From Kordiimonadales bacterium IMCC3096 (GTDB taxonomy: Bacteria > Pseudomonadota > Alphaproteobacteria > Minwuiales > Minwuiaceae): a stretch of 64,000 nucleotides of DNA. Below the pieces are notes generated by a model. That model was given only the letters and a program-made list of their open reading frames with translations, was not told the DNA's origin and made no database searches. The translations under genes were made by a program, and so were the position numbers. Every line of letters begins with the position of its first letter. The first letter of the stretch is position 1. The stretch spans positions 590,001 through 654,000 of the forward strand of contig CP018227.1 of assembly GCA_016865035.1 (NCBI GenBank). The letters run 5' to 3'. Below are positions 1-64,000 of the stretch, one piece after another.

Positions 1-118
1 CATGCAGGGGCAGGAATGTGCGAAAGCCCTGCCGATCCAGATTGCGCAACGCGATGCGCTGACAGTTGGGTTTCAACTGCGCCAGATACCACCGCTCAGC
101 AGTTTCGGTCGCCGCCAT
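1..118 (-). CDS. NusG/RfaH-like transcription antiterminator, N-terminal part (cut by window edge)
   Basis: The minus-strand frame opens at an ATG at 118 and stays open to base 1, giving the first 39 residues. They contain WYLAQLKPN followed by a basic helix and a GFRTFLPLH segment, which is the start of the NGN domain of NusG, RfaH and their EPS-locus paralogues. A GAGAGG ribosome site lies just upstream of the ATG. Specialised NusG paralogues bind paused RNA polymerase and carry it through long polysaccharide operons. This gene is divergent from a roughly 29-kb polysaccharide operon, so it is the natural candidate to act on it. The KOW domain and the stop codon lie outside the window. It is too short to say which paralogue subgroup it is. 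Confidence 0.75.
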   Translation of the reverse strand, partial: MAATETAERWYLAQLKPNCQRIALRNLDRQGFRTFLPLH

Positions 119-142
119 CGGCCTCTCGTTCGGTCAAGTGAT

Positions 143-158
143 TGCTCAATAATGAACA
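143..158. promoter_or_regulatory. Imperfect palindrome, site 1 (candidate MarR operator)
   Basis: The site reads TGCTCA-ATAA-TGAACA, a dyad with one mismatch between the arms. Together with a near-identical copy at 267-282 it lies between the divergent NusG-like and MarR-type genes. Its size suits a winged-helix dimer such as MarR. Assignment to the MarR protein encoded at 421 is inference from position only. Confidence 0.4.
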
Positions 159-266
159 TTGCATCTGCGGTTGTGGATTTGAAGTGCGAAGCGTCACGTC
201 AGGTGCGTCATCATGGCCCGTGAACCGCGGCTCCATAAGCTGTCACAAGGCTTGCCTGCCACATAT

Positions 267-282
267 CGCTCAATTATGAACG
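267..282. promoter_or_regulatory. Imperfect palindrome, site 2 (candidate MarR operator)
   Basis: The site reads CGCTCA-ATTA-TGAACG and matches site 1 at 13 of 16 positions. It lies 124 bp from site 1 and 139 bp before the MarR-type start codon. Two copies of the same dyad in one short divergent region suggest cooperative or dual-promoter control, possibly autoregulation. Confidence 0.4.
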
Positions 283-364
283 CGGCATGATCTGCACCGA
301 TTCGCAGGCTCACCGCCCCTATCCGCCCCCGCAACGTCACCGGCGCACCGCAGTGCAGACCGGT

Positions 365-376
365 GCGGTAGCCGTG
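365..376 (+). promoter_or_regulatory. ops/JUMPstart-like element
   Basis: The leader contains GCGGTAGC followed by CGTG. The enterobacterial ops pause element recruited by RfaH reads GGCGGTAGCGTG, so the match is close apart from one extra C. It lies about 45 bp before the first gene of the operon, where an ops element would be expected, and a NusG/RfaH-like gene is encoded next door. No ops consensus is established for this lineage, so this is a lead rather than an assignment. Confidence 0.25.
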
Positions 377-420
377 GTGAACCAGATTCCGCAGCAGACT
401 ACAAGGCCCGTCGCCCGCTG

Positions 421-801
421 ATGGCCGGCAGTCGCAAGACATCGCAGGAAGATGTGCATTTCCGCGTACTTCGCCTGCTGGAGGAAAATCCGGAGATGAG
501 CCAGCGCGATCTGGCACAGGCCGTCGGGATCAGTGTCGGCGGCGCGCACTATTGCCTCAATGCGCTGATCGAGAAGGGGTGGGTCAAGATCGGCAATTTC
601 TCCGCCGCGCGGGACAAGCGCCGCTATGCCTACATCCTGACACCAAAGGGCATTTCGGAGAAATCAGCCCTCACCGGGCGCTTCCTGAAACGGAAGATGG
701 CCGAATATGAGGCGCTGAAGGCCGAGATCGATGCCCTGAAGGTCGAACTGGAACCGGACATCGACCAGTCCGTGCCCCAGAAGCAGGCGCAGCAGAAATG
801 A
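421..801 (+). CDS. MarR family EPS-associated transcriptional regulator
   Basis: This 126-residue protein has an N-terminal winged helix-turn-helix (about residues 8-80) with the segment SQRDLAQAVGISVGGAHYCL, and a C-terminal coiled coil rich in Lys and Glu (about 85-118). This matches the EPS-associated MarR family (TIGR04176-type) found at the head of exopolysaccharide operons. It would control transcription of the operon it starts. The stop overlaps the galE start by four bases, so the two are translationally coupled. Two palindromes upstream are candidate operators. The ligand, if any, is unknown. The start at 421 is the first in-frame ATG and fits the family length. Confidence 0.85.
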   Translation: MAGSRKTSQEDVHFRVLRLLEENPEMSQRDLAQAVGISVGGAHYCLNALIEKGWVKIGNFSAARDKRRYAYILTPKGISEKSALTGRFLKRKMAEYEALKAEIDALKVELEPDIDQSVPQKQAQQK

Positions 802-1802
802 CCCGCGTACTCGTCACAGGCGGCGCCGGCTACATCGGTGCCCATACCTGCAAGGTGCTGGCAGCGGCGGGGCACGAGCCGATCGTGTATGACAATCTTG
901 TCCATGGTCACCGTCACGCCGTCCAGTGGGGACCGTTCGCGCAGGGCGACATCCTGGACCGCGCCAGACTGGATGAAGTCATCGCCGAACATGCGCCGGA
1001 GGCCGTGATCCATTTCGCCGCCTTCGCCTATGTCGGCGAGTCGGTGACCGATCCCGGCAAGTACTATCGCAACAATGTGGCAGGCAGCCTGAACCTGATC
1101 GAGGCGATCCGCGATCACGGCATTGCGCACATGGTGTTCTCCAGCACCTGCGCGACCTATGGCGTGCCGGAGAGCGTTCCGATCACGGAAGATGCACCGC
1201 AGCATCCGATCAATCCCTACGGCCAGTCGAAGCTGACGGTGGAGCGGATGATGGCTGATTTCGAGCAGGCGCACGGTCTGGGCTGGATCGCCCTGCGCTA
1301 CTTCAATGCCTCGGGCGCGGACCCCGATGGCGAGACCGGTGAGGATCACACGCCGGAAACACATCTGATCCCGCTGATCCTGGATGCCGCGGCCGGGCGA
1401 CGGGCCGCCATTACCGTCTTCGGCGATGACTACGACACGCCGGACGGCAGCTGCATCCGTGACTACATCCATGTCACCGACCTGGCCGATGCGCATCTGC
1501 GTGCGCTGGAGGGGCTGCAGCGCGGCCTGCCCTCCGGAGCCTTCAATCTGGGCAACGGCACTGGCTATTCCGTCTTCGAGGTCATTCAGGCGGTGGAACG
1601 CGTCACCGGCCTGACCGTGCCCGTGGAGATCGGCCCGCGCCGCCCGGGCGACCCCGGCCGCCTTGTCGGCAGCGCCGAAAAGGCCCGTCGTGAACTGGGC
1701 TGGCAACCACGCTTTGCTGCACTGGACGAGATCATCCGCACCGCCTGGAACTGGCACGGGAAGCTCCACGGTCGCACCGAAGCAACAGGCTTGCGCGCCT
1801 GA
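798..1802 (+). CDS. galE: UDP-glucose 4-epimerase
   Basis: This 334-residue short-chain dehydrogenase interconverts UDP-glucose and UDP-galactose, or the N-acetylated forms, in the cytoplasm. The NAD-binding GGAGYIG lies at residues 8-14, the SST catalytic segment at 115-117, and the Tyr-x3-Lys pair at Y141 and K145. Length and motif spacing are typical of GalE. The ATG overlaps the end of the MarR gene and the stop overlaps the next glycosyltransferase, so it is inside the polysaccharide operon and supplies a nucleotide sugar to it. Specificity for acetylated sugars cannot be read by eye. Confidence 0.9.
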   Translation: MTRVLVTGGAGYIGAHTCKVLAAAGHEPIVYDNLVHGHRHAVQWGPFAQGDILDRARLDEVIAEHAPEAVIHFAAFAYVGESVTDPGKYYRNNVAGSLNLIEAIRDHGIAHMVFSSTCATYGVPESVPITEDAPQHPINPYGQSKLTVERMMADFEQAHGLGWIALRYFNASGADPDGETGEDHTPETHLIPLILDAAAGRRAAITVFGDDYDTPDGSCIRDYIHVTDLADAHLRALEGLQRGLPSGAFNLGNGTGYSVFEVIQAVERVTGLTVPVEIGPRRPGDPGRLVGSAEKARRELGWQPRFAALDEIIRTAWNWHGKLHGRTEATGLRA

Positions 1803-2890
1803 TGCGCATCTATGCCCTGATCACGGATGCCTATGGGGGGCACGGCGGCGTCGCGGTCTACAATCGCGACCTGCTTTCCGCCTTCCTGCAACACCCAAGG
1901 GTGACCGAGGTGATCGCGGTTCCCCGGGTGATCAGTCACACCATGGAGGCCCTGCCGGAAGGGCTGACCTATCGCACCGGTGCGGCCGGTGGCGTTGTCC
2001 GGTTCCTCGCGACCATCGTCAGGGACCTGCCACGCATCGCGCGGAGCGACATGATCTACTGCGGACACCTGAACCTTGCGCCCCTCGCCTGGGCACTGGG
2101 CAAGCTGTTCGGCCGACCGGTGCTTGGCGCCCTCTATGGCATCGAGGCCTGGCGTCCCTCCAGCCGTCGAATGACAGCCTGGGCCAGCCGCCACCTCGCC
2201 CGGTACTATGCCATCAGCAACTATACCCGCGACCGTTTCACTTCCTGGTCCCGTGTCCCGGACGCGCGCATCGACCTGCTGCCCAACGCGATCCATCTGC
2301 AGGACTATGCCCCGGGCGAGAAATCCGAGGTGCTGGCGGCGCGCTTCGGCCTGCAGAACCGCAAGGTCCTGCTGACGTTCGGGCGCCTGGTCTCGAAGGA
2401 GCGTGCGAAGGGTTTCGACGAGGTGCTGCAGGTGCTGCCGACCCTGGTGGCCGAAGATCCGTCCATCGCCTATCTGATCGCCGGCGACGGCGACTACCGG
2501 CGGCGGCTGGAAGACCGGGTGGCCGAGCTGCACCTTGGCGAACATGTCGTGTTCACCGGCTTCGTCGAGGAAGCGGAGAAGGCTGATCTCTATCGCCTCG
2601 CCGACCTGTATGTCATGCCGAGCCGGGGCGAGGGCTTCGGTTTCGTCTTCCTGGAGGCCATGGCGAGCGGCGTCCCCGTCATCGCCAGTTCGACCGATGG
2701 CAGCCGCGACGCGGTGCGTGACGGCCAGCTGGGCGAGATGGTCGATCCGGACCGGCCGGAGGAACTGCTTGGCGCCATACGGCGCGGCCTGAACGCACCG
2801 CGCGGGGTGCCCGATGGCCTTTCGTACTTTGCCTTCGGCCAGTTTGCCGAGCGCGTTCGCGACATTCTGGACGGGATGGTGAAACGGTGA
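1802..2890 (+). CDS. Glycosyltransferase family 4
   Basis: This 362-residue protein has the GT-B fold pattern of GT4 enzymes: a Gly-rich N-terminal loop (GGHGGVAVYNRDLL), a KGFDEVLQVL donor-side segment, and the E-x7-E motif within GEGFGFVFLEAMASG starting at residue 276. It would transfer a sugar from a nucleotide donor to the growing lipid-linked glycan on the cytoplasmic face of the inner membrane. The start ATG overlaps the galE stop by one base. Donor and acceptor are not predictable from the sequence. Confidence 0.85.
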   Translation: MRIYALITDAYGGHGGVAVYNRDLLSAFLQHPRVTEVIAVPRVISHTMEALPEGLTYRTGAAGGVVRFLATIVRDLPRIARSDMIYCGHLNLAPLAWALGKLFGRPVLGALYGIEAWRPSSRRMTAWASRHLARYYAISNYTRDRFTSWSRVPDARIDLLPNAIHLQDYAPGEKSEVLAARFGLQNRKVLLTFGRLVSKERAKGFDEVLQVLPTLVAEDPSIAYLIAGDGDYRRRLEDRVAELHLGEHVVFTGFVEEAEKADLYRLADLYVMPSRGEGFGFVFLEAMASGVPVIASSTDGSRDAVRDGQLGEMVDPDRPEELLGAIRRGLNAPRGVPDGLSYFAFGQFAERVRDILDGMVKR

Positions 2891-3858
2891 GCGGCCAGGT
2901 AACGGCCCTGATCTGCGGGGTGTCCGGCCAGGACGGGGCCTATCTGGCCCGGCTGCTGCTGGACAAGGGCTATCGGGTCATCGGCACCTCCCGCGATGCC
3001 ACGACCAACAGTTTCACTAACCTGGAACACCTGGGCATCGCGGACCGGGTCGAGACCGCCTCCATGGTTCTGACCGACTTCCGCAGTGTGCTGCAGACCC
3101 TGAGCCGCTTCGAGCCCGACGAGATCTACAATCTCGCCGGTCAGAGTTCGGTCGGCCTCTCGTTCCAGCAGCCGGTCGAGACGCTGGACAGTATCGCGGG
3201 CGGCACCATCAACCTGCTGGAGGCGGTGCGCTTCACCGGGCGTCCCATGAAGCTCTACAATGCCGGTTCCAGCGAATGTTTCGGTGATACCGGCGGCAAG
3301 GCCGCAAACGAGGATACCGCCTTCCGTCCGCGCAGCCCCTATGCGACCGCCAAGGCGACAGCGCACTGGGCGGTCGCGAACTATCGTGAAGCCTATGGCC
3401 TGCACGCCTGCACAGGCATCCTGTTCAATCATGAATCACCGTTGCGGCCCGCCCGCTTCGTCACGCGCAAGATCGTCAACGGCGCCTGCCGTATTGCCCG
3501 CGACGGCGGCGGGGTACTGCAGCTCGGCAATCTCTCGGTCAGCCGGGACTGGGGCTGGGCACCGGAATATGTCGATGCAATGTGGCGGATGCTGCAGACC
3601 GACGCGCCGTCGGACTATGTCATCGCCACCGGCACCAGCCATACGCTGCAGGCCTTCTGCGATGCGGCATTTGCCGAACTCGGCCTGGACGCCGCCGCAC
3701 ATGTCGAAATGGATGAAGACCTCAAGCGCCCTTCGGACATCGCGTTTGGCCAGGGCGATGCCAGCCGGGCCGCCCGCGACCTTGGCTGGACAGCGGGATA
3801 TCGGATGAAGGACATCGTGAAGGCCATGGTCGAGTCAGAGAAAGCCCTGCATGACTGA
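2887..3858 (+). CDS. gmd: GDP-mannose 4,6-dehydratase-like SDR
   Basis: This 323-residue extended SDR has the GMD-type nucleotide loop GVSGQDGAYL at residues 11-20, SSE at 128-130, the Tyr-x3-Lys pair at Y152 and K156, and the NHESPLRP segment typical of GDP-mannose 4,6-dehydratases. The reaction would give GDP-4-keto-6-deoxymannose, the precursor of rhamnose, fucose or perosamine. The usual Arg-Arg just after the first strand is replaced by TSRDATT, so the substrate may differ. The GTG start overlaps the previous stop as GTGA. No matching reductase or perosamine synthase is obvious next to it. Confidence 0.75.
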   Translation: MSGQVTALICGVSGQDGAYLARLLLDKGYRVIGTSRDATTNSFTNLEHLGIADRVETASMVLTDFRSVLQTLSRFEPDEIYNLAGQSSVGLSFQQPVETLDSIAGGTINLLEAVRFTGRPMKLYNAGSSECFGDTGGKAANEDTAFRPRSPYATAKATAHWAVANYREAYGLHACTGILFNHESPLRPARFVTRKIVNGACRIARDGGGVLQLGNLSVSRDWGWAPEYVDAMWRMLQTDAPSDYVIATGTSHTLQAFCDAAFAELGLDAAAHVEMDEDLKRPSDIAFGQGDASRAARDLGWTAGYRMKDIVKAMVESEKALHD

Positions 3859-4737
3859 GACAGACAAGATCGCGACGGGCCTGCCTGCCACGCAGGCTGA
3901 TGTACAGTGGACCCGTGTCATCCAGCCTCAGCGGGGCCTGTTCTCCGTCCCACTTGCGGAGATCTGGGCCTACCGTGACCTGCTGCTGCTGCTGGTGCGA
4001 CGCGATTTCGTTGCGCTCTACAAGCAGACAGTGCTGGGGCCGATCTGGTTCGTCATCCAGCCCGTGATGATGACCATCGTGTTCACCATCGTCTTCGGCA
4101 ACATCGCCAACATCTCCACCGATGGTGTGCCACACACGGTCTTCTATCTGGCCGGGATCACCATGTGGACGTTCTTTGCCGATGCCTTCACCAAGACATC
4201 CGAAACGTTCATCATCAACGCCAACATCTTCGGCAAGGTCTACTTTCCCCGCGTGATCGTGCCGCTCTCGGTGGTGCTGTCGGGGCTGCTGAAGTTTGCG
4301 GTCCAGTTCACCATCCTGGTCGGTTTCGTCGCCTATTTCGCGGCGACGACGGAGATCGTGCGTCCGAACTGGGCCGTGCTGCTGCTGCCGGTCCTGTTGC
4401 TGATGATGGGCACGCTGGGTCTCAGTCTCGGCATGATCATCTCCGCCCTGACCACAAAGTACCGGGACCTGCGGTTCCTGATGCAGTTCGGGGTCCAGCT
4501 GCTGATGTATGCGACGCCGGTGATCTATCCCGTCTCGTCCCTGCCCGAGGCCTATCGGGTCTACATCCTCGCCAACCCGATCACGCCCATCGTGGAGACC
4601 TTCCGCTATGCCTTTGTCGGCCGGGGAGACTTCGACCCGATGCATCTGGCCTACAGCGGCGGTGTGATCCTGGCCCTGCTGATCCTGGCGACGGTGATCT
4701 TCAATCAGGTCGAGAAGAATTTCATGGATACCGTCTG

Positions 4738-4738
<1 letters not shown>
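3851..4738 (+). CDS. wzm: O-antigen/polysaccharide ABC exporter, permease (Wzm-like)
   Basis: This 295-residue protein has about six hydrophobic segments and the cytoplasmic entry sequence typical of ABC-2 polysaccharide permeases (the LVRRDF and YKQTVLGPIWFVIQP region). With the next gene it forms the transporter that moves an undecaprenyl-linked glycan across the inner membrane. It overlaps the gmd end and its TGA overlaps the ATG of the ATPase gene, so the pair is translationally coupled. Length is close to the family norm. Confidence 0.9.
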
Positions 4739-6026
<1,288 letters not shown>

Positions 6027-6030
<4 letters not shown>

Positions 6031-6704
6031 AACTGCAGTACCGCAACAAGTTCGGGTCCCTGCCCGTTCGCATCCTGCGGCGGTTCGGGCGCGCATTGCG
6101 GCGAACGGGCTACAATGCGCTCGTCCTGTTGCCAGGATTCCGTTTCCTGAAGGCATACGAGGGCAAGCAGGGTCCGATCACGCTCTCGATCTGGTTCATG
6201 CAGAAAGTGCTTGGTTTCAATCGTGCCGCCTATTGGGGTGTCCATTTCACCAGCAAGGTGACCCAACCCAAGCAGATCATCGTCGGCAGGAACACGAACC
6301 CCGGGATAGAACCAGGATGCTACATTCAGGGCATCGGCACCGTGATCATCGGAGACTATACCGCGATCGCAGCGCGCACTTCGATCATCAGTGCCAATCA
6401 TGACCTGTACGACCTCAACAAGCACCTGCCCGGTCGCGTCGAGATTGGGTCGAATTGCTGGATCGGGGTCAATTGCGTGATCCTGCCCGATGTAACCTTG
6501 GGTGATTTTACGATCGTCGCCGCCGGCAGCATCGTCACAAAGCCCTTTCCTGAAGGCTATTGCGTCATTGCAGGGAACCCTGCCCGGAAGATCCGGGACC
6601 TGGATAGGGAACGCTGCCACCCGCGCAACGAAACCGACCCCTACATCGGCTATATGCCTGCGGCTGAATTCGAAGCCTACCGGGCGGCCTATCTATGGAC
6701 CTGA
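6027..6704 (+). CDS. Left-handed beta-helix (hexapeptide repeat) acyltransferase
   Basis: This 225-residue protein carries hexapeptide repeats from about residue 95 to 190, including IGSNCWIGVNCVILPDV and TIVAAGSIVTK, and ends in the AGNPARKIRDL segment typical of WcaF/LacA-like O- and N-acetyltransferases. A His in SANHDLY is the likely catalytic base. It probably acetylates a sugar of the glycan or its precursor in the cytoplasm. The ATG at 6027 was preferred over one at 6003 because it gives a four-base ATGA overlap with the ATPase gene. Acceptor unknown. Confidence 0.8.
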
Positions 6705-6759
6705 AGGATCAGCTTCATGGTTTGCCAGCCAATGCCGCTGCCAGAGCGGAGAATGTGAA

Positions 6760-7854
6760 GTGACAGTTCCAGAGCAGAACCATTTCGCCTGTTCGCGCTG
6801 CATCCTGACGAAGGCGGACGCTCCAAACCTGACCTTCGACGAAGATGGTGTCTGCGACCAGTGCCGCAGCTTCGATATTGCATATGCCAAGGTGCCGAGA
6901 ACCTGGGACGAGGCCGAACCGGAGCTCAACCGGACCGTCGAACAGCTGAAGGCGGCGGGAAAGGGAAAGCCCTACGACTGTCTGATCGGGCTCTCCGGCG
7001 GGGTGGACAGCACCTATATCGCATACCTGATGAAGCAGCATGGGCTGCGGCCGCTGGCAGTACATTTCGACAATGGCTGGAACACGGAGCTGGCCGTCGA
7101 GAACATTGACCGCATCGTCACCAGGCTGAACATCGATCTGGTGACATATGTCATCGATATCGAGGTACTGACCGACCACGCGATCTTCTGGGCACTGTAC
7201 GACATCGCGATGCGCAACCGCATCAAGTACATCATCAGCGGAGTCAATGTCGCTACCGAGCACATCATGCCGGATGGCTGGAACTACGAGAAGTACGACG
7301 CCTACAACATCATGGACATCTATCGAAAGCATGGTGGTGCGAGAAAGCTGAGCAACTACCCGCTCATGGATCGACGGAAGTGGCGGAAGCTGATGCGATC
7401 CGGCATCGAGCAGATCCAGATCCTGAACCTGATTCCCTATGACGTGGCCGAAGTACGCGAGACCATCGAGAGGGAACTTGGCTGGCGCCCCTATACCGGC
7501 AAGCATCACGAGTCGATCTTCACCCGTTTCTACCAGGGCTATCTGCTGCCCAGGAAATTCGGTGTCGACAAGCGAAAGGCCCATCTGTCCAACCTGGTGT
7601 GCAGTGGCCAGATGACCCGTGACGAGGCCTTGCGCGAGTTTCAGCAGGAAATCTATTCGCCTGAAGAACAACGCGAAGATCTGGAATTTGTCTGCAAGAA
7701 GCTTCAGATTTCGCAAGAGGAATTCGAAGATTTCATGCGCGCGCCGCCGCGGCGGCATCTGGACTTCGAGAACCACAAGTGGTTCTTCGCACGGTATCCG
7801 ATCTTCAAGCCCCTGCTGCCGCTGTGGCGCCTGTACAAGCGGCGCACCGCCTGA
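6760..7854 (+). CDS. N-acetyl sugar amidotransferase, copy 1 (WbpG/PseA type) with an 18-residue internal deletion
   Basis: This 364-residue protein belongs to the N-acetyl sugar amidotransferases, which turn an acetamido group into an acetamidino group using ATP and ammonia. It has a zinc-ribbon Cys set at C11, C14, C32 and C35 and a PP-loop SGGVDS at residues 79-84. The start is a GTG at 6760 with a GGAG ribosome site eight bases before it. Compared with the paralogue at 17726, it lacks exactly 18 residues between D133 and I134, in frame. HisH and HisF paralogues downstream (10636-12082) can supply ammonia. Codon use and the rest of the protein look normal, so it may still be active. Confidence 0.85.
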   Translation: MTVPEQNHFACSRCILTKADAPNLTFDEDGVCDQCRSFDIAYAKVPRTWDEAEPELNRTVEQLKAAGKGKPYDCLIGLSGGVDSTYIAYLMKQHGLRPLAVHFDNGWNTELAVENIDRIVTRLNIDLVTYVIDIEVLTDHAIFWALYDIAMRNRIKYIISGVNVATEHIMPDGWNYEKYDAYNIMDIYRKHGGARKLSNYPLMDRRKWRKLMRSGIEQIQILNLIPYDVAEVRETIERELGWRPYTGKHHESIFTRFYQGYLLPRKFGVDKRKAHLSNLVCSGQMTRDEALREFQQEIYSPEEQREDLEFVCKKLQISQEEFEDFMRAPPRRHLDFENHKWFFARYPIFKPLLPLWRLYKRRTA

Positions 7855-7857
7855 GCC

Positions 7858-8892
7858 ATGCCCCCCGTCGTCTCCATCCTGACCCCCAGTTTCAACCGCG
7901 AGGACCTTGTCGCGGAAACGCTGGACTCCGTGCTGGCACAGACATGGCCCCACTGGGAAATGCTGGTGGTCGACGATGGCTCGACGGACAGGACCAGAGA
8001 TGTCGTGGCGGAGTATGCCGCGCGGGACAGCAGGATTCGGCTGTTCGATCGCACATGGCAACCCAAGGGTGCATGCACCTGCCGGAACGAAGGCGTTTCG
8101 ATGTCCACTGGCGATTACGTCATGTTCCTGGATACCGACGACATCATCGAACCCTTCTGCCTGGAGAACCGGGTGAAGGCCATGGAAGGCGATCCGGACC
8201 TCGATTTCGCGATCTTTCCCGGGTTGATGTTCGCGCATGTACCGAATGACCTCGGCCTCTGGTGGAACACCGACAAGCCGGAAGATGAACTGACCCGGCA
8301 ATTCCGCGGCGATGCCATCGCACAGGGGACGGGCGTTCTCTGGCGCAAGGACTCCTTTGTCCGGATCGGCATGTGGGACCTGGAACTGATGCTCTGGCAG
8401 GATATCGAGCTGTTCTTCCGCGCCTACATCCAGGGCTACCGCTATCGCAAGTTCTTCGACCTGCCGCCTGACCTGCACAACCGCGTAAATCCGACGAGCC
8501 TGAGCCGCGGCAATTTCTTCAGCCCGGAGAAGCAGTTGAGCCGGATCAGGGTAGCGAAACAGGCCGCGTCAATGCTGCGTCAGAACGGTCAGCAGCATCG
8601 GCTGAACGAGCTGCGCTACATGGTGGCGGAAATCGTGGCCGGTGCCGCCCGTTCCGGGCAGCCACGCCTCGCTGTCTCATTCCTGCTCTGGGCTTTCAGG
8701 GAGGGTGCAGTCAGCACCCTGGAGGCGTTGCGCATCGCTGGTGTCATCTGCCTCTACGGCGGGCGCCTGACGCGGTTCACGCTGTTTCGCCGCTGGGCCG
8801 AAGCGCTGCAGACCCCCTTCGTCGGGAATGGAACAATCGGCCAGATCCCGACCACCACTCCAGTCACGAAAATGGCAGGCACACCCTCATGA
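7858..8892 (+). CDS. Glycosyltransferase family 2
   Basis: This 344-residue protein has the GT-A start VVSILTPSFNRE, the VVDDGSTDRT nucleotide-binding segment and the metal-binding DTDD in MFLDTDDI. A long C-terminal part of about 120 residues follows the catalytic domain. It would add a sugar to the lipid-linked glycan on the cytoplasmic side. It starts three bases after the amidotransferase gene and overlaps the next gene by four bases. Donor and linkage cannot be predicted. Confidence 0.85.
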   Translation: MPPVVSILTPSFNREDLVAETLDSVLAQTWPHWEMLVVDDGSTDRTRDVVAEYAARDSRIRLFDRTWQPKGACTCRNEGVSMSTGDYVMFLDTDDIIEPFCLENRVKAMEGDPDLDFAIFPGLMFAHVPNDLGLWWNTDKPEDELTRQFRGDAIAQGTGVLWRKDSFVRIGMWDLELMLWQDIELFFRAYIQGYRYRKFFDLPPDLHNRVNPTSLSRGNFFSPEKQLSRIRVAKQAASMLRQNGQQHRLNELRYMVAEIVAGAARSGQPRLAVSFLLWAFREGAVSTLEALRIAGVICLYGGRLTRFTLFRRWAEALQTPFVGNGTIGQIPTTTPVTKMAGTPS

Positions 8893-9659
8893 CGAGATCC
8901 CTCGCTGCAATCATTCCGGCCGCAGGTCGTGGGTCACGGCTGAAGCCGTTTCCCTGTCCGAAGGAACTCTTCCCGGTCGGCTATCAGGACGTGATGATTG
9001 ATGGCGTGCTGGAGAAACGGCCGAAGGTGGTCAGCCAGTACCTGCTGGAACACCTGGTCTCGGCCGGCGCGGAGCAGGTGTTCATCGTCCTGGGCGAAGG
9101 CAAGTCCGATATCATGCAGTATTACGGCAACGGCACCCGCTTCGGGGCCCATGTCAGCTACCTGTTCCAGGAAGAGCTGCATGGCATGCCCTACGCCATT
9201 GATCTGGCCCGCCCCTGGCTCGACGACCATACGGTTCTGTTCGGGATGCCGGACACGATCATTGAACCCGCCGATTGTTTCAGCCAGTTGCTGGCGTTTC
9301 ATGATCGCCACGAAGCCGATCTGACACTGGCCCTGTTTCCGACCGACAACCCGAGCAAGTTCGGCATGGTCGACATGGATGCGAACCACGACGTCATCTG
9401 GACCTACGACAAGCCGGAGACATCGGACCTGCCCTGTACCTGGGGGGCCTGCTGCTGGTCGCCTGCATTCACCGCATTGATCGGCGAGTATCTCGGCAAA
9501 CTGACGCCTGGCACGCGCGAGGTCGTGCTGGGGGACGTCTTCAATCATGCAATCGAGCGGAAGATGCGGGTCAAGGCCACCTCGTTCGAAGGGGCGAAAT
9601 ACATCGACATCGGCACCACCGCCGAACTCAACCTGGCCCTGCAACAGTTCAATCTCTGA
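8889..9659 (+). CDS. Sugar-1-phosphate nucleotidyltransferase
   Basis: This 256-residue protein starts with LAAIIPAAGRGSRLKPF, the G-x-G-x-R loop of sugar nucleotidyltransferases, followed by the PKELFPVG segment. It would join a sugar-1-phosphate to an NTP to make an activated donor. It belongs to the broad RmlA/GalU/GlmU superfamily but lacks clear markers for one of them. The end FEGAKYIDIGTTAELNLAL is typical of the group. It overlaps the GT2 gene upstream by four bases. The substrate is unknown. Confidence 0.75.
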   Translation: MTRSLAAIIPAAGRGSRLKPFPCPKELFPVGYQDVMIDGVLEKRPKVVSQYLLEHLVSAGAEQVFIVLGEGKSDIMQYYGNGTRFGAHVSYLFQEELHGMPYAIDLARPWLDDHTVLFGMPDTIIEPADCFSQLLAFHDRHEADLTLALFPTDNPSKFGMVDMDANHDVIWTYDKPETSDLPCTWGACCWSPAFTALIGEYLGKLTPGTREVVLGDVFNHAIERKMRVKATSFEGAKYIDIGTTAELNLALQQFNL

Positions 9660-9664
9660 GCAGC

Positions 9665-10639
9665 ATGACCGAACAGCCCACGATATCCGTCGTCATCCCC
9701 GTGAAGAACGAGGCCGCCGGAATCGCCGCCTGTCTTGACGGAATCCTGAGCCAGACCGTGCCGGTGAAGGAAATTCTGGTGATCGACTCCGGGTCCACTG
9801 ACGGAACGCAGGAGATCGTGCAGGGATACGACCTTGCCCGTCTGCTGGAGATCGAGCCAGGCGATTTCAATCACGGCGACACTCGCAATCTGGGCGTTCG
9901 TGAGACCAACGGCGAACTCATCCTCTTCACGGTTGGCGACGCGCGCCCCGTGGACGACCGCTGGATCGAGCGGTTGCAGGCCGGCTTCGTCGCCGAAGAC
10001 GTTGCGGCAGTTGGCGGCATCCAGATCGTCGCCCACGATCCCAGCAACAATCCGCTGGAATGGTACCGGCCTGTTTCCGAACCGGTGCGGTCCGTCCACC
10101 GGTTCGGCAGCGCTGCCGAATTCGATGCGGCGGACGGTGCCGCGAAGCAGTCGGCCTGCGTCATCGACGATGTGACGTCGATGTATCGACGCGCGTTCCT
10201 GGAGGCTGTCCCCTTCCGCAGGACGGTCTATGGAGAGGACATGCTGATCTGTGTCGATGCCCTGCGCGCGGGTCATGCGCTGGTCAGGGACCCCGCAGCC
10301 TGTGTATTCCACTATCATCTTCAGAACTACAGGACGACATTGCAGCGGACTGTCGCTGTCTGTCTCATGCGCCATGACCTTTTCGGTACCACGCCGGGGG
10401 TACCGGTATCGCAACCCGCCCGGGAAGCAGTGCGACTGATGCGGGAACCGTCACTCTCGCTGCGTCAGAAAGTGCATTGGTGGCGCAACCAGCGCCAGTG
10501 CTTCCGCGGCATGATGGATGGAATCGCATTGTTCGAGAAGGCAAGATCAGAAGGCGCAGCGGCGCTGGCCGCCCTGCATGAGGAATACCTCGGAACACCG
10601 CCGATCCCGGTCAAGCGCGGGCAGGCGAACGCCGCATGA
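9665..10639 (+). CDS. Glycosyltransferase family 2 (rhamnosyltransferase-like)
   Basis: This 324-residue GT-A enzyme has PTISVVIPVKNEAAGI at its start, IDSGSTDGT in place of the first acidic motif, and the FNHGDTRNLGV segment often seen in rhamnosyltransferase-like GT2 proteins. A GEDMLICVDALRAG segment fits the acceptor-binding region. It begins five bases after the nucleotidyltransferase gene and overlaps hisH by four bases. It would extend the glycan in the cytoplasm. Assignment to a rhamnose donor is only a family tendency. Confidence 0.8.
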   Translation: MTEQPTISVVIPVKNEAAGIAACLDGILSQTVPVKEILVIDSGSTDGTQEIVQGYDLARLLEIEPGDFNHGDTRNLGVRETNGELILFTVGDARPVDDRWIERLQAGFVAEDVAAVGGIQIVAHDPSNNPLEWYRPVSEPVRSVHRFGSAAEFDAADGAAKQSACVIDDVTSMYRRAFLEAVPFRRTVYGEDMLICVDALRAGHALVRDPAACVFHYHLQNYRTTLQRTVAVCLMRHDLFGTTPGVPVSQPAREAVRLMREPSLSLRQKVHWWRNQRQCFRGMMDGIALFEKARSEGAAALAALHEEYLGTPPIPVKRGQANAA

Positions 10640-11277
10640 CCGCAGGAATGATCACAATCGTCGACTATGGCTGCGGAAACCCCGCCTCCATCCGCAACAT
10701 GCTGAAGAAGCTGGGTATCAAGGCCACGATCACGTCGGAGGCGGAGGATATCCTGACTTCCGACCGGATCATCTTCCCCGGCGTCGGTGCTTTCGACTAC
10801 GGGGCCGAGAGCATTCAGTCGAAGGGCATCGCAGAGGCGCTGGAACAGCGGGTGATCCGCGACGGCGTTCCGATCCTGGGGATATGTGTCGGCATGCAGC
10901 TGTTTGCCCGACGCAGTGACGAGGGCGAACTGCCCGGTCTCGGCTGGATCAATGGCGATGTCCTGGCGTTCGACCGCACCAGACTTGGACCGACCGACCG
11001 GGTGCCGCACATGGGCTGGGCCAGCCTGGACGTGAAGCAGCCGGAGAAGGCATTGCACGGCTTCCACGAGGATCCGCGCTTCTACTTCGTGCATTCATTT
11101 CACATGACGTGCGATGACCCGGCAGATGTCGCTGCGACGGCCCATCATGGCTATGATTTCTGCGCCGCAGTCGCGCACGACAATCTGATCGGCGTTCAGT
11201 TTCACCCGGAGAAGAGCCATCGCTTCGGCATGACGCTGCTGCGCAACTTCGCCGAAGGAAAGACAGGCGCCGAATGA
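10636..11277 (+). CDS. hisH: HisH-like glutamine amidotransferase for sugar amidination
   Basis: This 213-residue class I glutaminase has the nucleophile C84 in GICVGMQ and the partner residues H190 and E192 in FHPEKS. It releases ammonia from glutamine and passes it through the HisF-like partner encoded 13 bases downstream. The pair sits among wbp-type genes, with no other his genes nearby, and two N-acetyl sugar amidotransferases are in the operon. This matches the HisH2/HisF2/WbpG set of Pseudomonas O-antigen loci rather than histidine synthesis. The start at 10636 overlaps the preceding gene by four bases. Confidence 0.85.
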   Translation: MTAGMITIVDYGCGNPASIRNMLKKLGIKATITSEAEDILTSDRIIFPGVGAFDYGAESIQSKGIAEALEQRVIRDGVPILGICVGMQLFARRSDEGELPGLGWINGDVLAFDRTRLGPTDRVPHMGWASLDVKQPEKALHGFHEDPRFYFVHSFHMTCDDPADVAATAHHGYDFCAAVAHDNLIGVQFHPEKSHRFGMTLLRNFAEGKTGAE

Positions 11278-11290
11278 GATCTGATCCCCG

Positions 11291-12082
11291 ATGAAACGTG
11301 TGCGCGTCATACCCACCCTGCTGATCGAGCAGGGGCGTCTGGTAAAGACCATCAAGTTCGGCAAGCGGACCTATATCGGTGATCCGGTGAACACGGTGCG
11401 CATCTTCAGCGACAAGGAAGTCGACGAACTGATGCTGCTCGACATCGGTGTCGCGAAGGAAGGCAGGGAACCGGATTTCGACCTGCTGCGCGAGATCGCC
11501 AGCGAATGTTTCATTCCCTTCGGCTACGGCGGTGGCATCCGCACACTGGAGCAGGCGCGCCGGGCCTTTGATGCCGGGGTCGAGAAGGTCGTGCTGAACA
11601 CCGCCCTGCACCGTGCGCCGACACTGGCGAGCAAGATCGCCCGCATGTACGGCAGCCAGGCCGTGGTTGCGAGCATTGACGTGAAGAAGGGCCTGCTGGG
11701 CGGCCCGAAGGTCATGACCGAATGCGGCTCCAGGCGCGTTTCCGGGGACGTCACGGAGATCGCGCGCAACGCAGTCGATGCCGGGGCGGGCGAGATCCTG
11801 CTGACGGCCATGGATCGCGACGGAACCTTCGATGGCTACGACATGGAACTGATCAAGCGGGTCACTGCCGCTGTCGATGTGCCGGTCATTGCCAGCGGCG
11901 GTGCACGCGGGATTCCCGATTTCCTGGCCGCGATCAAGGAAGGCGGCGCCTCCGCTGTCGCGGCGGGTGCCCAGTTTGTCTTCAAGGGTCCGCACAGGGC
12001 CGTTCTGGTCAACTACCCCAGCCAGGCCGTCCTGCGCGAAGGGCTGTTCAATCACCTTGGTCCCGAAGACATCACTGTCTGA
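11291..12082 (+). CDS. hisF: HisF-like ammonia-channel subunit lacking the first catalytic aspartate
   Basis: This 263-residue TIM barrel aligns with HisF without gaps over the start. The first HisF catalytic Asp (D11 in Thermotoga) is Leu here, in IPTLLIEQG, while the second is kept as D130 in VVASID. Loss of D11 should abolish the cyclase step but leave the ammonia tunnel, which is what a partner of a sugar amidotransferase needs. The phosphate-binding GGG near residue 80 and SGGARG are present. It follows hisH by 13 bases and would form a complex with it. Confidence 0.85.
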   Translation: MKRVRVIPTLLIEQGRLVKTIKFGKRTYIGDPVNTVRIFSDKEVDELMLLDIGVAKEGREPDFDLLREIASECFIPFGYGGGIRTLEQARRAFDAGVEKVVLNTALHRAPTLASKIARMYGSQAVVASIDVKKGLLGGPKVMTECGSRRVSGDVTEIARNAVDAGAGEILLTAMDRDGTFDGYDMELIKRVTAAVDVPVIASGGARGIPDFLAAIKEGGASAVAAGAQFVFKGPHRAVLVNYPSQAVLREGLFNHLGPEDITV

Positions 12083-12120
12083 CCCCTTTTCATCCTTGAA
12101 ACACTAGTCTGAAAGAGAAC

Positions 12121-13152
12121 ATGCAGCAGGTATCCCCCAACAGCACAGGCTTCGCCATCGTTGGCTGTGGCCGGATCGGTCAGCGTCACGCCGGCCACGC
12201 CCCCAAGTTCGGTCGCCTGACCGCCGTCTGCGATATCGTGCCGGAGAAGGCACAGGAGGTTGCGGCCGAGCAGGGGGCCGAAGCCTTCACCGATCTGGAC
12301 CAGATGCTGAAGGACATGCGCGGCAAGGCGGATGTGATCGCGATCTGCACCCCGAACGGCCTGCATGCGGAGCACACGATCAAGGCGTTCGAGGCGGGGT
12401 ACCATGTACTCTGCGAGAAGCCGATGGCGCTGACCGTTCACGAGTGCGGGGAGATGATCAAGGCAGGCGAGAAAGCCAACCGTCGTCTCTTCGTCGTCAA
12501 GCAGAACCGCTACAACCCGCCTGTGGAACACCTGAAGAAGCTGCTGGACCAGGGATCCCTGGGGCGCATCTACAGCGTGCATCTGAACTGCTTCTGGAAC
12601 CGCAATGACGCCTACTACGCCGACAGCTGGAAGGGCAGCCTGGCGATGGATGGCGGCACGCTCTACACTCAGTTCAGCCATTTCATCGATCTGCTCTACT
12701 GGCTCGCCGGTGACGTGCAGGACGTGGCCAGCTTCATGGACAACTACTGCCATGCGGACTCGGTGGAATTCGAGGACGCCGGGGTCGCGATCCTGCGCTT
12801 CTACAGCGGTGCCATCGGCAGCGTCAGCTTCACCATCAACAGCTTCGGGCGGAACATGGAGGGGTCGCTGACGCTGTTCTGCGAGAAGGGCACGATCAAG
12901 ATCGGGGGCCAGTACCTGAACGAGATCGAATACGAGAACATCGCCGGCATGGACCCGGCGGAGTTGAAGCAGGGCCGCCCCCCCAATGAATACGGGGCCT
13001 ACCAGGGCTCCATGTCGAACCACGAGGATGTCTACCAGAACATCCAGCAGGTTCTGACTGCCGAAGGCTCCATCGGCACCATCGGCTTCGAGGGGCTGAA
13101 GACCGTCGAGATCATCGACAAGATCTACAGGGCGGCCAGGATTGCCTCCTGA
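12121..13152 (+). CDS. wbpB: Gfo/Idh/MocA oxidoreductase, WbpB-like UDP-GlcNAc-uronate 3-dehydrogenase
   Basis: This 343-residue protein has the Rossmann loop VGCGRIGQRH (residues 14-23) and the CEKP catalytic Lys motif with K100. The C-terminal beta-sheet domain carries QNRYNPP and GGTLYTQFSHFIDLL, as in WbpB. WbpB oxidises C3 of UDP-GlcNAc uronic acid, giving the 3-keto sugar used by the WbpE aminotransferase. WbpD-like and WbpE-like genes follow directly, which supports the call. A 38-base gap separates it from hisF. The 6-dehydrogenase WbpA, which makes the substrate, is not in this window. Confidence 0.8.
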   Translation: MQQVSPNSTGFAIVGCGRIGQRHAGHAPKFGRLTAVCDIVPEKAQEVAAEQGAEAFTDLDQMLKDMRGKADVIAICTPNGLHAEHTIKAFEAGYHVLCEKPMALTVHECGEMIKAGEKANRRLFVVKQNRYNPPVEHLKKLLDQGSLGRIYSVHLNCFWNRNDAYYADSWKGSLAMDGGTLYTQFSHFIDLLYWLAGDVQDVASFMDNYCHADSVEFEDAGVAILRFYSGAIGSVSFTINSFGRNMEGSLTLFCEKGTIKIGGQYLNEIEYENIAGMDPAELKQGRPPNEYGAYQGSMSNHEDVYQNIQQVLTAEGSIGTIGFEGLKTVEIIDKIYRAARIAS

Positions 13153-13600
13153 CCTGAAGAGCGTCGGCATTCGCGACGTCACCTGCGGCACGGGCGTGAC
13201 GATTGTCGAACCGTCGAACATCTATCGCTGCACGCTGGGCGACGATTGCTTCGTCGGTCCGTTCGTCGAGATCCAGGCCGGAGTGGAGATCGGGGCGCGG
13301 ACACGGGTGCAGTCGCACGCCTTCATCTGCGAACTGGTGACCATCGGTGAAGACTGCTTCATCTCCCACGGCGCGATGTTCATCAACGACAGCTTTTCCG
13401 GCGGCGGGCCGGCGCGCGGGGACCGCACCCGCTGGGGCCACACCCGTATCGGCAACAATGTCTCCATCGGCACCAACGCCACGATCATGCCCGTCAGCAT
13501 CTGCGACAATGCCGTCGTCGGCGCCGGAGCAGTGGTGACGAAAGACATTACCCAACCCGGCTTCTATGTCGGGAACCCTGCAAGACGTATGGAGCGCTGA
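13142..13600 (+). CDS. wbpD: Hexapeptide N-acetyltransferase, WbpD-like
   Basis: This 152-residue left-handed beta-helix protein has the repeats TLGDDCFVGPFVEIQAG and NNVSIGTNATIMPVSI and ends in VGNPARRMER. In the wbp pathway WbpD acetylates the 3-amino group of the uronic acid from acetyl-CoA. The order oxidoreductase, acetyltransferase, aminotransferase matches wbpB-wbpD-wbpE. The start is a TTG at 13142 inside the end of the upstream gene. It is shorter than many WbpD proteins, so a different acyl acceptor is possible. Confidence 0.75.
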   Translation: MPPDLKSVGIRDVTCGTGVTIVEPSNIYRCTLGDDCFVGPFVEIQAGVEIGARTRVQSHAFICELVTIGEDCFISHGAMFINDSFSGGGPARGDRTRWGHTRIGNNVSIGTNATIMPVSICDNAVVGAGAVVTKDITQPGFYVGNPARRMER

Positions 13601-13603
13601 CTG

Positions 13604-14713
13604 ATGCAGTTCGTAGACCTGAAGGCGTTGCACGACACGCTGCAGCCTGCCCTGAACGACGCGATCACCCGCATCATCGACACGTCCGCGTTCATTCGCG
13701 GCAAGGATGTCGACGATTTCGAGCAGAATTTCGCCAGCCTGACCGGCGCGAGGCATTGTGTTTCCTGCGCCAATGGCACGGACGCGCTCTATATCGCGCT
13801 CAGGGCCCTGGGGGCCGGACCGGGTGATGAAGTCATCACCACGGCGCACAGCTGGATCGCCACCAGCGAGACCATCACCCAGACCGGGGCGAAGGTCGTG
13901 TTCGGCGATACGGAAGACGCCTACTTCTGCCTTGATCCCGCAGAGGTCGAGGCGAAGATCACGCCCCGCACCAGGGGGGTGGTTGTCGTGCACCTCTATG
14001 GACAGCCTGCGGCGATCGGCGAGATCAAGGCCATCTGTGACCGCCACGGACTCTGGCTGATCGAGGACAGTGCCCAGGCACATCTGGCCGAAGCGGACGG
14101 GCAGCAGGTGGGTCGCTTCGGCGACGTTGCCACCTTCTCCTTCTATCCGGGCAAGAACCTGGGGGCGATGGGCGATGCCGGGTGCCTGATCACCGATCGC
14201 GACGACAGCGCGGAATTCGCCACCCTGTTTGCTCGCCATGGTGGCAAGAACAACCACGTCATGGAGGGGATTTGCAGCCGCATGGACGGGCTGCAGGCGG
14301 CCGTCCTGAACGTGAAGATGCCCCATCTGCCTGGCTGGAATGATGCCCGCCGCAAGGTTGCGGCCCGCTATGATGCCCTGCTCGACGGGGTCGGGGACCT
14401 GATCCTGCCGGCGCAGCGTCCCGGCGTGCGCCATGTCTACCACCTGTATGTGGTCCGCACCGGAGACCGTGACGCGCTCCAGAAACATCTCTCGGCAGCG
14501 GGCGTACCGACAGTCATCAACTACCCCCGCGCCCTGCCCTTCTATTCGGCGTACGACCGCCTGGGGCACACACCATCCGATTTCCCCGTGGCACATGCCC
14601 ATGCGTCGGAGATCCTGTCGCTGCCGATCCATCCGCTTCTGACCGAAGAGGAGCAGGATCAGGTGGTCGCTGCCATCAGGGACTACTTCACGAAGACAGG
14701 CGATCAGGACTGA
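13604..14713 (+). CDS. wbpE: DegT/DnrJ/EryC1 aminotransferase, WbpE-like
   Basis: This 369-residue PLP enzyme has the cofactor Lys K184 in FYPGKNLGAMGD, the ANGTDAL phosphate-binding segment at residues 56-62 and IEDSAQAH before it. WbpE transfers an amino group from glutamate to C3 of the 3-keto UDP-GlcNAc uronic acid. It starts three bases after the acetyltransferase gene and its stop overlaps the next start. The family also serves perosamine and other amino sugars, so the assignment rests partly on the neighbours. Confidence 0.8.
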   Translation: MQFVDLKALHDTLQPALNDAITRIIDTSAFIRGKDVDDFEQNFASLTGARHCVSCANGTDALYIALRALGAGPGDEVITTAHSWIATSETITQTGAKVVFGDTEDAYFCLDPAEVEAKITPRTRGVVVVHLYGQPAAIGEIKAICDRHGLWLIEDSAQAHLAEADGQQVGRFGDVATFSFYPGKNLGAMGDAGCLITDRDDSAEFATLFARHGGKNNHVMEGICSRMDGLQAAVLNVKMPHLPGWNDARRKVAARYDALLDGVGDLILPAQRPGVRHVYHLYVVRTGDRDALQKHLSAAGVPTVINYPRALPFYSAYDRLGHTPSDFPVAHAHASEILSLPIHPLLTEEEQDQVVAAIRDYFTKTGDQD

Positions 14714-15615
14714 TGAGCCAGGAGAACGGCACGACGAAACCTGCCCCGACGGTCAGTGTGCTGATGACAGCCTACAACCGGGCCGACTTCATCGCCGACG
14801 CGATGGGCAGTGTTCTGGCCTCCGACTTTATCGACTTCGAACTGATCGTGGTCGATGACGGGTCGAGTGACAGGACGGTCGAGATCGCACGGAAGCTGGA
14901 AGCCACCGACAGCCGTGTACGGGTCTATCAGAACGAGAAGAACCTGGGCGACTATCCGAACCGCAAGCACGCCGCCAGTCTCGCAGAAGGAAAGTACCTG
15001 AAGTACGTCGATTCCGACGACATGATCTATCCGTGGGGTCTGGGTGTCTTCGTGCGGTGCATGGAGCAATTCCCGGAGGCCGGTTTCGGCCTGTCAGCCC
15101 ATTCCGCGCCCGATCGCCCGCATCCGATGATCTTCTCCCCCGCTGAAGCCTACAGGGAAGAGTTCCACGGGCGCGAACTGTTCGGGCGAGCGCCCGGATC
15201 CGGCATCATTCGCCGCGACGCCTACGAGGCCGTCGGCGGCTTCAGCGGCATGCGCCAGTTGGGTGACATGGAATTCTGGCTGAAGATCGGGGCCCGCTAC
15301 CCGGTGGTGACCCTGCCGCCTGCCCTGGTCTGGGACCGGGTGCATGGCGGGCAGGAGAAGAACGCCGACTCCGATACCGAAAAGGCCGCGATGCGAGCAG
15401 GTGTGGTGATCGCCGCGCTCGAATCGCCGGATTGCCCGCTGGACATGGCGGAAAAGCAGGCAGCCCTGGAAGCCTACCGCAGCAAGCTCCACAGACCACT
15501 CTGGCGCGAACTGCTGCACCCTGACCGCATTGGCAACGCGCTTGCCTACCGCCGTACCGTGCTCGCGCGCCTGCAGCGTGCAACGCGGCAGTCTGCCGGA
15601 AAGTTCCAGAAATGA
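14713..15615 (+). CDS. Glycosyltransferase family 2
   Basis: This 300-residue GT-A protein has VSVLMTAYNRADFI, VVDDGSSDRT and the metal-binding DSDD in KYVDSDDMIYP. The following WLKIGARYPV segment fits the GT2 catalytic core. The ATG overlaps the aminotransferase stop by one base and its own stop overlaps the methyltransferase gene. Donor and acceptor are unknown. Confidence 0.85.
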   Translation: MSQENGTTKPAPTVSVLMTAYNRADFIADAMGSVLASDFIDFELIVVDDGSSDRTVEIARKLEATDSRVRVYQNEKNLGDYPNRKHAASLAEGKYLKYVDSDDMIYPWGLGVFVRCMEQFPEAGFGLSAHSAPDRPHPMIFSPAEAYREEFHGRELFGRAPGSGIIRRDAYEAVGGFSGMRQLGDMEFWLKIGARYPVVTLPPALVWDRVHGGQEKNADSDTEKAAMRAGVVIAALESPDCPLDMAEKQAALEAYRSKLHRPLWRELLHPDRIGNALAYRRTVLARLQRATRQSAGKFQK

Positions 15616-16442
15616 ATGACCAAGAGCCGTCTGACGACGGAGAGAAGTCAGCCTTCAAGGCTGGAGACTACTGGGAGAGCAGGCTCTCGCAGCATTACAC
15701 CCTGCAGGGGGTCGGCGATATCGGCCTGCCGCTCAGCTACAACAACTGGCTGTATCGTGTGCGTGCCAGCGCCTTTCGGCATGTACTGAAACATTTGCAG
15801 GGCAATCCCGGGGACTGGTCCATTATGGATGTCGGTTCGGGGACCGGCTTCTATATCGAGCAGTGGACACAGCGCCGCCCGCGCATGCTTGCGGGCGCCG
15901 ACATCACCGCGACGGCCGTCCGGAATCTTTCAGGCCGTTTTCCGAACGCCGTGTTCATGCAGATCGACATAGGCAGTGACCTGCCGGAAACGTTGCAACC
16001 GGGTTCGCTGGACGTGATCACCGCCTATGATGTGCTGTTTCACATCGTGGAGAAGGAACCCTACGCAAGGGCGATGCGGAACTTTTCGGATCTGATCCGG
16101 CCCGGTGGCTATCTGATCTTCTCGGACAACCTGGTCGATGACGGTCGCAATCACGACACGCATCAGATCTCGCGAACAGAGGGCGATGTCCGTGATCTGC
16201 TGCGCCGGAATGGTTTCTCTATCGAGAAGGTCGTGCCCATGTTCGTCTTCATGAACGACCCGGTTCGCAGCCGCAGTCGGATCATGCGGGCCCTGTTCAA
16301 CCGGATCTATCGGCTGGCCGCCCGCAGTGAAACCTGGGGCCAAGTCGTCGGAGCTGCACTCTATCCAATAGAAGTTGCGGCACTGCGATTGCTGTCGCGC
16401 GGTCCCTCGACAGAGATCTTCATCTGTCGGCGCGATAGCTGA
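15612..16442 (+). CDS. Class I SAM-dependent methyltransferase
   Basis: This 276-residue protein has the SAM-binding motif I IMDVGSGTGFY near residue 74, an acidic GADI after the next strand, and DVITAYDVLFHIV as motif III region, followed by LIRPGGYLIFSDN. It probably methylates a sugar or a non-reducing end of the glycan. In ABC-exporter systems terminal methylation stops chain growth, and the Wzt sugar-binding domain here makes that a reasonable role, though it is inference. It overlaps the preceding gene by four bases. Confidence 0.75.
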   Translation: MNDQEPSDDGEKSAFKAGDYWESRLSQHYTLQGVGDIGLPLSYNNWLYRVRASAFRHVLKHLQGNPGDWSIMDVGSGTGFYIEQWTQRRPRMLAGADITATAVRNLSGRFPNAVFMQIDIGSDLPETLQPGSLDVITAYDVLFHIVEKEPYARAMRNFSDLIRPGGYLIFSDNLVDDGRNHDTHQISRTEGDVRDLLRRNGFSIEKVVPMFVFMNDPVRSRSRIMRALFNRIYRLAARSETWGQVVGAALYPIEVAALRLLSRGPSTEIFICRRDS

Positions 16443-16455
16443 GCATTCTCACCCG

Positions 16456-17724
16456 ATGCCACTTCATGTCCTCATCCTGCCAACCGAGGAGTTCCTGCCG
16501 GCTCATGCACCACTGGCAGGAATATTTCAGGGACATCAACTGGAAGCGCTGCGGATGACCGGCAACGAGCGGTTCGGCGTTCTCTCCGTTCGCCTGCGCC
16601 ATTCCGTGCCCATGTACATCCGCAGCATCCTGCGCCGCCTCGCCCTGCGTCCGGCCGATCCCGCACTGCCGGGCACACGCCTTTCGACCCTGTGCCGGGA
16701 ATTGACCCGGCGGTGGTTCGAGCCGCGGTCCACAGTGACCGTCGCGGAATGGCAAGGCACACCGGTCGTGAGGGTGGAGGGGCTTTACGGCACGCCGCCG
16801 TCCCGCAGGTACGACCCGATCTGGTGGCAGCGGACAGGCTGGGCAGGCTATCGCGAATATTGTGCACGCTACGGTCGCCCCGACCTGATCCATGCCCACA
16901 ACACCATCTCAGCCGGTCTGCTGGCGCACCGGATCTCCCGACGGGACGGCATTCCCTATGTGCTGACCGAGCACAGCAGTGCCTACCAGCTTGATGAGGT
17001 CCCGGCTTCCCTGTTTCCCGCGGTTCGCGCCGCCATCGCGGGGGCGCGGGCCTTCCTGCCGGTCAGCAAGGCCTTGCTGCAGTCCATGGTCACCCGTATC
17101 GGCCAGCCGGACACCGAAGTCACCGTTCTCGGCAATGTGCTGCCACGTGCCTTCATGGCTGTTCCGCCGAGAGACAGAGCAGGCAGTCCCTTCACGTTTC
17201 TCACCGTTGGCAGTCTGCTGCCGGTCAAGAACCAGACCCTGCTGCTGTCCGCGTTCGCGCAGGTTCTCAGTACCCGCCCCGACTGCCGCCTGGTCCTGGT
17301 TGGTGACGGGCCGCTTCGCCAGTCACTGGAGCAACAGTCCGCCGAGGCCGGGCTGGGTGATCGGGTCGAATTCGCGGGACTGTTGGAACCGGAACAGGTT
17401 CGCGCGCAGATGCAGCAGGCTGACGCCTTCGTCTTTCCCAGCCAGTTCGAGACCTTCGGCGTTGCGCTGATCGAGGCCCTGGCCTGCGGCCTGCCGGTGA
17501 TTGCCATGGCATCGGGCGGCCCGGAAGAAATCGTCACGCCCGCGAACGGGCGGCTGGTCGCGCCGGCCGACGCGGCCGGTCTGGTCGCGGCAATGGTGGA
17601 GGTCGCCTCGGCGTCCGGAAGCTTCGATGCCGAGGCCATTCAGGCCAGCGCACGGACAACCTGGGGACCACAGGAATTTGGTCAGAAGCTTCGTGCCGTC
17701 TACGCCAAAGCATGTGGGGCCTGA
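16456..17724 (+). CDS. Glycosyltransferase family 4
   Basis: This 422-residue GT-B enzyme has the N-terminal acceptor domain with HAHNTISAGLLAHRI, a VGSLLPVKNQTLLL donor-domain start, and the E-x7-E motif in FETFGVALIEALACG. The ATG at 16456 was preferred over an upstream in-frame ATG at 16375, which lies inside the methyltransferase gene and would add an unrelated leader. It is one base from the next gene. It adds a sugar to the lipid-linked chain. Confidence 0.85.
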   Translation: MPLHVLILPTEEFLPAHAPLAGIFQGHQLEALRMTGNERFGVLSVRLRHSVPMYIRSILRRLALRPADPALPGTRLSTLCRELTRRWFEPRSTVTVAEWQGTPVVRVEGLYGTPPSRRYDPIWWQRTGWAGYREYCARYGRPDLIHAHNTISAGLLAHRISRRDGIPYVLTEHSSAYQLDEVPASLFPAVRAAIAGARAFLPVSKALLQSMVTRIGQPDTEVTVLGNVLPRAFMAVPPRDRAGSPFTFLTVGSLLPVKNQTLLLSAFAQVLSTRPDCRLVLVGDGPLRQSLEQQSAEAGLGDRVEFAGLLEPEQVRAQMQQADAFVFPSQFETFGVALIEALACGLPVIAMASGGPEEIVTPANGRLVAPADAAGLVAAMVEVASASGSFDAEAIQASARTTWGPQEFGQKLRAVYAKACGA

Positions 17725-17725
17725 A

Positions 17726-18904
17726 ATGAGCAGGACAGAAGAGCCGGACCTGAACCAGATCCAGAACCATCGCCAGTGCAGCGTCGGTGTACTGGATACG
17801 GGCGACGATCCGGACATGCGCTTCGATGACGAAGGGCGCAGCCACTACTACCACGACTACATGCGCGCCGCTGCCGAGCTGGTTCACGAGGGACCAGAGG
17901 GCGAGGCCATGCTGCAGGCACTGGCCGAGCAGATCCGTGCGGACGGCAAGGGCAAGCCCTACGACTGCATCATGGGTCTGAGCGGTGGCGTCGACAGCAC
18001 CTATGTGGCACTGCAGGCGCGCCGTCTGGGACTGCGCCCCCTCGCCGTTCATCTCGACAATGGCTGGAACGCGGAGCTTGCGGTCCAGAACATCGAACAG
18101 ATCGTCAGCCGCCTGGACATCGACCTGCACACCCATGTCATTGACTGGAACGAGTTCCGGGACCTGCAGCGCGCCCACATCAAGGCATCCGTGATCGACA
18201 TCGAAGTCGTTTCGGACCACGCGATATTTGCTTTGCTGAACCAGTTGGCATCGAAGTATGGCATCCGCCATGTCCTCAGCGGCACCAATGTGGTGACCGA
18301 ATTCGTCATGCCGCCGCACTGGATCTATGCCAAGACCGATCACGTGAACATACAGGCGATCCACGCTGCCTATGGCGAGGTACCGCTGAAGACCTACCCC
18401 TTCATGTCCTTGAAACAGAAGAAGTGGGACATGATGTTCCGGGGACTGAAATCCCACTCCATCCTGAACCTGATGCCTTACGACAAGGCTGCGGTGAAAC
18501 AGCGGATCATCGAGGAACTGGGCTGGCGGGACTATGGCGGCAAGCACCACGAGTCGATATTCACCCGCTTCTACCAAGGCTACATCCTGCCGGTGAAGTT
18601 CGGTGTCGACAAGCGCAAGGCCCATCTGACGAACCTGATCTATGCCGGACAGATCACCAAGGAAGAGGCGCTGGCCGAACTGTCCGCGCCCCCCTACGAT
18701 CCGGATCAGATGGAGGAGGACCGCCAGTTCGTCTCCAAGAAGCTGGGGTTCACCCTGGCGGAGTTCGATGAACTCATGCGGGCGCCGCCGCGGCCCCACA
18801 GCGACTTTGCGGTCGAGCGTTCCGTCTACGAGATGTACCCCGCGTTGCGCCCGCTGCGTGGTGCCTTCAACCTGATCAAGCCCCGTGCCGGGAAGCGTAC
18901 CTGA
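17726..18904 (+). CDS. N-acetyl sugar amidotransferase, copy 2 (WbpG/PseA type) with degenerate zinc ribbon
   Basis: This 392-residue paralogue of the gene at 6760 has the PP-loop SGGVDS at residues 86-91 and the full WNEFRDLQ helix (141-158) that the other copy lacks. The zinc-ribbon cysteines are mostly gone: only C18 remains, and the second Cys pair is replaced by Ser39 and Tyr42 in GRSHYY. The C-terminal half, with GKHHESIFTRFYQGY and DKRKAHL, is nearly the same in both copies. It would amidinate an acetamido sugar with ammonia from HisH/HisF. The ATG at 17726 follows the previous stop by one base. Confidence 0.85.
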   Translation: MSRTEEPDLNQIQNHRQCSVGVLDTGDDPDMRFDDEGRSHYYHDYMRAAAELVHEGPEGEAMLQALAEQIRADGKGKPYDCIMGLSGGVDSTYVALQARRLGLRPLAVHLDNGWNAELAVQNIEQIVSRLDIDLHTHVIDWNEFRDLQRAHIKASVIDIEVVSDHAIFALLNQLASKYGIRHVLSGTNVVTEFVMPPHWIYAKTDHVNIQAIHAAYGEVPLKTYPFMSLKQKKWDMMFRGLKSHSILNLMPYDKAAVKQRIIEELGWRDYGGKHHESIFTRFYQGYILPVKFGVDKRKAHLTNLIYAGQITKEEALAELSAPPYDPDQMEEDRQFVSKKLGFTLAEFDELMRAPPRPHSDFAVERSVYEMYPALRPLRGAFNLIKPRAGKRT

Positions 18905-18927
18905 GTGTCGGGATCGCGTGTCCCCGA

Positions 18928-20088
18928 ATGACCGGAACAGACGTTCGGTGGCTTACGGACAGGCAGATCCTGCTGATCTCACCGCAGGTCTGGGACCACA
19001 TACCGATTTCCAAGCATCACTATGCAGAGGCGCTGGGACTTTCGAACAGGGTCTTCTTTCTCGATCCTCCGGACTGGACCATGCGTCCGGGCGCAGTGCG
19101 CCGCACGGCAACGGAACGGCAGGGCGTGGAGCGCATCATCTGGCGACCCTGCCTGCCGAGGGCACTGCGGTTTCATGCGCCCGGGCTCTATCGGATATGG
19201 ATCGGACGGGAGGTCCGTCGGCTGGTCCGGACGCTGCGGGCCAGCCCGGATCTGGTCTGGTGCTTCGATTTCAATACCTACCCCGACCTTCGTGCATTCG
19301 GTGCGCCGCGCGCGATCTTCCATCCGGTGGACCCCATCAGCGATCCTCGGCAGGCCCGGATCGGTCGTACCGCCGACCTCGTGCTCAGCGTGTCGGAACG
19401 CATTCTGGAGAGTGTGACGGCACACGCGCCGTCCCCCGTCAGCGCCGTGATCAGTCATGGCACCGGACCGGAGTTCGAGGCACTGGCGCGCGCGGAGGTG
19501 AGTACACAACAGATGGATGGCAGCATTCACTGCGGTTACTTCGGAAACCTCGACCGCCCCACCATCAACGTGGATCTGCTGAGGGCAGTGGCGCGGCAGC
19601 ATCCGGATATCACCTTCCATTACTGGGGCCCCTTCAGCGAGGGTTCCCCCCTGGCGGCGGCATTGGCGGATTGCGGGAACTGCCTGTTTCACGGCGCGCT
19701 GCCGAAGGCGGAACTGGCGAAGGCGGCGGCGGACATGGATTGCCTGTTGCTGAGCTATCAGGATCATGAAACCGAGTCGGACCGTTCGAATTCGCACAAG
19801 TTCCTGGAGTATTTCGCGACGGGGAAGGTGGTTGTCAGCAGCCGCATGTCGATCTATGCCGACGACCCGGAACTGGTCCGCATGTCCGGTGCGGTCGATG
19901 ACAGTGACTTCTGTGATGTCTTCAGCGAGACGGTGAACACCCTGGGCACCCACAACGCGCCGGAACGCCAGATGCGCCGCAAGGCACTGGCACTGCAGAA
20001 TACCTACCCCCGCAACATTGCACGGATCGACAGCATTCTCTGCCAGATCGAGACGACCACCGGCCGCAGCAAGGAAACGAGATCATGA
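18928..20088 (+). CDS. Glycosyltransferase (GT-B, unassigned family)
   Basis: This 386-residue protein has a two-domain GT-B outline: LLISPQVWDHIPISKHHYAEAL at the start, VLSVSERILESV in the middle, GYFGNLDRPTINVDLL opening the donor domain, and NSHKFLEYFATGKVVVSS where GT4/GT1 proteins have their donor-binding Glu. It is 23 bases after the amidotransferase gene and overlaps the FkbM gene by four bases. A related architecture is encoded at 58069 in the second locus. Specificity unknown. Confidence 0.75.
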   Translation: MTGTDVRWLTDRQILLISPQVWDHIPISKHHYAEALGLSNRVFFLDPPDWTMRPGAVRRTATERQGVERIIWRPCLPRALRFHAPGLYRIWIGREVRRLVRTLRASPDLVWCFDFNTYPDLRAFGAPRAIFHPVDPISDPRQARIGRTADLVLSVSERILESVTAHAPSPVSAVISHGTGPEFEALARAEVSTQQMDGSIHCGYFGNLDRPTINVDLLRAVARQHPDITFHYWGPFSEGSPLAAALADCGNCLFHGALPKAELAKAAADMDCLLLSYQDHETESDRSNSHKFLEYFATGKVVVSSRMSIYADDPELVRMSGAVDDSDFCDVFSETVNTLGTHNAPERQMRRKALALQNTYPRNIARIDSILCQIETTTGRSKETRS

Positions 20089-20921
20089 GCCTGAAACGAT
20101 TGATCGCCCGCAGTGTCGATGTGCTGCCCTGGGGTGTGCGCAACAGCATCAAGTCACTGCCACTGGTGGCACCGCTGCAGCGCTGGCTGGTCAACTCGGC
20201 GATGAAGGATGCCGAGTTCGTGCACCGCATCACCGCCGGTCCCGCGAAGGGGCTGTCCATGCGGATCAGACTGCCGGAGGACAAGCTGTACTGGACCGGC
20301 ACCTGGGAGCAGGATGTGACAACCGCCCTCGCGGCAGAGGTCGCGCCGGGGATGGTCTGCTACGACATCGGCAGTCACAGGGGTTTCATGGCCGGTGTCA
20401 TGGCCGCGAATAGTGCGGGCGAGGTGATCTGCTTCGAACCCAATCCGCAGAATGCGGCAACGATCGATGACCTGATCGCGCTGAACCCGCAGATGAAACT
20501 GTCCCTGCAGACTCTTGCCGTCGGCGCAGACGATACAACCGCCACGTTCGAGATCATGCCCGAGACAAGCATGGGCAAGCTTTCGAGTTCCAGCTTTCAG
20601 CACGGCACCGACGGGCAGCAGCGTATCGAGGTTCAGGTCGCGCGTCTGGATACCCTGGTCGACAGTCAGGTCGTTGCACCGCCAGACCTGCTGAAGATCG
20701 ACATCGAGGGTGCGGAGCTGGATGCCCTGCAGGGTGCGACCGCCACCATCGAGAAGTTCAGACCGACCCTGCTGATCGAGGTCCACTCCCACGATCTGCT
20801 GACCGGTTGCCGCCAATGGCTGGCGGAGCGGAACTACCGGATGCACGTCGTGCAACAGGATCTGGACACCATCACCGCTGCCAACTTCCATGTCTGCCAC
20901 CTGGTCGCCAAGCCTTCCTGA
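20085..20921 (+). CDS. FkbM family methyltransferase
   Basis: This 278-residue protein has the SAM-binding segment VCYDIGSHRGFMAGVMA and the FkbM signature LLKIDIEGAELDALQGA, with ICFEPNP between them. FkbM-type enzymes O-methylate hydroxyl groups and are common in glycan loci. It overlaps the glycosyltransferase genes on both sides. It probably methylates a ring hydroxyl of this glycan. Position of methylation is unknown. Confidence 0.85.
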   Translation: MSLKRLIARSVDVLPWGVRNSIKSLPLVAPLQRWLVNSAMKDAEFVHRITAGPAKGLSMRIRLPEDKLYWTGTWEQDVTTALAAEVAPGMVCYDIGSHRGFMAGVMAANSAGEVICFEPNPQNAATIDDLIALNPQMKLSLQTLAVGADDTTATFEIMPETSMGKLSSSSFQHGTDGQQRIEVQVARLDTLVDSQVVAPPDLLKIDIEGAELDALQGATATIEKFRPTLLIEVHSHDLLTGCRQWLAERNYRMHVVQQDLDTITAANFHVCHLVAKPS

Positions 20922-22171
20922 TGGCGCATCGCTATGTGATCGTCTCCGGTTTCCAGGTGATCAACAATCCGCGCGTGGTCAAGGAAGCCGACGCCATCGC
21001 GGAACTGGGTCACGAGGTCATCGTGCTGGCTGCCATACATCGGGCGCAGGACCTGCCGCGCATCAACGCGATGGTACGGGAGCGGAAATGGCAACATGTG
21101 CCCGTGGTGGACCTGACCCGCACGGGGCTGATGAATCGGCTGCGTGGCACCGGGCTGCGGGCGATGGCGCGACTGATGCGGGAGGCCGGGCAACGCTTCG
21201 GCTACGAACACCCGATGCAACTGGGGTATGAAGCAGGTTCGCTGCTGCGCACCGCGCGTCGGCTGAACGCTGACCTCTACAGTCTGCATCTGGAAAAGGC
21301 ACTCTGGGTCGGCACCAAACTGATCCATGATGGCCGCGCCGTGCGGATCGACATGGAGGACTGGTACACCTGTGATGGTCTTCCGGTCGATCAGGCCAAG
21401 CGGCCACTGGCGATGATGCGTCGGGCCGAGTCGTTCCTGCTCAACAATGCCGTCCATGCAACAACGACGTCCCATGCTCTGGCAGATGCCCTGGTGCAGG
21501 CCTATGGCTGCCCGAAGCCGGACGTGATCCACAACAGTTTTCCGTCCGGGGAACGTCTGACGACGGACGGCAGGATCGTGGACCGTACAGATACCGCCAT
21601 TCCGTCAATCACCTGGTTCTCGCAGACGATAGGTCCAGGGCGCGGACTCGAGATCCTGATGAAGGCGATCATGCTGATCGATGCACCGTTCGAACTGCAT
21701 CTGCGCGGAACCCCTCGCCCCGGCTTCGTGCAGGAACTCATGGCCCCGCTCTCACCGGAAGTCCGTGGTCGTGTCCATGTCCATGCCCAGGTCCCGCAGG
21801 AAGAACTGCTGTCGCGGCTGAGCGAGCACGATATCGGCTATTGCGGGGAACGTTCGGACAAGCCCAACAGCGATCTGACCATCGCAAACAAGGTCTTCGA
21901 GTACATGCGCGCCGGCCTCGCCATCGTGGCCAGTGACACTGCCGGACAGAAGGAAGTCGCCGCGACGGCGCCCGAAGCGGTCCGCATCTTTCCGCAGGAC
22001 GATGCGCAGGCCCTTGCCAATGCCCTGCGCCCGCTGATCGAGGATGCCGAGACCCGAAAAGGCGCGGCGGCCGCGGCCGTGGCGGCCCTGGATCAGCATT
22101 TCTCCTGGGAACTGTCGAAGGCACGGCTGCAGGATCAGGTGAATGGCTTTCTGGGAGCAGCAGACACTTGA
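20921..22171 (+). CDS. Glycosyltransferase (GT-B, GT4-like)
   Basis: This 416-residue protein starts with YVIVSGFQVINNPRVVKEADAIAELGHEV, typical of GT-B enzymes that act on surface glycans. It has a donor domain with TWFSQTIGPGRGLEIL and IANKVFEYMRAGLAIVASD, where the Glu of FEY takes the place of the GT4 donor Glu. The ATG at 20921 overlaps the FkbM stop by one base, so it was chosen over a longer in-frame extension. Donor and acceptor unknown. Confidence 0.75.
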   Translation: MAHRYVIVSGFQVINNPRVVKEADAIAELGHEVIVLAAIHRAQDLPRINAMVRERKWQHVPVVDLTRTGLMNRLRGTGLRAMARLMREAGQRFGYEHPMQLGYEAGSLLRTARRLNADLYSLHLEKALWVGTKLIHDGRAVRIDMEDWYTCDGLPVDQAKRPLAMMRRAESFLLNNAVHATTTSHALADALVQAYGCPKPDVIHNSFPSGERLTTDGRIVDRTDTAIPSITWFSQTIGPGRGLEILMKAIMLIDAPFELHLRGTPRPGFVQELMAPLSPEVRGRVHVHAQVPQEELLSRLSEHDIGYCGERSDKPNSDLTIANKVFEYMRAGLAIVASDTAGQKEVAATAPEAVRIFPQDDAQALANALRPLIEDAETRKGAAAAAVAALDQHFSWELSKARLQDQVNGFLGAADT

Positions 22172-23457
22172 AACGGGTTCTCTGCATCTCGCCGCACTTT
22201 CCGCCGGTGAATGCCGCCGACATGCACCGGCTGCGGCAATCCCTGCCGTGGATGCGCGCGAACGGCTGGGAACCGATTGTCTTTGCCGTCGATCCCGCTG
22301 ACTGCGAGACGGCCTCCGACCCCCTGTTGCTTCAGACCATTCCCGACGACATCGAGGTCCATCACGTGCGGGCCTTCTCGCCCCGCCTGACGCGCAAGGT
22401 GGGGCTGGGCAATCTCGGCTTTCGCTGCTGGCTGCAGTTGCGGCGCGCCGTGGATGCCTATCTGGCCCGCCATCCGGTGGACCTGATCTTCTTCACGACA
22501 ACGGTCTTCACGGCCATCGCCCACGGTCCGCACTGGAAGCGGAAATTCGGTGTTCCCTTCGTCGTCGATCTGCAGGATCCGTGGCGCAACGACTATTATC
22601 TCTCGCTGCCGCGCGAGAAACGCCCGCGCAAGTTTGCCTTCGACTACTGGCAGAAGTCGAAACTGGAAGCCCGCACGATGCCGGAGGCTGCCGGCGTGCT
22701 GGCCGTGTCGGAACCCTACATCCGCACGGTTCAGGACCGCTATCCCGTACTGCGCGACAGGCCGGAACTGACCCTGCCCTTCGCGGCGGCGGTCGGCGAC
22801 ATGGACATCGCACGTACCCTTCCCGAGACCGAGAGATCAGCGGACCCGTCACAGGTTGTCGTGCGCTACGTCGGCCGGGGCGGACCGGACATGGCGCGGG
22901 CGCTTGCAATCCTGTTCCGTGCCATGCGGCTGGGGCTTGAACGCGAACGCGAGACCTTTGACAGGCTGCGGTTCGAATTCTACGGCACCAGCTACGCCCG
23001 TGCGGGCCACGGCATGCGAACGATCCTGCCGGTTGCAGAACGGGAGGGGGTCGCAGACCAGGTCAGCGAGATACCGGACCGTCTCCCCTATTTCGTGTCG
23101 CTGCGCCATCTTCTGGACGCGGATGCCCTGCTGGTGATCGGCTCCGATGACGCCGCCTATACAGCGTCCAAGGTCTATCCCTACGTGCTTGCCGGCCGGC
23201 CACTGCTCTCGATCTTTCACGAATCCAGCGGGGCTGCGAAATTCGTCCGCAAGACAGGTGCCGGCTCTGTCGTGACATTCGGCCCGGGACAGACCGACGA
23301 CCTGGCAGTGCAGGAGACCTGTTCCGCCCTTGCCGCATTCGTCCGCATGCCGCAAGTTCCCGAAATGGACAGGACGGCATTCGCCGCTTTCACCGCTGAA
23401 GCCATGACGGCAAGAATGACCGCGTTCTTCGAAGAAGCCGTTGCGTCCCGACCTTGA
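22168..23457 (+). CDS. Glycosyltransferase-like protein (GT-B)
   Basis: This 429-residue protein begins KRVLCISPHFPPVNAADMHRLRQ, a start seen in GT4-like enzymes, and has VDLQDPWRNDYY and a C-terminal ASKVYPYVLAGRPLLSIFHE segment in place of the GT4 donor motif. The start is a TTG at 22168 that overlaps the previous stop. It probably transfers a sugar in the cytoplasm. The lack of a clear E-x7-E makes the family uncertain. Confidence 0.7.
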   Translation: MKRVLCISPHFPPVNAADMHRLRQSLPWMRANGWEPIVFAVDPADCETASDPLLLQTIPDDIEVHHVRAFSPRLTRKVGLGNLGFRCWLQLRRAVDAYLARHPVDLIFFTTTVFTAIAHGPHWKRKFGVPFVVDLQDPWRNDYYLSLPREKRPRKFAFDYWQKSKLEARTMPEAAGVLAVSEPYIRTVQDRYPVLRDRPELTLPFAAAVGDMDIARTLPETERSADPSQVVVRYVGRGGPDMARALAILFRAMRLGLERERETFDRLRFEFYGTSYARAGHGMRTILPVAEREGVADQVSEIPDRLPYFVSLRHLLDADALLVIGSDDAAYTASKVYPYVLAGRPLLSIFHESSGAAKFVRKTGAGSVVTFGPGQTDDLAVQETCSALAAFVRMPQVPEMDRTAFAAFTAEAMTARMTAFFEEAVASRP

Positions 23458-23467
23458 TGGAATGCCT

Positions 23468-24097
23468 ATGACCGAGAAATTCGTACAGTATGGCTGTGGC
23501 CAGGGTGGACCGGCCACCTGGGTGAACTACGACGCATCGCCCACCCTTCGTTTCGAGCGCATTCCGCTGATCGGACGCCTCTACACCCGCAACAGCCAGC
23601 GTTTCGCCGACACCGTCCGCTATGGCGACATCGTGGCAGGGCTGCCTGAACCGGATGCCAGCGCGGACGCTGTCTATTGTTCGCATGTGCTGGAACATCT
23701 GGCACTTGAAGACCTGCGTATCGCGCTTGGCAATACCATTCGATTGCTGAAGCCTGGTGGCATGTTCCGGCTGGTTGTTCCCGACATGGAGTTCGAGGCC
23801 AGACGGTATCTGGACAACCCCGATGCCGATGCCGTGAGCCAGTTCATGGACGCGACCTATCTGGGATCGCGTCGCAGGGCCCGCACCTTGAGACAGAAGC
23901 TGACCAGCCAGTTTGGCAACAGCAGCCATCTGTGGATGTGGGACTACAAGGGTCTCGCGCAGGAGCTGAAGCATGCGGGTTTCGAAGATATCCGTCGCGC
24001 TAGCCACGGCGACGCCTCGATGGCCGCCTTTGCAGACGTCGAAGATCCCGGGCGCTGGGCGAACAGTCTGGGCATCGAGTGCAGGAAACCGCGTTGA
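23468..24097 (+). CDS. SAM-dependent methyltransferase-like protein
   Basis: This 209-residue protein has the C-terminal half of a class I methyltransferase, with YCSHVLEHLALEDL, NTIRLLKPGGMFRLVVPD and a GFEDIRRASHGD end. The usual Gly-rich SAM loop is replaced by YGCGQGGPATWVNYDAS, as in many short polysaccharide-locus methyltransferases. The ATG at 23468 has a GGA a few bases before it; in-frame ATGs at 23441 and 23462 are alternatives. The end overlaps the next start. Substrate unknown. Confidence 0.65.
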   Translation: MTEKFVQYGCGQGGPATWVNYDASPTLRFERIPLIGRLYTRNSQRFADTVRYGDIVAGLPEPDASADAVYCSHVLEHLALEDLRIALGNTIRLLKPGGMFRLVVPDMEFEARRYLDNPDADAVSQFMDATYLGSRRRARTLRQKLTSQFGNSSHLWMWDYKGLAQELKHAGFEDIRRASHGDASMAAFADVEDPGRWANSLGIECRKPR

Positions 24098-25299
24098 ACA
24101 AGAAGGTATCGAACGTGCGGCTGGCGATACTTTCCAGCCATCCGATCCAGTACAACGCCCCTCTTTTTCGTGAACTCGCGAACCAGGACGGCCTGACACT
24201 ACGTGTCTTCTATTGCTGGGAAGGTACGGCGAATTCCTTCGATCACGAATTCAATCGGCCTGTGACACTCGATATTCCGCTGCTGGAAGGCTATGACTGG
24301 GAAATGGTGCCCAATGTCGCGAAGGATCCCGGCACGCACCATTTCGGCGGCCTGCACAACCCCGAAATGAACTCCAGGATTGCCCGGTTTGATCCGGATT
24401 GCCTGCTTGTGTTCGGCTGGGCCTGGCGGACGAACCTGAGCGCGCTCAGGCACTTCCATGGCCGCATTCCCGTTCTCTTCCGCGGCGATTCGACATTGCG
24501 GTCGACGCATCACGCCCGTTGGAAATCATGGTTGCGCCGGACGTTACTGACCTGGGTCTACAGACACGTTGATCTCGCACTCTCGCCCGGGCAGGAAAAT
24601 CGCAAGTACCTGAAGGCGATGGGTTTCCCCGAAGACCGCATACGCCACATGCCCCATGCGATCGACATACATCGCTTCTCCGCGGACGATCCTGAATCAT
24701 CGCGGCGCGCGCATGAGATGCGCTCCAATCTGGGCATTTCGCCGGAAGCGCTCGTGTTTCTCTTCGCCGGGAAGTTCGTCCAGCGCAAACAGGTGCATGT
24801 CCTGCTCGCAGCTTTCAGGGAACTTCGTACCGAACTCCCCTCCTCGGACATGCACCTGGTGCTGGTCGGGGACGGACCTGACGAGCCGATGCTTCGAAGG
24901 CAGTCAGAGGAGACGCCCTCGGTACATTTTTGCGGTTTCAGGAACCAGAGCGAGATGCCGGCAACATACCGGATGGCCGATGTATATGTGCTGCCCTCGG
25001 TTCGCGACACCTGGGGCCTGGGGCTGAACGAGGCATTGGCAGCAGGCTGCGTCGCGATCGCCAGCGATCATGTCGGCGCCGCACCCGATCTGCTGGAGGC
25101 CAGGCAATATGGCCGGATCTTCGAGTGCGGCAACTCCGCTGCACTTTGCGCAGCGATGCGCGAGTTTGTGGATCTGCGATCAGACTTGCCCATGCTTGCG
25201 CGTCAGGCGGTCGAGGACAGTCCGGGTTGGTCAATCGAGTCCGCGGCAGAGGCCGTTGCGGCGGTGATACGTGAAGCCACGGAATCCCCGCTCCGTTGA
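24094..25299 (+). CDS. Glycosyltransferase family 4
   Basis: This 401-residue GT-B enzyme opens with LAILSSHPIQYNAPLFRELA, has FAGKFVQRKQVHVLLAAF at the donor domain and the E-x7-E-like region RDTWGLGLNEALAAG. The TTG start at 24094 overlaps the previous stop as TTGA and has an AGGA ribosome site seven bases before it; a GTG at 24079 is an alternative. It is the last gene before a 268-bp break in an otherwise gapless operon. Confidence 0.8.
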   Translation: MNKKVSNVRLAILSSHPIQYNAPLFRELANQDGLTLRVFYCWEGTANSFDHEFNRPVTLDIPLLEGYDWEMVPNVAKDPGTHHFGGLHNPEMNSRIARFDPDCLLVFGWAWRTNLSALRHFHGRIPVLFRGDSTLRSTHHARWKSWLRRTLLTWVYRHVDLALSPGQENRKYLKAMGFPEDRIRHMPHAIDIHRFSADDPESSRRAHEMRSNLGISPEALVFLFAGKFVQRKQVHVLLAAFRELRTELPSSDMHLVLVGDGPDEPMLRRQSEETPSVHFCGFRNQSEMPATYRMADVYVLPSVRDTWGLGLNEALAAGCVAIASDHVGAAPDLLEARQYGRIFECGNSAALCAAMREFVDLRSDLPMLARQAVEDSPGWSIESAAEAVAAVIREATESPLR

Positions 25300-25567
25300 T
25301 TGGCCACACCGACTATTGGCACTCGACAGCGTGAATGTTCTCACAGTCCTGCGCATCCATGCCCTGGTCACACAGGGATTGAAGACAAAATGACTTGCGT
25401 TGATTTCCAAGCACTGGCAAGCCACTACGACATGTGGGCTGACAGGCGTGGCTATCTCCAAAGGGCATCTGGCGAACACCGGCCCGGACAGGGGTGCCCG
25501 GTGCCCCCAGGACAATGGCCGATGCCTTGACCATCACCACCTTCTGGCATTGATCGAAAGCAGTTGC
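25300..25567. other. Non-coding gap inside the polysaccharide operon
   Basis: This 268-bp stretch interrupts genes that otherwise overlap or nearly touch. It holds a 46-codon frame at 25390-25530 that shows no recognisable family and no strong ribosome site, so it was not called as a gene. No clear terminator was seen. It precedes a gene of unusually low GC content and may be a junction left by gene acquisition, or hold a secondary promoter. Confidence 0.4.
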
Positions 25568-26956
25568 ATGACGGCAGTTGAGAATTATCACGGTTCAGAC
25601 GGTGACCTGGCTTCGCATCGTACATCCGGCTATGCCGATCTGGTGGTTGGCGCAGCGGTCGCGCTTGTCGCGCTGATGTCCGGTGTCGAAATCCTGATGG
25701 CACTCGGCCTTGGTCTCTTCGCCTACTCGCTTTACTGGTTCATCGATACAACAGGTAAGGAAGTCGCCATTGGCGCCGTGGTTTCGATGATTGCCACCGC
25801 ACAGTGGATTGTCGGACCCTATCTGGCCTATTACCACGATGCCGTTACTTACAAGTACAGAATGTACGTTGACGAGGAAACCTACTCCCTCTACATCGTT
25901 CCGTCGTTGTTCCTGCTCGTATTTGCAATTCGTTTTTTCGCGCCCAAGATCAGCATCTTTCAAATTCGAAATTATATCGTCAATACGTCGCTTCTGAGTT
26001 CGAGAAATATTTACTATATTTTTGCGATTGGAGCCATTACACAGCTATCCGTATCAAGTCTCCCATTTTCTCTTCGATTTTTCATTTTCCTGTTCTCTCA
26101 ATTTGCATTTATTGGCGCCATCTACATGATGGTTCTCGGGATGCGATTCCGCTGGGTATGCCTGATTACTGCGTTTCTTCTTCAGGGAATGAATTCGCTC
26201 GATTACAGCCTTTTTCACATTTTCCTGCTCTGGTCCGCACTTATCGCGTCTTATATCTGCGCAGAACTACGGCTGAATTTTACCACGAAGCTTGCTGTTC
26301 TGGTCCTGAGTGTACTGCTTGTGGCGCAGCTTCAGGCAGCCAAGTCCGAATATCGTCTCCGCATCATTCAAGATCCCGGTAGTGCCGGAATCTTTTCACT
26401 AATGGACGCCATGGTGGAGAATTCCCTCTTCCAGAATTCCGCATTCTCGTCGACAAGCACCGACTATGGACAGCTGAATGCCCGCCTGAATCAGGGATGG
26501 ATCATCAGCGCCGCGATGAACTATGTCCCCTCGGTTCGCGAATTCGAGAACGGAGAGACAATTGTGCGCGCATTCCAGGAAAGTCTTCTGCCGAGATTCC
26601 TGTTCGAGAAGCGCGACATCAAGGTATCTGACGGATTCGAGAGGTACACCGGGCTGAAGGTTTCCAGCGACACCTCTTTCGGCATCAGCGTCGTGGGCGA
26701 GGCCTGGGTCAATTTTGGCTACTACGGCATCATCTTCATGGGATTCTTTGGCACATTCTATGGCCTGATCCTGAAGACGATCGTCATCATTGCCCGAAGA
26801 TTTCCCACGGTAATCTTCTGGATACCCCTGATATTCCTGCAGGCGACCAAGGCCGAGACCGAGAGCGCCATCGTGCTGAACCACATCGTCAAGTCAGGAG
26901 CTCTGGTCGCGATGTTCTACGTCTTTGCCTACAAGGTTCTGAAGTGGCGCATCTAG
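25568..26956 (+). CDS. Polymerase-like multi-pass membrane protein (Wzy/EpsG-like)
   Basis: This 462-residue protein has about ten hydrophobic segments, a long hydrophilic loop between about residues 270 and 375, and an SFGISVVGEAWVNFGYYGIIFMGFF segment late in the chain, as in O-antigen polymerase-like proteins. It would join repeat units in the periplasm. The middle of the gene, about 25950-26300, is much richer in A and T than its neighbours, which suggests recent transfer. An ABC-exported glycan does not need a Wzy polymerase, so its role here is open. The ATG at 25568 gives the first membrane segment soon after the start. Confidence 0.65.
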   Translation: MTAVENYHGSDGDLASHRTSGYADLVVGAAVALVALMSGVEILMALGLGLFAYSLYWFIDTTGKEVAIGAVVSMIATAQWIVGPYLAYYHDAVTYKYRMYVDEETYSLYIVPSLFLLVFAIRFFAPKISIFQIRNYIVNTSLLSSRNIYYIFAIGAITQLSVSSLPFSLRFFIFLFSQFAFIGAIYMMVLGMRFRWVCLITAFLLQGMNSLDYSLFHIFLLWSALIASYICAELRLNFTTKLAVLVLSVLLVAQLQAAKSEYRLRIIQDPGSAGIFSLMDAMVENSLFQNSAFSSTSTDYGQLNARLNQGWIISAAMNYVPSVREFENGETIVRAFQESLLPRFLFEKRDIKVSDGFERYTGLKVSSDTSFGISVVGEAWVNFGYYGIIFMGFFGTFYGLILKTIVIIARRFPTVIFWIPLIFLQATKAETESAIVLNHIVKSGALVAMFYVFAYKVLKWRI

Positions 26957-26991
26957 ACCTTCGGCGTCATCGACCCGGCTGACTGCAGCTG

Positions 26992-28113
26992 ATGCGCATC
27001 TTCATGTCGTCGGGCAGTTTCGACCGCAGCTATGGAGGTCCGGCCTACTCGGTTTCCAGGCTCGGCCGGGCGCTGGCCGATGCGGGTGCACAGGTCGGTC
27101 TCTGGGCACCGGATGGCAGCGCCGTTGGCTCCGACGTCATCCAGGTCGCCGAAGGTCAGGGTGATGACCGGCTGTCCCGGCTCGACGGGGCCCTGCCGAC
27201 GGCGCTCGAGACATTCGGAGAGGTCGACGTCTTTCATGACAGCGGCCTGTGGTGGTCCCACAATCACGCCATCAGCCGTCATGCGCGGCAGGCCGGGAAA
27301 CCGGTCGTGGTCAGCACCCGTGGCATGCTCGCCCCCTGGGCAATGCGCCACAAGTACTGGCGCAAGAAGGTCGCCTGGCAGCTTTACCAGCGCCGGGACC
27401 TGATGCGCGCCACCGCCATCCACGCGACATCGCCGGAGGAGGCAGGCCACGTCGCCGCACTGAACCTCGGACACACGGCCGCGCTGATCCCCAACGGGGC
27501 CGACCTGCCGACCGAAGCTCCCTCACCCGGGACAGCAGCCCGGACAGCACCGCGGAAGGCTGTCTTCCTGGGGCGCCTGCACCCGGTCAAGGGACTGCCG
27601 CTGGCACTGGAGGCCTGGAACGCCGTACGGCCTGATGGCTGGGTGTTCGAGATCGCCGGACCGGATGAGGACGGCTATCGCGCGGTGCTGCAGGACCTGA
27701 TTGCAAAGCATGCCCTGGACGACTGCGTCAGGCTGATCGGCGCGGTTGATGGCGACGCCAAGACGGAACTGCTGCGTGCCGCCGACCTCTTCGTGCTGCC
27801 CAGCCACTCGGAAAGCTTCGGGATGGTGGTGGCGGAGGCGCTTGCCCACAGCCTGCCGGTGCTGACGACCCAGGCCGTACCGTGGCCCGACCTCGAACGG
27901 ATCGACTGCGGCTGGCGCGTGCCTGTCAGTGTCGCGGGCCTCACCGACGGCATATCCGCGGCAACCGCCCTATCCGATGCGGCGAGGATCGCCATGGGCG
28001 GCCGGGGCCATGATCTGGTTCGCACGCAATACAGTTGGGAATCGGTGGCAATGCGGTTTCTCGATCTCTATTCCTCCGTTCAGGCCGGATTCAAGACAGG
28101 AAGAGTTGCATGA
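26992..28113 (+). CDS. Glycosyltransferase family 4
   Basis: This 373-residue GT-B enzyme begins MRIFMSSGSFDRSYGGPAYSV, has VVVSTRGMLAPWAMRHK, a donor-domain start FLGRLHPVKGLPLALEAW and the E-x7-E motif in SESFGMVVAEALAHS. The combination STRGMLAPWA is common in GT4 enzymes of capsule and EPS loci. It starts 35 bases after the polymerase-like gene and overlaps the carbamoyltransferase gene by four bases. Confidence 0.85.
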   Translation: MRIFMSSGSFDRSYGGPAYSVSRLGRALADAGAQVGLWAPDGSAVGSDVIQVAEGQGDDRLSRLDGALPTALETFGEVDVFHDSGLWWSHNHAISRHARQAGKPVVVSTRGMLAPWAMRHKYWRKKVAWQLYQRRDLMRATAIHATSPEEAGHVAALNLGHTAALIPNGADLPTEAPSPGTAARTAPRKAVFLGRLHPVKGLPLALEAWNAVRPDGWVFEIAGPDEDGYRAVLQDLIAKHALDDCVRLIGAVDGDAKTELLRAADLFVLPSHSESFGMVVAEALAHSLPVLTTQAVPWPDLERIDCGWRVPVSVAGLTDGISAATALSDAARIAMGGRGHDLVRTQYSWESVAMRFLDLYSSVQAGFKTGRVA

Positions 28114-29861
28114 TCATCCTTGGCGTGAACGCCTTTCACGGGGACAGCTCCGCCTGTCTGATCCGTGACGGCAAGCTGGTCGCCGCGCTGGAGGAGGAAC
28201 GCCTCCGCCGGATCAAGCACTGGGCGGGGTTCCCGTCCGAATCCATCCGCTATTGCCTGGACGAAGCGGGTCTGGGACTTGGCGATGTCGATGTGCTGGC
28301 CGTCAACCAGGACAGTCGCGCGAGTCTGCCGCGCAAGATCGGCTATGTGCTGCGCAAGCGTCCCGATCTGAGTCTGGTGCTCGACCGCATCCGCAACCGC
28401 CATGCCCGACGCAGCCTGCCTGAACTGATCGATGAAGCCTTTCCGGGAGAGACGTTCACCGGCGAGATCCGCAATATCGAACACCACCGCGCGCATCTTT
28501 CGTCCGCCTTCCACGTCTCTCCGTTCGAGGAGGCGACCGTCATTTCCGTGGACGGGTTCGGCGACTTTTCCAGCGGTGCCTGGGGGATCGGGCGCGGTAC
28601 GGAGATCAGCATGGAGGGGAAGGTCTATTTCCCCCATTCGCTGGGCATCTTCTATCAGGCGCTGACCCAGTTTCTCGGCTTCCGGCACTATGGCGACGAG
28701 TACAAGGTCATGGGCCTGGCCCCCTACGGCAAGCCGGACCTGATGAACGAGATGCGCCAGATCGTGAAGCTGCAGTCTGATGGCGGCTACCAGCTCGACC
28801 TGCGGTATTTCCGTCACCACAAGGAAGGCGTGCAATATGAGTGGAAATCCGGCATCCCGGAAGTCGGCACCCTGTTCTCCGACGCTCTGGAGGGACTGCT
28901 GGGCCCGGCCCGGGAGCCGAAGGCGGAGATCGGCCAGCGGCACTATGACATCGCCCGCTCGGTACAGGCGATGTACGAGGAAGCCTTCTTCAACATGCTC
29001 AACACACTGCAGCCGCGCCACGGTCTGAAGACCCTGTGCCTGGCCGGTGGCTGCGCCATGAACTCCGTCGCCAACGGCAAGGTGCGTCGTCAGACAGCCT
29101 ACGAGAAGGTCTATATCCAGTCCGCAGCGGGCGATGCCGGGGGTGCCATCGGTGCCGCCTATGCCGCCTGGCATGACACCGGGGCGCCACGCAGCTTCGT
29201 CATGGATCACGCCTACTGGGGTCCCGACTACGATGCGGCGGCGGTGAAGGGCGTACTGGACGACAACAGGGACGCCATCTCGGCCGCCGGTTGCAGCGTC
29301 ACGACCCATGACCGGGAAAGCGACCTCTGTACCCGGACCGCGAAGGCCATCGCCGATGGCAAGGTCATCGGCTGGTTCCAGGGTCGGCTGGAATGGGGGC
29401 CGCGGGCGCTGGGCAACCGCTCCATCCTCTGCGACCCGCGCCGAGGCGACATGAAGGCGGTGCTGAACGCCAAGATCAAGAAGCGGGAGAGCTTCCGCCC
29501 CTTCGCGCCCTCGATCCTGTCAGAGCATGTCCCGGACTGGTTCGAGGAGGACGACAACGTCCCCTTCATGATGCAGGTCTTCCAGATCCGCGAACCGAAG
29601 CGCAGCGAGATCCCGGCTGTGACCCATGTCGACGGCTCCGGGCGGCTGCAGACCGTGCATCAGTCGGCCAACCCGCGCTACCACGCGCTGATTTCCGCCT
29701 TCGGTGACCTGACCGGTGTGCCGATCCTGCTGAATACCTCGTTCAACGAGAACGAGCCGGTGGTCTGCCGCCCGCAGGAAGCGCTGGACTGCTTCCTGCG
29801 CACCGACATGGATGTTCTGGTGCTGGGCGACACCATCATCGAACGCCAGCGCGACGCCTGA
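28110..29861 (+). CDS. Carbamoyltransferase (NodU/CmcH family)
   Basis: This 583-residue protein transfers a carbamoyl group from carbamoyl phosphate, through carbamoyl adenylate, to a hydroxyl. The N-terminal domain starts ILGVNAFHGDSSACL and has the metal-binding histidines in EHHRAHLSSAF and SVDGFGD. GGCAMNSVANGK and the C-terminal WGPRALGNRSIL and NTSFNENEPVV motifs are all present. The length is normal for the family. It would decorate a sugar of the glycan, possibly its end. The ATG at 28110 overlaps the previous stop. It is the last gene of the operon. Confidence 0.9.
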   Translation: MIILGVNAFHGDSSACLIRDGKLVAALEEERLRRIKHWAGFPSESIRYCLDEAGLGLGDVDVLAVNQDSRASLPRKIGYVLRKRPDLSLVLDRIRNRHARRSLPELIDEAFPGETFTGEIRNIEHHRAHLSSAFHVSPFEEATVISVDGFGDFSSGAWGIGRGTEISMEGKVYFPHSLGIFYQALTQFLGFRHYGDEYKVMGLAPYGKPDLMNEMRQIVKLQSDGGYQLDLRYFRHHKEGVQYEWKSGIPEVGTLFSDALEGLLGPAREPKAEIGQRHYDIARSVQAMYEEAFFNMLNTLQPRHGLKTLCLAGGCAMNSVANGKVRRQTAYEKVYIQSAAGDAGGAIGAAYAAWHDTGAPRSFVMDHAYWGPDYDAAAVKGVLDDNRDAISAAGCSVTTHDRESDLCTRTAKAIADGKVIGWFQGRLEWGPRALGNRSILCDPRRGDMKAVLNAKIKKRESFRPFAPSILSEHVPDWFEEDDNVPFMMQVFQIREPKRSEIPAVTHVDGSGRLQTVHQSANPRYHALISAFGDLTGVPILLNTSFNENEPVVCRPQEALDCFLRTDMDVLVLGDTIIERQRDA

Positions 29862-30013
29862 TCCGACATCGATTGACGGCGGGCCGCGCAAGGACAGCGG
29901 GTCCTGACCCGATGCAGGGCGGGGCGTTGATTCACACGCTCCCGACAGCCTGCCAGTCGATCTCCGCCGGCCCCTTTCCCCACCCCCACTGACGTAATTC
30001 CTGCCGAGGCCCA

Positions 30014-30109
30014 CCGTCCCGCGTGGTCCTGCCCATCGGCGTGGTCATGAGCCTGGCAGGTGGCCCGTTCTTCATCTGGCTGCTCTGCCGCCGACGGGGG
30101 ATCCTTTGA
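30014..30109 (+). pseudogene. 3' remnant of a FecCD-type heme/iron ABC permease (hmuU-like)
   Basis: Read in frame up to the TGA at 30107-30109, this stretch encodes LPIGVVMSLAGGPFFIWLL followed by basic residues. That is the conserved C-terminus of FecCD permeases such as HmuU, where PVGVVTALIGAPFFLWLL is usual. Upstream the frame meets a stop at 29990 and has no permease sequence, so more than 300 residues are missing. The remnant stop overlaps the hmuV-like ATG, exactly as in an intact permease-ATPase pair. The break marks a rearrangement at the edge of the polysaccharide cluster. Confidence 0.75.
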
Positions 30110-30903
30110 TGCGGGTCATCGAGGTGGCGGGCCTTTGCATCCGGCGCGACTGCAAGATGCTGATCGACAATGCCGACCTCGGCATCCGCGCGGGGGAGGT
30201 AACGACCATCCTCGGTCCCAACGGCGCGGGCAAGTCCACGCTGCTGCGCTGCCTGTCCGGGACCATGCGCCCCGATCGGGGTCGCGTCCTGTTCAACGGT
30301 CGTGACCTCAGCGACTACACGGCATCCGAGCTGGCCCTGCACAGGGCGGTGCTGGGGCAGGAGGGACAGCTCGCCTTCGGCAGTTCCGTCACGGACGTCG
30401 TCAGGCTGGGCCGCATCCCGCATGCCGGTCGCTCGACGCGCCGGACCGACCTGATGGCCGTCGCTGAAGCCATGCAGATCGCCAATGTCGAACATCTGGC
30501 GGACCGAAGTTTCCTCACCCTCTCCGGCGGCGAGAAACAGCGGGTGCACCTCGCCCGCACCCTCTGCCAGTTGCTCCCCTGGCGTCCGTCGGGCGCCGCG
30601 CCACAACTGCTGTTCCTGGATGAACCCACCAACAACCTCGACCTCTCGCACCAGCATGTTGTCCTGCGCCATGCCCGGAAACTGGCAAGGGGCGGGCTCG
30701 GTGTGGTGATCGTCCTGCATGACCCGAACCTCGCCATCGCCTATTCGGACCAGATTGTCCTGATGCAGGCGGGGCAGATCGTTGCGGCAGGTCCGACCGA
30801 TGAAGCGCTTACCCCGGAACGGCTTTCGAGGGTCTATGGCATTCCGATGCGCCGGATCTCCCACCCCGACTACGTGCACGACCTGCTGGTCCCGGCGGAA
30901 TAG
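30109..30903 (+). CDS. hmuV: Heme/iron ABC transporter ATP-binding protein (HmuV-like)
   Basis: This 264-residue ATPase has Walker A GPNGAGKST near residue 37, the signature LSGGEKQRVHLAR, and Walker B LLFLDEPTNNLDLSHQH. The GQEGQLAFGSSV segment and the DLSHQH end of Walker B fit the HmuV hemin ATPase subgroup. Its membrane partner is reduced to the last codons just upstream, so it may be orphaned or serve another permease. The ATG at 30109 overlaps the remnant's stop; a TTG three bases earlier is possible. It probably no longer has a promoter of its own operon. Confidence 0.85.
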   Translation: MRVIEVAGLCIRRDCKMLIDNADLGIRAGEVTTILGPNGAGKSTLLRCLSGTMRPDRGRVLFNGRDLSDYTASELALHRAVLGQEGQLAFGSSVTDVVRLGRIPHAGRSTRRTDLMAVAEAMQIANVEHLADRSFLTLSGGEKQRVHLARTLCQLLPWRPSGAAPQLLFLDEPTNNLDLSHQHVVLRHARKLARGGLGVVIVLHDPNLAIAYSDQIVLMQAGQIVAAGPTDEALTPERLSRVYGIPMRRISHPDYVHDLLVPAE

Positions 30904-30918
30904 TGCCAGACACGCCTG

Positions 30919-31839
30919 TCAGTTGGTGTCCGCCACGGACTGGGACACCTGGGTTTCCAGATCCTGCGCCAGCTGCCGCGCGAACAGGGCAGAGGCAATC
31001 GGCAGGGTCCGGCCCCGCACCTGGCCGAGCAGCAGGTGACCGACAGGCACGTCGCGGGTGGAGAGCGGGCGAATGGCCAGCCCATGCTGCGGCCCGGCAT
31101 CCAGGCCAATCGGAATCTGGAACGCCACGGCCTTCTCGTGCAGCACATAGTGGCGCATGAAGTCGAAGGACTCCGCCTCCACGATGGGCGACAGCCGTCG
31201 CGTGCCGCGTCGTGACGCCTGGTCCAGCAGATGCCGCACCCCATACTCGGCGGTGGGCAGCACGTGCGGACAATCCAGGCAGTCGCGCAGCCTCAGTTCA
31301 TCCTTCTCTGCCAGCGGATTGTCTGCAGCCATCACCACCTGAATCTGCTGCGGGATCGAGCTCAGAACCTCGAAATCCACCAGCACCACCGGCTCGAACA
31401 CCAGCGCAAGGTCGCTGCTGAAGGTACTCAGGTCACGTTCCGCCGCCTCCCGGTCGCGCACCTTGACCTCGAAGGTCACGCCGGGATGTTCATGGCGGTA
31501 GGCCGCGATCTGTGCCGGCAGGAAATAGGGCAGCAGTGCCTGCGAACAGGCTATCGACACGTGACCGCGCCTGACCCCGGCCAGGTCGGCCACCTGCGAC
31601 TGCACCCGCACCAGATCGGATACCTGGGACCGGATGTGCTGGATCAGCAGTTCCCCGGCCGGGTTGAGGCGCACCCCCCGCGGCAGCCGCTCGAAGATCT
31701 CGTAGCCGAATTCATCCTCGAACCGCCGGATGCGCCGGTTCAGGGCAGAGGCTGTGATGTTCACATCCTCCGCGGCCTTGCGGATCGATCCAGCCCGCAT
31801 GACGGCCTCGATCAGGCGGAAGGTCTGCAGATGGCGCAT
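30919..31839 (-). CDS. LysR family transcriptional regulator
   Basis: This 306-residue protein has the N-terminal LysR helix-turn-helix (about residues 1-60, with AGSIRKAAEDVNITASALNRRI) and a periplasmic-binding-like effector domain. It is divergent from the ABC transporter operon at 31966. The ATG at 31839 was preferred over 31863 because it has a GGGAG ribosome site eight bases before it and gives a standard LysR start; the longer form would put the upstream dyad inside the gene. A perfect LysR-type box lies 18 bases upstream and a second, matching box precedes the operon at 39123, so it probably controls nitrogen-compound uptake. The effector is unknown. Confidence 0.88.
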   Translation of the reverse strand: MRHLQTFRLIEAVMRAGSIRKAAEDVNITASALNRRIRRFEDEFGYEIFERLPRGVRLNPAGELLIQHIRSQVSDLVRVQSQVADLAGVRRGHVSIACSQALLPYFLPAQIAAYRHEHPGVTFEVKVRDREAAERDLSTFSSDLALVFEPVVLVDFEVLSSIPQQIQVVMAADNPLAEKDELRLRDCLDCPHVLPTAEYGVRHLLDQASRRGTRRLSPIVEAESFDFMRHYVLHEKAVAFQIPIGLDAGPQHGLAIRPLSTRDVPVGHLLLGQVRGRTLPIASALFARQLAQDLETQVSQSVADTN

Positions 31840-31856
31840 CGCGATTGCTCCCGAGT

Positions 31857-31873
31857 GGTTCATTTATTGAACC
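31857..31873. promoter_or_regulatory. LysR box A (perfect 17-bp dyad)
   Basis: The site is GGTTCA-TTTAT-TGAACC, a perfect inverted repeat that contains the LysR T-N11-A pattern. It lies in the divergent region between the LysR gene and the ABC transporter operon. It starts 25 bases before a 13-mer that recurs at the same distance from box B. Confidence 0.7.
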
Positions 31874-31881
31874 GGTTCTGT

Positions 31882-31894
31882 GAATTAATAGCAA
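31882..31894 (+). promoter_or_regulatory. Shared 13-mer, copy A
   Basis: The sequence GAATTAATAGCAA lies 8 bases after LysR box A and 72 bases before the binding-protein start. The same 13 bases occur at 38998, at the same distance from a second LysR box. It may be the activation half-site of the LysR protein or part of the promoter. Confidence 0.6.
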
Positions 31895-31965
31895 TAGAAT
31901 GACATACCCTAAACTCCTAGCGTTTCTGCAGTGCAGCATTCCTGACCTGGCAAGGAGACGAGGGC

Positions 31966-33576
31966 ATGACCCTGACAAGGCGCGAACTACTGAAAATCGG
32001 CGGTGGCGGTGTTCTGGGTGCCGGCATCCTGCCGTTCCTGAAGGTCCTGCCCGCAGCCGCGGCAACGGACGACGTGATCGTCGGAGTGCATGGGCAGACC
32101 ATCAACTCCCTCGACATCCACCGCACGGGCACCAACCGACCCAGCTATCAGGTCGCGGTGAACTGCTACGACCGGCTGGTGTCCTTCGGCACCAAGACCA
32201 CGCCGGACGGCGGGCTGTCCTACGACTATTCGAAGATCGAACCGGAGCTGGCGGAAAGCTGGACCATCTCCGACGACGGCCTGACGATGACCTTCAAGCT
32301 GAACCCGAAGGCGGTCTTCCAGGACGGCTCCAGGGTAACGGCGGAGGACGTCAAATGGTCCTTCGACCGCGCCGTTTCGGCGGGTGGCTTCCCCACCGTG
32401 CAGATGAAGGCCGGCGGGCTGGTCCGCCCCGACCAGTTCACGGCAGTCGATGACGAGACCTTTGTCATCACGCTGGATCGGTCGTCGAAGCTGACGCTGC
32501 CCGATCTGGCCGTGCCGGTCCCCTATATCCTGAACTCCCGCATCGCCAAGGCCAATGCGACCGCCGATGACCCCTGGGCCATGGAATATGTCCACAAGAA
32601 CACCATCGGTTCCGGCGCCTACAAGGTGGTGCGCTGGGATCCGGGTCAGCAGCTGGTCTATGAACGCAACGACGCCTGGACCGGTGGCCCCCTGCCCGGC
32701 ATCAAGCGGCTGGTGCTGCGCGAGGTACCGAGCCAGGCCACCCGTCGCGCCCTGATCACCCGTGGCGACGCCCAGCTTTCCTTCAACATCCCCAACAAGG
32801 ATGCGAAGGAACTCAGCGGCGACGTGAAGGTCTTCTCGACGCCCATCGAGAACTCGATCTACGTCGTCGGCGTGAACCACAAGTTCGAGCCGTTCCAGGA
32901 CCCGGACGTGCGCAAGGCGCTCGCCTATGCCATTCCCTACGAGGAAATCTTCCAGGCTGCCGCCTACGGGCGCGGCAATCCGATGTGGGGCGGCAGCGCC
33001 GACATCGACAGCATCGACTGGCCGCGCAAGTCCCCCTACAGCACCGACATGGACAAGGCGCGCGAGCACCTGGAGAAGTCAGCCTTCGCCAAGGGCTTCG
33101 AGGTGCCCTTCTCCATCAGCCTGGGCCAGACCGACTGGATGGAACCGACCGCGCTGCTGATCCAGGAGAGCCTGGCGAAGCTGGGCATCAAGTCGGAGAT
33201 CGACAAGATCCCCGGCGCCAACTGGCGCACCGCGTCCCTGGTGGAGAAGCGTCTGCCGCTGCATCTGGAAGGCTTCGGCGGCTGGCTGAACTACCCCTGC
33301 TACTACTTCTTCTGGGCCTACAAGGACGGGCATCTCTTCAACTCCTCCAACTACCGCAACGAGGAGATCGAGACGCTGGTGGACGAGACCCTGCATCTGC
33401 CCGTCGATGACCCCGACTACGCGCCCAAGGTGAAGCGCATGTTCGAGATCGCGTTCGAGGATCTGCCCCGCATCCCGCTGTGGCAGCCCGCCCTGAACGT
33501 GGCGACCAATGGTGCGACCGGCTACGAGTACTGGTTCCATCGCCAGCTCGATGCCCGCAAGCTGGCCAAGGGCTGA
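31966..33576 (+). CDS. ABC transporter substrate-binding protein, family 5 (peptide/nickel type)
   Basis: This 536-residue protein starts with a twin-arginine signal (TRRELLK, then a hydrophobic stretch ending PAAAA near residue 36). The rest follows the family 5 fold, with ELAESWTISDDGLTMTFKL and YRNEEIETLVDETL. It binds a small substrate in the periplasm and hands it to the permeases encoded next. Family 5 proteins carry peptides, nickel, opines and other amides. The neighbouring allophanate hydrolase suggests a urea-like or amide ligand, but that is inference. Confidence 0.88.
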   Translation: MTLTRRELLKIGGGGVLGAGILPFLKVLPAAAATDDVIVGVHGQTINSLDIHRTGTNRPSYQVAVNCYDRLVSFGTKTTPDGGLSYDYSKIEPELAESWTISDDGLTMTFKLNPKAVFQDGSRVTAEDVKWSFDRAVSAGGFPTVQMKAGGLVRPDQFTAVDDETFVITLDRSSKLTLPDLAVPVPYILNSRIAKANATADDPWAMEYVHKNTIGSGAYKVVRWDPGQQLVYERNDAWTGGPLPGIKRLVLREVPSQATRRALITRGDAQLSFNIPNKDAKELSGDVKVFSTPIENSIYVVGVNHKFEPFQDPDVRKALAYAIPYEEIFQAAAYGRGNPMWGGSADIDSIDWPRKSPYSTDMDKAREHLEKSAFAKGFEVPFSISLGQTDWMEPTALLIQESLAKLGIKSEIDKIPGANWRTASLVEKRLPLHLEGFGGWLNYPCYYFFWAYKDGHLFNSSNYRNEEIETLVDETLHLPVDDPDYAPKVKRMFEIAFEDLPRIPLWQPALNVATNGATGYEYWFHRQLDARKLAKG

Positions 33577-33631
33577 ACATGAACCCCGGCCGCGATACCG
33601 GCACAGGATGTCCACGGACGGAGGCAGCGCA

Positions 33632-34657
33632 ATGTCACCGCGCCTGAAGGGCATCCTGTTCCGCATGGCGCAGGCGATCCCCGTTGTCATCGGCGTTGTC
33701 ATCATCGGCTTCGTCCTGACACGGGCCCTGCCCGGCGACCCGGCGGTCTATTTCGCCGGGGCCGCTGCCGATGCGGCATCCATCGCGGAAATCCGCAAGA
33801 CACTGGGACTGGATCTGCCGCTGCCGCAGCAGTTCCTGATCTATGTCGGTGACCTGTTGAGCGGTGACTTCGGCGAGTCCATCTCCACCGGCCAGCCGGT
33901 GATCGCCGATCTCGCCAGCCGCCTGCCCGCCTCCCTGGAGCTCACGCTGGTGGCGTTGCTGCTGTCCTGTGCCATCGCGATCCCGCTGGGCGTCATGGCC
34001 GCAACGCGGCCCGGATCGCTGATCGACCATGCCTGCCGGGTGCTGGTGACCGCCGGTGTCTCGCTGCCGACCTTCTTCACCGGCGTCGTGCTGATCTACC
34101 TCTTCTATTACCTGCTCGGCATCGCCCCATCGCCGCTGGGCCGGTTGGACTTCATCTATATCGAACCGGATCGGATCACAGGCTTCTATCTGATCGATTC
34201 CGCGCTGGCGGGCGACGGCGAGACCTTCCTCGCCGCCCTGAGACAGCTCGTCCTGCCCGCGATCACCCTGGCGCTGTTCACCCTCGCCCCCATCGCGCGC
34301 ATGACCCGCGCGGCAATGCTGGGTGCGCTCTCCGCCGATTTCGTCCGAACCGCCCGCGCCGCCGGACTGACCGGTCGCACCGTTCGCTACACCTATGCCT
34401 TCCGCAACGCGCTGCTGCCGGTGGTGACCACGCTGGGTATGGTCTTCTCCTTCACGCTTGGCGCGAACGTGCTGGTGGAGAAGGTCTTCGCCTGGCCCGG
34501 CATCGGGACCTACGCGGTGGAGGCGCTGGTGGTCTCCGACTATGCGGCAGTGCAAGGCTTTGTGCTGGCCATGGCCTTCCTGTTCGTGGCGCTGAACCTG
34601 GTGATCGACGTGACCTACACGCTGATCGACCCCCGTATCGGGTTCGAAGCGTCATGA
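33632..34657 (+). CDS. ABC transporter permease (DppB type)
   Basis: This 341-residue protein has about six membrane segments, the N-terminal TRALPGDPA segment of DppB-like permeases, and the EAA loop ADFVRTARAAGLTGRTV that contacts the ATPase. The ATG at 33632 was chosen for its GGAGG ribosome site eight bases upstream; one at 33608 is in frame but lacks this. It overlaps the next permease gene by four bases. Confidence 0.9.
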   Translation: MSPRLKGILFRMAQAIPVVIGVVIIGFVLTRALPGDPAVYFAGAAADAASIAEIRKTLGLDLPLPQQFLIYVGDLLSGDFGESISTGQPVIADLASRLPASLELTLVALLLSCAIAIPLGVMAATRPGSLIDHACRVLVTAGVSLPTFFTGVVLIYLFYYLLGIAPSPLGRLDFIYIEPDRITGFYLIDSALAGDGETFLAALRQLVLPAITLALFTLAPIARMTRAAMLGALSADFVRTARAAGLTGRTVRYTYAFRNALLPVVTTLGMVFSFTLGANVLVEKVFAWPGIGTYAVEALVVSDYAAVQGFVLAMAFLFVALNLVIDVTYTLIDPRIGFEAS

Positions 34658-35517
34658 GCGTCACGACCGCTTCCCCCGGCACCTTCAGCCACATCGGCTA
34701 CGTCCTGCGCGGCAATCCGGTGACGCTGCTGTCGTTCGTGATGTTCGCCATCCTGATCATCGCGGCAGTGCTTGGCCCCCTTCTGGTGCCCTACGATCCG
34801 CTCGCGTCCGAGGCCGCGAATGCCCTGCAGCCGCCAAGCTGGGAACACTGGTTCGGCACCGACAACCTGGGTCGCGATGTCTTCAGCCGCGTCGTCATCG
34901 CCACCCGGCTGGACCTGATGATCTCCATCTCCGCCGTCACCCTGTCGCTGATGGCCGGGTCGATCCTGGGGGCGGCTGCGGGGTACTGGGGCGGCTGGCT
35001 CGATGCCGTGCTGAACCGGGTGATGGACACGATCATGGCGTTTCCGCTGTTCGTGCTGGCCATGGGCATCGTCGCCGCACTCGGCAACACGGTGGAGAAC
35101 ATCGTCTATGCCACCGCGGTCATCAATACGCCCTTCTACGCCCGCCTCGTCCGGGCGGAGGTCAACATCCGGCGCGAGGCAGGCTTCGTCCACGCGGCCA
35201 AGCTGGCGGGCAACTCCGACATCCGCGTGCTGGCCATGCACATCTTCCCCAACGCCCTGCCGCCGATGATGGTGCAGATGTCCCTGAACCTGGGCTGGGC
35301 GATCCTGAACGCAGCCGGTCTCAGCTTCATCGGCCTCGGTGTGCGCCCGCCGACCGCGGAGTGGGGCATCATGGTGGCGGAGGGGGCGAACTTCATCGTC
35401 TCCGGCGAATGGTGGCTGGCTGTCTTCCCCGGCCTGGCCCTGATGTTCGCCGTCTTCACCTTCAACCTGATGGGCGATGGTCTGCGCGACATCGTCGATC
35501 CCCGGCAGCGGACCTGA
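34654..35517 (+). CDS. ABC transporter permease (DppC type)
   Basis: This 287-residue protein has the GTDNLGRDVFSRVVIATR segment near the start, the EAA loop AGFVHAAKLAGNSD, and a C-terminal FNLMGDGLRDIVDP end, all standard for DppC-like permeases. It pairs with the DppB-type protein to form the membrane channel. It overlaps its neighbour upstream and is three bases from the ATPase gene. Confidence 0.9.
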   Translation: MSVTTASPGTFSHIGYVLRGNPVTLLSFVMFAILIIAAVLGPLLVPYDPLASEAANALQPPSWEHWFGTDNLGRDVFSRVVIATRLDLMISISAVTLSLMAGSILGAAAGYWGGWLDAVLNRVMDTIMAFPLFVLAMGIVAALGNTVENIVYATAVINTPFYARLVRAEVNIRREAGFVHAAKLAGNSDIRVLAMHIFPNALPPMMVQMSLNLGWAILNAAGLSFIGLGVRPPTAEWGIMVAEGANFIVSGEWWLAVFPGLALMFAVFTFNLMGDGLRDIVDPRQRT

Positions 35518-35520
35518 GCC

Positions 35521-37152
35521 ATGCTGTCAGTCACCAATCTCGCAGTCCGCTTCCAGACCCGCCGGGGTCCCGTCGATGCCCTGAAGGGTGTCAGCCTGGA
35601 CGTCGCAAGCGGCGAGATCCTGGGCGTCGTCGGCGAGTCCGGTTCCGGCAAGTCGGTGACCGCCTATTCGATCATGCGCCTGCTTGAGGCCGGCGGGCAG
35701 GTAACCGACGGCACGGTGCGCTATGGCGGCGTCGACCTGAGCGATCCCACGGAGACCCAGATGGGCAACATCCGGGGGCGGGAGATCTCCATGATCTTCC
35801 AGAACCCGCGCGCCGCGCTGAACCCGATCCGTCGGGTCGGTGACCAGATCGGCGACGTGCTGCGCCGCCATGCCCGCGCCACGCGGACCACGGCGCGGGC
35901 GGAGGCAATCAGGGCGCTGGAGGCCGTGCGCATCCGCGATGCCGCCGCGCGGGTGGATGCCTATCCGTTCGAACTGTCCGGCGGCATGTGCCAGCGTGTC
36001 GTCATCGCCCTGGCGCTGGCCTGTGATCCGAAGCTGCTGATCATGGACGAGCCGACAACGGGGCTGGACATCACCACCCAGAAGGCGGTGATGGACCTGG
36101 TGGCAGACCTGATCCGCGACCGGGGAATGAGCGCTATCCTGATCACGCACGACCTGGGCCTCGCATCGGGCTATTGCGACCGGATCATGGTGATGCGCGA
36201 CGGCGAGGTGGTGGAACGCGGCACACCGCTCAGCCTGTTCACCACCCCCGACCACCCCTACACCCGCCGTCTGATAGACGCCACGCCCCGGCTGGGCGCG
36301 CAGATCCGGGAGCTGTTGCCGGTGGAGGCCCGAACCCCGCTGCCGGAACGTCGGGTAGAGGATGAACCACTGCTGGAGGTGCGGAACCTCGTCAAGACCT
36401 TCCCCTCCCGCTCAGGCCCCGTCCATGCGGTCCGCGATGTCTCCTTCACCATCAACAAGGGCCAGACCCTGGGGCTGGTCGGCGAATCCGGCTGTGGCAA
36501 GTCCACCACCTCATCGATGGTCGTGCGGCTGCTGGACCCGACCAGTGGCCAGATCATCTTCCGTGGCGAGGACCTCGCTGCAACACCGGCCAGCCGCTTT
36601 GCCCGGGACCCGCGTCGCGCCCGCATCCAGATGGTGTTTCAGGATGCCACCAACAGTCTCAACCCCCGCCACACCTCCCGCCAGTCCATCGCCGAACCGC
36701 TTCGGCGACTGGGTGACGGGGCAAGTGATGAACGGATCGCGGAACTCGCCGATCTGGTCGGCCTGCCGCTGCCCCTGCTGGACCGGTTTCCGCACCAGCT
36801 TTCGGGCGGCCAGAAGGCGCGGGTCGGCATCGCGCGGGCCATCGCGCTGGACCCGGACCTGCTGATCCTGGACGAACCCACGGCGGCGCTGGATGTCTCG
36901 AGCCAGGCCGTCGTGCTGAACCTGCTGATCGACCTGCAGGCACGGCTGGGCATCAGCTACCTGTTCGTCAGCCATGACCTGAACGTCGTCCGCCTGCTGT
37001 GCGACCAGGTGATCGTGATGCAGGGCGGTTCCATCGTCGAACAGGGCCCGGCAGAGCAGGTGATGCGCAATCCGGCAACCGACTACACACGAACGCTGGT
37101 GGCCGCCGCGCCGCAGCCTCCCGCACTCCAGCAAGAAGAACAGGGGCTGTGA
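35521..37152 (+). CDS. ABC transporter ATPase with two fused domains (DppD-DppF type)
   Basis: This 543-residue protein joins two ATPase domains. The first has Walker A GESGSGKS near residue 38, signature LSGGMCQR and Walker B LLIMDEPTTGLD; the second has Walker A GESGCGKST near residue 320, LSGGQKARVGIAR and LLILDEPTAALD. Each is followed by the oligopeptide-transporter C-terminal tail. One polypeptide thus supplies both power strokes, instead of separate DppD and DppF proteins. It drives the transporter encoded just upstream. Confidence 0.9.
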   Translation: MLSVTNLAVRFQTRRGPVDALKGVSLDVASGEILGVVGESGSGKSVTAYSIMRLLEAGGQVTDGTVRYGGVDLSDPTETQMGNIRGREISMIFQNPRAALNPIRRVGDQIGDVLRRHARATRTTARAEAIRALEAVRIRDAAARVDAYPFELSGGMCQRVVIALALACDPKLLIMDEPTTGLDITTQKAVMDLVADLIRDRGMSAILITHDLGLASGYCDRIMVMRDGEVVERGTPLSLFTTPDHPYTRRLIDATPRLGAQIRELLPVEARTPLPERRVEDEPLLEVRNLVKTFPSRSGPVHAVRDVSFTINKGQTLGLVGESGCGKSTTSSMVVRLLDPTSGQIIFRGEDLAATPASRFARDPRRARIQMVFQDATNSLNPRHTSRQSIAEPLRRLGDGASDERIAELADLVGLPLPLLDRFPHQLSGGQKARVGIARAIALDPDLLILDEPTAALDVSSQAVVLNLLIDLQARLGISYLFVSHDLNVVRLLCDQVIVMQGGSIVEQGPAEQVMRNPATDYTRTLVAAAPQPPALQQEEQGL

Positions 37153-37172
37153 CGGCCTGTCAGGAGACACCC

Positions 37173-38963
37173 ATGCTTGATGATCTGCCCTTCACGCTGC
37201 CGTCTCTTCGATCGGCCTATGCCGATGGCGTCAGCCCGGTGGCAGTCATCGAGGAAGTCTACCGACGCATCGCCGAGGTCGATGATCCGGGCATCTTCAT
37301 CGACCTGTTCGACCGGACGGAGGTGCTGGCCACCGTCGATGCGCTGGCAGGCATGGATCGTTCCCTGCCGCTCTGGGGCATTCCCTTCGCGATCAAGGAC
37401 AATATCGACGTCGCCGGGCACGAGACCACCGCCGCCTGCCCGGCGTATTCCTACCGCGCCAAACAGGATGCGGTCTCCGTCGCGCGCCTGAGAGCCGCGG
37501 GGGCGCTGCCCATCGGCAAGACCAATCTGGACCAGTTCGCGACCGGCCTGGTGGGGGTCCGCACCCCCTACCCGGTCCCCCGAAACGCCGTCGACCCGGC
37601 AATCGTGCCCGGCGGATCGTCCAGCGGTTCCGCCGTCGCGGTGGCGCACGGCATGGTCTGCTTTTCCCTCGGCACCGACACGGCGGGATCGGGACGCGTG
37701 CCGGCTGCGCTGAACAACATTGTCGGACTGAAGCCGACACTGGGTGCCATCTCCGCCAGCGGCCTGGTGCCGGCCTGCCGGACCCTCGACACGATCTCGA
37801 TCTTCGCCCTGACAGTGGAGGACGCGCACGCCGTCCTGGAAGCGGTCGCCGCCCCTGACGCAAGTGACGCCTATTCCCGCCCCGTCAGCGTCGCGCCGCT
37901 GACCCCCCTGCCGGACAGCTTTCGCGTCGGTGTGCCGGATGCGGCCACCCTTGAATTCTTCGGTGACGCCCTGCAGCAGGCGTCCTACATGTCGGACCTG
38001 GACCGTCTGGAGAAGGCCGGGGCGGAGCTGGTCCCGCTCGACTTCACGCCGTTCCATGACATTGCCCGACTGCTCTACGACGGGGCATGGGTGGCGGAGC
38101 GGCACGCGGTCATCGAGGATCTGCTGGCCTCCGCCCCGGAAGCCGTCCATCCGGTGACGCGCCAGATCATCCAGGTGGCGGAGACCCAGTCGGCAACGGA
38201 CGCCTTCCGGGGCATCTATCGCCTGAAGGAACTGCGGGCCATTGCCGATCCGATGGTGGCGAGCGTTGATCTGCTGTGTGTTCCCACCATCCCGACCTTC
38301 TATTCCGTGGCGGACCTGACCCGGGACCCCATTGGTCCGAACGCCCGGCTTGGCACCTACACCAACTTCGTCAACCTGATGGACCTCTGCGGCATTGCCG
38401 TTCCGACGGCGCCGCGCACGGACGGTCGGCCGGGCAGCGTCACCCTGCTGGCACAGGCAGGACGGGATGGCTGGCTGGCGTCCGTGGCACTCGCACTGGA
38501 GCGGTCGGGGAAAGTCGGTGCAACGGCACACAGCCGCCCGACACCGGGCGTTCACGCACCCCGCCCCGGCCCGGACGAGATGGCCATCGCGGTCTGCGGC
38601 GCCCATATGGCCGGTCTGCCGCTGAATGGTCAGCTCACATCCCGGGGGGGGCGGTTCCTGCGCGCCACCACGACCGCCGGGGACTACCGCCTCTACGCGC
38701 TGAATGGCGGCCCGCCTGAAAGACCCGGACTGGTACGCGACCCGGCAGGCGGAGGTTCCGTGCCTGTCGAGGTCTGGGCCCTGCCGATGACGGAAGTCGG
38801 CAGCTTCCTGGCCGGCATCCCCGCCCCGCTCGGCCTCGGCACACTCACGCTGTCCGACGGCGAGTCGGTGACCGGGTTTCTCTGTGAAACCCATGGGCTG
38901 GCCGGTGCGCGGGAACTTGACGCGGCGGCTGGATGGCGTGGCCACCTCGCTGCAGGACGCTGA
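37173..38963 (+). CDS. atzF: Allophanate hydrolase
   Basis: This 596-residue enzyme splits allophanate into two ammonia and two CO2. The N-terminal amidase domain has the Ser-Ser-Lys triad: K75 in FAIKDN, the cis-Ser in GGSSSGS (149-151) and the nucleophile S173 in DTAGSGR. The C-terminal domain (about 470-590), with VCGAHMAGLPLNGQL and GTLTLSDGESVTGFLCE, is the allophanate hydrolase extension seen in AtzF and urea amidolyase. The ATG at 37173 has an AGGAG ribosome site six bases before it. A biuret hydrolase 4 kb downstream makes the substrate. Confidence 0.88.
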   Translation: MLDDLPFTLPSLRSAYADGVSPVAVIEEVYRRIAEVDDPGIFIDLFDRTEVLATVDALAGMDRSLPLWGIPFAIKDNIDVAGHETTAACPAYSYRAKQDAVSVARLRAAGALPIGKTNLDQFATGLVGVRTPYPVPRNAVDPAIVPGGSSSGSAVAVAHGMVCFSLGTDTAGSGRVPAALNNIVGLKPTLGAISASGLVPACRTLDTISIFALTVEDAHAVLEAVAAPDASDAYSRPVSVAPLTPLPDSFRVGVPDAATLEFFGDALQQASYMSDLDRLEKAGAELVPLDFTPFHDIARLLYDGAWVAERHAVIEDLLASAPEAVHPVTRQIIQVAETQSATDAFRGIYRLKELRAIADPMVASVDLLCVPTIPTFYSVADLTRDPIGPNARLGTYTNFVNLMDLCGIAVPTAPRTDGRPGSVTLLAQAGRDGWLASVALALERSGKVGATAHSRPTPGVHAPRPGPDEMAIAVCGAHMAGLPLNGQLTSRGGRFLRATTTAGDYRLYALNGGPPERPGLVRDPAGGGSVPVEVWALPMTEVGSFLAGIPAPLGLGTLTLSDGESVTGFLCETHGLAGARELDAAAGWRGHLAAGR

Positions 38964-38972
38964 GTCCAGACC

Positions 38973-38989
38973 GGTGCAGAAAATGAACA
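38973..38989. promoter_or_regulatory. LysR box B
   Basis: The site is GGTGCA-GAAAA-TGAACA, matching box A at the conserved positions with one mismatch in each arm, and keeping T-N11-A. It lies just after the allophanate hydrolase gene and 133 bases before the BMP-family binding-protein start. Confidence 0.6.
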
Positions 38990-38997
38990 CATCCGAG

Positions 38998-39010
38998 GAA
39001 TTAATAGCAA
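38998..39010 (+). promoter_or_regulatory. Shared 13-mer, copy B
   Basis: GAATTAATAGCAA is identical to copy A at 31882, and its distance from the start of the LysR box is 25 bases in both places. The surrounding bases differ, so the match is not a recent duplication of the whole region. Confidence 0.6.
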
Positions 39011-39122
39011 AAGACGACACCCACCACCTCACCTATCCTTTCTTCATCCGCAATCGATGCAGCCCCAAGACAGATGTGGCGGGGCAGGAACCCCTTTCCG
39101 AATCCAGGGCCAGGAGACACTC

Positions 39123-40244
39123 ATGAACCGCAGAACCATCTCACGTCGCAGCCTTCTCAAGGCCGGTGCCGCAACAGGCGCGCTTGCCGCCGCGAGCGCC
39201 CTGCCCTTCGGTGCCGCACATGCCGCTGACCTGACCGTCGGCTTCATCTACGTCGGGCCGAAGGATGACTTCGGCTACAATCAGGCCCACGCCGAAGGGG
39301 CCGCCGCCGTCAAGGAGATGGCGGGCGTCACCGTGGTCGAGGAAGAGAACGTCCCCGAGACCGTCGCCGTCCAGAAGTCCATGGAATCCATGATCAACTT
39401 CGACGGTGCATCGCTGATGTTCCCGACCTCCTTCGGCTATTTCGATCCGCATATCCTGGCGGTCGCGCCGAAGCACCCGGATGTCCGGTTCCAGCACGCG
39501 GGCGGCCTCTGGTCCGCGGACAAGCATCCGAAGAACGCCGGTTCATATTTCGGCTACATCGGTCTCGGCCAGTACCTGAACGGCATCACCGCGGGCCACG
39601 CCACGAAGTCCAAGAAGATCGGCTTCGTTGCGGCCAAGCCGATCCCGCAGGTGCTGATGAACATCAACTCCTTCCTGCTGGGTGCCCGCGCCGTGGACCC
39701 GACCATCACCTGCCAGGTCATCTTCACCGGCGAATGGTCGCTGGCGGTGAAGGAGGCAGAGGCCACCAATGCCCTCGCCGACCAGGGCTGCGATGTCATC
39801 ACCTGCCACGTCGATGGCCCGAAGGTAGTGGTGGAGACCGCTGCCGGTCGCGGCGCGTTCGTCTGTGGCTATCACGCCGACCAGAGCCCGCTGGCGCCCG
39901 CGAAATATCTCACCGGTGCCGAATGGAACTGGGCCAATGTCTATACCGGCATGGTCAAGACCATGATGAGCGGCGGCACCATCGACAACTTCGTCCGGGG
40001 TGGACTGTCGGATGGCTTCGTCAAGATGAGCCCGCTGGGTCCGGCGGTTTCCGACACCGCCCGCAACCAGTTCGAGGCGGCCAAGGCGGAGATCATGAAG
40101 GGCGGGTTCCTGATCATCAAGGGACCGATCAACGACAACAAGGGCAATGTCATTGCCCCCGCCGGCAAGGCCTTCGCCGAGGATGATATTGCGCTGGAGA
40201 GCATGGACTACCTGGTCGAGGGCGTGATCGGCTCGACTTCCTGA
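39123..40244 (+). CDS. BMP family ABC transporter substrate-binding protein
   Basis: This 373-residue protein begins with a twin-arginine signal (SRRSLLK, cut near AHA at residue 37) and continues with the BMP-family pattern VGFIYVGPKDDFGYNQAH. BMP proteins bind nucleosides and related small heterocycles or amides. It heads a five-part block with two permeases, a formamidase, a biuret hydrolase and a double ATPase. Biuret or a related compound is therefore a likely ligand. LysR box B and the 13-mer lie upstream. Confidence 0.88.
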   Translation: MNRRTISRRSLLKAGAATGALAAASALPFGAAHAADLTVGFIYVGPKDDFGYNQAHAEGAAAVKEMAGVTVVEEENVPETVAVQKSMESMINFDGASLMFPTSFGYFDPHILAVAPKHPDVRFQHAGGLWSADKHPKNAGSYFGYIGLGQYLNGITAGHATKSKKIGFVAAKPIPQVLMNINSFLLGARAVDPTITCQVIFTGEWSLAVKEAEATNALADQGCDVITCHVDGPKVVVETAAGRGAFVCGYHADQSPLAPAKYLTGAEWNWANVYTGMVKTMMSGGTIDNFVRGGLSDGFVKMSPLGPAVSDTARNQFEAAKAEIMKGGFLIIKGPINDNKGNVIAPAGKAFAEDDIALESMDYLVEGVIGSTS

Positions 40245-40248
40245 TCCG

Positions 40249-41352
40249 ATGTCCACCGGCACCTCGACAGAGCTTCGTGCACCTGAACGTCGTGGATTCG
40301 CGGACATCGCGCCACGGCTGGAGCCCCTGATCATTCCGATCGGGGCCCTGCTTGGCGGCCTGCTCGCCTTCTCCGTGTTCCTGGTGTTGCTCGGCAAGTC
40401 GCCGGTGGACTTCTTCGGCCTGGTCTACAAGGCCGGGTTCGGCACGGCGTTCTCGTGGCAGAATACCCTGTCACGGGTCGCGCCGCTGTTGCTTACAGCC
40501 TTGTGCGTGGCTCTGCCCGCAAGGCTGGGACTGGTGGTGATCGGCGGCGAGGGGGCCGTCGTTCTCGGTGGCCTCGCGGCTGCCGTGGTCGGGACAGCGC
40601 TCTCGGGTGCGCCGACCGCCATCGGCATCCCACTCATGATGCTCGCCGCAATGCTGATCGGCGGGCTCTGGATCGGGGCCGTCGGTGCCCTGCGCATCAG
40701 GCGGGGTGTGAACGAAACCATCTCGTCGCTGCTGATGGCCTATATCGCCATCGCCCTGCTGAACCATCTGGTGGAAGGACCGTTCCGGGACCCCGCAAGT
40801 CTCAACAAGCCCTCCACCGCGCCACTCGACCCGGCGCTGCGTGTGGGGGATCTGCCAGGCATGGACGTGCACTGGGGCTTCGTCGCGGGCATCGTTGCCT
40901 GCATCGTCGCCTGGGTGCTGATCGAGCGGACGACCTGGGGCTTCGCTGCCCGGATCGCGGGTGGCAACATTCGCGCCGCCCAGGTTCAGGGGCTGCCCGT
41001 CGGGCGGCTGATCATCTGTTTCACGGCGGCGGGCGGGGCCTGCGCCGGGCTGGCGGGTTTCTTCGAGGTCTCGGCGATCCACGGTTCCGCCAATGGCTCG
41101 CTGGTCAGCGGCTATGGCTATACCGGCATCCTGATTGCCTTTCTGGCACGTCATAACCCGCTTGCCATCATTCCGGTGGCCATCCTGCTCAGCGGTTTCG
41201 AGGCGTCATCCGGCCTGATCCAGCGCCGCATGGACCTGCCGGACGCAACCATTCTGGTGCTGGAGGGGATCGTCTTCGTCGCCATCCTGGTATCGGAGAC
41301 CCTCTACGGTCGCTTCCGCATCTTCACGCCAAGGGCGGAGGAACAGCCATGA
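40249..41352 (+). CDS. BMP-type ABC transporter permease 1
   Basis: This 367-residue protein has about nine hydrophobic segments and the branched-chain/ribose-type permease pattern, with GLVVIGGEGAVVLGGLAAAV and INETISSLLMAYIA-like sequence (here VNETISSLLMAYIA). It matches the NupP/YufP group that works with BMP binding proteins. It follows the binding-protein gene by four bases and overlaps the second permease gene by four. Confidence 0.88.
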   Translation: MSTGTSTELRAPERRGFADIAPRLEPLIIPIGALLGGLLAFSVFLVLLGKSPVDFFGLVYKAGFGTAFSWQNTLSRVAPLLLTALCVALPARLGLVVIGGEGAVVLGGLAAAVVGTALSGAPTAIGIPLMMLAAMLIGGLWIGAVGALRIRRGVNETISSLLMAYIAIALLNHLVEGPFRDPASLNKPSTAPLDPALRVGDLPGMDVHWGFVAGIVACIVAWVLIERTTWGFAARIAGGNIRAAQVQGLPVGRLIICFTAAGGACAGLAGFFEVSAIHGSANGSLVSGYGYTGILIAFLARHNPLAIIPVAILLSGFEASSGLIQRRMDLPDATILVLEGIVFVAILVSETLYGRFRIFTPRAEEQP

Positions 41353-42275
41353 ACGAGACCGATCTCGGCCTCTGGGCCGTCCCGCTGGCCATGATCGGCG
41401 GCGCCATCCGGGTCTCCACGCCCTTCCTGTTCGTGTCGCTGGGCGAATGCCTGACGGAACGCTCGGGGCGCATCAATCTGGGGCTGGAGGGGACGCTGGT
41501 CTTCGGCGCCATGTCGGGCTACGCCGTCGCCTACGAAAGCGGCTCCGCATGGATCGGCGTCCTCGCCGCCGCGCTCGCGGGGATGCTGTTCGGCTTCTTT
41601 CACGGCTGGGTCTGCAAGCTGCCGAAGGTCAATGACATTGCCATCGGCATCGCCCTGATGCTGCTCGGCATGGGCCTCGCCTTCTTCTTCGGCAAGCCCT
41701 TCGTGCAGCCGCAGGCCCCGGACCTGCCGGCCATCTCCTTCGGCTGGTGGTCGGACATCTCCCAGGTGCAGGCGGCGCTGCAGGTCAACGTGCTGTTCCT
41801 GATCGGCATCGTGCTGACGGTTGCCATGGGCTGGATGTTCCGCACCACCCGCATCGGGCTGATCGTGCGTGTCGTGGGCGACAGCACCGACGCGGCCCGC
41901 TCCATGGGCCTGAACCCCAATGTCGTGCGTCTGCTGGCCACGGGTGCGGGCGGCGCGCTGGCCGGCGTCGGCGGCGCCTATCTGTCGCTCTACTACCCCG
42001 GCAGCTGGAACGAGGGGCTGTCGTCCGGTCAGGGCCTGATGGCGGTGGCGCTGGTCATCTTCGCGCGCTGGTCGCCGGTAAACTGCTTCTGGGCGGCGCT
42101 GCTGTTCGGCGGCGCCGGGGCGCTGGGTCCGGCACTGCAGTCCGTGGGCATCAGCTCCGGCTACTACCTGTTCTATGCTGCCCCCTATGTGCTGACCCTG
42201 GGCCTGCTGATCGCCACATCCTCCCCCAACCGGGCGCTGGAAAGCGCACCCGGCGAACTGAGCATCACGAAGTAG
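41349..42275 (+). CDS. BMP-type ABC transporter permease 2
   Basis: This 308-residue protein has the GRINLGLEGTLVFGAMSGY segment typical of the second permease in BMP and branched-chain type transporters, and GDSTDAARSMGLNP as the ATPase contact loop. It forms a heterodimer with the product of the overlapping gene upstream. The formamidase gene follows after ten bases. Confidence 0.9.
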   Translation: MNETDLGLWAVPLAMIGGAIRVSTPFLFVSLGECLTERSGRINLGLEGTLVFGAMSGYAVAYESGSAWIGVLAAALAGMLFGFFHGWVCKLPKVNDIAIGIALMLLGMGLAFFFGKPFVQPQAPDLPAISFGWWSDISQVQAALQVNVLFLIGIVLTVAMGWMFRTTRIGLIVRVVGDSTDAARSMGLNPNVVRLLATGAGGALAGVGGAYLSLYYPGSWNEGLSSGQGLMAVALVIFARWSPVNCFWAALLFGGAGALGPALQSVGISSGYYLFYAAPYVLTLGLLIATSSPNRALESAPGELSITK

Positions 42276-42285
42276 GAGTCTCGCA

Positions 42286-43299
42286 ATGAACGGACTTGGT
42301 GGGCTGAACAAGTCGGCGAACGGCGTCGTCATCGGTATGGTGCAGTTGCAGTTGCCCGTGGTGGAGACACCGGATGATCTGGCGGCACAGACAGCGCGGA
42401 TCGTCGAGATGGTGGGCAAGGCGCGGCGCAATTCAGCAAACATGGATCTCGTCGTGTTCCCCGAGTACGCGCTGCACGGCCTCAGCATGGACACGAACCC
42501 GGAAATCATGTGCCGCCTGGACGGGCCGGAGGTCGCGGCCTTCCGCCAGGCCTGCATCGACAACAGCATCTGGGGCTGCTTCTCCATCATGGAGCTGAAC
42601 CCCGGCGGCATGCCCTACAACGTCGGCATCATCATCGATGACCAGGGGGAGATGCAGCTCTATTACCGCAAGTTGCATCCCTGGGTGCCGGTGGAACCGT
42701 GGGAGCCGGGCGACCTCGGTATTCCGGTCATCGATGGCCCGAACGGATCGCGCATCGCGCTGATCATCTGCCATGACGGCATGTTCCCGGAGATGGCGCG
42801 GGAATGCGCCTACAAGGGCGCGGAGATCATGATCCGCACCGCCGGCTATACCGCGCCGATCCGCGAGAGCTGGCGCTTCACCAACCAGTCCAACGCCTTC
42901 TGCAACCTGATGGTGACGGCGAATGTCTGCATGTGCGGTTCCGACGGCACCTTCGACAGCATGGGCGAGGGCATGATCGTCAACTTCGACGGCACGGTAC
43001 TGGCACATGGCACCACGGGCCGGGCCGACGAGATCATCACGGCGGAGGTGCGCCCCGACCTGGTGCGGGAAGCGCGCACGGGCTGGGGGGTGGAGAACAA
43101 CATCTACCAGTTCGGCCATCGCGGCTATGTCGCGGTGAAGGGCGGCGCACAGGACTGCCCCTATACCTACATGACCGACCTCGCCGCCGGGCGCTATCGC
43201 CTGCCGTGGGAAGAAGAGGTGGCGATCACCGACGGGACGAGCTGCGGCTTCGACGCACCGACCCGCACCTATGTCCGCAAGCTGGAGGCTGCAGAATGA
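42286..43299 (+). CDS. amiF: Formamidase
   Basis: This 337-residue nitrilase-superfamily enzyme hydrolyses formamide to formate and ammonia. The catalytic triad is visible: E60 in [11 protein letters not shown]129 in YYRKLHPW and C162 in ICHDGMFPE, in nearly the same positions as in Helicobacter AmiF. Conserved blocks [18 protein letters not shown] and [13 protein letters not shown] extend the match over the whole length. It lies between transporter permeases and the biuret hydrolase, so it belongs to a nitrogen-scavenging operon. Confidence 0.88.
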
Positions 43300-43973
43300 G
43301 CACCATCAAGGCCGATCCCTATCCCTGGCCCTACAACGGCGATCTGAGGCCGGAGAACACGGTCCTGATCGTCATCGACATGCAGACCGACTTCTGCGGT
43401 GAAGGCGGCTACGTCGACAAGATGGGCTATGACCTGTCGCTGACCCGCGCGCCCATCGAACCGATCAAGGCCACCATGGCGGCGATGCGGGCCAAGGGCT
43501 ATCACATCATGCACACGCGGGAGGGGCATCGCCCGGACCTGTCCGACCTGCCCGCCAACAAGCGCTGGCGTTCGCAGCAGATCGGCGCCGGGATCGGCGA
43601 CCCCGGCCCGTGCGGCCGCATTCTGGTGCGCGGGGAGCCGGGCTGGGACATCATCTCCGAACTTGCCCCGGCTCCCGGCGAGGCCATCATCGACAAGCCC
43701 GGCAAGGGCAGCTTCTGCGCCACGGATCTGGAGCTGATGCTGCGCACCAAGGGGATCGAGAACATCGTGCTCAGCGGTATCACCACCGATGTCTGCGTCC
43801 ATACCACGATGCGGGAAGCGAACGACCGGGGCTTCGAATGCCTGCTGCTGGAGGATTGCTGCGGCGCCACCGACAAGGGCAATCACGACGCCGCCATCAA
43901 GATGGTGAAGATGCAGGGCGGCGTGTTCGGCTCGGTCTCGGACAGCGCCACCTTCATCAGCCAGCTGCCGTGA
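43296..43973 (+). CDS. biuH: Biuret amidohydrolase
   Basis: This 225-residue isochorismatase-fold cysteine hydrolase converts biuret to allophanate and ammonia. The Asp-Lys-Cys triad is D28 in VIDMQTDF, K134 in [10 protein letters not shown] and C167 in TTDVCVHTT. The segments [33 protein letters not shown] and [11 protein letters not shown] are the same as in the characterised Rhizobium leguminosarum BiuH as I recall it. The ATG at 43296 overlaps the formamidase stop. Its product feeds the allophanate hydrolase encoded at 37173. Confidence 0.85.
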
Positions 43974-45499
43974 CCACCCCGTCCGACAGAAGCCCCGCCG
44001 TGGGGGTGGAGACGGTCGGCCTGACCATGCGGTTCGGGTCGTTCACGGCGCTGGACGACGTGTCGATCCGCGTCCGTCCCGGCTCCTTCCATGCCCTGCT
44101 GGGGGAGAATGGTGCGGGCAAGTCCACGCTGGTGAAATGCATGATGGGATTCTATCACGCGACCGCCGGCGCGATGATGGTGGCCGGCAGGGAAGTCGAC
44201 GTGCCCGACCCGAAGGCCGCACATGCGCTGGGTCTGGGCATGGTCTACCAGCATTTCACCCTGGTCCCGGCCCTGACGGCGGCGGAGAACCTGGTGATCA
44301 GCCGCGACGACACCCCCGGCATCATCGACTGGCGCAAGGAACATGCGGCCCTGTCGGAGTTCATGGAGCGCATGCCCTTCACCGTGCCGCTGGACCAGCC
44401 GGTCAGCCGCCTCGCCGCCGGTGAGAAGCAGAAGCTGGAGATCCTGAAGCAGCTCTATCTGGGACGACGCTTCCTGATCCTCGACGAGCCCACCTCCGTC
44501 CTGACCCCGGCGGAGGCGGACGAGGTGCTGGGGCACGTCCGGCAACTGACCGAGTCCGGTGCACTGACCGTGCTGATGATCAGCCACAAGTTCCGGGAAG
44601 TGACTGCCTTCGCCGACGATGTCAGCGTCCTGCGGCGCGGCAGATATGCGGGCGGCGGCAAGGTGGCGGACCTCAGTCACGATGACATGGCGGCAATGAT
44701 GGTCGGCGGCCAGCCGCCGGCGCGCGACGTGGACCGGGCCGGAGAGCGCGGCGCGCCGGTCCTGCAACTGTCCGGCATCAGGGCACTGGACCGCTCCGGC
44801 CTGCTGCCGATCCGGATCGACGGTCTGACCGTGCACAGCGGGGAGATCGTCGGTATCGCCGGTGTCTCGGGCAATGGCCAGATGGAACTGATGGAGATCC
44901 TGACCGGACAGCGCCCCGTCTCCGATGGCCGGATCGAGGTCGCGGGTGCCCCGTTTCACGCGACCCGGGAGGAATCCCAGACCCACAGGGTCCGTTGCCT
45001 GCCGGAGGAACCACTGCGCAATGCCTGCGCCCCGCGCATGAGTGTGGCCGAGAACCTGGCCTTCCGCACCTTCGACACGACGCCGGATGATGGCCACCGC
45101 TTCTGGCTCGACCGCAAGGCGATGCGTCGGCGCGCGGCGGAGCTGGTGGCGGGGTTCCAGGTCAAGACGGCATCCCTCGACAGCCCGATCCAGACCCTGT
45201 CGGGCGGCAACGTGCAGCGTGCGGTGCTGGGCCGGGAACTGACGGGGGACGTGGATCTGCTGCTGGTCTCCAACCCCTGCTTCGGTCTGGATTTCTCCGC
45301 CGTGGCCGCCATCCGCTCCCGCATCGTCGCCGCCCGCAATGCCGGTGCGGCGGTCCTGCTGCTCAGCGAGGACCTGGACGAGATCCTGGAACTCTCCGAC
45401 CGGGTGCTGGTGATGTCGGAGGGCAGCATCGTTCACGAAACCCCGGCGGCGGAGGCCGATATCGCCGTCATCGGCCAGCACATGGCAGGACACGCCTGA
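43970..45499 (+). CDS. BMP-type ABC transporter ATPase (two domains)
   Basis: This 509-residue protein has two ABC domains of the sugar/nucleoside type. The first has Walker [10 protein letters not shown] near residue 47 and a weak signature ([12 protein letters not shown]) with [10 protein letters not shown]; the second has [13 protein letters not shown] in place of a full Walker A and [15 protein letters not shown]. This asymmetric layout is normal for the RbsA/YufO group. The start is a GTG at 43970 overlapping biuH. It energises the two permeases upstream. Confidence 0.88.
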
Positions 45500-46170
45500 T
45501 GAAGATGATTGCGGCAGAGCCGTTTGAATTCCCGCTCGATCCGGCCCGCTCGGCACTGATCGTCATCGACATGCAGCGCGATTTCCTGGAGCCGGGGGGC
45601 TTCGGCGCCGCGCTCGGCAACGACGTTACGCTGGTGCAGGCCATCGTCCCCACCGTGCGCGCCCTGCTGGATGCTGCCCGTGCCGCCGGGCTGACCATCA
45701 TCCATACCCGCGAATGCCACCGGCCCGACCTCTCCGACTGTCCGCCCGCCAAGCGGGACCGGGGCGATCCGGCACTGCGCATCGGCGATCCGGGCCCGAT
45801 GGGCCGCATCCTGATCGCGGGCGAGCCGGGGGCGGAGATCGTTTCCGAACTAGCCGCCCTGCCCGACGAAACTGTCATCGACAAGCCCGGCAAGGGTGCC
45901 TTCTACGCCACCGGCCTCGGCGACCTGCTGGCGGAACGCGGGATCACGCAACTGATCCTTGCGGGTGTCACGACGGAGGTCTGCGTCCAGACCACGATGC
46001 GGGAGGCCAACGACCGGGGCTTCGATTGCCTGCTGGCGGAGGACGCCACGGCCAGCTACTTTCCGGAGTTCAAGCGCGCGACCCTCGACATGATCCGTGC
46101 GCAGGGGGCCATCGTCGGATGGACGGCTCCAGTCGAGCTGATCGCCAGCGCCCTGTCCCCCGTGTCCTGA
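45499..46170 (+). CDS. Isochorismatase-family cysteine hydrolase (possible triuret or ureide hydrolase)
   Basis: This 223-residue protein has the triad D24 in VIDMQRDF, K129 in [10 protein letters not shown] and C162 in TTEVCVQTT. It is related to BiuH but distinct: it lacks the BiuH-specific N-terminal PYPWPYNG segment and replaces CCGATD by ATASYF. Triuret hydrolase TrtA belongs to the same fold and would make biuret for BiuH, so that is one candidate role. Other amides are possible. It overlaps the ATPase gene by one base and the cupin gene follows after 16 bases. Confidence 0.75.
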
Positions 46171-46186
46171 CCCAGGAGGTCCAGAG

Positions 46187-46528
46187 ATGACCGCTCCCTT
46201 CAATGTGCCCGACATGCTCAACGGCGGCTGGAACAGCCTCGACTTCGCCCCGTTCCGCGAAGGGATCGAGATCGCGAAGATCCTGGAGGGCGAACCGGCG
46301 CTGGCCGTGCTGCGCTACCAGCCCGGCGCCACCGTCCCGGCCCACCGCCACCCGGCCCCGGAAACCGTGCTGGTACTGGAAGGCAGCCAGACGGACGACA
46401 ACGGCCACTATCCGACAGGCACCCTGATCGTGAACACGGCAGGCAGCAGCCACAATGTCTGGTCAACGGACGGCTGCGTCGTTCTGGTGCAATGGGCGAA
46501 GCCGATCGAGTTTGCGGCAAAGTCGTAG
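46187..46528 (+). CDS. Small cupin-domain protein
   Basis: This 113-residue protein is a single cupin barrel. The metal-site motif reads PAHRHPAPETVLVLEGSQTDD, with two His and a Glu in the usual places, and a later His in AGSSHNVWS. This resembles the ChrR-type cupins. It closes the nitrogen-scavenging block. It could be a small enzyme acting on an amide product or a sensor; the sequence does not decide. Confidence 0.75.
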   Translation: MTAPFNVPDMLNGGWNSLDFAPFREGIEIAKILEGEPALAVLRYQPGATVPAHRHPAPETVLVLEGSQTDDNGHYPTGTLIVNTAGSSHNVWSTDGCVVLVQWAKPIEFAAKS

Positions 46529-46554
46529 GCTTTCAAGCCCTCGACCCGTCCCGC

Positions 46555-47349
46555 TTACTGCTCCGACACCAGCCGTTCGTAAAGGTGCCAGCTTGCGTGT
46601 CCGAGCACGGGGAAGATCACGATCACGCCGATGAACAGCGGTGCAATGGCGACAAGTGTCAGCGCCCCCACCATTGCGCCCCAGCCGAGCATGACCGCCG
46701 GGCTCTGGAGCACGCTCTTCACGCTGGTGATCATCGCGGTGACGACATCGACCCGCTTGTCCAGCAGCAGCGGCATCGCGATCACCGTGATCGAGAACAG
46801 GATGGTCGCGAGCACCGCCCCGACCACCGTGCCCACGGCCAGGAATGTCAGGCCTTCACTGGTCGTGAACAGTGCACCCAGGAAACGATCAAGCGAATGG
46901 ACGGCCTGGCTGGACATGGTCAGGGCCAGCACCAGCCGCACCTGATAGGCCCAGATCCAGAAGACGAACAGGACAACGAACGACATCCAGCCGAACTCCC
47001 GCCGCTGCTGGCTGAAGATGGCGCCGAAGATGTCACTGGCGGTGAACGGCTCATCACGTTTCAGGCGCCGGGACATCTCGTACAGCCCGGCGGCCAGGAA
47101 GGGCGCGACCAGCGGAAAGCCGACCGCGGCGGCGATGACGATCCATATCTGGTTGTTGGCCGCAAGACCGGCGATCAGTGCCGCGCCGAACAGCGCGTAG
47201 ACGAGGCCGAAGAAGAGGCTGAGCAGGGGGCGTCGGCCAAAATCGCGCAGTCCGGCCCGCACGGCCGCACCGACATCGCTGAATGTTGCGGCAGCAACCT
47301 CCAGATGAACCGGCGCCGAGGCCGGGGCTGTTTCCTGTTCTGCTTGCAT
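46555..47349 (-). CDS. DUF2189 multi-pass membrane protein
   Basis: This 264-residue protein has about six membrane segments, with DVGAAVRAGLRDFGRRPLLSLFFGLVYALFG at the start, typical of the DUF2189 family common in alphaproteobacteria. The function of the family is not known. It converges on the cupin gene with a 26-bp gap and is divergent from the oxidoreductase. The ATG at 47349 was preferred over one at 47421 because the extra 24 residues look unlike the family. Confidence 0.75.
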   Translation of the reverse strand: MQAEQETAPASAPVHLEVAAATFSDVGAAVRAGLRDFGRRPLLSLFFGLVYALFGAALIAGLAANNQIWIVIAAAVGFPLVAPFLAAGLYEMSRRLKRDEPFTASDIFGAIFSQQRREFGWMSFVVLFVFWIWAYQVRLVLALTMSSQAVHSLDRFLGALFTTSEGLTFLAVGTVVGAVLATILFSITVIAMPLLLDKRVDVVTAMITSVKSVLQSPAVMLGWGAMVGALTLVAIAPLFIGVIVIFPVLGHASWHLYERLVSEQ

Positions 47350-47550
47350 GTTGCGACTTCTTGTTCTTGTGAGGACTTCAGGCAGGCATTCGGGGCAAGA
47401 ATACTTCGGTTCATTCAGCAAGACCAGTCGAAGCGTCCCTCCCCGTCGTCGCCCGCGGTCACCGGGGCTGTCTGATGATCTGCTGGCGCCGCCACCGTGA
47501 TCTGCCTACCCTCTACCGTCGGGGAAGAATCAGACATACAGGGGCAGGAC

Positions 47551-48495
47551 ATGCGCGCAGTCGGATTGATGGTTCATGGCGGACCGGAAGTGTTGCAGGT
47601 GGTCGACGTGCCGGAGGTGCATGCCGGACCGGGACAGGTGCGGGTACGTGTTCACGCCGCTGCCGTGAACCCGACCGACGTTGTCGGACGCAATGGCGGC
47701 CGGGCCAAGATGCAGAAGAAGGATCCGCCGCCCTATGTGCCCGGTATGGATATCGCGGGGTTCGTTGACCAGATCGGCGAGGGCGTGACCACCGGCGTGC
47801 GCGTCGGCGACCGGGTCATGGCGATGGTGGTTCCGGATGCGACCCACGGTGGCTATCGGGAACAGATCGTGCTGGACCAGCGGGCGGTGGTGGCGGCCCC
47901 GAAGGACACCAGTCATGCGGAAGCCTGCACCCTGCCGATGAACGGGCTGACCGCACGCCTGTCTCTTGACCTGATGGGGCTAGAACCCGGCCAGACGCTG
48001 GCGGTGACCGGCGGCCCAGGTGCCTATGGCGGCTATGTCATCCAGTTGGCGAAGACGGAGGGGCTGACGGTCATTGCCGATGCGGCACCAAAGGACGAGG
48101 CGCTGCTGCGCGCGCTGGGCGCGGACATCATTGTGCCCCGCAGCGATGACTTCGCCGCCGAGGTTCACAAGCATTTCCCCGAAGGCGTCGATGGGCTGGC
48201 CGACGGCGCACTGCTGAACGCGGCGGCGATTCCGGCGATCCGGGATGGCGGCGTGTTCACCGCCATCCGCGGCTTCAGCCCCGAGGAGGCCGTGCGGGAC
48301 ATCCGCTTCACCCAGACCTGGGTGCGCAATTATGATTGCGAATACGAGAAGCTCGATCAGCTGCGGCAGCTAGCCGACGCCGGCAAGCTGACCCTGCGCG
48401 TCGCCTGCACCGTGGCGCCGGAAGACGCCGGCAAGGCCCACGCGGCACTGGAAGCCGGGGGCAGTCGGGGTCGCTGGGTGATCACGTTCGACTAG
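47551..48495 (+). CDS. Zinc-independent quinone oxidoreductase-like protein (MDR family)
   Basis: This 314-residue protein has the MDR start [17 protein letters not shown], a substrate-domain [16 protein letters not shown] and the NADPH-binding segment [18 protein letters not shown]. No structural zinc cysteines are visible, so it fits the quinone reductase branch. The ATG at 47551 has AGGA just upstream. It stands alone between unrelated genes. Substrate unknown. Confidence 0.8.
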
Positions 48496-48656
48496 GCTGC
48501 CCCGCCGTCCGGTGGCATTGCCGCCCTGCACGCCCGGGTCGCCATTTTCCGCTGGCGTTGCGGGCATGCCGATCTATCGTGCGACGCAGAAGCATTTTCG
48601 GCTGATCCGCCGCAATACCAGCCAGCGGCGCAGCACATGAAACCGGGGAGACCGAC

Positions 48657-49241
48657 TTGAAACTCTTGCACGCCCACAATTCACCTTACGGGCGCCGCGC
48701 CCTGCTGGCCGCGCGTTTCTCTGGCCTGGATATCGAGGAACTGGACGTCTCGAAGGATCCGGAGGCCCGCAACGTCCTGGTCGCCGCCGGCCCCAGCGCC
48801 AAGATCCCCGGCCTGCTGCTGGACGATGGCACCTGCCTTTGCGAGACCCTGATCATCGGCCGCTATATCGACGCGCAGGCCCCCAACAAGCTGATGGACT
48901 ATTCCCCAAAGCAGCTCGAGATCGAGGGTATTGCGTCCGTGCTGATGGACGCGACCTACAAGCGCAGCAAGGAACGGCTGGCGGAGGACGGGGTACCGTC
49001 GCCCACGGTCCTGAAGACGGAGACCGACCGCATCGCCCGCTGCTACGATGCGCTGGAAACCCGCCTGGCCGGCCAGCCCGCCGCCTTCAACCTGGCGACC
49101 ATTGCTGCCGTCTCGGCACTGGGTTACGCCAACTGGCGCGGAGCCGACGACAACTGGCGCGAAGGCCGCCCGGGCCTCGCCGCCTGGTACGATGCCATGA
49201 TGCAGAACAAGGACGTCGCCGAGACTGCCCCGGTCTTCTAG
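48657..49241 (+). CDS. Glutathione S-transferase-like protein
   Basis: This 194-residue protein has the thioredoxin-like N-domain with HNSPYGRRALLAARFSGL, where a Ser stands at the usual activation position, and SAKIPGLLLDDGT with the cis-Pro for glutathione binding. The C-domain is helical. The start is a TTG at 48657 with a GGGGAG ribosome site seven bases before it. It may detoxify or reduce small molecules. It sits alone, 161 bp from the oxidoreductase gene. Confidence 0.75.
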   Translation: MKLLHAHNSPYGRRALLAARFSGLDIEELDVSKDPEARNVLVAAGPSAKIPGLLLDDGTCLCETLIIGRYIDAQAPNKLMDYSPKQLEIEGIASVLMDATYKRSKERLAEDGVPSPTVLKTETDRIARCYDALETRLAGQPAAFNLATIAAVSALGYANWRGADDNWREGRPGLAAWYDAMMQNKDVAETAPVF

Positions 49242-49414
49242 AGTCCGGGCGACCTCGTCCCGGCGGACCGTCCGGGATTGCGGTGCCGGGCGGGGCGAAC
49301 GCAGGGCATGACGGAACTGCTTCCCAGCGCTGACGCAGAGGTGCGGAGTCCCCGGGGGAACAGGCCGGCAGCATCTGATTTGACCGGAGTCGACCGTGGA
49401 CCTAGAAGCAGAAC

Positions 49415-50905
49415 ATGACTGACAACACCCCCATCCTGATGGTCGAGGATGATCCGGCCAGTGCCATGCTCTACGAACAGGGGCTGCTGCCCCGTTTCCG
49501 GAACATTGCCAAGGCGGATACCCTGAAGCAGGCCAGGCAGCTGATCGGCGAGAGTTCGTTCGGCCTCATGATCCTGGATGTGCGCCTGCCGGACGGCAAT
49601 GGCCTCGACCTGCTGCGCGAGATGACGGATCAGGACAGGCTGGTCCCGACAATCGTGCTGACCGGGCAGGGTTCCGTGAAGACCGCGGTCGATGCCATGC
49701 ACCTCGGCGCGATGGATTTCATCGTGAAACCCTGCAGCCCCAAGAAATTGCGGGAAGCCTGCGAGGCCACACTCGCCCGTCGCCAGAGGGCGGCAGCTGC
49801 ACCTGCTTCGGACCCTGTGGATGCCGCCGCAACGGCAGATGCCGGTGCTGCGAAACCGAAACGGGGGCCTTCCGGATTCCTGGGTGAGTCGGCGGCGATG
49901 AAGAATGTCTTCGCGCTGATCGAAGCCTCCGCCCGGTCCGATGCGCCTGTGTTCATCACCGGCGAATCCGGCACGGGCAAGGAGCTCTGTGCCAGCGCCA
50001 TCCACAATACCGGCGAGCGTCGCAACGGACCTTTCGTTGCCATCAACTGCGCGGCCATTCCCCGTGAACTGATGGAATCGTCGATCTTCGGCCACCGGAA
50101 GGGCGCATTCACCGGTGCGATCTCGGATCATGTGGGCGCGGCGGAGGAGGCCAACGGAGGCACGCTGTTCCTCGACGAGATCTGCGAGATGGACCTCGAT
50201 CTGCAGGCCAAGCTGCTGCGCTTCATCCAGACCGGCACCTATCGGCGGGTGGGTGATTCCAGGGACCGTCCCACGGACATCCGGTTCGTCTGCGCCACGA
50301 ACAAGGATCCGCTCGACTTCGTGCAGCGTGGCAAGTTCCGCGAAGACCTGTACTACCGGCTGCATGTGGTCCCCATCGAGATGCCGCCGCTGCGGGAACG
50401 CGCAACGGACATGGCAATGCTGGCCCGGCGGTTCCTGAGGGACTATGGCGCGGTGGAGAAGAAGTCGTTCAGGGATTTCACCGACGACACGATGGCCATG
50501 ATCCAGAGCTATCCCTGGCCGGGCAATGTGCGGCAGTTGGAGAATGTGGTTCGCAACATCGTCGTGCTGCATGACGGAGAACTCGTGACGCCTGAAATGC
50601 TGCCGCGCCTGCCGCAGGCACCGGTTCCGCAACCCCTTGCCCCACAGCCAGCCCCGGGTGCCGCCTACGCACCGCAGCCGATGCCTGCTGCACCGGCAGC
50701 CGTTCCGGGTCAGGACGCAGCGACGACGGCAAATGCCCGGGACATTCTCGTCCGTCCGCTCGTGGAACTGGAGATGATGGCCATCGACGCCGCGATCGAG
50801 AAGTTCGATGGCAACATCACACAGGCGGCGCGGGCCCTGGACATCTCAACCTCGACCATCTACCGCAAGCAGATGGCCTGGGAGAAACGGAAACAGGGCA
50901 AGTAG
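49415..50905 (+). CDS. Sigma-54-dependent response regulator (NtrC type)
   Basis: This 496-residue protein has a receiver domain (residues 1-125) with the phosphate-accepting D55 in MILDVRLPDG and K107 nearby, an AAA+ domain (about 155-385) with Walker A GESGTGKE and the sigma-54 contact loop GAFTGA, a Pro/Ala-rich linker (about 395-430), and a Fis-type helix-turn-helix at the end (ITQAARALDISTSTIYRK). It should open sigma-54 promoters. Two such promoters lie in the divergent region at 62058-62253 of the same locus. No partner kinase is in the window. The end overlaps the convergent flippase gene by 60 bases. Confidence 0.9.
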   Translation: MTDNTPILMVEDDPASAMLYEQGLLPRFRNIAKADTLKQARQLIGESSFGLMILDVRLPDGNGLDLLREMTDQDRLVPTIVLTGQGSVKTAVDAMHLGAMDFIVKPCSPKKLREACEATLARRQRAAAAPASDPVDAAATADAGAAKPKRGPSGFLGESAAMKNVFALIEASARSDAPVFITGESGTGKELCASAIHNTGERRNGPFVAINCAAIPRELMESSIFGHRKGAFTGAISDHVGAAEEANGGTLFLDEICEMDLDLQAKLLRFIQTGTYRRVGDSRDRPTDIRFVCATNKDPLDFVQRGKFREDLYYRLHVVPIEMPPLRERATDMAMLARRFLRDYGAVEKKSFRDFTDDTMAMIQSYPWPGNVRQLENVVRNIVVLHDGELVTPEMLPRLPQAPVPQPLAPQPAPGAAYAPQPMPAAPAAVPGQDAATTANARDILVRPLVELEMMAIDAAIEKFDGNITQAARALDISTSTIYRKQMAWEKRKQGK

Positions 50906-52324
50906 TTTCCGGACAAGCGCATCAGGGGCCAGTCCGAGCAGCAGGCCGGAGCCTGCAATGATACCCAGGGCCAGAGTGCCCATGAGCACTTCGGAAAGCG
51001 GATCCGTCTGCTGTCCGATGACGGCGACCGCGACGCCGCCCATTGCCAACAACAGACCCAGGCGCCCGAGGCGATAGGGCAACCGCCGCCGCCTCTGCGC
51101 GAGCCAGACCACCAGCGAGAGCCGTGCGACCTGCGCGACAGCGGTGGCCAGGATCGCCCCGGTCACGCCGAGCTCCGGGATCAGCAGGAAGTAGAGGGCG
51201 AGAGCGATGACGGCGATGGTGGCCTCGACCCGGAACGCGTCCCAGCCGGTGCGCCCTGAGTAGATGCCGATGTTCAGGATACCCGTCACTGCATGCAGCA
51301 CGGCAATCCCGCACAGCCATGGCGCCAGCGAAGCCGCCGCGTGATAGGCCTCGGGCGTCATCAGACGAATGGCGGTCGGGGCCGTTGCGGCCACACCGAC
51401 ACCGCAGAGCACGGTCCAGACGACACCCGTGCCGGCCGCGACCGCGACACGCTTCTCACCGTCGGGGCCGTTCAGCATGGGGAACCTTCGGGCCAGCCAC
51501 CAGAGTTCGAAAGGCTGTGCCGCCATCGCCACGATCAGCGCGAACTTCACCGCGACGGCGTAGATCGCGACTGCCTCGACACCCACAAAGGCGGCCAGGA
51601 TCCATCGGTCGCAACTGCCAAGCACAAAGGCGGCAGCGCCGGCCAGCACCAGGGGACCGCCAAAGGCGACATGTTCCCGGGTGCGGGCAGCAGCGATGGT
51701 CATGCCAGTCTGCCTCAACTGATAGAGGGCAAGAGACGTTGCCAGCACCATGCAGGCGATCATGCCGGCGAGCAGAACACCCCAGACGCCGAAACCCAGC
51801 ACCAGCATCAGTGTCGCCAGACCTGCCTGGATCACGGAGCGTCCGGCACTGGCAATCGCATAGATGCCGGCCCGGTTGTTCATGCGCAGCCAGGCCAGCG
51901 GCACCAGTATCAGGCCGGAGGCAGCCAGACTGATCAGCAGCAGGCGCGTCTCGGAGGTGGCAATGCCGCCCGGCAACGCGATGGTGATCCATGGTGCCGC
52001 GATCTGGCCGGCGGCCAGAAAGATGAGACCGGATGCCATGGCGATCCCGAAGATCGAGGCCGTGGCCTTCCGCCGTTCGGCCTCGCCCCGGGCGGATCCG
52101 GCAAACCGGTAGACGCTGTCCGCCAGGCCAAGTCCCACGACCACGGACAGCAGGTCCGCAAGCGTCTGCAGGATATCCAGTCGTCCATAGTCTTCCGGCG
52201 AAAGGAACTGGGTGAACACCGGCACCATGACGAAAGACACCCCCTTCGCCACCAGAATCGAGAAGGCATACAGCAGGGTCTGCTGCAGGCCCGGGGGCAG
52301 TCTGGCGGACAGGGTGCGAAGCAT
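50846..52324 (-). CDS. wzx: Polysaccharide flippase (Wzx-like)
   Basis: This 492-residue protein has about 12-14 membrane segments and the MATE/PST layout of Wzx proteins, with VFTQFLSPEDYGRLDILQTL near the start. It would flip an undecaprenyl-linked repeat unit to the periplasm. The ATG at 52324 overlaps the stop of the DUF4114 gene; a GTG three bases earlier is in frame. The last 60 bases lie opposite the end of the response regulator gene. It forms the Wzx/Wzy route together with the ligase/polymerase at 53394. Confidence 0.85.
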   Translation of the reverse strand: MLRTLSARLPPGLQQTLLYAFSILVAKGVSFVMVPVFTQFLSPEDYGRLDILQTLADLLSVVVGLGLADSVYRFAGSARGEAERRKATASIFGIAMASGLIFLAAGQIAAPWITIALPGGIATSETRLLLISLAASGLILVPLAWLRMNNRAGIYAIASAGRSVIQAGLATLMLVLGFGVWGVLLAGMIACMVLATSLALYQLRQTGMTIAAARTREHVAFGGPLVLAGAAAFVLGSCDRWILAAFVGVEAVAIYAVAVKFALIVAMAAQPFELWWLARRFPMLNGPDGEKRVAVAAGTGVVWTVLCGVGVAATAPTAIRLMTPEAYHAAASLAPWLCGIAVLHAVTGILNIGIYSGRTGWDAFRVEATIAVIALALYFLLIPELGVTGAILATAVAQVARLSLVVWLAQRRRRLPYRLGRLGLLLAMGGVAVAVIGQQTDPLSEVLMGTLALGIIAGSGLLLGLAPDALVRKLLALFPFLPGHLLAVDGRG

Positions 52325-53397
52325 CACGCCGACTTTCCGCGCCGGACCGCGCCGAAGCCCACGATGATGGCCATCGCCAACCCCCCCACACCTGCGCCCA
52401 GGGCGGGGACCGGTGCGGCGCTGACCTTGGGAATGTTCGAATTCTGCAGGGCGTCGGCCGGGTCAGAGCGGACGATGAACACGGCGTCGTTGAAGTCATT
52501 GTCGCCGGAAAGGCGGTTAAGGTCCTCGAAGCCGACCACCACCTGGTTGGCATCGACAACATTCAGCATTGCCAGGTGCCGGGTGTTGCGGCTGACATCA
52601 TCGACCGTGGCGTCCGCGTCATTCTCCGGGTTCAGGAAATCCATCGACCAGTAGGTCGGATTGTCCTCGAGACTATTGACGCCTTTGCCGCTGACGCCTT
52701 TGCCGTTACCCTTCTTGCCCTTCGCAAAGGACGGATGGTCCTGGAGATTATCGACGCCTTTGCCGTTACCCTTCTTGCCGTTCGCAAAGGACGGATGGTC
52801 CTGGAGATTATCGACGCCATTGACGCCGCTGCCATTCCAGCCGTTCGCGATCAGAAAGAAACCGACGTTGGTGCCCGCTTCGAAGATCTTGTCGCCGGTC
52901 ATGGTCCAGCTGTCGTCGGTCAGGTTGATGCTACCGCCACCGATGACCGTCGTGTCACCTGCCTGAAGGAGTCCCCCGGACCCTGCCCCCGAGAAATTGC
53001 TGAACAGGACACCCATGTCATCGACGGCACCGGAGGACTGCATCTCGGCAAAGCCGATATTTCCGGACCCGTTGATGTCGATATCGCCGAACGTCAGTCC
53101 GTCGAAGGCGTTGTCCTGATAGGTGAAATAGCCAACCGAGTTCCGATACCCGGCGCCTTCGCTGACAAAGGTCACGGCCAGATGGGAGGCGTCATCCAGA
53201 CGAAGGCTGGGATAGTAGGCTTCATTCAGAAACTCGGCCCCCACGGCCTGGCTCTCCGGCAACTGCCGCGAGACCGTTTCCAGGATGTCCTGGCCGACAC
53301 CGATGTTCGTCATGTCTTCCGGCACCTGCTGGGCCTGCGCCGATGTCGCCGCAAAGAGCCCGGCAACCGCCGAAGCCGCAATCGTCAGACGTTTCAT
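52324..53397 (-). CDS. Secreted DUF4114 protein with PEP-CTERM-like sorting tail and tandem repeats
   Basis: This 357-residue protein has a signal peptide (cut near AQA, residue 22), a long Gly/Asn-rich body, two 20-residue tandem repeats at 194-213 and 214-233, a DUF4114 region (about 240-310, with GFEDL and DNDFND), and a C-terminal PVPALG (329-334), hydrophobic stretch and RRGK. The tail has the layout of exosortase sorting signals: short motif, membrane segment, basic end. The gene lies between the ligase and flippase genes with overlaps on both sides, and an exosortase-like gene is at 63312. It is probably processed and attached to, or released into, the polysaccharide matrix. Confidence 0.75.
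   Translation of the reverse strand: MKRLTIAASAVAGLFAATSAQAQQVPEDMTNIGVGQDILETVSRQLPESQAVGAEFLNEAYYPSLRLDDASHLAVTFVSEGAGYRNSVGYFTYQDNAFDGLTFGDIDINGSGNIGFAEMQSSGAVDDMGVLFSNFSGAGSGGLLQAGDTTVIGGGSINLTDDSWTMTGDKIFEAGTNVGFFLIANGWNGSGVNGVDNLQDHPSFANGKKGNGKGVDNLQDHPSFAKGKKGNGKGVSGKGVNSLEDNPTYWSMDFLNPENDADATVDDVSRNTRHLAMLNVVDANQVVVGFEDLNRLSGDNDFNDAVFIVRSDPADALQNSNIPKVSAAPVPALGAGVGGLAMAIIVGFGAVRRGKSA
52693..52812 (-). repeat. Two in-frame 60-bp tandem repeats
   Basis: Copies at 52693-52752 and 52753-52812 are identical except for one base (C at 52720, G at 52780). They encode 20-residue units with DNLQDHPSFA and GKKGNGK. A shorter, diverged piece follows in the protein as GVNSLEDNPTYW. Near identity at the DNA level suggests a recent or ongoing expansion. 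Confidence 0.95.
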
Positions 53398-54872
53398 TTC
53401 CTGTCTCCACTGGTTGTCCAGGGTCGTGGCGCAAGAGCCATGCCTCTGGAAACTGCTTTGTTTTTCAGAAAGTTGGAAATCGGTCCGGCCGGATCGCTGC
53501 ATTCCGCGCCGGTCAGCCACTGCGGTTCGCCATGGCTGCGCAGGTAGTGACGCAAGGCGATGGCCAGCGCGAGCATGACGTAGATCGGCCAGACGAAACC
53601 CTGGGTGAGGAAGGTGCCGCTGACACAGAACCCCGTGAAGCCACCGACCAGGGCGCTGCCGGCTGCGCGCATGACCGGGGGTATGTCGGACCGCGCGAGC
53701 AGGGTATCCCGGACCCGGAACGCGGACAGACCAAGTGTCACGACCATCGTGGCGAAGGCAGCAAATCCGAGAAGGCCGGTCTCTGCGATGACGCCGAACC
53801 AGGTCGAATGCACGGCGTGGTTCTTGCCGTCCCAATGCGGGCTGAAGAGGTAGTAGTTGAAGTAGAAATTGTCGAGGCCGACACCGAACAGCGGCTTGGC
53901 AAGCGCCATGCCGATGGCCGCCTGCCAGGCATAGATCCGGCCCATCGCGGATTCGTCGATGCCCTCCTCATGCGCGCCGCCGGACTGCCGGTCGTCAATA
54001 CCGGCCACCGCGAACAGCACCGCCATGGCCAGGACCCCGGCTGTACCCAGCAGCAGTTTCGATTTCACCCGGCGGGAGGCAAAGACACCAATGACAGCGG
54101 CAATGCCCAGCAGACCGCCACGGCTCTGGGTGGCGACAATGGCGCAGGCAATGAGCACGAAGATCACCACGCCGCCGATCCGGAGCATGCGGCCCAGCCC
54201 GGCGGTATCGGCCGCCGCCAGTGCCCACCCGGCGCCGAACAGCAGGACAAGCGACAGGTCATTCGGATCACCCAGCATGGAGCCGATATCACGCCCGATG
54301 GTGACCCGGGTGCCCTCTACCAGGCCGATCCCCGCAGCCTTGTTCTGCAATGCCACCAGCGCAACCAGTGCAGCAGATGCCAGCATCACCAGCAGCAGTT
54401 TCGAGAAGTCCGCAGGCTTGCGCAGCAGCCAGGCCAGCGCAAAGACCATGATCGCGATCTTGACGTATGTATCCTTCCAGTAACCGAAGGCATTGCCGGT
54501 GTTCGTGCCCGCGAACACCCCGATGGTGACCAGCCCGAAGAAGATGAGAAAAGGTGTGAACAGGCCGTCCCAGTATGTGGTCGTCCTGCGGAACACCAGG
54601 TTCCAGACCAGCGTGCCCAGAACGCCCAATGCCAGCAGCAGGGGCAGCTTCAGCGGCATCAGTTGCGGCACGACCTCGTGCAGGCGGAAGAAGGAAAAGG
54701 CGACGAACAGGATCCCAAGCACGCAGGCCTGACGTATGGCGACGATCATCAGGACCGGCAGCACGGCCAGTGCAGGCGCGACCACCGGGTGAGGCATCGC
54801 CACGGTCGCCGCAAGCGCCAGAAGGCCCAGGCTGAACGCTGTTGCGATCTGCAGTTTGGGATCGAGTGTCAT
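53394..54872 (-). CDS. O-antigen ligase/polymerase family membrane protein
   Basis: This 492-residue protein has about 12 membrane segments and a large periplasmic loop with KPLFGVGLDNF and NHAVHSTWFGVIAETG, the Wzy_C/O-antigen ligase pattern with the conserved His. It resembles the ligase-like proteins found in exosortase-linked EPS loci. It could polymerise the repeat unit or ligate the glycan to a protein or lipid. The start follows the GT4 gene stop by nine bases and its end overlaps the DUF4114 gene as ATGA. Confidence 0.8.
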   Translation of the reverse strand: MTLDPKLQIATAFSLGLLALAATVAMPHPVVAPALAVLPVLMIVAIRQACVLGILFVAFSFFRLHEVVPQLMPLKLPLLLALGVLGTLVWNLVFRRTTTYWDGLFTPFLIFFGLVTIGVFAGTNTGNAFGYWKDTYVKIAIMVFALAWLLRKPADFSKLLLVMLASAALVALVALQNKAAGIGLVEGTRVTIGRDIGSMLGDPNDLSLVLLFGAGWALAAADTAGLGRMLRIGGVVIFVLIACAIVATQSRGGLLGIAAVIGVFASRRVKSKLLLGTAGVLAMAVLFAVAGIDDRQSGGAHEEGIDESAMGRIYAWQAAIGMALAKPLFGVGLDNFYFNYYLFSPHWDGKNHAVHSTWFGVIAETGLLGFAAFATMVVTLGLSAFRVRDTLLARSDIPPVMRAAGSALVGGFTGFCVSGTFLTQGFVWPIYVMLALAIALRHYLRSHGEPQWLTGAECSDPAGPISNFLKNKAVSRGMALAPRPWTTSGDRK

Positions 54873-54881
54873 GCCGGTACC

Positions 54882-55952
54882 TCAGGCCATTACCTGGCCA
54901 TAGGCCGACAGCATCCGGTCCAGACTCCCGCGGCTCTCGGCAAAGCGACGGGCGACGGAGGGGTCGGTATTCTGCAGCGCGGCGGTCAGGGCTTCGGACA
55001 GCGCCCCGATGTCGCCAGCTTCCACCAACCGGCCCGTTTCCGGGCAGACAGCTTCCGGGACACCGCCGACACGGGTCGCCACGACCGGCAGTCCGCAGGC
55101 CTGAGCCTCGATCAGGGTCAGGGGAAACCCTTCGGAATGCGAAGGCAGACAGAGACAGTCGATGGCACGGTAGAACTGTTCCACGCCGTCCAGGTGTCCG
55201 AGGAAGTGGACCCGGTCGGACAGACCCAGGGTATCCGCGAGTTGCTGCAGTGCGGCGCGTTCCTCTCCGTCACCCGCAATCGCCAGATGCACCGCAGTGT
55301 CCGCCATCTGGTCCAGGGCGCGGATTGCGGCACTCTGGTTCTTCACCTTGTTCAGCCGACCAGCCAGTCCAACGATCTGCACCCTTGCCGGCAGCGCCAG
55401 TGCGGCCCGGGCTGCCGTCCGGCCACCGGGTCGGAAGCGCAGCAGATCGACACCATTGCGGATGACCGCATCCACCGGAATCCGCGCCAGCCGCGCCACC
55501 TGATCCGCAACCAGTTCGGCATCAGCGACCAGCCTGGGATTGACCAGTTTCCAGATCCGGCGAACCAGCCGGGCACGCTTCGGATCCTGCAGATGCCACG
55601 CATCATGTTCGGTATGGACCAGACGACGGACACCGGCCAGCCGTGCCGCGATCCCGCCATAGATCATCGGACCCACGTGATGGGTATGGACCACATCCGC
55701 CCCCTCCCGCGAGAGCAGCCGTGCCAGCCGCCAGATCAGGCGCAGGCTTGTGCCGGGCTTCTTGTCGAGAAAGACCAGCCGACCGGAGTACTGCTGCAAG
55801 CGCGGCCAGTTGGCGACCGCCTCCTCCATCGTGCCTTCAAGGCTGATGAGCAGGCCCCGGTCACCTGACGGGGGGGTGGAGAGCAGATCCAGAGCCAGGC
55901 ACTCGATACCGCCCGGCCGCATGTGCTGCACGATCTGTACGTTGGTCTTCAT
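54882..55952 (-). CDS. Glycosyltransferase family 4
   Basis: This 356-residue GT-B enzyme has VVHTHHVGPMIYGGIAARLAG, the donor-domain start VGLAGRLNKVKNQSAAIRAL and the E-x7-E motif in SEGFPLTLIEAQACG. It overlaps the chain-length gene upstream by four bases. It would extend the repeat unit before flipping. Close relatives occur in exosortase-associated EPS loci. Confidence 0.85.
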   Translation of the reverse strand: MKTNVQIVQHMRPGGIECLALDLLSTPPSGDRGLLISLEGTMEEAVANWPRLQQYSGRLVFLDKKPGTSLRLIWRLARLLSREGADVVHTHHVGPMIYGGIAARLAGVRRLVHTEHDAWHLQDPKRARLVRRIWKLVNPRLVADAELVADQVARLARIPVDAVIRNGVDLLRFRPGGRTAARAALALPARVQIVGLAGRLNKVKNQSAAIRALDQMADTAVHLAIAGDGEERAALQQLADTLGLSDRVHFLGHLDGVEQFYRAIDCLCLPSHSEGFPLTLIEAQACGLPVVATRVGGVPEAVCPETGRLVEAGDIGALSEALTAALQNTDPSVARRFAESRGSLDRMLSAYGQVMA

Positions 55953-57433
55953 GCGGCAATCTCCTTCCGTCGCAGTTGCGACAGGTTCTGAATGTCGTTC
56001 GTGAGAGAAGGAATCCTGGGCATCACCGCGACAACCGGGTGGCCCAACGCCTCGGCCTGGGCGGCCGTGCGGATCGAGTTGTCGAGAATCTCTGCCAGGG
56101 CGACCGCGCCGACGCTGGCGCCAATGGCCGCGACCAGTCCTGCAATGATGAAGGCCAGCGCCGGCAGACCCTTCGGTCGCTGAGGGACAGTCGGCAGATC
56201 GATGATCTTGACGCGCTCCGGGGCTTCGAACTGGCCCAGTGCACCGGTGACCCGCGCCATCCCGGCACGCTTCAGCAACCGCTCATGCACGTCCTGGCGC
56301 ACGCTTACATCCCGCTCCAGCCGCTCCAGATCCCGCCGTACGTCGCTGAAGCCCGCTGTCTGCTGTTCCATGACCCGCACTTCGTCGCGAAGAACTTCGA
56401 CCTGTCGTTCCATCTGCACGAGACTGGAGCGTGCGGCGCGCAGCCCCTCGACCTGGCTGACCAGCAACTGCTGCAACCCGCTCTCCGGTTCGGTGCCACG
56501 CAGGGCAGCGCCCCAGATTTCCTCAATCCGCGAAAGGTCGAGCTGACGGGCGGCATCGACCTGGGCATCGCGCTCCGCGACCAGTCGGGACAGGCGCCGT
56601 TCAGCGGCCACAACAGCGGAATGGCTGTCGGTATACCGCGATTTCATGGCCGCGAGTTCCGTGCGGACCTGCACGATCTGATGTTCGATATTGAGGACGA
56701 CAGGGTTTGCCCCAGCCAGACGGCGCTGCATGTCGACCAGTGAGGCTCGCGCCCCCTCCAGCGCGACCTCGCGCAGGGAAAGATCGCTCTTCAGGTCCGC
56801 GAGACGCCGGACATTTCCGGCATGCAGATCCGGCAGGTTGTCGGCGTTCTCGGACCTGAGTGCGCTGAGCGCGGCCTCGGCGTCCAGAAGTGCGGCCTCG
56901 CTCTCGGCGAGCTGCTTTTCCAGGAAGGCCACCGACCCGGCAATGGATGACCGCTCAGGCGCCAGCACCTTCTCCATGAAGCGCCGGGCAATGGCCATCA
57001 GCACCTTGTCGATATCCACGGACGACGACTGGCGATAGGTGAGCTCGATCAGCTCATCGCCGACCAGACGAAGGCCGACAGCCTCTGACAGCTGCTGCAC
57101 GATACGCTCTCGCGTGGCGTCGTCGCTGCTGTCATCCACCCATTCCAGATCAACTGCGACGCCCAGCAGGATGTGACGGCTGTGCAGCAGCGCGTTGAGC
57201 GCCGACAGCCGGTCTTTCACCCGGGTCTCGACGGCAAGGTCCTCCAGAAACGGATTATGCTTGGCCGCTTCCTGGATCAGGATCGACATGTGGGTCTCGT
57301 AGGTCCGTGACCGGAGCTGGCTCGCGACCCCGCCAATGATCGGCAGCAGGATCAGCAAGGCGCAGATCAGGTACCGCAGCCGCCATGCCGTCTGGGTCCA
57401 CAGACGGATTAGAACACGCCATTCGTCCTTCAT
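55949..57433 (-). CDS. Polysaccharide chain-length determinant (Wzz/GumC-like, no kinase domain)
   Basis: This 494-residue protein has a membrane segment near residues 22-40, long coiled coils (about 170-370), the GNVR-type PAPERVKIIDLPTVPQRPKG-like region (here FEAPERVKIIDLP) and a second membrane segment near 420-440. It lacks a tyrosine kinase, as in GumC and the exosortase-locus chain-length proteins. It controls polymer length and export at the inner membrane. It overlaps genes on both sides by four bases. Confidence 0.85.
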   Translation of the reverse strand: MKDEWRVLIRLWTQTAWRLRYLICALLILLPIIGGVASQLRSRTYETHMSILIQEAAKHNPFLEDLAVETRVKDRLSALNALLHSRHILLGVAVDLEWVDDSSDDATRERIVQQLSEAVGLRLVGDELIELTYRQSSSVDIDKVLMAIARRFMEKVLAPERSSIAGSVAFLEKQLAESEAALLDAEAALSALRSENADNLPDLHAGNVRRLADLKSDLSLREVALEGARASLVDMQRRLAGANPVVLNIEHQIVQVRTELAAMKSRYTDSHSAVVAAERRLSRLVAERDAQVDAARQLDLSRIEEIWGAALRGTEPESGLQQLLVSQVEGLRAARSSLVQMERQVEVLRDEVRVMEQQTAGFSDVRRDLERLERDVSVRQDVHERLLKRAGMARVTGALGQFEAPERVKIIDLPTVPQRPKGLPALAFIIAGLVAAIGASVGAVALAEILDNSIRTAAQAEALGHPVVAVMPRIPSLTNDIQNLSQLRRKEIAA

Positions 57434-57924
57434 GCCGCGCGGCCTCCGCGCACCAGCCTGAGGGTTCCGGTCGGAACAGCGGCATCGCGTATCACCTGGG
57501 TGGGGACGCCCAGCACATTCAGCACCTGCCTGACGGCCAGCGCACGGCGATGCGCCCTCAGCCCCTCGGCATCCGGTGAGGAAGCGCAGGAAATAGTGAC
57601 ATTCGTCTTTGGCGCGGCGGCAACGAAGTTGCCGAGGCTGATCAGATGGCCGGGCTCAGGTTCGGTGGAATCGCCAGCCCAGGCCAGGTCCAGATTGCTG
57701 ACGGTCGGCGCGGTCTTCTCCCCCTTGCCGTCCGATGCACGCGCATTCGCCAGCATGTCCTCGACGGAGATCTTCTTGCCGTTCTTCGGGGCGGAATTCT
57801 TGATCAGGGCCAGCTCGGAAGCCGGAACAAGGGACAGCGGATTGCCTTTGCTGATCCCGACGCAGGCAGTCGTTGTCATCCCAAGGATGGCGACGGCCAG
57901 CAATCTCGATGCTGCTTTGATCAT
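57430..57924 (-). CDS. Small outer-membrane lipoprotein with OmpA-like C-terminal segment
   Basis: This 164-residue protein has a lipoprotein signal with the lipid-acceptor C21 in TTTAC. The C-terminal part (about 110-155, with RRALAVRQVLNVLGVP) resembles the end of OmpA-type peptidoglycan-binding domains, though weakly. The ATG at 57924 has a GGAG ribosome site seven bases before it and gives a clean signal; longer forms do not. An inverted repeat spans its start. It precedes the chain-length gene and may help anchor or assemble the export machinery. Confidence 0.65.
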   Translation of the reverse strand: MIKAASRLLAVAILGMTTTACVGISKGNPLSLVPASELALIKNSAPKNGKKISVEDMLANARASDGKGEKTAPTVSNLDLAWAGDSTEPEPGHLISLGNFVAAAPKTNVTISCASSPDAEGLRAHRRALAVRQVLNVLGVPTQVIRDAAVPTGTLRLVRGGRAA

Positions 57925-57955
57925 GTCAGGTCTCCTCATCACACGTGCCTGACAT
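57923..57955 (-). promoter_or_regulatory. Inverted repeat over the lipoprotein start
   Basis: ATGTCAGG at 57923-57930 pairs with CCTGACAT at 57948-57955. In the transcript the 17-base loop holds the ribosome site and the stem reaches the start codon. This could tune translation, or be a DNA operator. Confidence 0.45.
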
Positions 57956-58068
57956 CGCAAGCCGTGTTCCGACAGCTAACCCACTGAAATCAAAGAAACT
58001 GACGAATCAGAACAGCGACGCCCCCACTGCATCGCGCAACGGGTGACCCGATTTGCAGCGGTGCAGGA

Positions 58069-59211
58069 TCAAGCGGCGGCGCGGTCGATCAGACGTTTCA
58101 GGTCCTGTGCACGCGCGTCCCAGCTCTCGTCGGCGACAGACGCCTGCCGTGCCGCACGGGTCGGGGGCAGGTCCGACAATGCAGCCCTCAGCGCGACGGT
58201 CAGTTCCGATGCTGTCGCGACCGTCCGGACATGATCGCGATAGGGCGACAGGGCCGGGAACGCCGTCGAGATGACCGGCGTGCCTGCGGCCAGGTACTCA
58301 CGCAGTTTCAGCGGGTTGCAGGCACGGATCTGTGCATTGTCGACGAACGGCAGCAGGGAGGCCTGCCAGTGCTGGACATAGGACGGAAGCGCCTCATGCG
58401 GACGCGGACCCAGCAGCCGTACATTCGGCAGGGCGGTCAGCCGTGAGAGTTTCCGCAGGTCCGTCGAGACATTGCCAATGAAGACGAAATCCCATTCCGG
58501 GCATCCGACGGCGGCATCCCGGAGCAGATCATAGTCCAGCCAGTCCGCAAGGCTGCCGTAGAAGCCCGCCACCGGGCGATCGGACGGGAGATCCGGCGCA
58601 CGCGGCACCGGCGTGCCAAATCGTTCCAGATCACAGCCGTGCGGCAGGATGACTGTCTTCGCCTGCGGAAACTTGGCTGCCAGCGTGGAACTGGCCGCGA
58701 TGATGAGGTCCGCACGGTCTGCAAGTTCGCGCTCCATCTCGCCGACAGGCTTGTGATCGACACCGGCAAGTCCCTCGAAATCATCGCCGGCGTAGTAGAT
58801 CACGACGGCCTCGTTGAACTGTCCGATGACATCCACTGCACTGGGCAGCGACGTCCAGAAAATCGGTCGATCCGGAGCGAACCGGTCCGTGAAGGGCTTC
58901 AGGGAGGCGGGGATTGTCCGGCGATTGATCCGACGCGCCAGCCGGGAACCCGGCCAGGAAACAGCCTTCGCCGAAGCGACACTGATTCCTTCGGGCGGGG
59001 TCAGGGCCGTCGTTGCCTCACCCTTGCGAAACATGGAGGCAACCTTGCGCACCAGCCTGCGGGCGTCTCCGGCGTTCAGTCTCGGGCGGCGCAGGCCAAT
59101 CGAGTTCACCCAGAGCACCTCGCGATCGGCTGCCAGGCGAGCCATCAGATGCTGCGTGCTCGATGGATGCGCGCCCCAGTCTTCCCCGAATACGATCATC
59201 GGCGCAGCCAT
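58069..59211 (-). CDS. Glycosyltransferase (GT-B)
   Basis: This 380-residue protein has LIIAASSTLAAKFPQAKTVILPHGCDLERFG, GFYGSLADWLDYDLL at the donor-domain start and CNPLKLREYLAAGTPVIST, where the Glu of LREY takes the donor-binding place. The layout is close to the GT at 18928. The ATG at 59211 overlaps the stop of the acyltransferase gene; a GTG three bases upstream is in frame. It is followed by a gap of about 140 bases before the lipoprotein gene. Confidence 0.75.
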   Translation of the reverse strand: MAAPMIVFGEDWGAHPSSTQHLMARLAADREVLWVNSIGLRRPRLNAGDARRLVRKVASMFRKGEATTALTPPEGISVASAKAVSWPGSRLARRINRRTIPASLKPFTDRFAPDRPIFWTSLPSAVDVIGQFNEAVVIYYAGDDFEGLAGVDHKPVGEMERELADRADLIIAASSTLAAKFPQAKTVILPHGCDLERFGTPVPRAPDLPSDRPVAGFYGSLADWLDYDLLRDAAVGCPEWDFVFIGNVSTDLRKLSRLTALPNVRLLGPRPHEALPSYVQHWQASLLPFVDNAQIRACNPLKLREYLAAGTPVISTAFPALSPYRDHVRTVATASELTVALRAALSDLPPTRAARQASVADESWDARAQDLKRLIDRAAA

Positions 59212-59939
59212 CACGACAGGCTCCTGTCTGCGGGTTCCAGTTCGCGAATGACGCGGGCCGGGACGCCACCTGCCAGAACGCCCGCGGGAAGGTTTTTCGT
59301 GACCACGCTGCCTGCCGCGACAATGGTGCCGGCACCGATCTCGACCCCCGCATTCACCGTGCAGCCGGTTCCCAGCCAGACGTCACGGCGGAGGATGATG
59401 TCGCCGACCTGATCATCGGTGTCGGGCAGACCCGCCGCCCGGTCGGTTGCGTTCACCGGATGGCCGGGATAACCGGAGAAGAAGGCACGCCCGCCGATCC
59501 GCACATTGTCCTCGAAGACCACCTTCGACCCGACGGCGACCGTGGTCTGCCAGCCGATACCGACATTGTCTCCAACGATGAACTGCGGCTGGTCGGCGCT
59601 CCGCCCCCGACCGGAAATGGTCATGGCGGAGGACAGGCGGCAATCGTCACCCATCGTGATCCGCACGGGGCCGGACAGGAAGGGCATTCCGCCACCGGCG
59701 ATGTGCAGCCGACGCGACGTACCGTCGAGCCGGGAACGGAACATGGGTGTCCAGTAGAGACGCCGGGTCACCTCACCCAGCATGCCCGTCAGGCTGCGGT
59801 GCGCGTGATAGAGCGTCGCGTGGATGCCCGGCATCACGGGCATGTCGAGCACCTGCGCGCGTTTGACAAGGCGGTAGAGGCGGTCCGCCAGCGGGTCCTC
59901 GCGGCGGCGTATCCAGTTTGCGGTTCGGGTGATTGTCAT
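59211..59939 (-). CDS. Hexapeptide-repeat acyltransferase
   Basis: This 242-residue protein has left-handed beta-helix repeats from about residue 90 to 225, including VGDNVGIGWQTTVAVGSKV and GTGCTVNAGVEIGAGTIVAAGSVV, and ends GGVPARVIRELEP. It probably acetylates a sugar of the second glycan. A 110-residue N-terminal extension precedes the repeats, longer than in WcaF-type enzymes. It overlaps the GT gene downstream. Confidence 0.8.
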   Translation of the reverse strand: MTITRTANWIRRREDPLADRLYRLVKRAQVLDMPVMPGIHATLYHAHRSLTGMLGEVTRRLYWTPMFRSRLDGTSRRLHIAGGGMPFLSGPVRITMGDDCRLSSAMTISGRGRSADQPQFIVGDNVGIGWQTTVAVGSKVVFEDNVRIGGRAFFSGYPGHPVNATDRAAGLPDTDDQVGDIILRRDVWLGTGCTVNAGVEIGAGTIVAAGSVVTKNLPAGVLAGGVPARVIRELEPADRSLS

Positions 59940-59983
59940 GATCCTGCTCCTCAGCGGAAAGATGCGTGGTTGTGGTCAGAGGT

Positions 59984-60017
59984 GGCGGCGGGTCTCCGGC
60001 CAAGAGGACCCGCCGCC
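59984..60017 (-). other. Strong hairpin 1 in the intergenic region
   Basis: GGCGGCGGGTC at 59984-59994 pairs perfectly with GACCCGCCGCC at 60007-60017, leaving a 12-base loop. No U-run follows in the minus-strand direction, so it is not a classic terminator. It lies between the sugar transferase and acyltransferase genes. Confidence 0.55.
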
Positions 60018-60033
60018 GGCTGTGGGACACGGC

Positions 60034-60053
60034 CCCCGACATGACTGTCGGGG
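60034..60053 (-). other. Strong hairpin 2 in the intergenic region
   Basis: CCCCGACA at 60034-60041 pairs perfectly with TGTCGGGG at 60046-60053 around a TGAC loop. It lies 11 bases beyond the sugar transferase stop. With hairpin 1 it may stabilise mRNA or reduce downstream expression. Confidence 0.5.
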
Positions 60054-60064
60054 TGTGTGAGGAG

Positions 60065-60703
60065 CTATCGGCCGCGCCCCAGGGCCATGACGGACAGCGT
60101 CTGGCCAACGATCCGCAGATCGCTCCTCAACCAGTCGCTGAAACGGAAGGTCTGGACGGCGTAGGCATGGTCGAACATGACCTTGCTGCGCACGTCCTCG
60201 ATGGTTTCATCATATCCCTGGCTGACCTGCGCCAGCCCGGTGATACCGGGTTTGAGTCCGAACGTACGGCTGCTGTAGTGCGGGATCGCAGCCTCCAGCC
60301 TGCTGTAGAACTCCGGCCGCTCCGGCCGGGGGCCGATCAGGGACATCTCACCGCGCAGGACATTGATGAACTGCGGAATTTCGTCCAGCCGCGTCTTGCG
60401 CATGAAGTTGCCGACGCGGGTGATGCGGGGATCGCGCTTGCTGGCCCAGACTGCACCGCTGGCCGATTCCGCATCCTGACGCATGGAGCGGAACTTGATC
60501 ATCTGGAACAGCTCCGTGCGGTCTTCCAGCATCCGGCCAACGCGAACCTGCCGGAACAGAATGGGGCCAGGGCTCTCGACCTTGATTGCCAGCGCAATGA
60601 GCGGCAGCAGGGGTGCGGTCAGGGTCAGGCCGACGACGGCGGCGGCAATATCGATACTCCGCTTTCCGATCCGTGTCGCCCGGTCCATATGGGTTTCGAT
60701 CAT
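60065..60703 (-). CDS. Undecaprenyl-phosphate sugar-1-phosphate transferase
   Basis: This 212-residue bacterial sugar transferase starts a repeat unit by moving a sugar-phosphate to undecaprenyl phosphate. It has the single membrane re-entrant segment after [13 protein letters not shown], then [24 protein letters not shown] and [22 protein letters not shown] with the catalytic Asp-Glu. It lacks the long N-terminal membrane domain of WbaP, so it is of the short ExoY/PglC-like kind. The ATG at 60703 has a GAGGAG site six bases upstream and overlaps the small ORF. Confidence 0.9.
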
Positions 60704-60846
60704 GGCAGGCTCCTCTGTTTCTGCGCCGTGACAGGTTCGATGCGGACCAGTCCGTCCGCGGTGGCGAGATGGCCGGACAGAGCCGCCATCAGGGACTTGA
60801 AGGGCAGGTCTTTGCGCCCCGGCTTGATCACGAAATGCATGGTCAT
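60700..60846 (-). CDS. Small hypothetical protein (48 aa)
   Basis: A 48-residue frame fills almost the whole gap between the GT2 and sugar transferase genes. It has a GAGG ribosome site seven bases before the ATG, starts 11 bases after the GT2 stop, and its TGA overlaps the ATG of the next gene. Third codon positions are mostly G or C, as in its neighbours. The sequence (starting MTMHFVIKPGRKDLPF) matches no family I know. It could regulate or bind the sugar transferase. It is shorter than the usual gene-finding cut-off. Confidence 0.6.
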   Translation of the reverse strand: MTMHFVIKPGRKDLPFKSLMAALSGHLATADGLVRIEPVTAQKQRSLP

Positions 60847-60857
60847 GACGGAACCTC

Positions 60858-62021
60858 TCAGGCCTCGGCGACGCGGCGCCAGGCGCCCCGCTTCCGACCG
60901 GTGAGGAACTGGAATGCGCCGATGGCCGAGGCCACATGACCCGTCACGAGATAACGCAGCGCCTCGATCTTGCGGATCCGGCGCAGGGCCGGGAACAGCG
61001 TTGCCAGCGCCGCCGCCAGGTAGGCTGGAGCCTGCAGGGCCAGCAGCATGGTCATGGGCACCGACCCGGCAGCGGCAGCAATCGCCGATCCGGCGAGGGC
61101 AATCAGCATCAGGAAGGGCATGACCACACGTGCACCCTTGCCGGAAAGGAACGCGAAGCTCAGCCCTGCCCGGCGCAGGGACAGGCGCGGCAGGACGGCA
61201 GCAAGCTGCTGGGCATTGCCGCGCCCGATCCGGACCCGGCGGTTGAAGTCCATGCTGTCGGGCGACGCCTGCAGCTCACGGACCCTGATGTCAGCGTCAT
61301 AGAGTGTCCGCCATCCCCCCAGGGCAATCCGCATCGGGATCAGGAAGTCGTCGTTGATCACGCTCCGGCCCAGCGGCTGGTAGAGCCCGGCCCGGATTGC
61401 GTAGCAGGCGCCGTGCGCGCCAATCAGACCACCGATCCGTGCTTCGCCCTGCTTGATACGGCTCTGATAGGCCCAATAGGCTTTCTCACCGCCCGTGGTG
61501 TCACAGGCCGGGCTGTACCCGGCCCCGACCGCGCCGACTGACGGGTCCGCGAAATGGGCGGCCAGCCTGCTGATGGCGTCTGTCGGCAGGAGTGCCGAGA
61601 CATCGGAAATGACGATGATCTGCCCGCGTGCCTGCCGGATGAGATCATTCAGAACCGCGACCTTGCCGCGGTTGATGCTGAAATCGATGACCCCGATCGA
61701 GACATCCGGATGGCAGGAGGCCGCATGCCGGGCGATCTCGACGGTATCGTCGGTGCAGCCATCGCATCCGATGAGAACCTGCAGCCGATCCGCCGGCCAG
61801 TCCTGCCCGACGAGGTTGCTGATCTTCGCGGCGATGTGCTGTTCCTCGTTGAAGGCGGGCATGACAACCGTGACCCGGGGCAGCGCGCTACGGATGGGCA
61901 TCGGCCGGGTATCGGGTCCGTTGTCGCCCAGCCATGTGGCCAGCCTGGGATAGATGGCGTGGTGGTAGACGATCAGTGCCGAGCTGGCGGCAACGGCGAT
62001 CTCAAGTGGTGTGTCAAACAT
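60858..62021 (-). CDS. Membrane-associated glycosyltransferase family 2
   Basis: This 387-residue protein has a GT2 domain with VTVVMPAFNEEQHIAAKI, the CDGCTDDT segment and VISDVSALLP, flanked by an N-terminal hydrophobic segment and two or three membrane segments at the C-terminus. It resembles membrane-bound GT2 enzymes of EPS loci. The ATG at 62021 has a GAGGAG site seven bases upstream, which rules out the longer frame. A sigma-54 promoter lies 37 bases before it, so it heads the minus-strand arm. Confidence 0.85.
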   Translation of the reverse strand: MFDTPLEIAVAASSALIVYHHAIYPRLATWLGDNGPDTRPMPIRSALPRVTVVMPAFNEEQHIAAKISNLVGQDWPADRLQVLIGCDGCTDDTVEIARHAASCHPDVSIGVIDFSINRGKVAVLNDLIRQARGQIIVISDVSALLPTDAISRLAAHFADPSVGAVGAGYSPACDTTGGEKAYWAYQSRIKQGEARIGGLIGAHGACYAIRAGLYQPLGRSVINDDFLIPMRIALGGWRTLYDADIRVRELQASPDSMDFNRRVRIGRGNAQQLAAVLPRLSLRRAGLSFAFLSGKGARVVMPFLMLIALAGSAIAAAAGSVPMTMLLALQAPAYLAAALATLFPALRRIRKIEALRYLVTGHVASAIGAFQFLTGRKRGAWRRVAEA

Positions 62022-62057
62022 GGTCCGGCTCCTCAGTCGGTTTCTGCCGCACTGACC

Positions 62058-62072
62058 GCAATCCGCTGGCCA
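62058..62072 (-). promoter_or_regulatory. Sigma-54 promoter, minus arm
   Basis: The minus strand reads TGGC-CAGCGGA-TTGC, with the -24 GG and -12 GC elements at the exact sigma-54 spacing. It lies 36 bases upstream of the GT2 start at 62021 and would drive the flippase-to-GT2 operon. The -24 half is less perfect than in the plus-arm site. Confidence 0.6.
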
Positions 62073-62150
62073 GTTGGCGTGGAGACCGGTTGAGTCGAGG
62101 TTTTCCGCGGGATTGTGCGGCGGCCGGCCAGGCCGGAACGGGTCCGGCTG

Positions 62151-62177
62151 CCACTGCCATTTGAACGGCTGCAGTGG
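62151..62177. promoter_or_regulatory. Inverted repeat, candidate enhancer for the sigma-54 activator
   Basis: CCACTGC at 62151-62157 pairs with GCAGTGG at 62171-62177 over a 13-base spacer. It lies between the two divergent sigma-54 promoters, about 80 and 60 bases away. NtrC-type activators bind such dyads. Assignment is inference. Confidence 0.35.
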
Positions 62178-62238
62178 TCGACCGCTGCGAAATGCAGTAC
62201 CTGATCCCCCGTCAGGCAGCTTTTCCGGGCTCCAGGGC

Positions 62239-62253
62239 TGGCACCCCGATTGC
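62239..62253 (+). promoter_or_regulatory. Sigma-54 promoter, plus arm
   Basis: TGGCAC-CCCGA-TTGC is a near-perfect -24/-12 sigma-54 promoter. It lies 43 bases before the glycosyltransferase start at 62297. The response regulator at 49415 carries the GAFTGA loop needed to activate it. Confidence 0.7.
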
Positions 62254-62296
62254 GATCCCACCGACAGGTTCATTCATGCGCAAAGGGGCGCACATC

Positions 62297-63301
62297 ATGG
62301 AACATGTCGTACTGGCACTGGACAGCCGCGCAATCGGGGGCATCGAAACGCATGTCCTGGTACTCGGACAGGCCTTGCTGAACGCAGGTGTCCGCACGAC
62401 CATCCTGCGCCTGGCCGACCACGGACCACACCCGATGGACGACCAGGCCAGGAACATCGGCCTGCCCGTGCGCGTACTGACACGGGAGCGGGCCAGCCTG
62501 CCGCAATGGCTGAAGGTCAACCACGCCACCCTGCTTCATACGCATGGATACAAGGCCGGCATCCTGGGACGGCTGACCGGGCCACGGCACCGGTTGCCTG
62601 TCGTTTCCACCTTTCACAATGGCGATCGCGGAACCGGCAAACTGGCCGCCTACACCGCGCTTGATCGCTTCACCTCCCGCTGGTCGTCCAACATCGCGGT
62701 CTCGGCAGAGATCTCGGCGTCCCTGCCCCGGACCGCGACCGTCATAGACAACTTCGTCGCAATGCCCCCCTGCCCCGGGAACCCGGGTCGGAAGATCGGC
62801 TTCGTCGGCCGACTGAGCCAGGAGAAAGGCCCCGACCATTTCCTCGAGCTGGCCCAACGCCACGCTGACATGCCGTTCATCATGTTCGGCGATGGCCCGA
62901 TGTACGCCGAGACCAGGGCATCGGCGCCGGGAAACGTGGAAGTCGTGGGCAGCGTGCCCGGCATGGCTGATCGCTGGACCGACCTCGGCCTGCTGGTCAT
63001 GCCTTCACGACAGGAGGGCCTGCCCATGGCCGCGCTGGAGGCCATGTCCCACGGCGTGCCGGTCGCGGCATTCGGTGTTGGTGGATTGCCCGGCCTTGTC
63101 GAGGACGGCGTCACCGGCTATCTCGCCGAGCCCGGCGATGTGCATGAACTGTCCGGGCGCCTGGCGACACACATGAACGCCAGCGAAGACACCCGCCGCA
63201 AGATGCGGATGAACGCGCGCGCGCGGATCATGGAAGGATATTCGGCGCAGGCACGTCTTGGCGATGTGCTGGCGGTCTACCGCGCCGCCATGGACCGGTG
63301 A
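62297..63301 (+). CDS. Glycosyltransferase family 4
   Basis: This 334-residue GT-B enzyme has a short N-domain starting VVLALDSRAIGGIETHVLVLG, LLHTHGYKAGILGRL, the donor-domain start IGFVGRLSQEKGPDHFLELA and the E-x7-E motif in QEGLPMAALEAMSHG. The ATG at 62297 has an AAGGGG site upstream; 62276 is an alternative but lies only about 11 bases from the predicted transcript start. It is the first gene after the plus-arm sigma-54 promoter and precedes the exosortase gene. Confidence 0.85.
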   Translation: MEHVVLALDSRAIGGIETHVLVLGQALLNAGVRTTILRLADHGPHPMDDQARNIGLPVRVLTRERASLPQWLKVNHATLLHTHGYKAGILGRLTGPRHRLPVVSTFHNGDRGTGKLAAYTALDRFTSRWSSNIAVSAEISASLPRTATVIDNFVAMPPCPGNPGRKIGFVGRLSQEKGPDHFLELAQRHADMPFIMFGDGPMYAETRASAPGNVEVVGSVPGMADRWTDLGLLVMPSRQEGLPMAALEAMSHGVPVAAFGVGGLPGLVEDGVTGYLAEPGDVHELSGRLATHMNASEDTRRKMRMNARARIMEGYSAQARLGDVLAVYRAAMDR

Positions 63302-63311
63302 GGATCTCACC

Positions 63312-64000
63312 ATGAGAATTTCCACCCGGGTCTCCGATCTGCTTGTGCTTTCCATCGTGGCGTTCAACGCCATGGTCGGTTCAGCCCGGACGATTGTCGC
63401 CGATGAGGGATGGGCATTGGCGGCGGGGGACCTGTTCGGCGTCAGCGCGGTTGTCTGGATCGCCCTGGGTCTCGCTGCCTTTCGCCTGCGACAGGCAGCA
63501 GCGAAAGGACAGGTCCCGGCCTGGCAGGCACTGCTCGTGAGCATCCTGTGCCTCGTGCCCTCTGCCCAGGTCGCGTGGCTTGCGGGAACGATCTACTTCC
63601 TTGCCCGGCTGGTGCAGGACCGCGGCAACACCGCCGTTCCGCATGCGGGTCTCCTCATCGCGCTTGCATTGTGTGCCCGAACGCCGGTGACATGGATGCT
63701 GACGACCCTGTTCGCCGAGCCGCTGCTGCAGTTCGATGCCGTCCTGGCGGGGTGGCTCGCCAGTCAGACAACCCTGATCGCCGGAATCGAAGGCAATGTC
63801 GTCGTCCATGAGTCCGGACACAGGCTGTTCGTGATGACGGGATGCAGTTCGTGGAACAATCTGTCTCTCGCGCTGCTCTTCTGGTTCGCGATGACGCGCG
63901 GGTTGATGGCAGACGGCACAAGGCCGCCACTCTGGTACCCCACAATGGTCGGTGCATCCGTTGTCCTGATCAACGTTGCGCGCCTGAGCATCATGGCCCG
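63312..64000 (+). CDS. Exosortase/archaeosortase family protein (3' end outside window)
   Basis: The ATG at 63312 has a GAGGA site eight bases before it, and the frame stays open for 229 residues to the window edge. It has about six membrane segments. The exosortase active-site pattern is present: C178 in MTGCSSWNNLSL and R224 in INVARLSIMA, each at the start of a late membrane segment. Exosortases recognise and cut PEP-CTERM-like tails at the inner membrane in EPS-producing bacteria. The DUF4114 protein at 52324 is the likely substrate. The subtype cannot be named from this fragment. Confidence 0.75.
   Translation, partial: MRISTRVSDLLVLSIVAFNAMVGSARTIVADEGWALAAGDLFGVSAVVWIALGLAAFRLRQAAAKGQVPAWQALLVSILCLVPSAQVAWLAGTIYFLARLVQDRGNTAVPHAGLLIALALCARTPVTWMLTTLFAEPLLQFDAVLAGWLASQTTLIAGIEGNVVVHESGHRLFVMTGCSSWNNLSLALLFWFAMTRGLMADGTRPPLWYPTMVGASVVLINVARLSIMA

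Follow-up and report, generated by a model that had tools for sequence, protein, structure and literature searches.

The N-acetyl sugar amidotransferase gene referred to here as copy 1, one of two WbuX-family genes located in a polysaccharide cluster of the window (the whole 64,000-nucleotide stretch of DNA that was analysed), lacks 18 residues (54 bp) in frame when compared with the second gene, copy 2, and is probably a young loss-of-function allele. The segment is present in all other family genes that were examined, the deletion is bordered by a short repeat, and the loss is restricted to the lineage of the window. Copy 1 is a WbuX/WbpG-type amidotransferase with the PP-loop ATP pyrophosphatase fold that has lost one whole predicted helix. 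The shortened protein may still roughly fold while its ancestral activity would be lost or nearly lost, leaving a young loss-of-function allele in a surface-polysaccharide cluster whose decoration genes appear to undergo exchange.

The genome carrying the window consists of 4.29 Mb in a single contig, is complete (100%) and contains four family members. Copy 1 begins with a GTG codon and encodes 364 amino acids, 18 residues fewer than expected, in an open reading frame with no stop and no frameshift. Both copy 1 and copy 2 passed the cut-off of the TIGR03573 (WbuX) profile, which is 203.2 bits; copy 1 scored 284.2 bits, with the match divided into two stretches. The PP-loop, given by the pattern SGGxDS, was present as SGGVDS in both copies, and alignment revealed that copy 1 also retains the HxDNGWN motif together with the D, E, D and H residues past the junction. 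The four cysteines of copy 1 correspond to the zinc site in the solved relative 8WEX. In PMC10607449, the tetracysteine motif CxxC...CxxC is named as characteristic of the family, and the 8WEX enzyme is described as having a PP-loop, a zinc-binding tetracysteine at the edge of the pocket and a wide open putative substrate pocket. The coordinates of these features and of the surrounding genes are collected in Table 1.

Table 1. Positions in the window of copy 1, copy 2 and the associated features.
Feature	Position	Strand	Basis
Membrane part of the ABC exporter	3851-4738		
Wzt with C-terminal domain	4738-6030		
Block unlike G008 (approximate borders)	5518..6895	+	blastn gap 5543 to 6835, binned identity
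Copy 1, N-acetyl sugar amidotransferase (WbuX/WbpG/NASAT family)	6760..7854	+	TIGR03573 profile, translation
Tetracysteine motif of copy 1 (C11, C14, C32, C35)	6790..6864	+	motif description in PMC10607449
PP-loop SGGVDS of copy 1, intact	6994..7011	+	alignment
Deletion junction, sole remaining GTCATCGAT (Val131-Ile132-Asp133)	7150..7158	+	DNA alignment with the G008 and G005 orthologs
Trp144, eleven residues past the junction	7189..7191	+	alignment
HisH-type glutaminase, likely ammonia source	10636..11277	+	TIGR01855, 212.6 bits, cut-off 105.4
HisF-type partner (AglZ/HisF2 family acetamidino modification protein)	11291..12082	+	NF038364, 327.8 bits, cut-off 310
Copy 2, the other WbuX-family gene (392 aa), which has the segment	17726..18904	+	TIGR03573, 252.8 bits
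54 bp of copy 2 matching the part deleted from copy 1 (WNEFRDLQRAHIKASVID)	18146..18199	+	

The right comparison for copy 1 is the ortholog from the same genus and not copy 2. The ortholog in the same-genus genome G008 was 88% identical to copy 1 at the protein level and occupied the same place in a syntenic cluster; at the DNA level, two stretches (5.5 and 8.7 kb) were approximately 90% identical. The ortholog in G005, which also belongs to the genus, was more distant, with 64% identity to copy 1. Since the segment is present in both of these orthologs, the loss took place in the lineage of the window after its parting from G008. An ortholog of copy 1 could be found in three of the seven genomes of the genus, its own genome counted. 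G004 and G006 (a fragmented assembly, 89% complete) carried the copy-2 type only, besides distant members, and gave no match of the copy-1 type.

The in-frame gap of 18 residues that the initial annotation had placed at 7130-7170 is real, and its junction lies inside that interval. The copy 1 protein reads ...DLVTY-VID-IEVLTDHAIF... at the junction, compared to ...DLHTH-VID-WNEFRDLQRAHIKAS-VID-IEVVSDHAIF... in copy 2 and VTY-VIDWDDFRELQLAYLRAGVID-IEVLTDHAIF in the G008 ortholog. In the G008 DNA the segment is flanked by GTCATCGAC and GTCATCGAT at a spacing of 54 bp, and the repeat shared by both borders is 8 bp long, GTCATCGA. A single GTCATCGAT is left in the window, and thus exactly one repeat and the intervening stretch were lost. 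When the G008 sequence was taken as the ancestral state, the ancestor showed a direct repeat at both borders, one of which is left, and the loss equalled the repeat spacing. This layout fits slippage, or some comparable event at short repeats, in which the 54 bp would have been lost by slipped mispairing or the like between the two copies of GTCATCGA. The initial annotation had likewise proposed slippage or recombination between short repeats, and the G008 sequence, with its 8-bp repeat at the deletion distance, supports this. Val-Ile-Asp with near-identical DNA at both borders, as that annotation described, was seen in G008; the DNA of copy 2 itself contained no exact 8-bp repeat at 54-bp spacing. 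The agreement between repeat and deletion goes beyond chance: only two exact direct repeats of at least 8 bp, lying 9-150 bp apart, occurred in the intact G008 gene, the border repeat being one of them. By codon usage alone, however, about 21% of pairs of VID triplets would be identical across the first 8 bases, so that conservation of the VID...VID motif accounts for the repeat in part.

The deletion borders also bear on whether the gap could be a sequencing or assembly artefact, or a mutation of a single cultured stock. The short allele is known from one genome, the single available assembly of the species, but this genome is finished as a single contig and 100% complete. Loss in frame, precisely from one 8-bp repeat to the next, is typical of biological events, and repeats as short as 8 bp do not as a rule mislead assemblers. 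An artefact or stock mutation is the least probable of the explanations considered.

Conservation of the segment was evaluated among close relatives and across the wider family. For the close relatives, the best 80 of 544 encoding stretches were kept, picked by likeness to copy 1 and its relatives and representing 76 distinct loci; 91 distinct ORFs were compared, copy 1 being one of them. For the wider family, 385 genomes from the class gave 109 other genes above the TIGR03573 cut-off, and a phylum survey of 398 genomes gave 46 further genes, in genomes outside the class survey. Both surveys were drawn from larger groups and covered the genes above the cut-off together with a few below it. For 15 of the 145 survey genes retrieved for this alignment the PP-loop pattern was unmatched and the strand was set by the fewest stops, two of them having no stop on either strand. 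The alignment to many family members, made in search of natural lackers of the segment, revealed loss in none of the 90 other close ORFs (from loci including the best 80 of 544 encoding stretches) and in none of the 155 survey genes above the cut-off, all of which were read and aligned. The segment was 17 residues long in 123 survey genes and 18 in the other 32, while copy 1 has 3 residues; short family members as natural lackers were therefore ruled out. Nor was the profile match split at the split point of copy 1 in any of the 155 survey genes. One WbuX member below the cut-off, L120 (G316:C1:3317700-3318950), was found frameshifted into two pieces, the first of which has the segment.

At the residue level, W134, F137 and Q141 were invariant in the 90 close ORFs (from loci including the best 80 of 544), and position 136 was occupied by E in 87 and D in 3. 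In the wider family W134 was present in 39 of 155 genes, and other letters occurred at positions 137 and 141. The earlier statement that the lost helix is conserved in the family thus stands for its length, in all 90 and all 155 genes, whereas the invariance of W, F and Q is confined to close relatives. Being constant only in length across the wider family, the segment need not be catalytic. With the presence of this helix, lying after strand 3 and ahead of the following core helix, taken as an unpublished criterion, copy 1 was the only member examined that lacked it.

Structure prediction agreed with the suggestion that a helix was lost. The AlphaFold2 model of the intact ortholog (mean pLDDT 91.3) contained a strand at 126-131, a helix at 134-147 and a further helix at 154-170; the lost residues are equivalent to 134-151, that is, the first helix and its link to the next. 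The deletion thus removes a complete predicted helix, which in the intact protein follows strand 3 and precedes another core helix. In the copy 1 model (mean pLDDT 87.8) the strand at 126-131 was followed by a loop (block pLDDT 64) and then by a helix starting at 139. Block pLDDT values fell at 101-110 (81 compared to 96), 171-180 (74) and 191-200 (76), which suggests that in the modelled fold the lost helix packed near these blocks. For both models, 8WEX was the best structure match and the sole listed match named N-acetyl sugar amidotransferase. It aligned to the copy 1 model over 298 residues (Z 22.8, rmsd 3.3) and to the intact ortholog model over 308 residues (Z 25.8, rmsd 3.1). The predicted fold carries no information on activity.

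The residue Trp144 of copy 1 has no counterpart in the family genes compared. Its position was occupied by A in 58, G in 21, S in 7, C in 3 and T in 1 of the 90 close ORFs, and no W was found there among the 155 wider genes, which had mostly A, T, S and N and a few V, I, Y, H, Q, C, L, F, E and G. Trp144 may mark the onset of decay, or it may compensate for the deletion. The latter possibility belongs to an explanation in which copy 1, though shortened, retains activity, possibly on a different substrate in a wider pocket, and in which Trp144, located in the helix after the junction, compensates for the loss. The retained PP-loop, HxDNGWN motif, zinc cysteines and post-junction D, E, D and H are in favour of such activity, as are the fold, retained in the model (Z 22.8 to 8WEX, compared to 25.8 for the intact ortholog), and a tryptophan found in no other row. 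It is opposed by the presence of the segment in all other genes examined.

Selection on copy 1 bears on the same question. Between the window and G008, the dN/dS of copy 1 was 0.068 for residues 134-364, after the junction, compared to 0.057 for copy 2, 0.069 for hisF and 0.089 for hisH. A wholly neutral branch would predict approximately 124 amino-acid changes and 7 stops in residues 134-364, whereas at most 11 amino-acid changes (5 assigned and 6 unassigned) and zero stops were observed, so that neutrality could have lasted for about one tenth of the branch at most. The ratio of amino-acid to synonymous changes in residues 134-364 was 5:9 on the window branch and 2:12 on the G008 branch (p 0.38, with 6 amino-acid and 26 synonymous changes unassigned). 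In residues 51-364 the corresponding ratios were 8:11 and 5:19 (p 0.19), and a count using one outgroup gave 8:14 and 3:15 (p 0.29). Copy 2, as a control, gave 8:43 on the window branch and 5:20 on the G008 branch. The difference between copy 1 (8:11) and copy 2 (8:43) on the window branch, with copy 1 the richer in amino-acid changes, reached p 0.03, uncorrected, and as the outgroups lie at different distances it does no more than hint at relaxation or a shift. Judged as a possible pseudogene, copy 1 combines an intact frame and low dN/dS with an excess of amino-acid changes that is weak against copy 2 and non-significant against G008. Constraint has thus acted on copy 1 over most of the period following the split: either the deletion happened recently, or the shortened protein remains functional. 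Strong constraint and the lack of stops speak for a working protein, but the measured constraint may mostly predate the loss, and we regard continued activity of the shortened copy 1 as unlikely. A young loss of function is the explanation that we prefer.

The cluster contains galE, an ABC-type polysaccharide exporter, hisH, hisF, and oxidoreductase, acetyltransferase and aminotransferase genes with a probable role in amino-sugar synthesis. The HisH/HisF pair is the probable ammonia source of copy 1. DNA around the block unlike G008 was approximately 90% identical to that genome. The exchanged block comprises the C-terminal domain of Wzt (Wzt_C), a hexapeptide acetyltransferase at 6003-6704 (Hexapep) and the first approximately 45 codons of copy 1; the acetyltransferase had no match in the compared G008 stretches. 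In G005, a different ORF occupies the slot of the exchanged block (L035, about 5322-6572). A recombination breakpoint at the deletion itself was also considered. Its first hint was a tblastn identity of 76% before and 94% after, and it was rejected, as binned DNA identity places the break near codon 45 and not at codons 131-133. According to PMC9445017, some O antigens are chemically modified at their growing end, and the O-antigen exporter recognises this modification through a carbohydrate-binding part. The exchange of the neighbouring Wzt_C and acetyltransferase is consistent with a changed decoration and was counted in favour of loss of function; an exchanged decoration that made the reaction of copy 1 unneeded would explain why the loss was tolerated.

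Copy 2 was 50% identical to copy 1. Its zinc cysteines are degenerate (C, G, S, Y), with one of the four left. In a maximum-likelihood tree of 91 rows, the clade holding copy 1 (18 rows, support 93/96) has all four cysteines, and the clade holding copy 2 (46 rows, support 99/96) has degenerate ones. An origin of copy 1 by recent duplication of copy 2 was ruled out by these separate clades. On the basis of the tree, the two copies are taken as ancient paralogs, and their two clades often occur together in one cluster. Copy 1 thus has a long history of its own as an accessory enzyme; it is no spare of copy 2 and probably serves a second sugar or position. The clade of copy 2 lacks one to three of the four zinc-binding cysteines, and fewer than four were present in 53 of the 91 tree rows; a sizeable zinc-less WbuX subclass seems to exist, judging by these residues. 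Genes with degenerate cysteines were followed by hisH/hisF in Caulobacteraceae and several Bacteroidota loci.

Multi-copy loci were counted among 70 of the 76 loci, those with ORFs duplicating others being left out. Both clades were present in one cluster in 6 of the 12 multi-copy loci (L042, L044, L045, L046, L051 and L055) and likewise in the Minwuia genomes G000, G008 and G005. The gene order in L042 and L045 was wzt, copy-1 type, copy-2 type, hisH, hisF. Paired genes with four and with degenerate cysteines occurred about 5.6-8.2 kb apart in a Caulobacteraceae MAG and in Bacteroidota, and in four of the six paired loci hisF followed the second WbuX gene, with or without a detected hisH. No more than one hisH and one hisF could be detected in each of the 12 multi-copy loci. 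The shared clusters and the single hisH and hisF would suit a hetero-oligomer in which copy 1 gives the zinc site and copy 2 the helix, so that the loss is tolerated, and 8WEX was crystallised as a dimer (PMC10607449). The same paper describes the dimer contacts as mostly not conserved, both members of the other pairs retain the helix, and the copy-2 types of G004 and the fragmented G006, having no copy-1 match, presumably work alone. Such a hetero-oligomer is very improbable.

No report of the copy 1 deletion or of paired WbuX paralogs was found among the open-licence PMC papers listed. The deletion in copy 1 is a natural removal of one secondary-structure element that all other examined members of this little-studied enzyme family retain, and the intact same-genus ortholog together with copy 1 forms a clean pair for probing the role of the helix. 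The cluster also illustrates how decoration genes of polysaccharide clusters may change through exchange and small deletions. There is a slim chance that the helix-less copy 1 works, either as an amidotransferase whose pocket has been reshaped, with Trp144 as a stabilising residue, or as a zinc-bearing partner of copy 2. A working copy 1 would mean that the enzyme can dispense with a helix found in all other members seen, and that one active site can be divided between two WbuX clades.

When compared with known systems, copy 1 resembles the WbuX/WbpG/NASAT enzymes (TIGR03573; 8WEX, LpNASAT) in its score above the cut-off, its PP-loop, its tetracysteine motif and its predicted fold, and its cluster includes HisH and HisF2-type genes, as in those systems. 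It differs from every other member examined in lacking the helix segment. Small in-frame deletions between short direct repeats are known to arise by replication slippage or RecA-independent recombination. The deletion in copy 1 has the same layout as such deletions, with no difference seen, and as a genome event it is an ordinary instance; what makes it notable is that an element constant elsewhere was lost while the gene shows little sign of decay.
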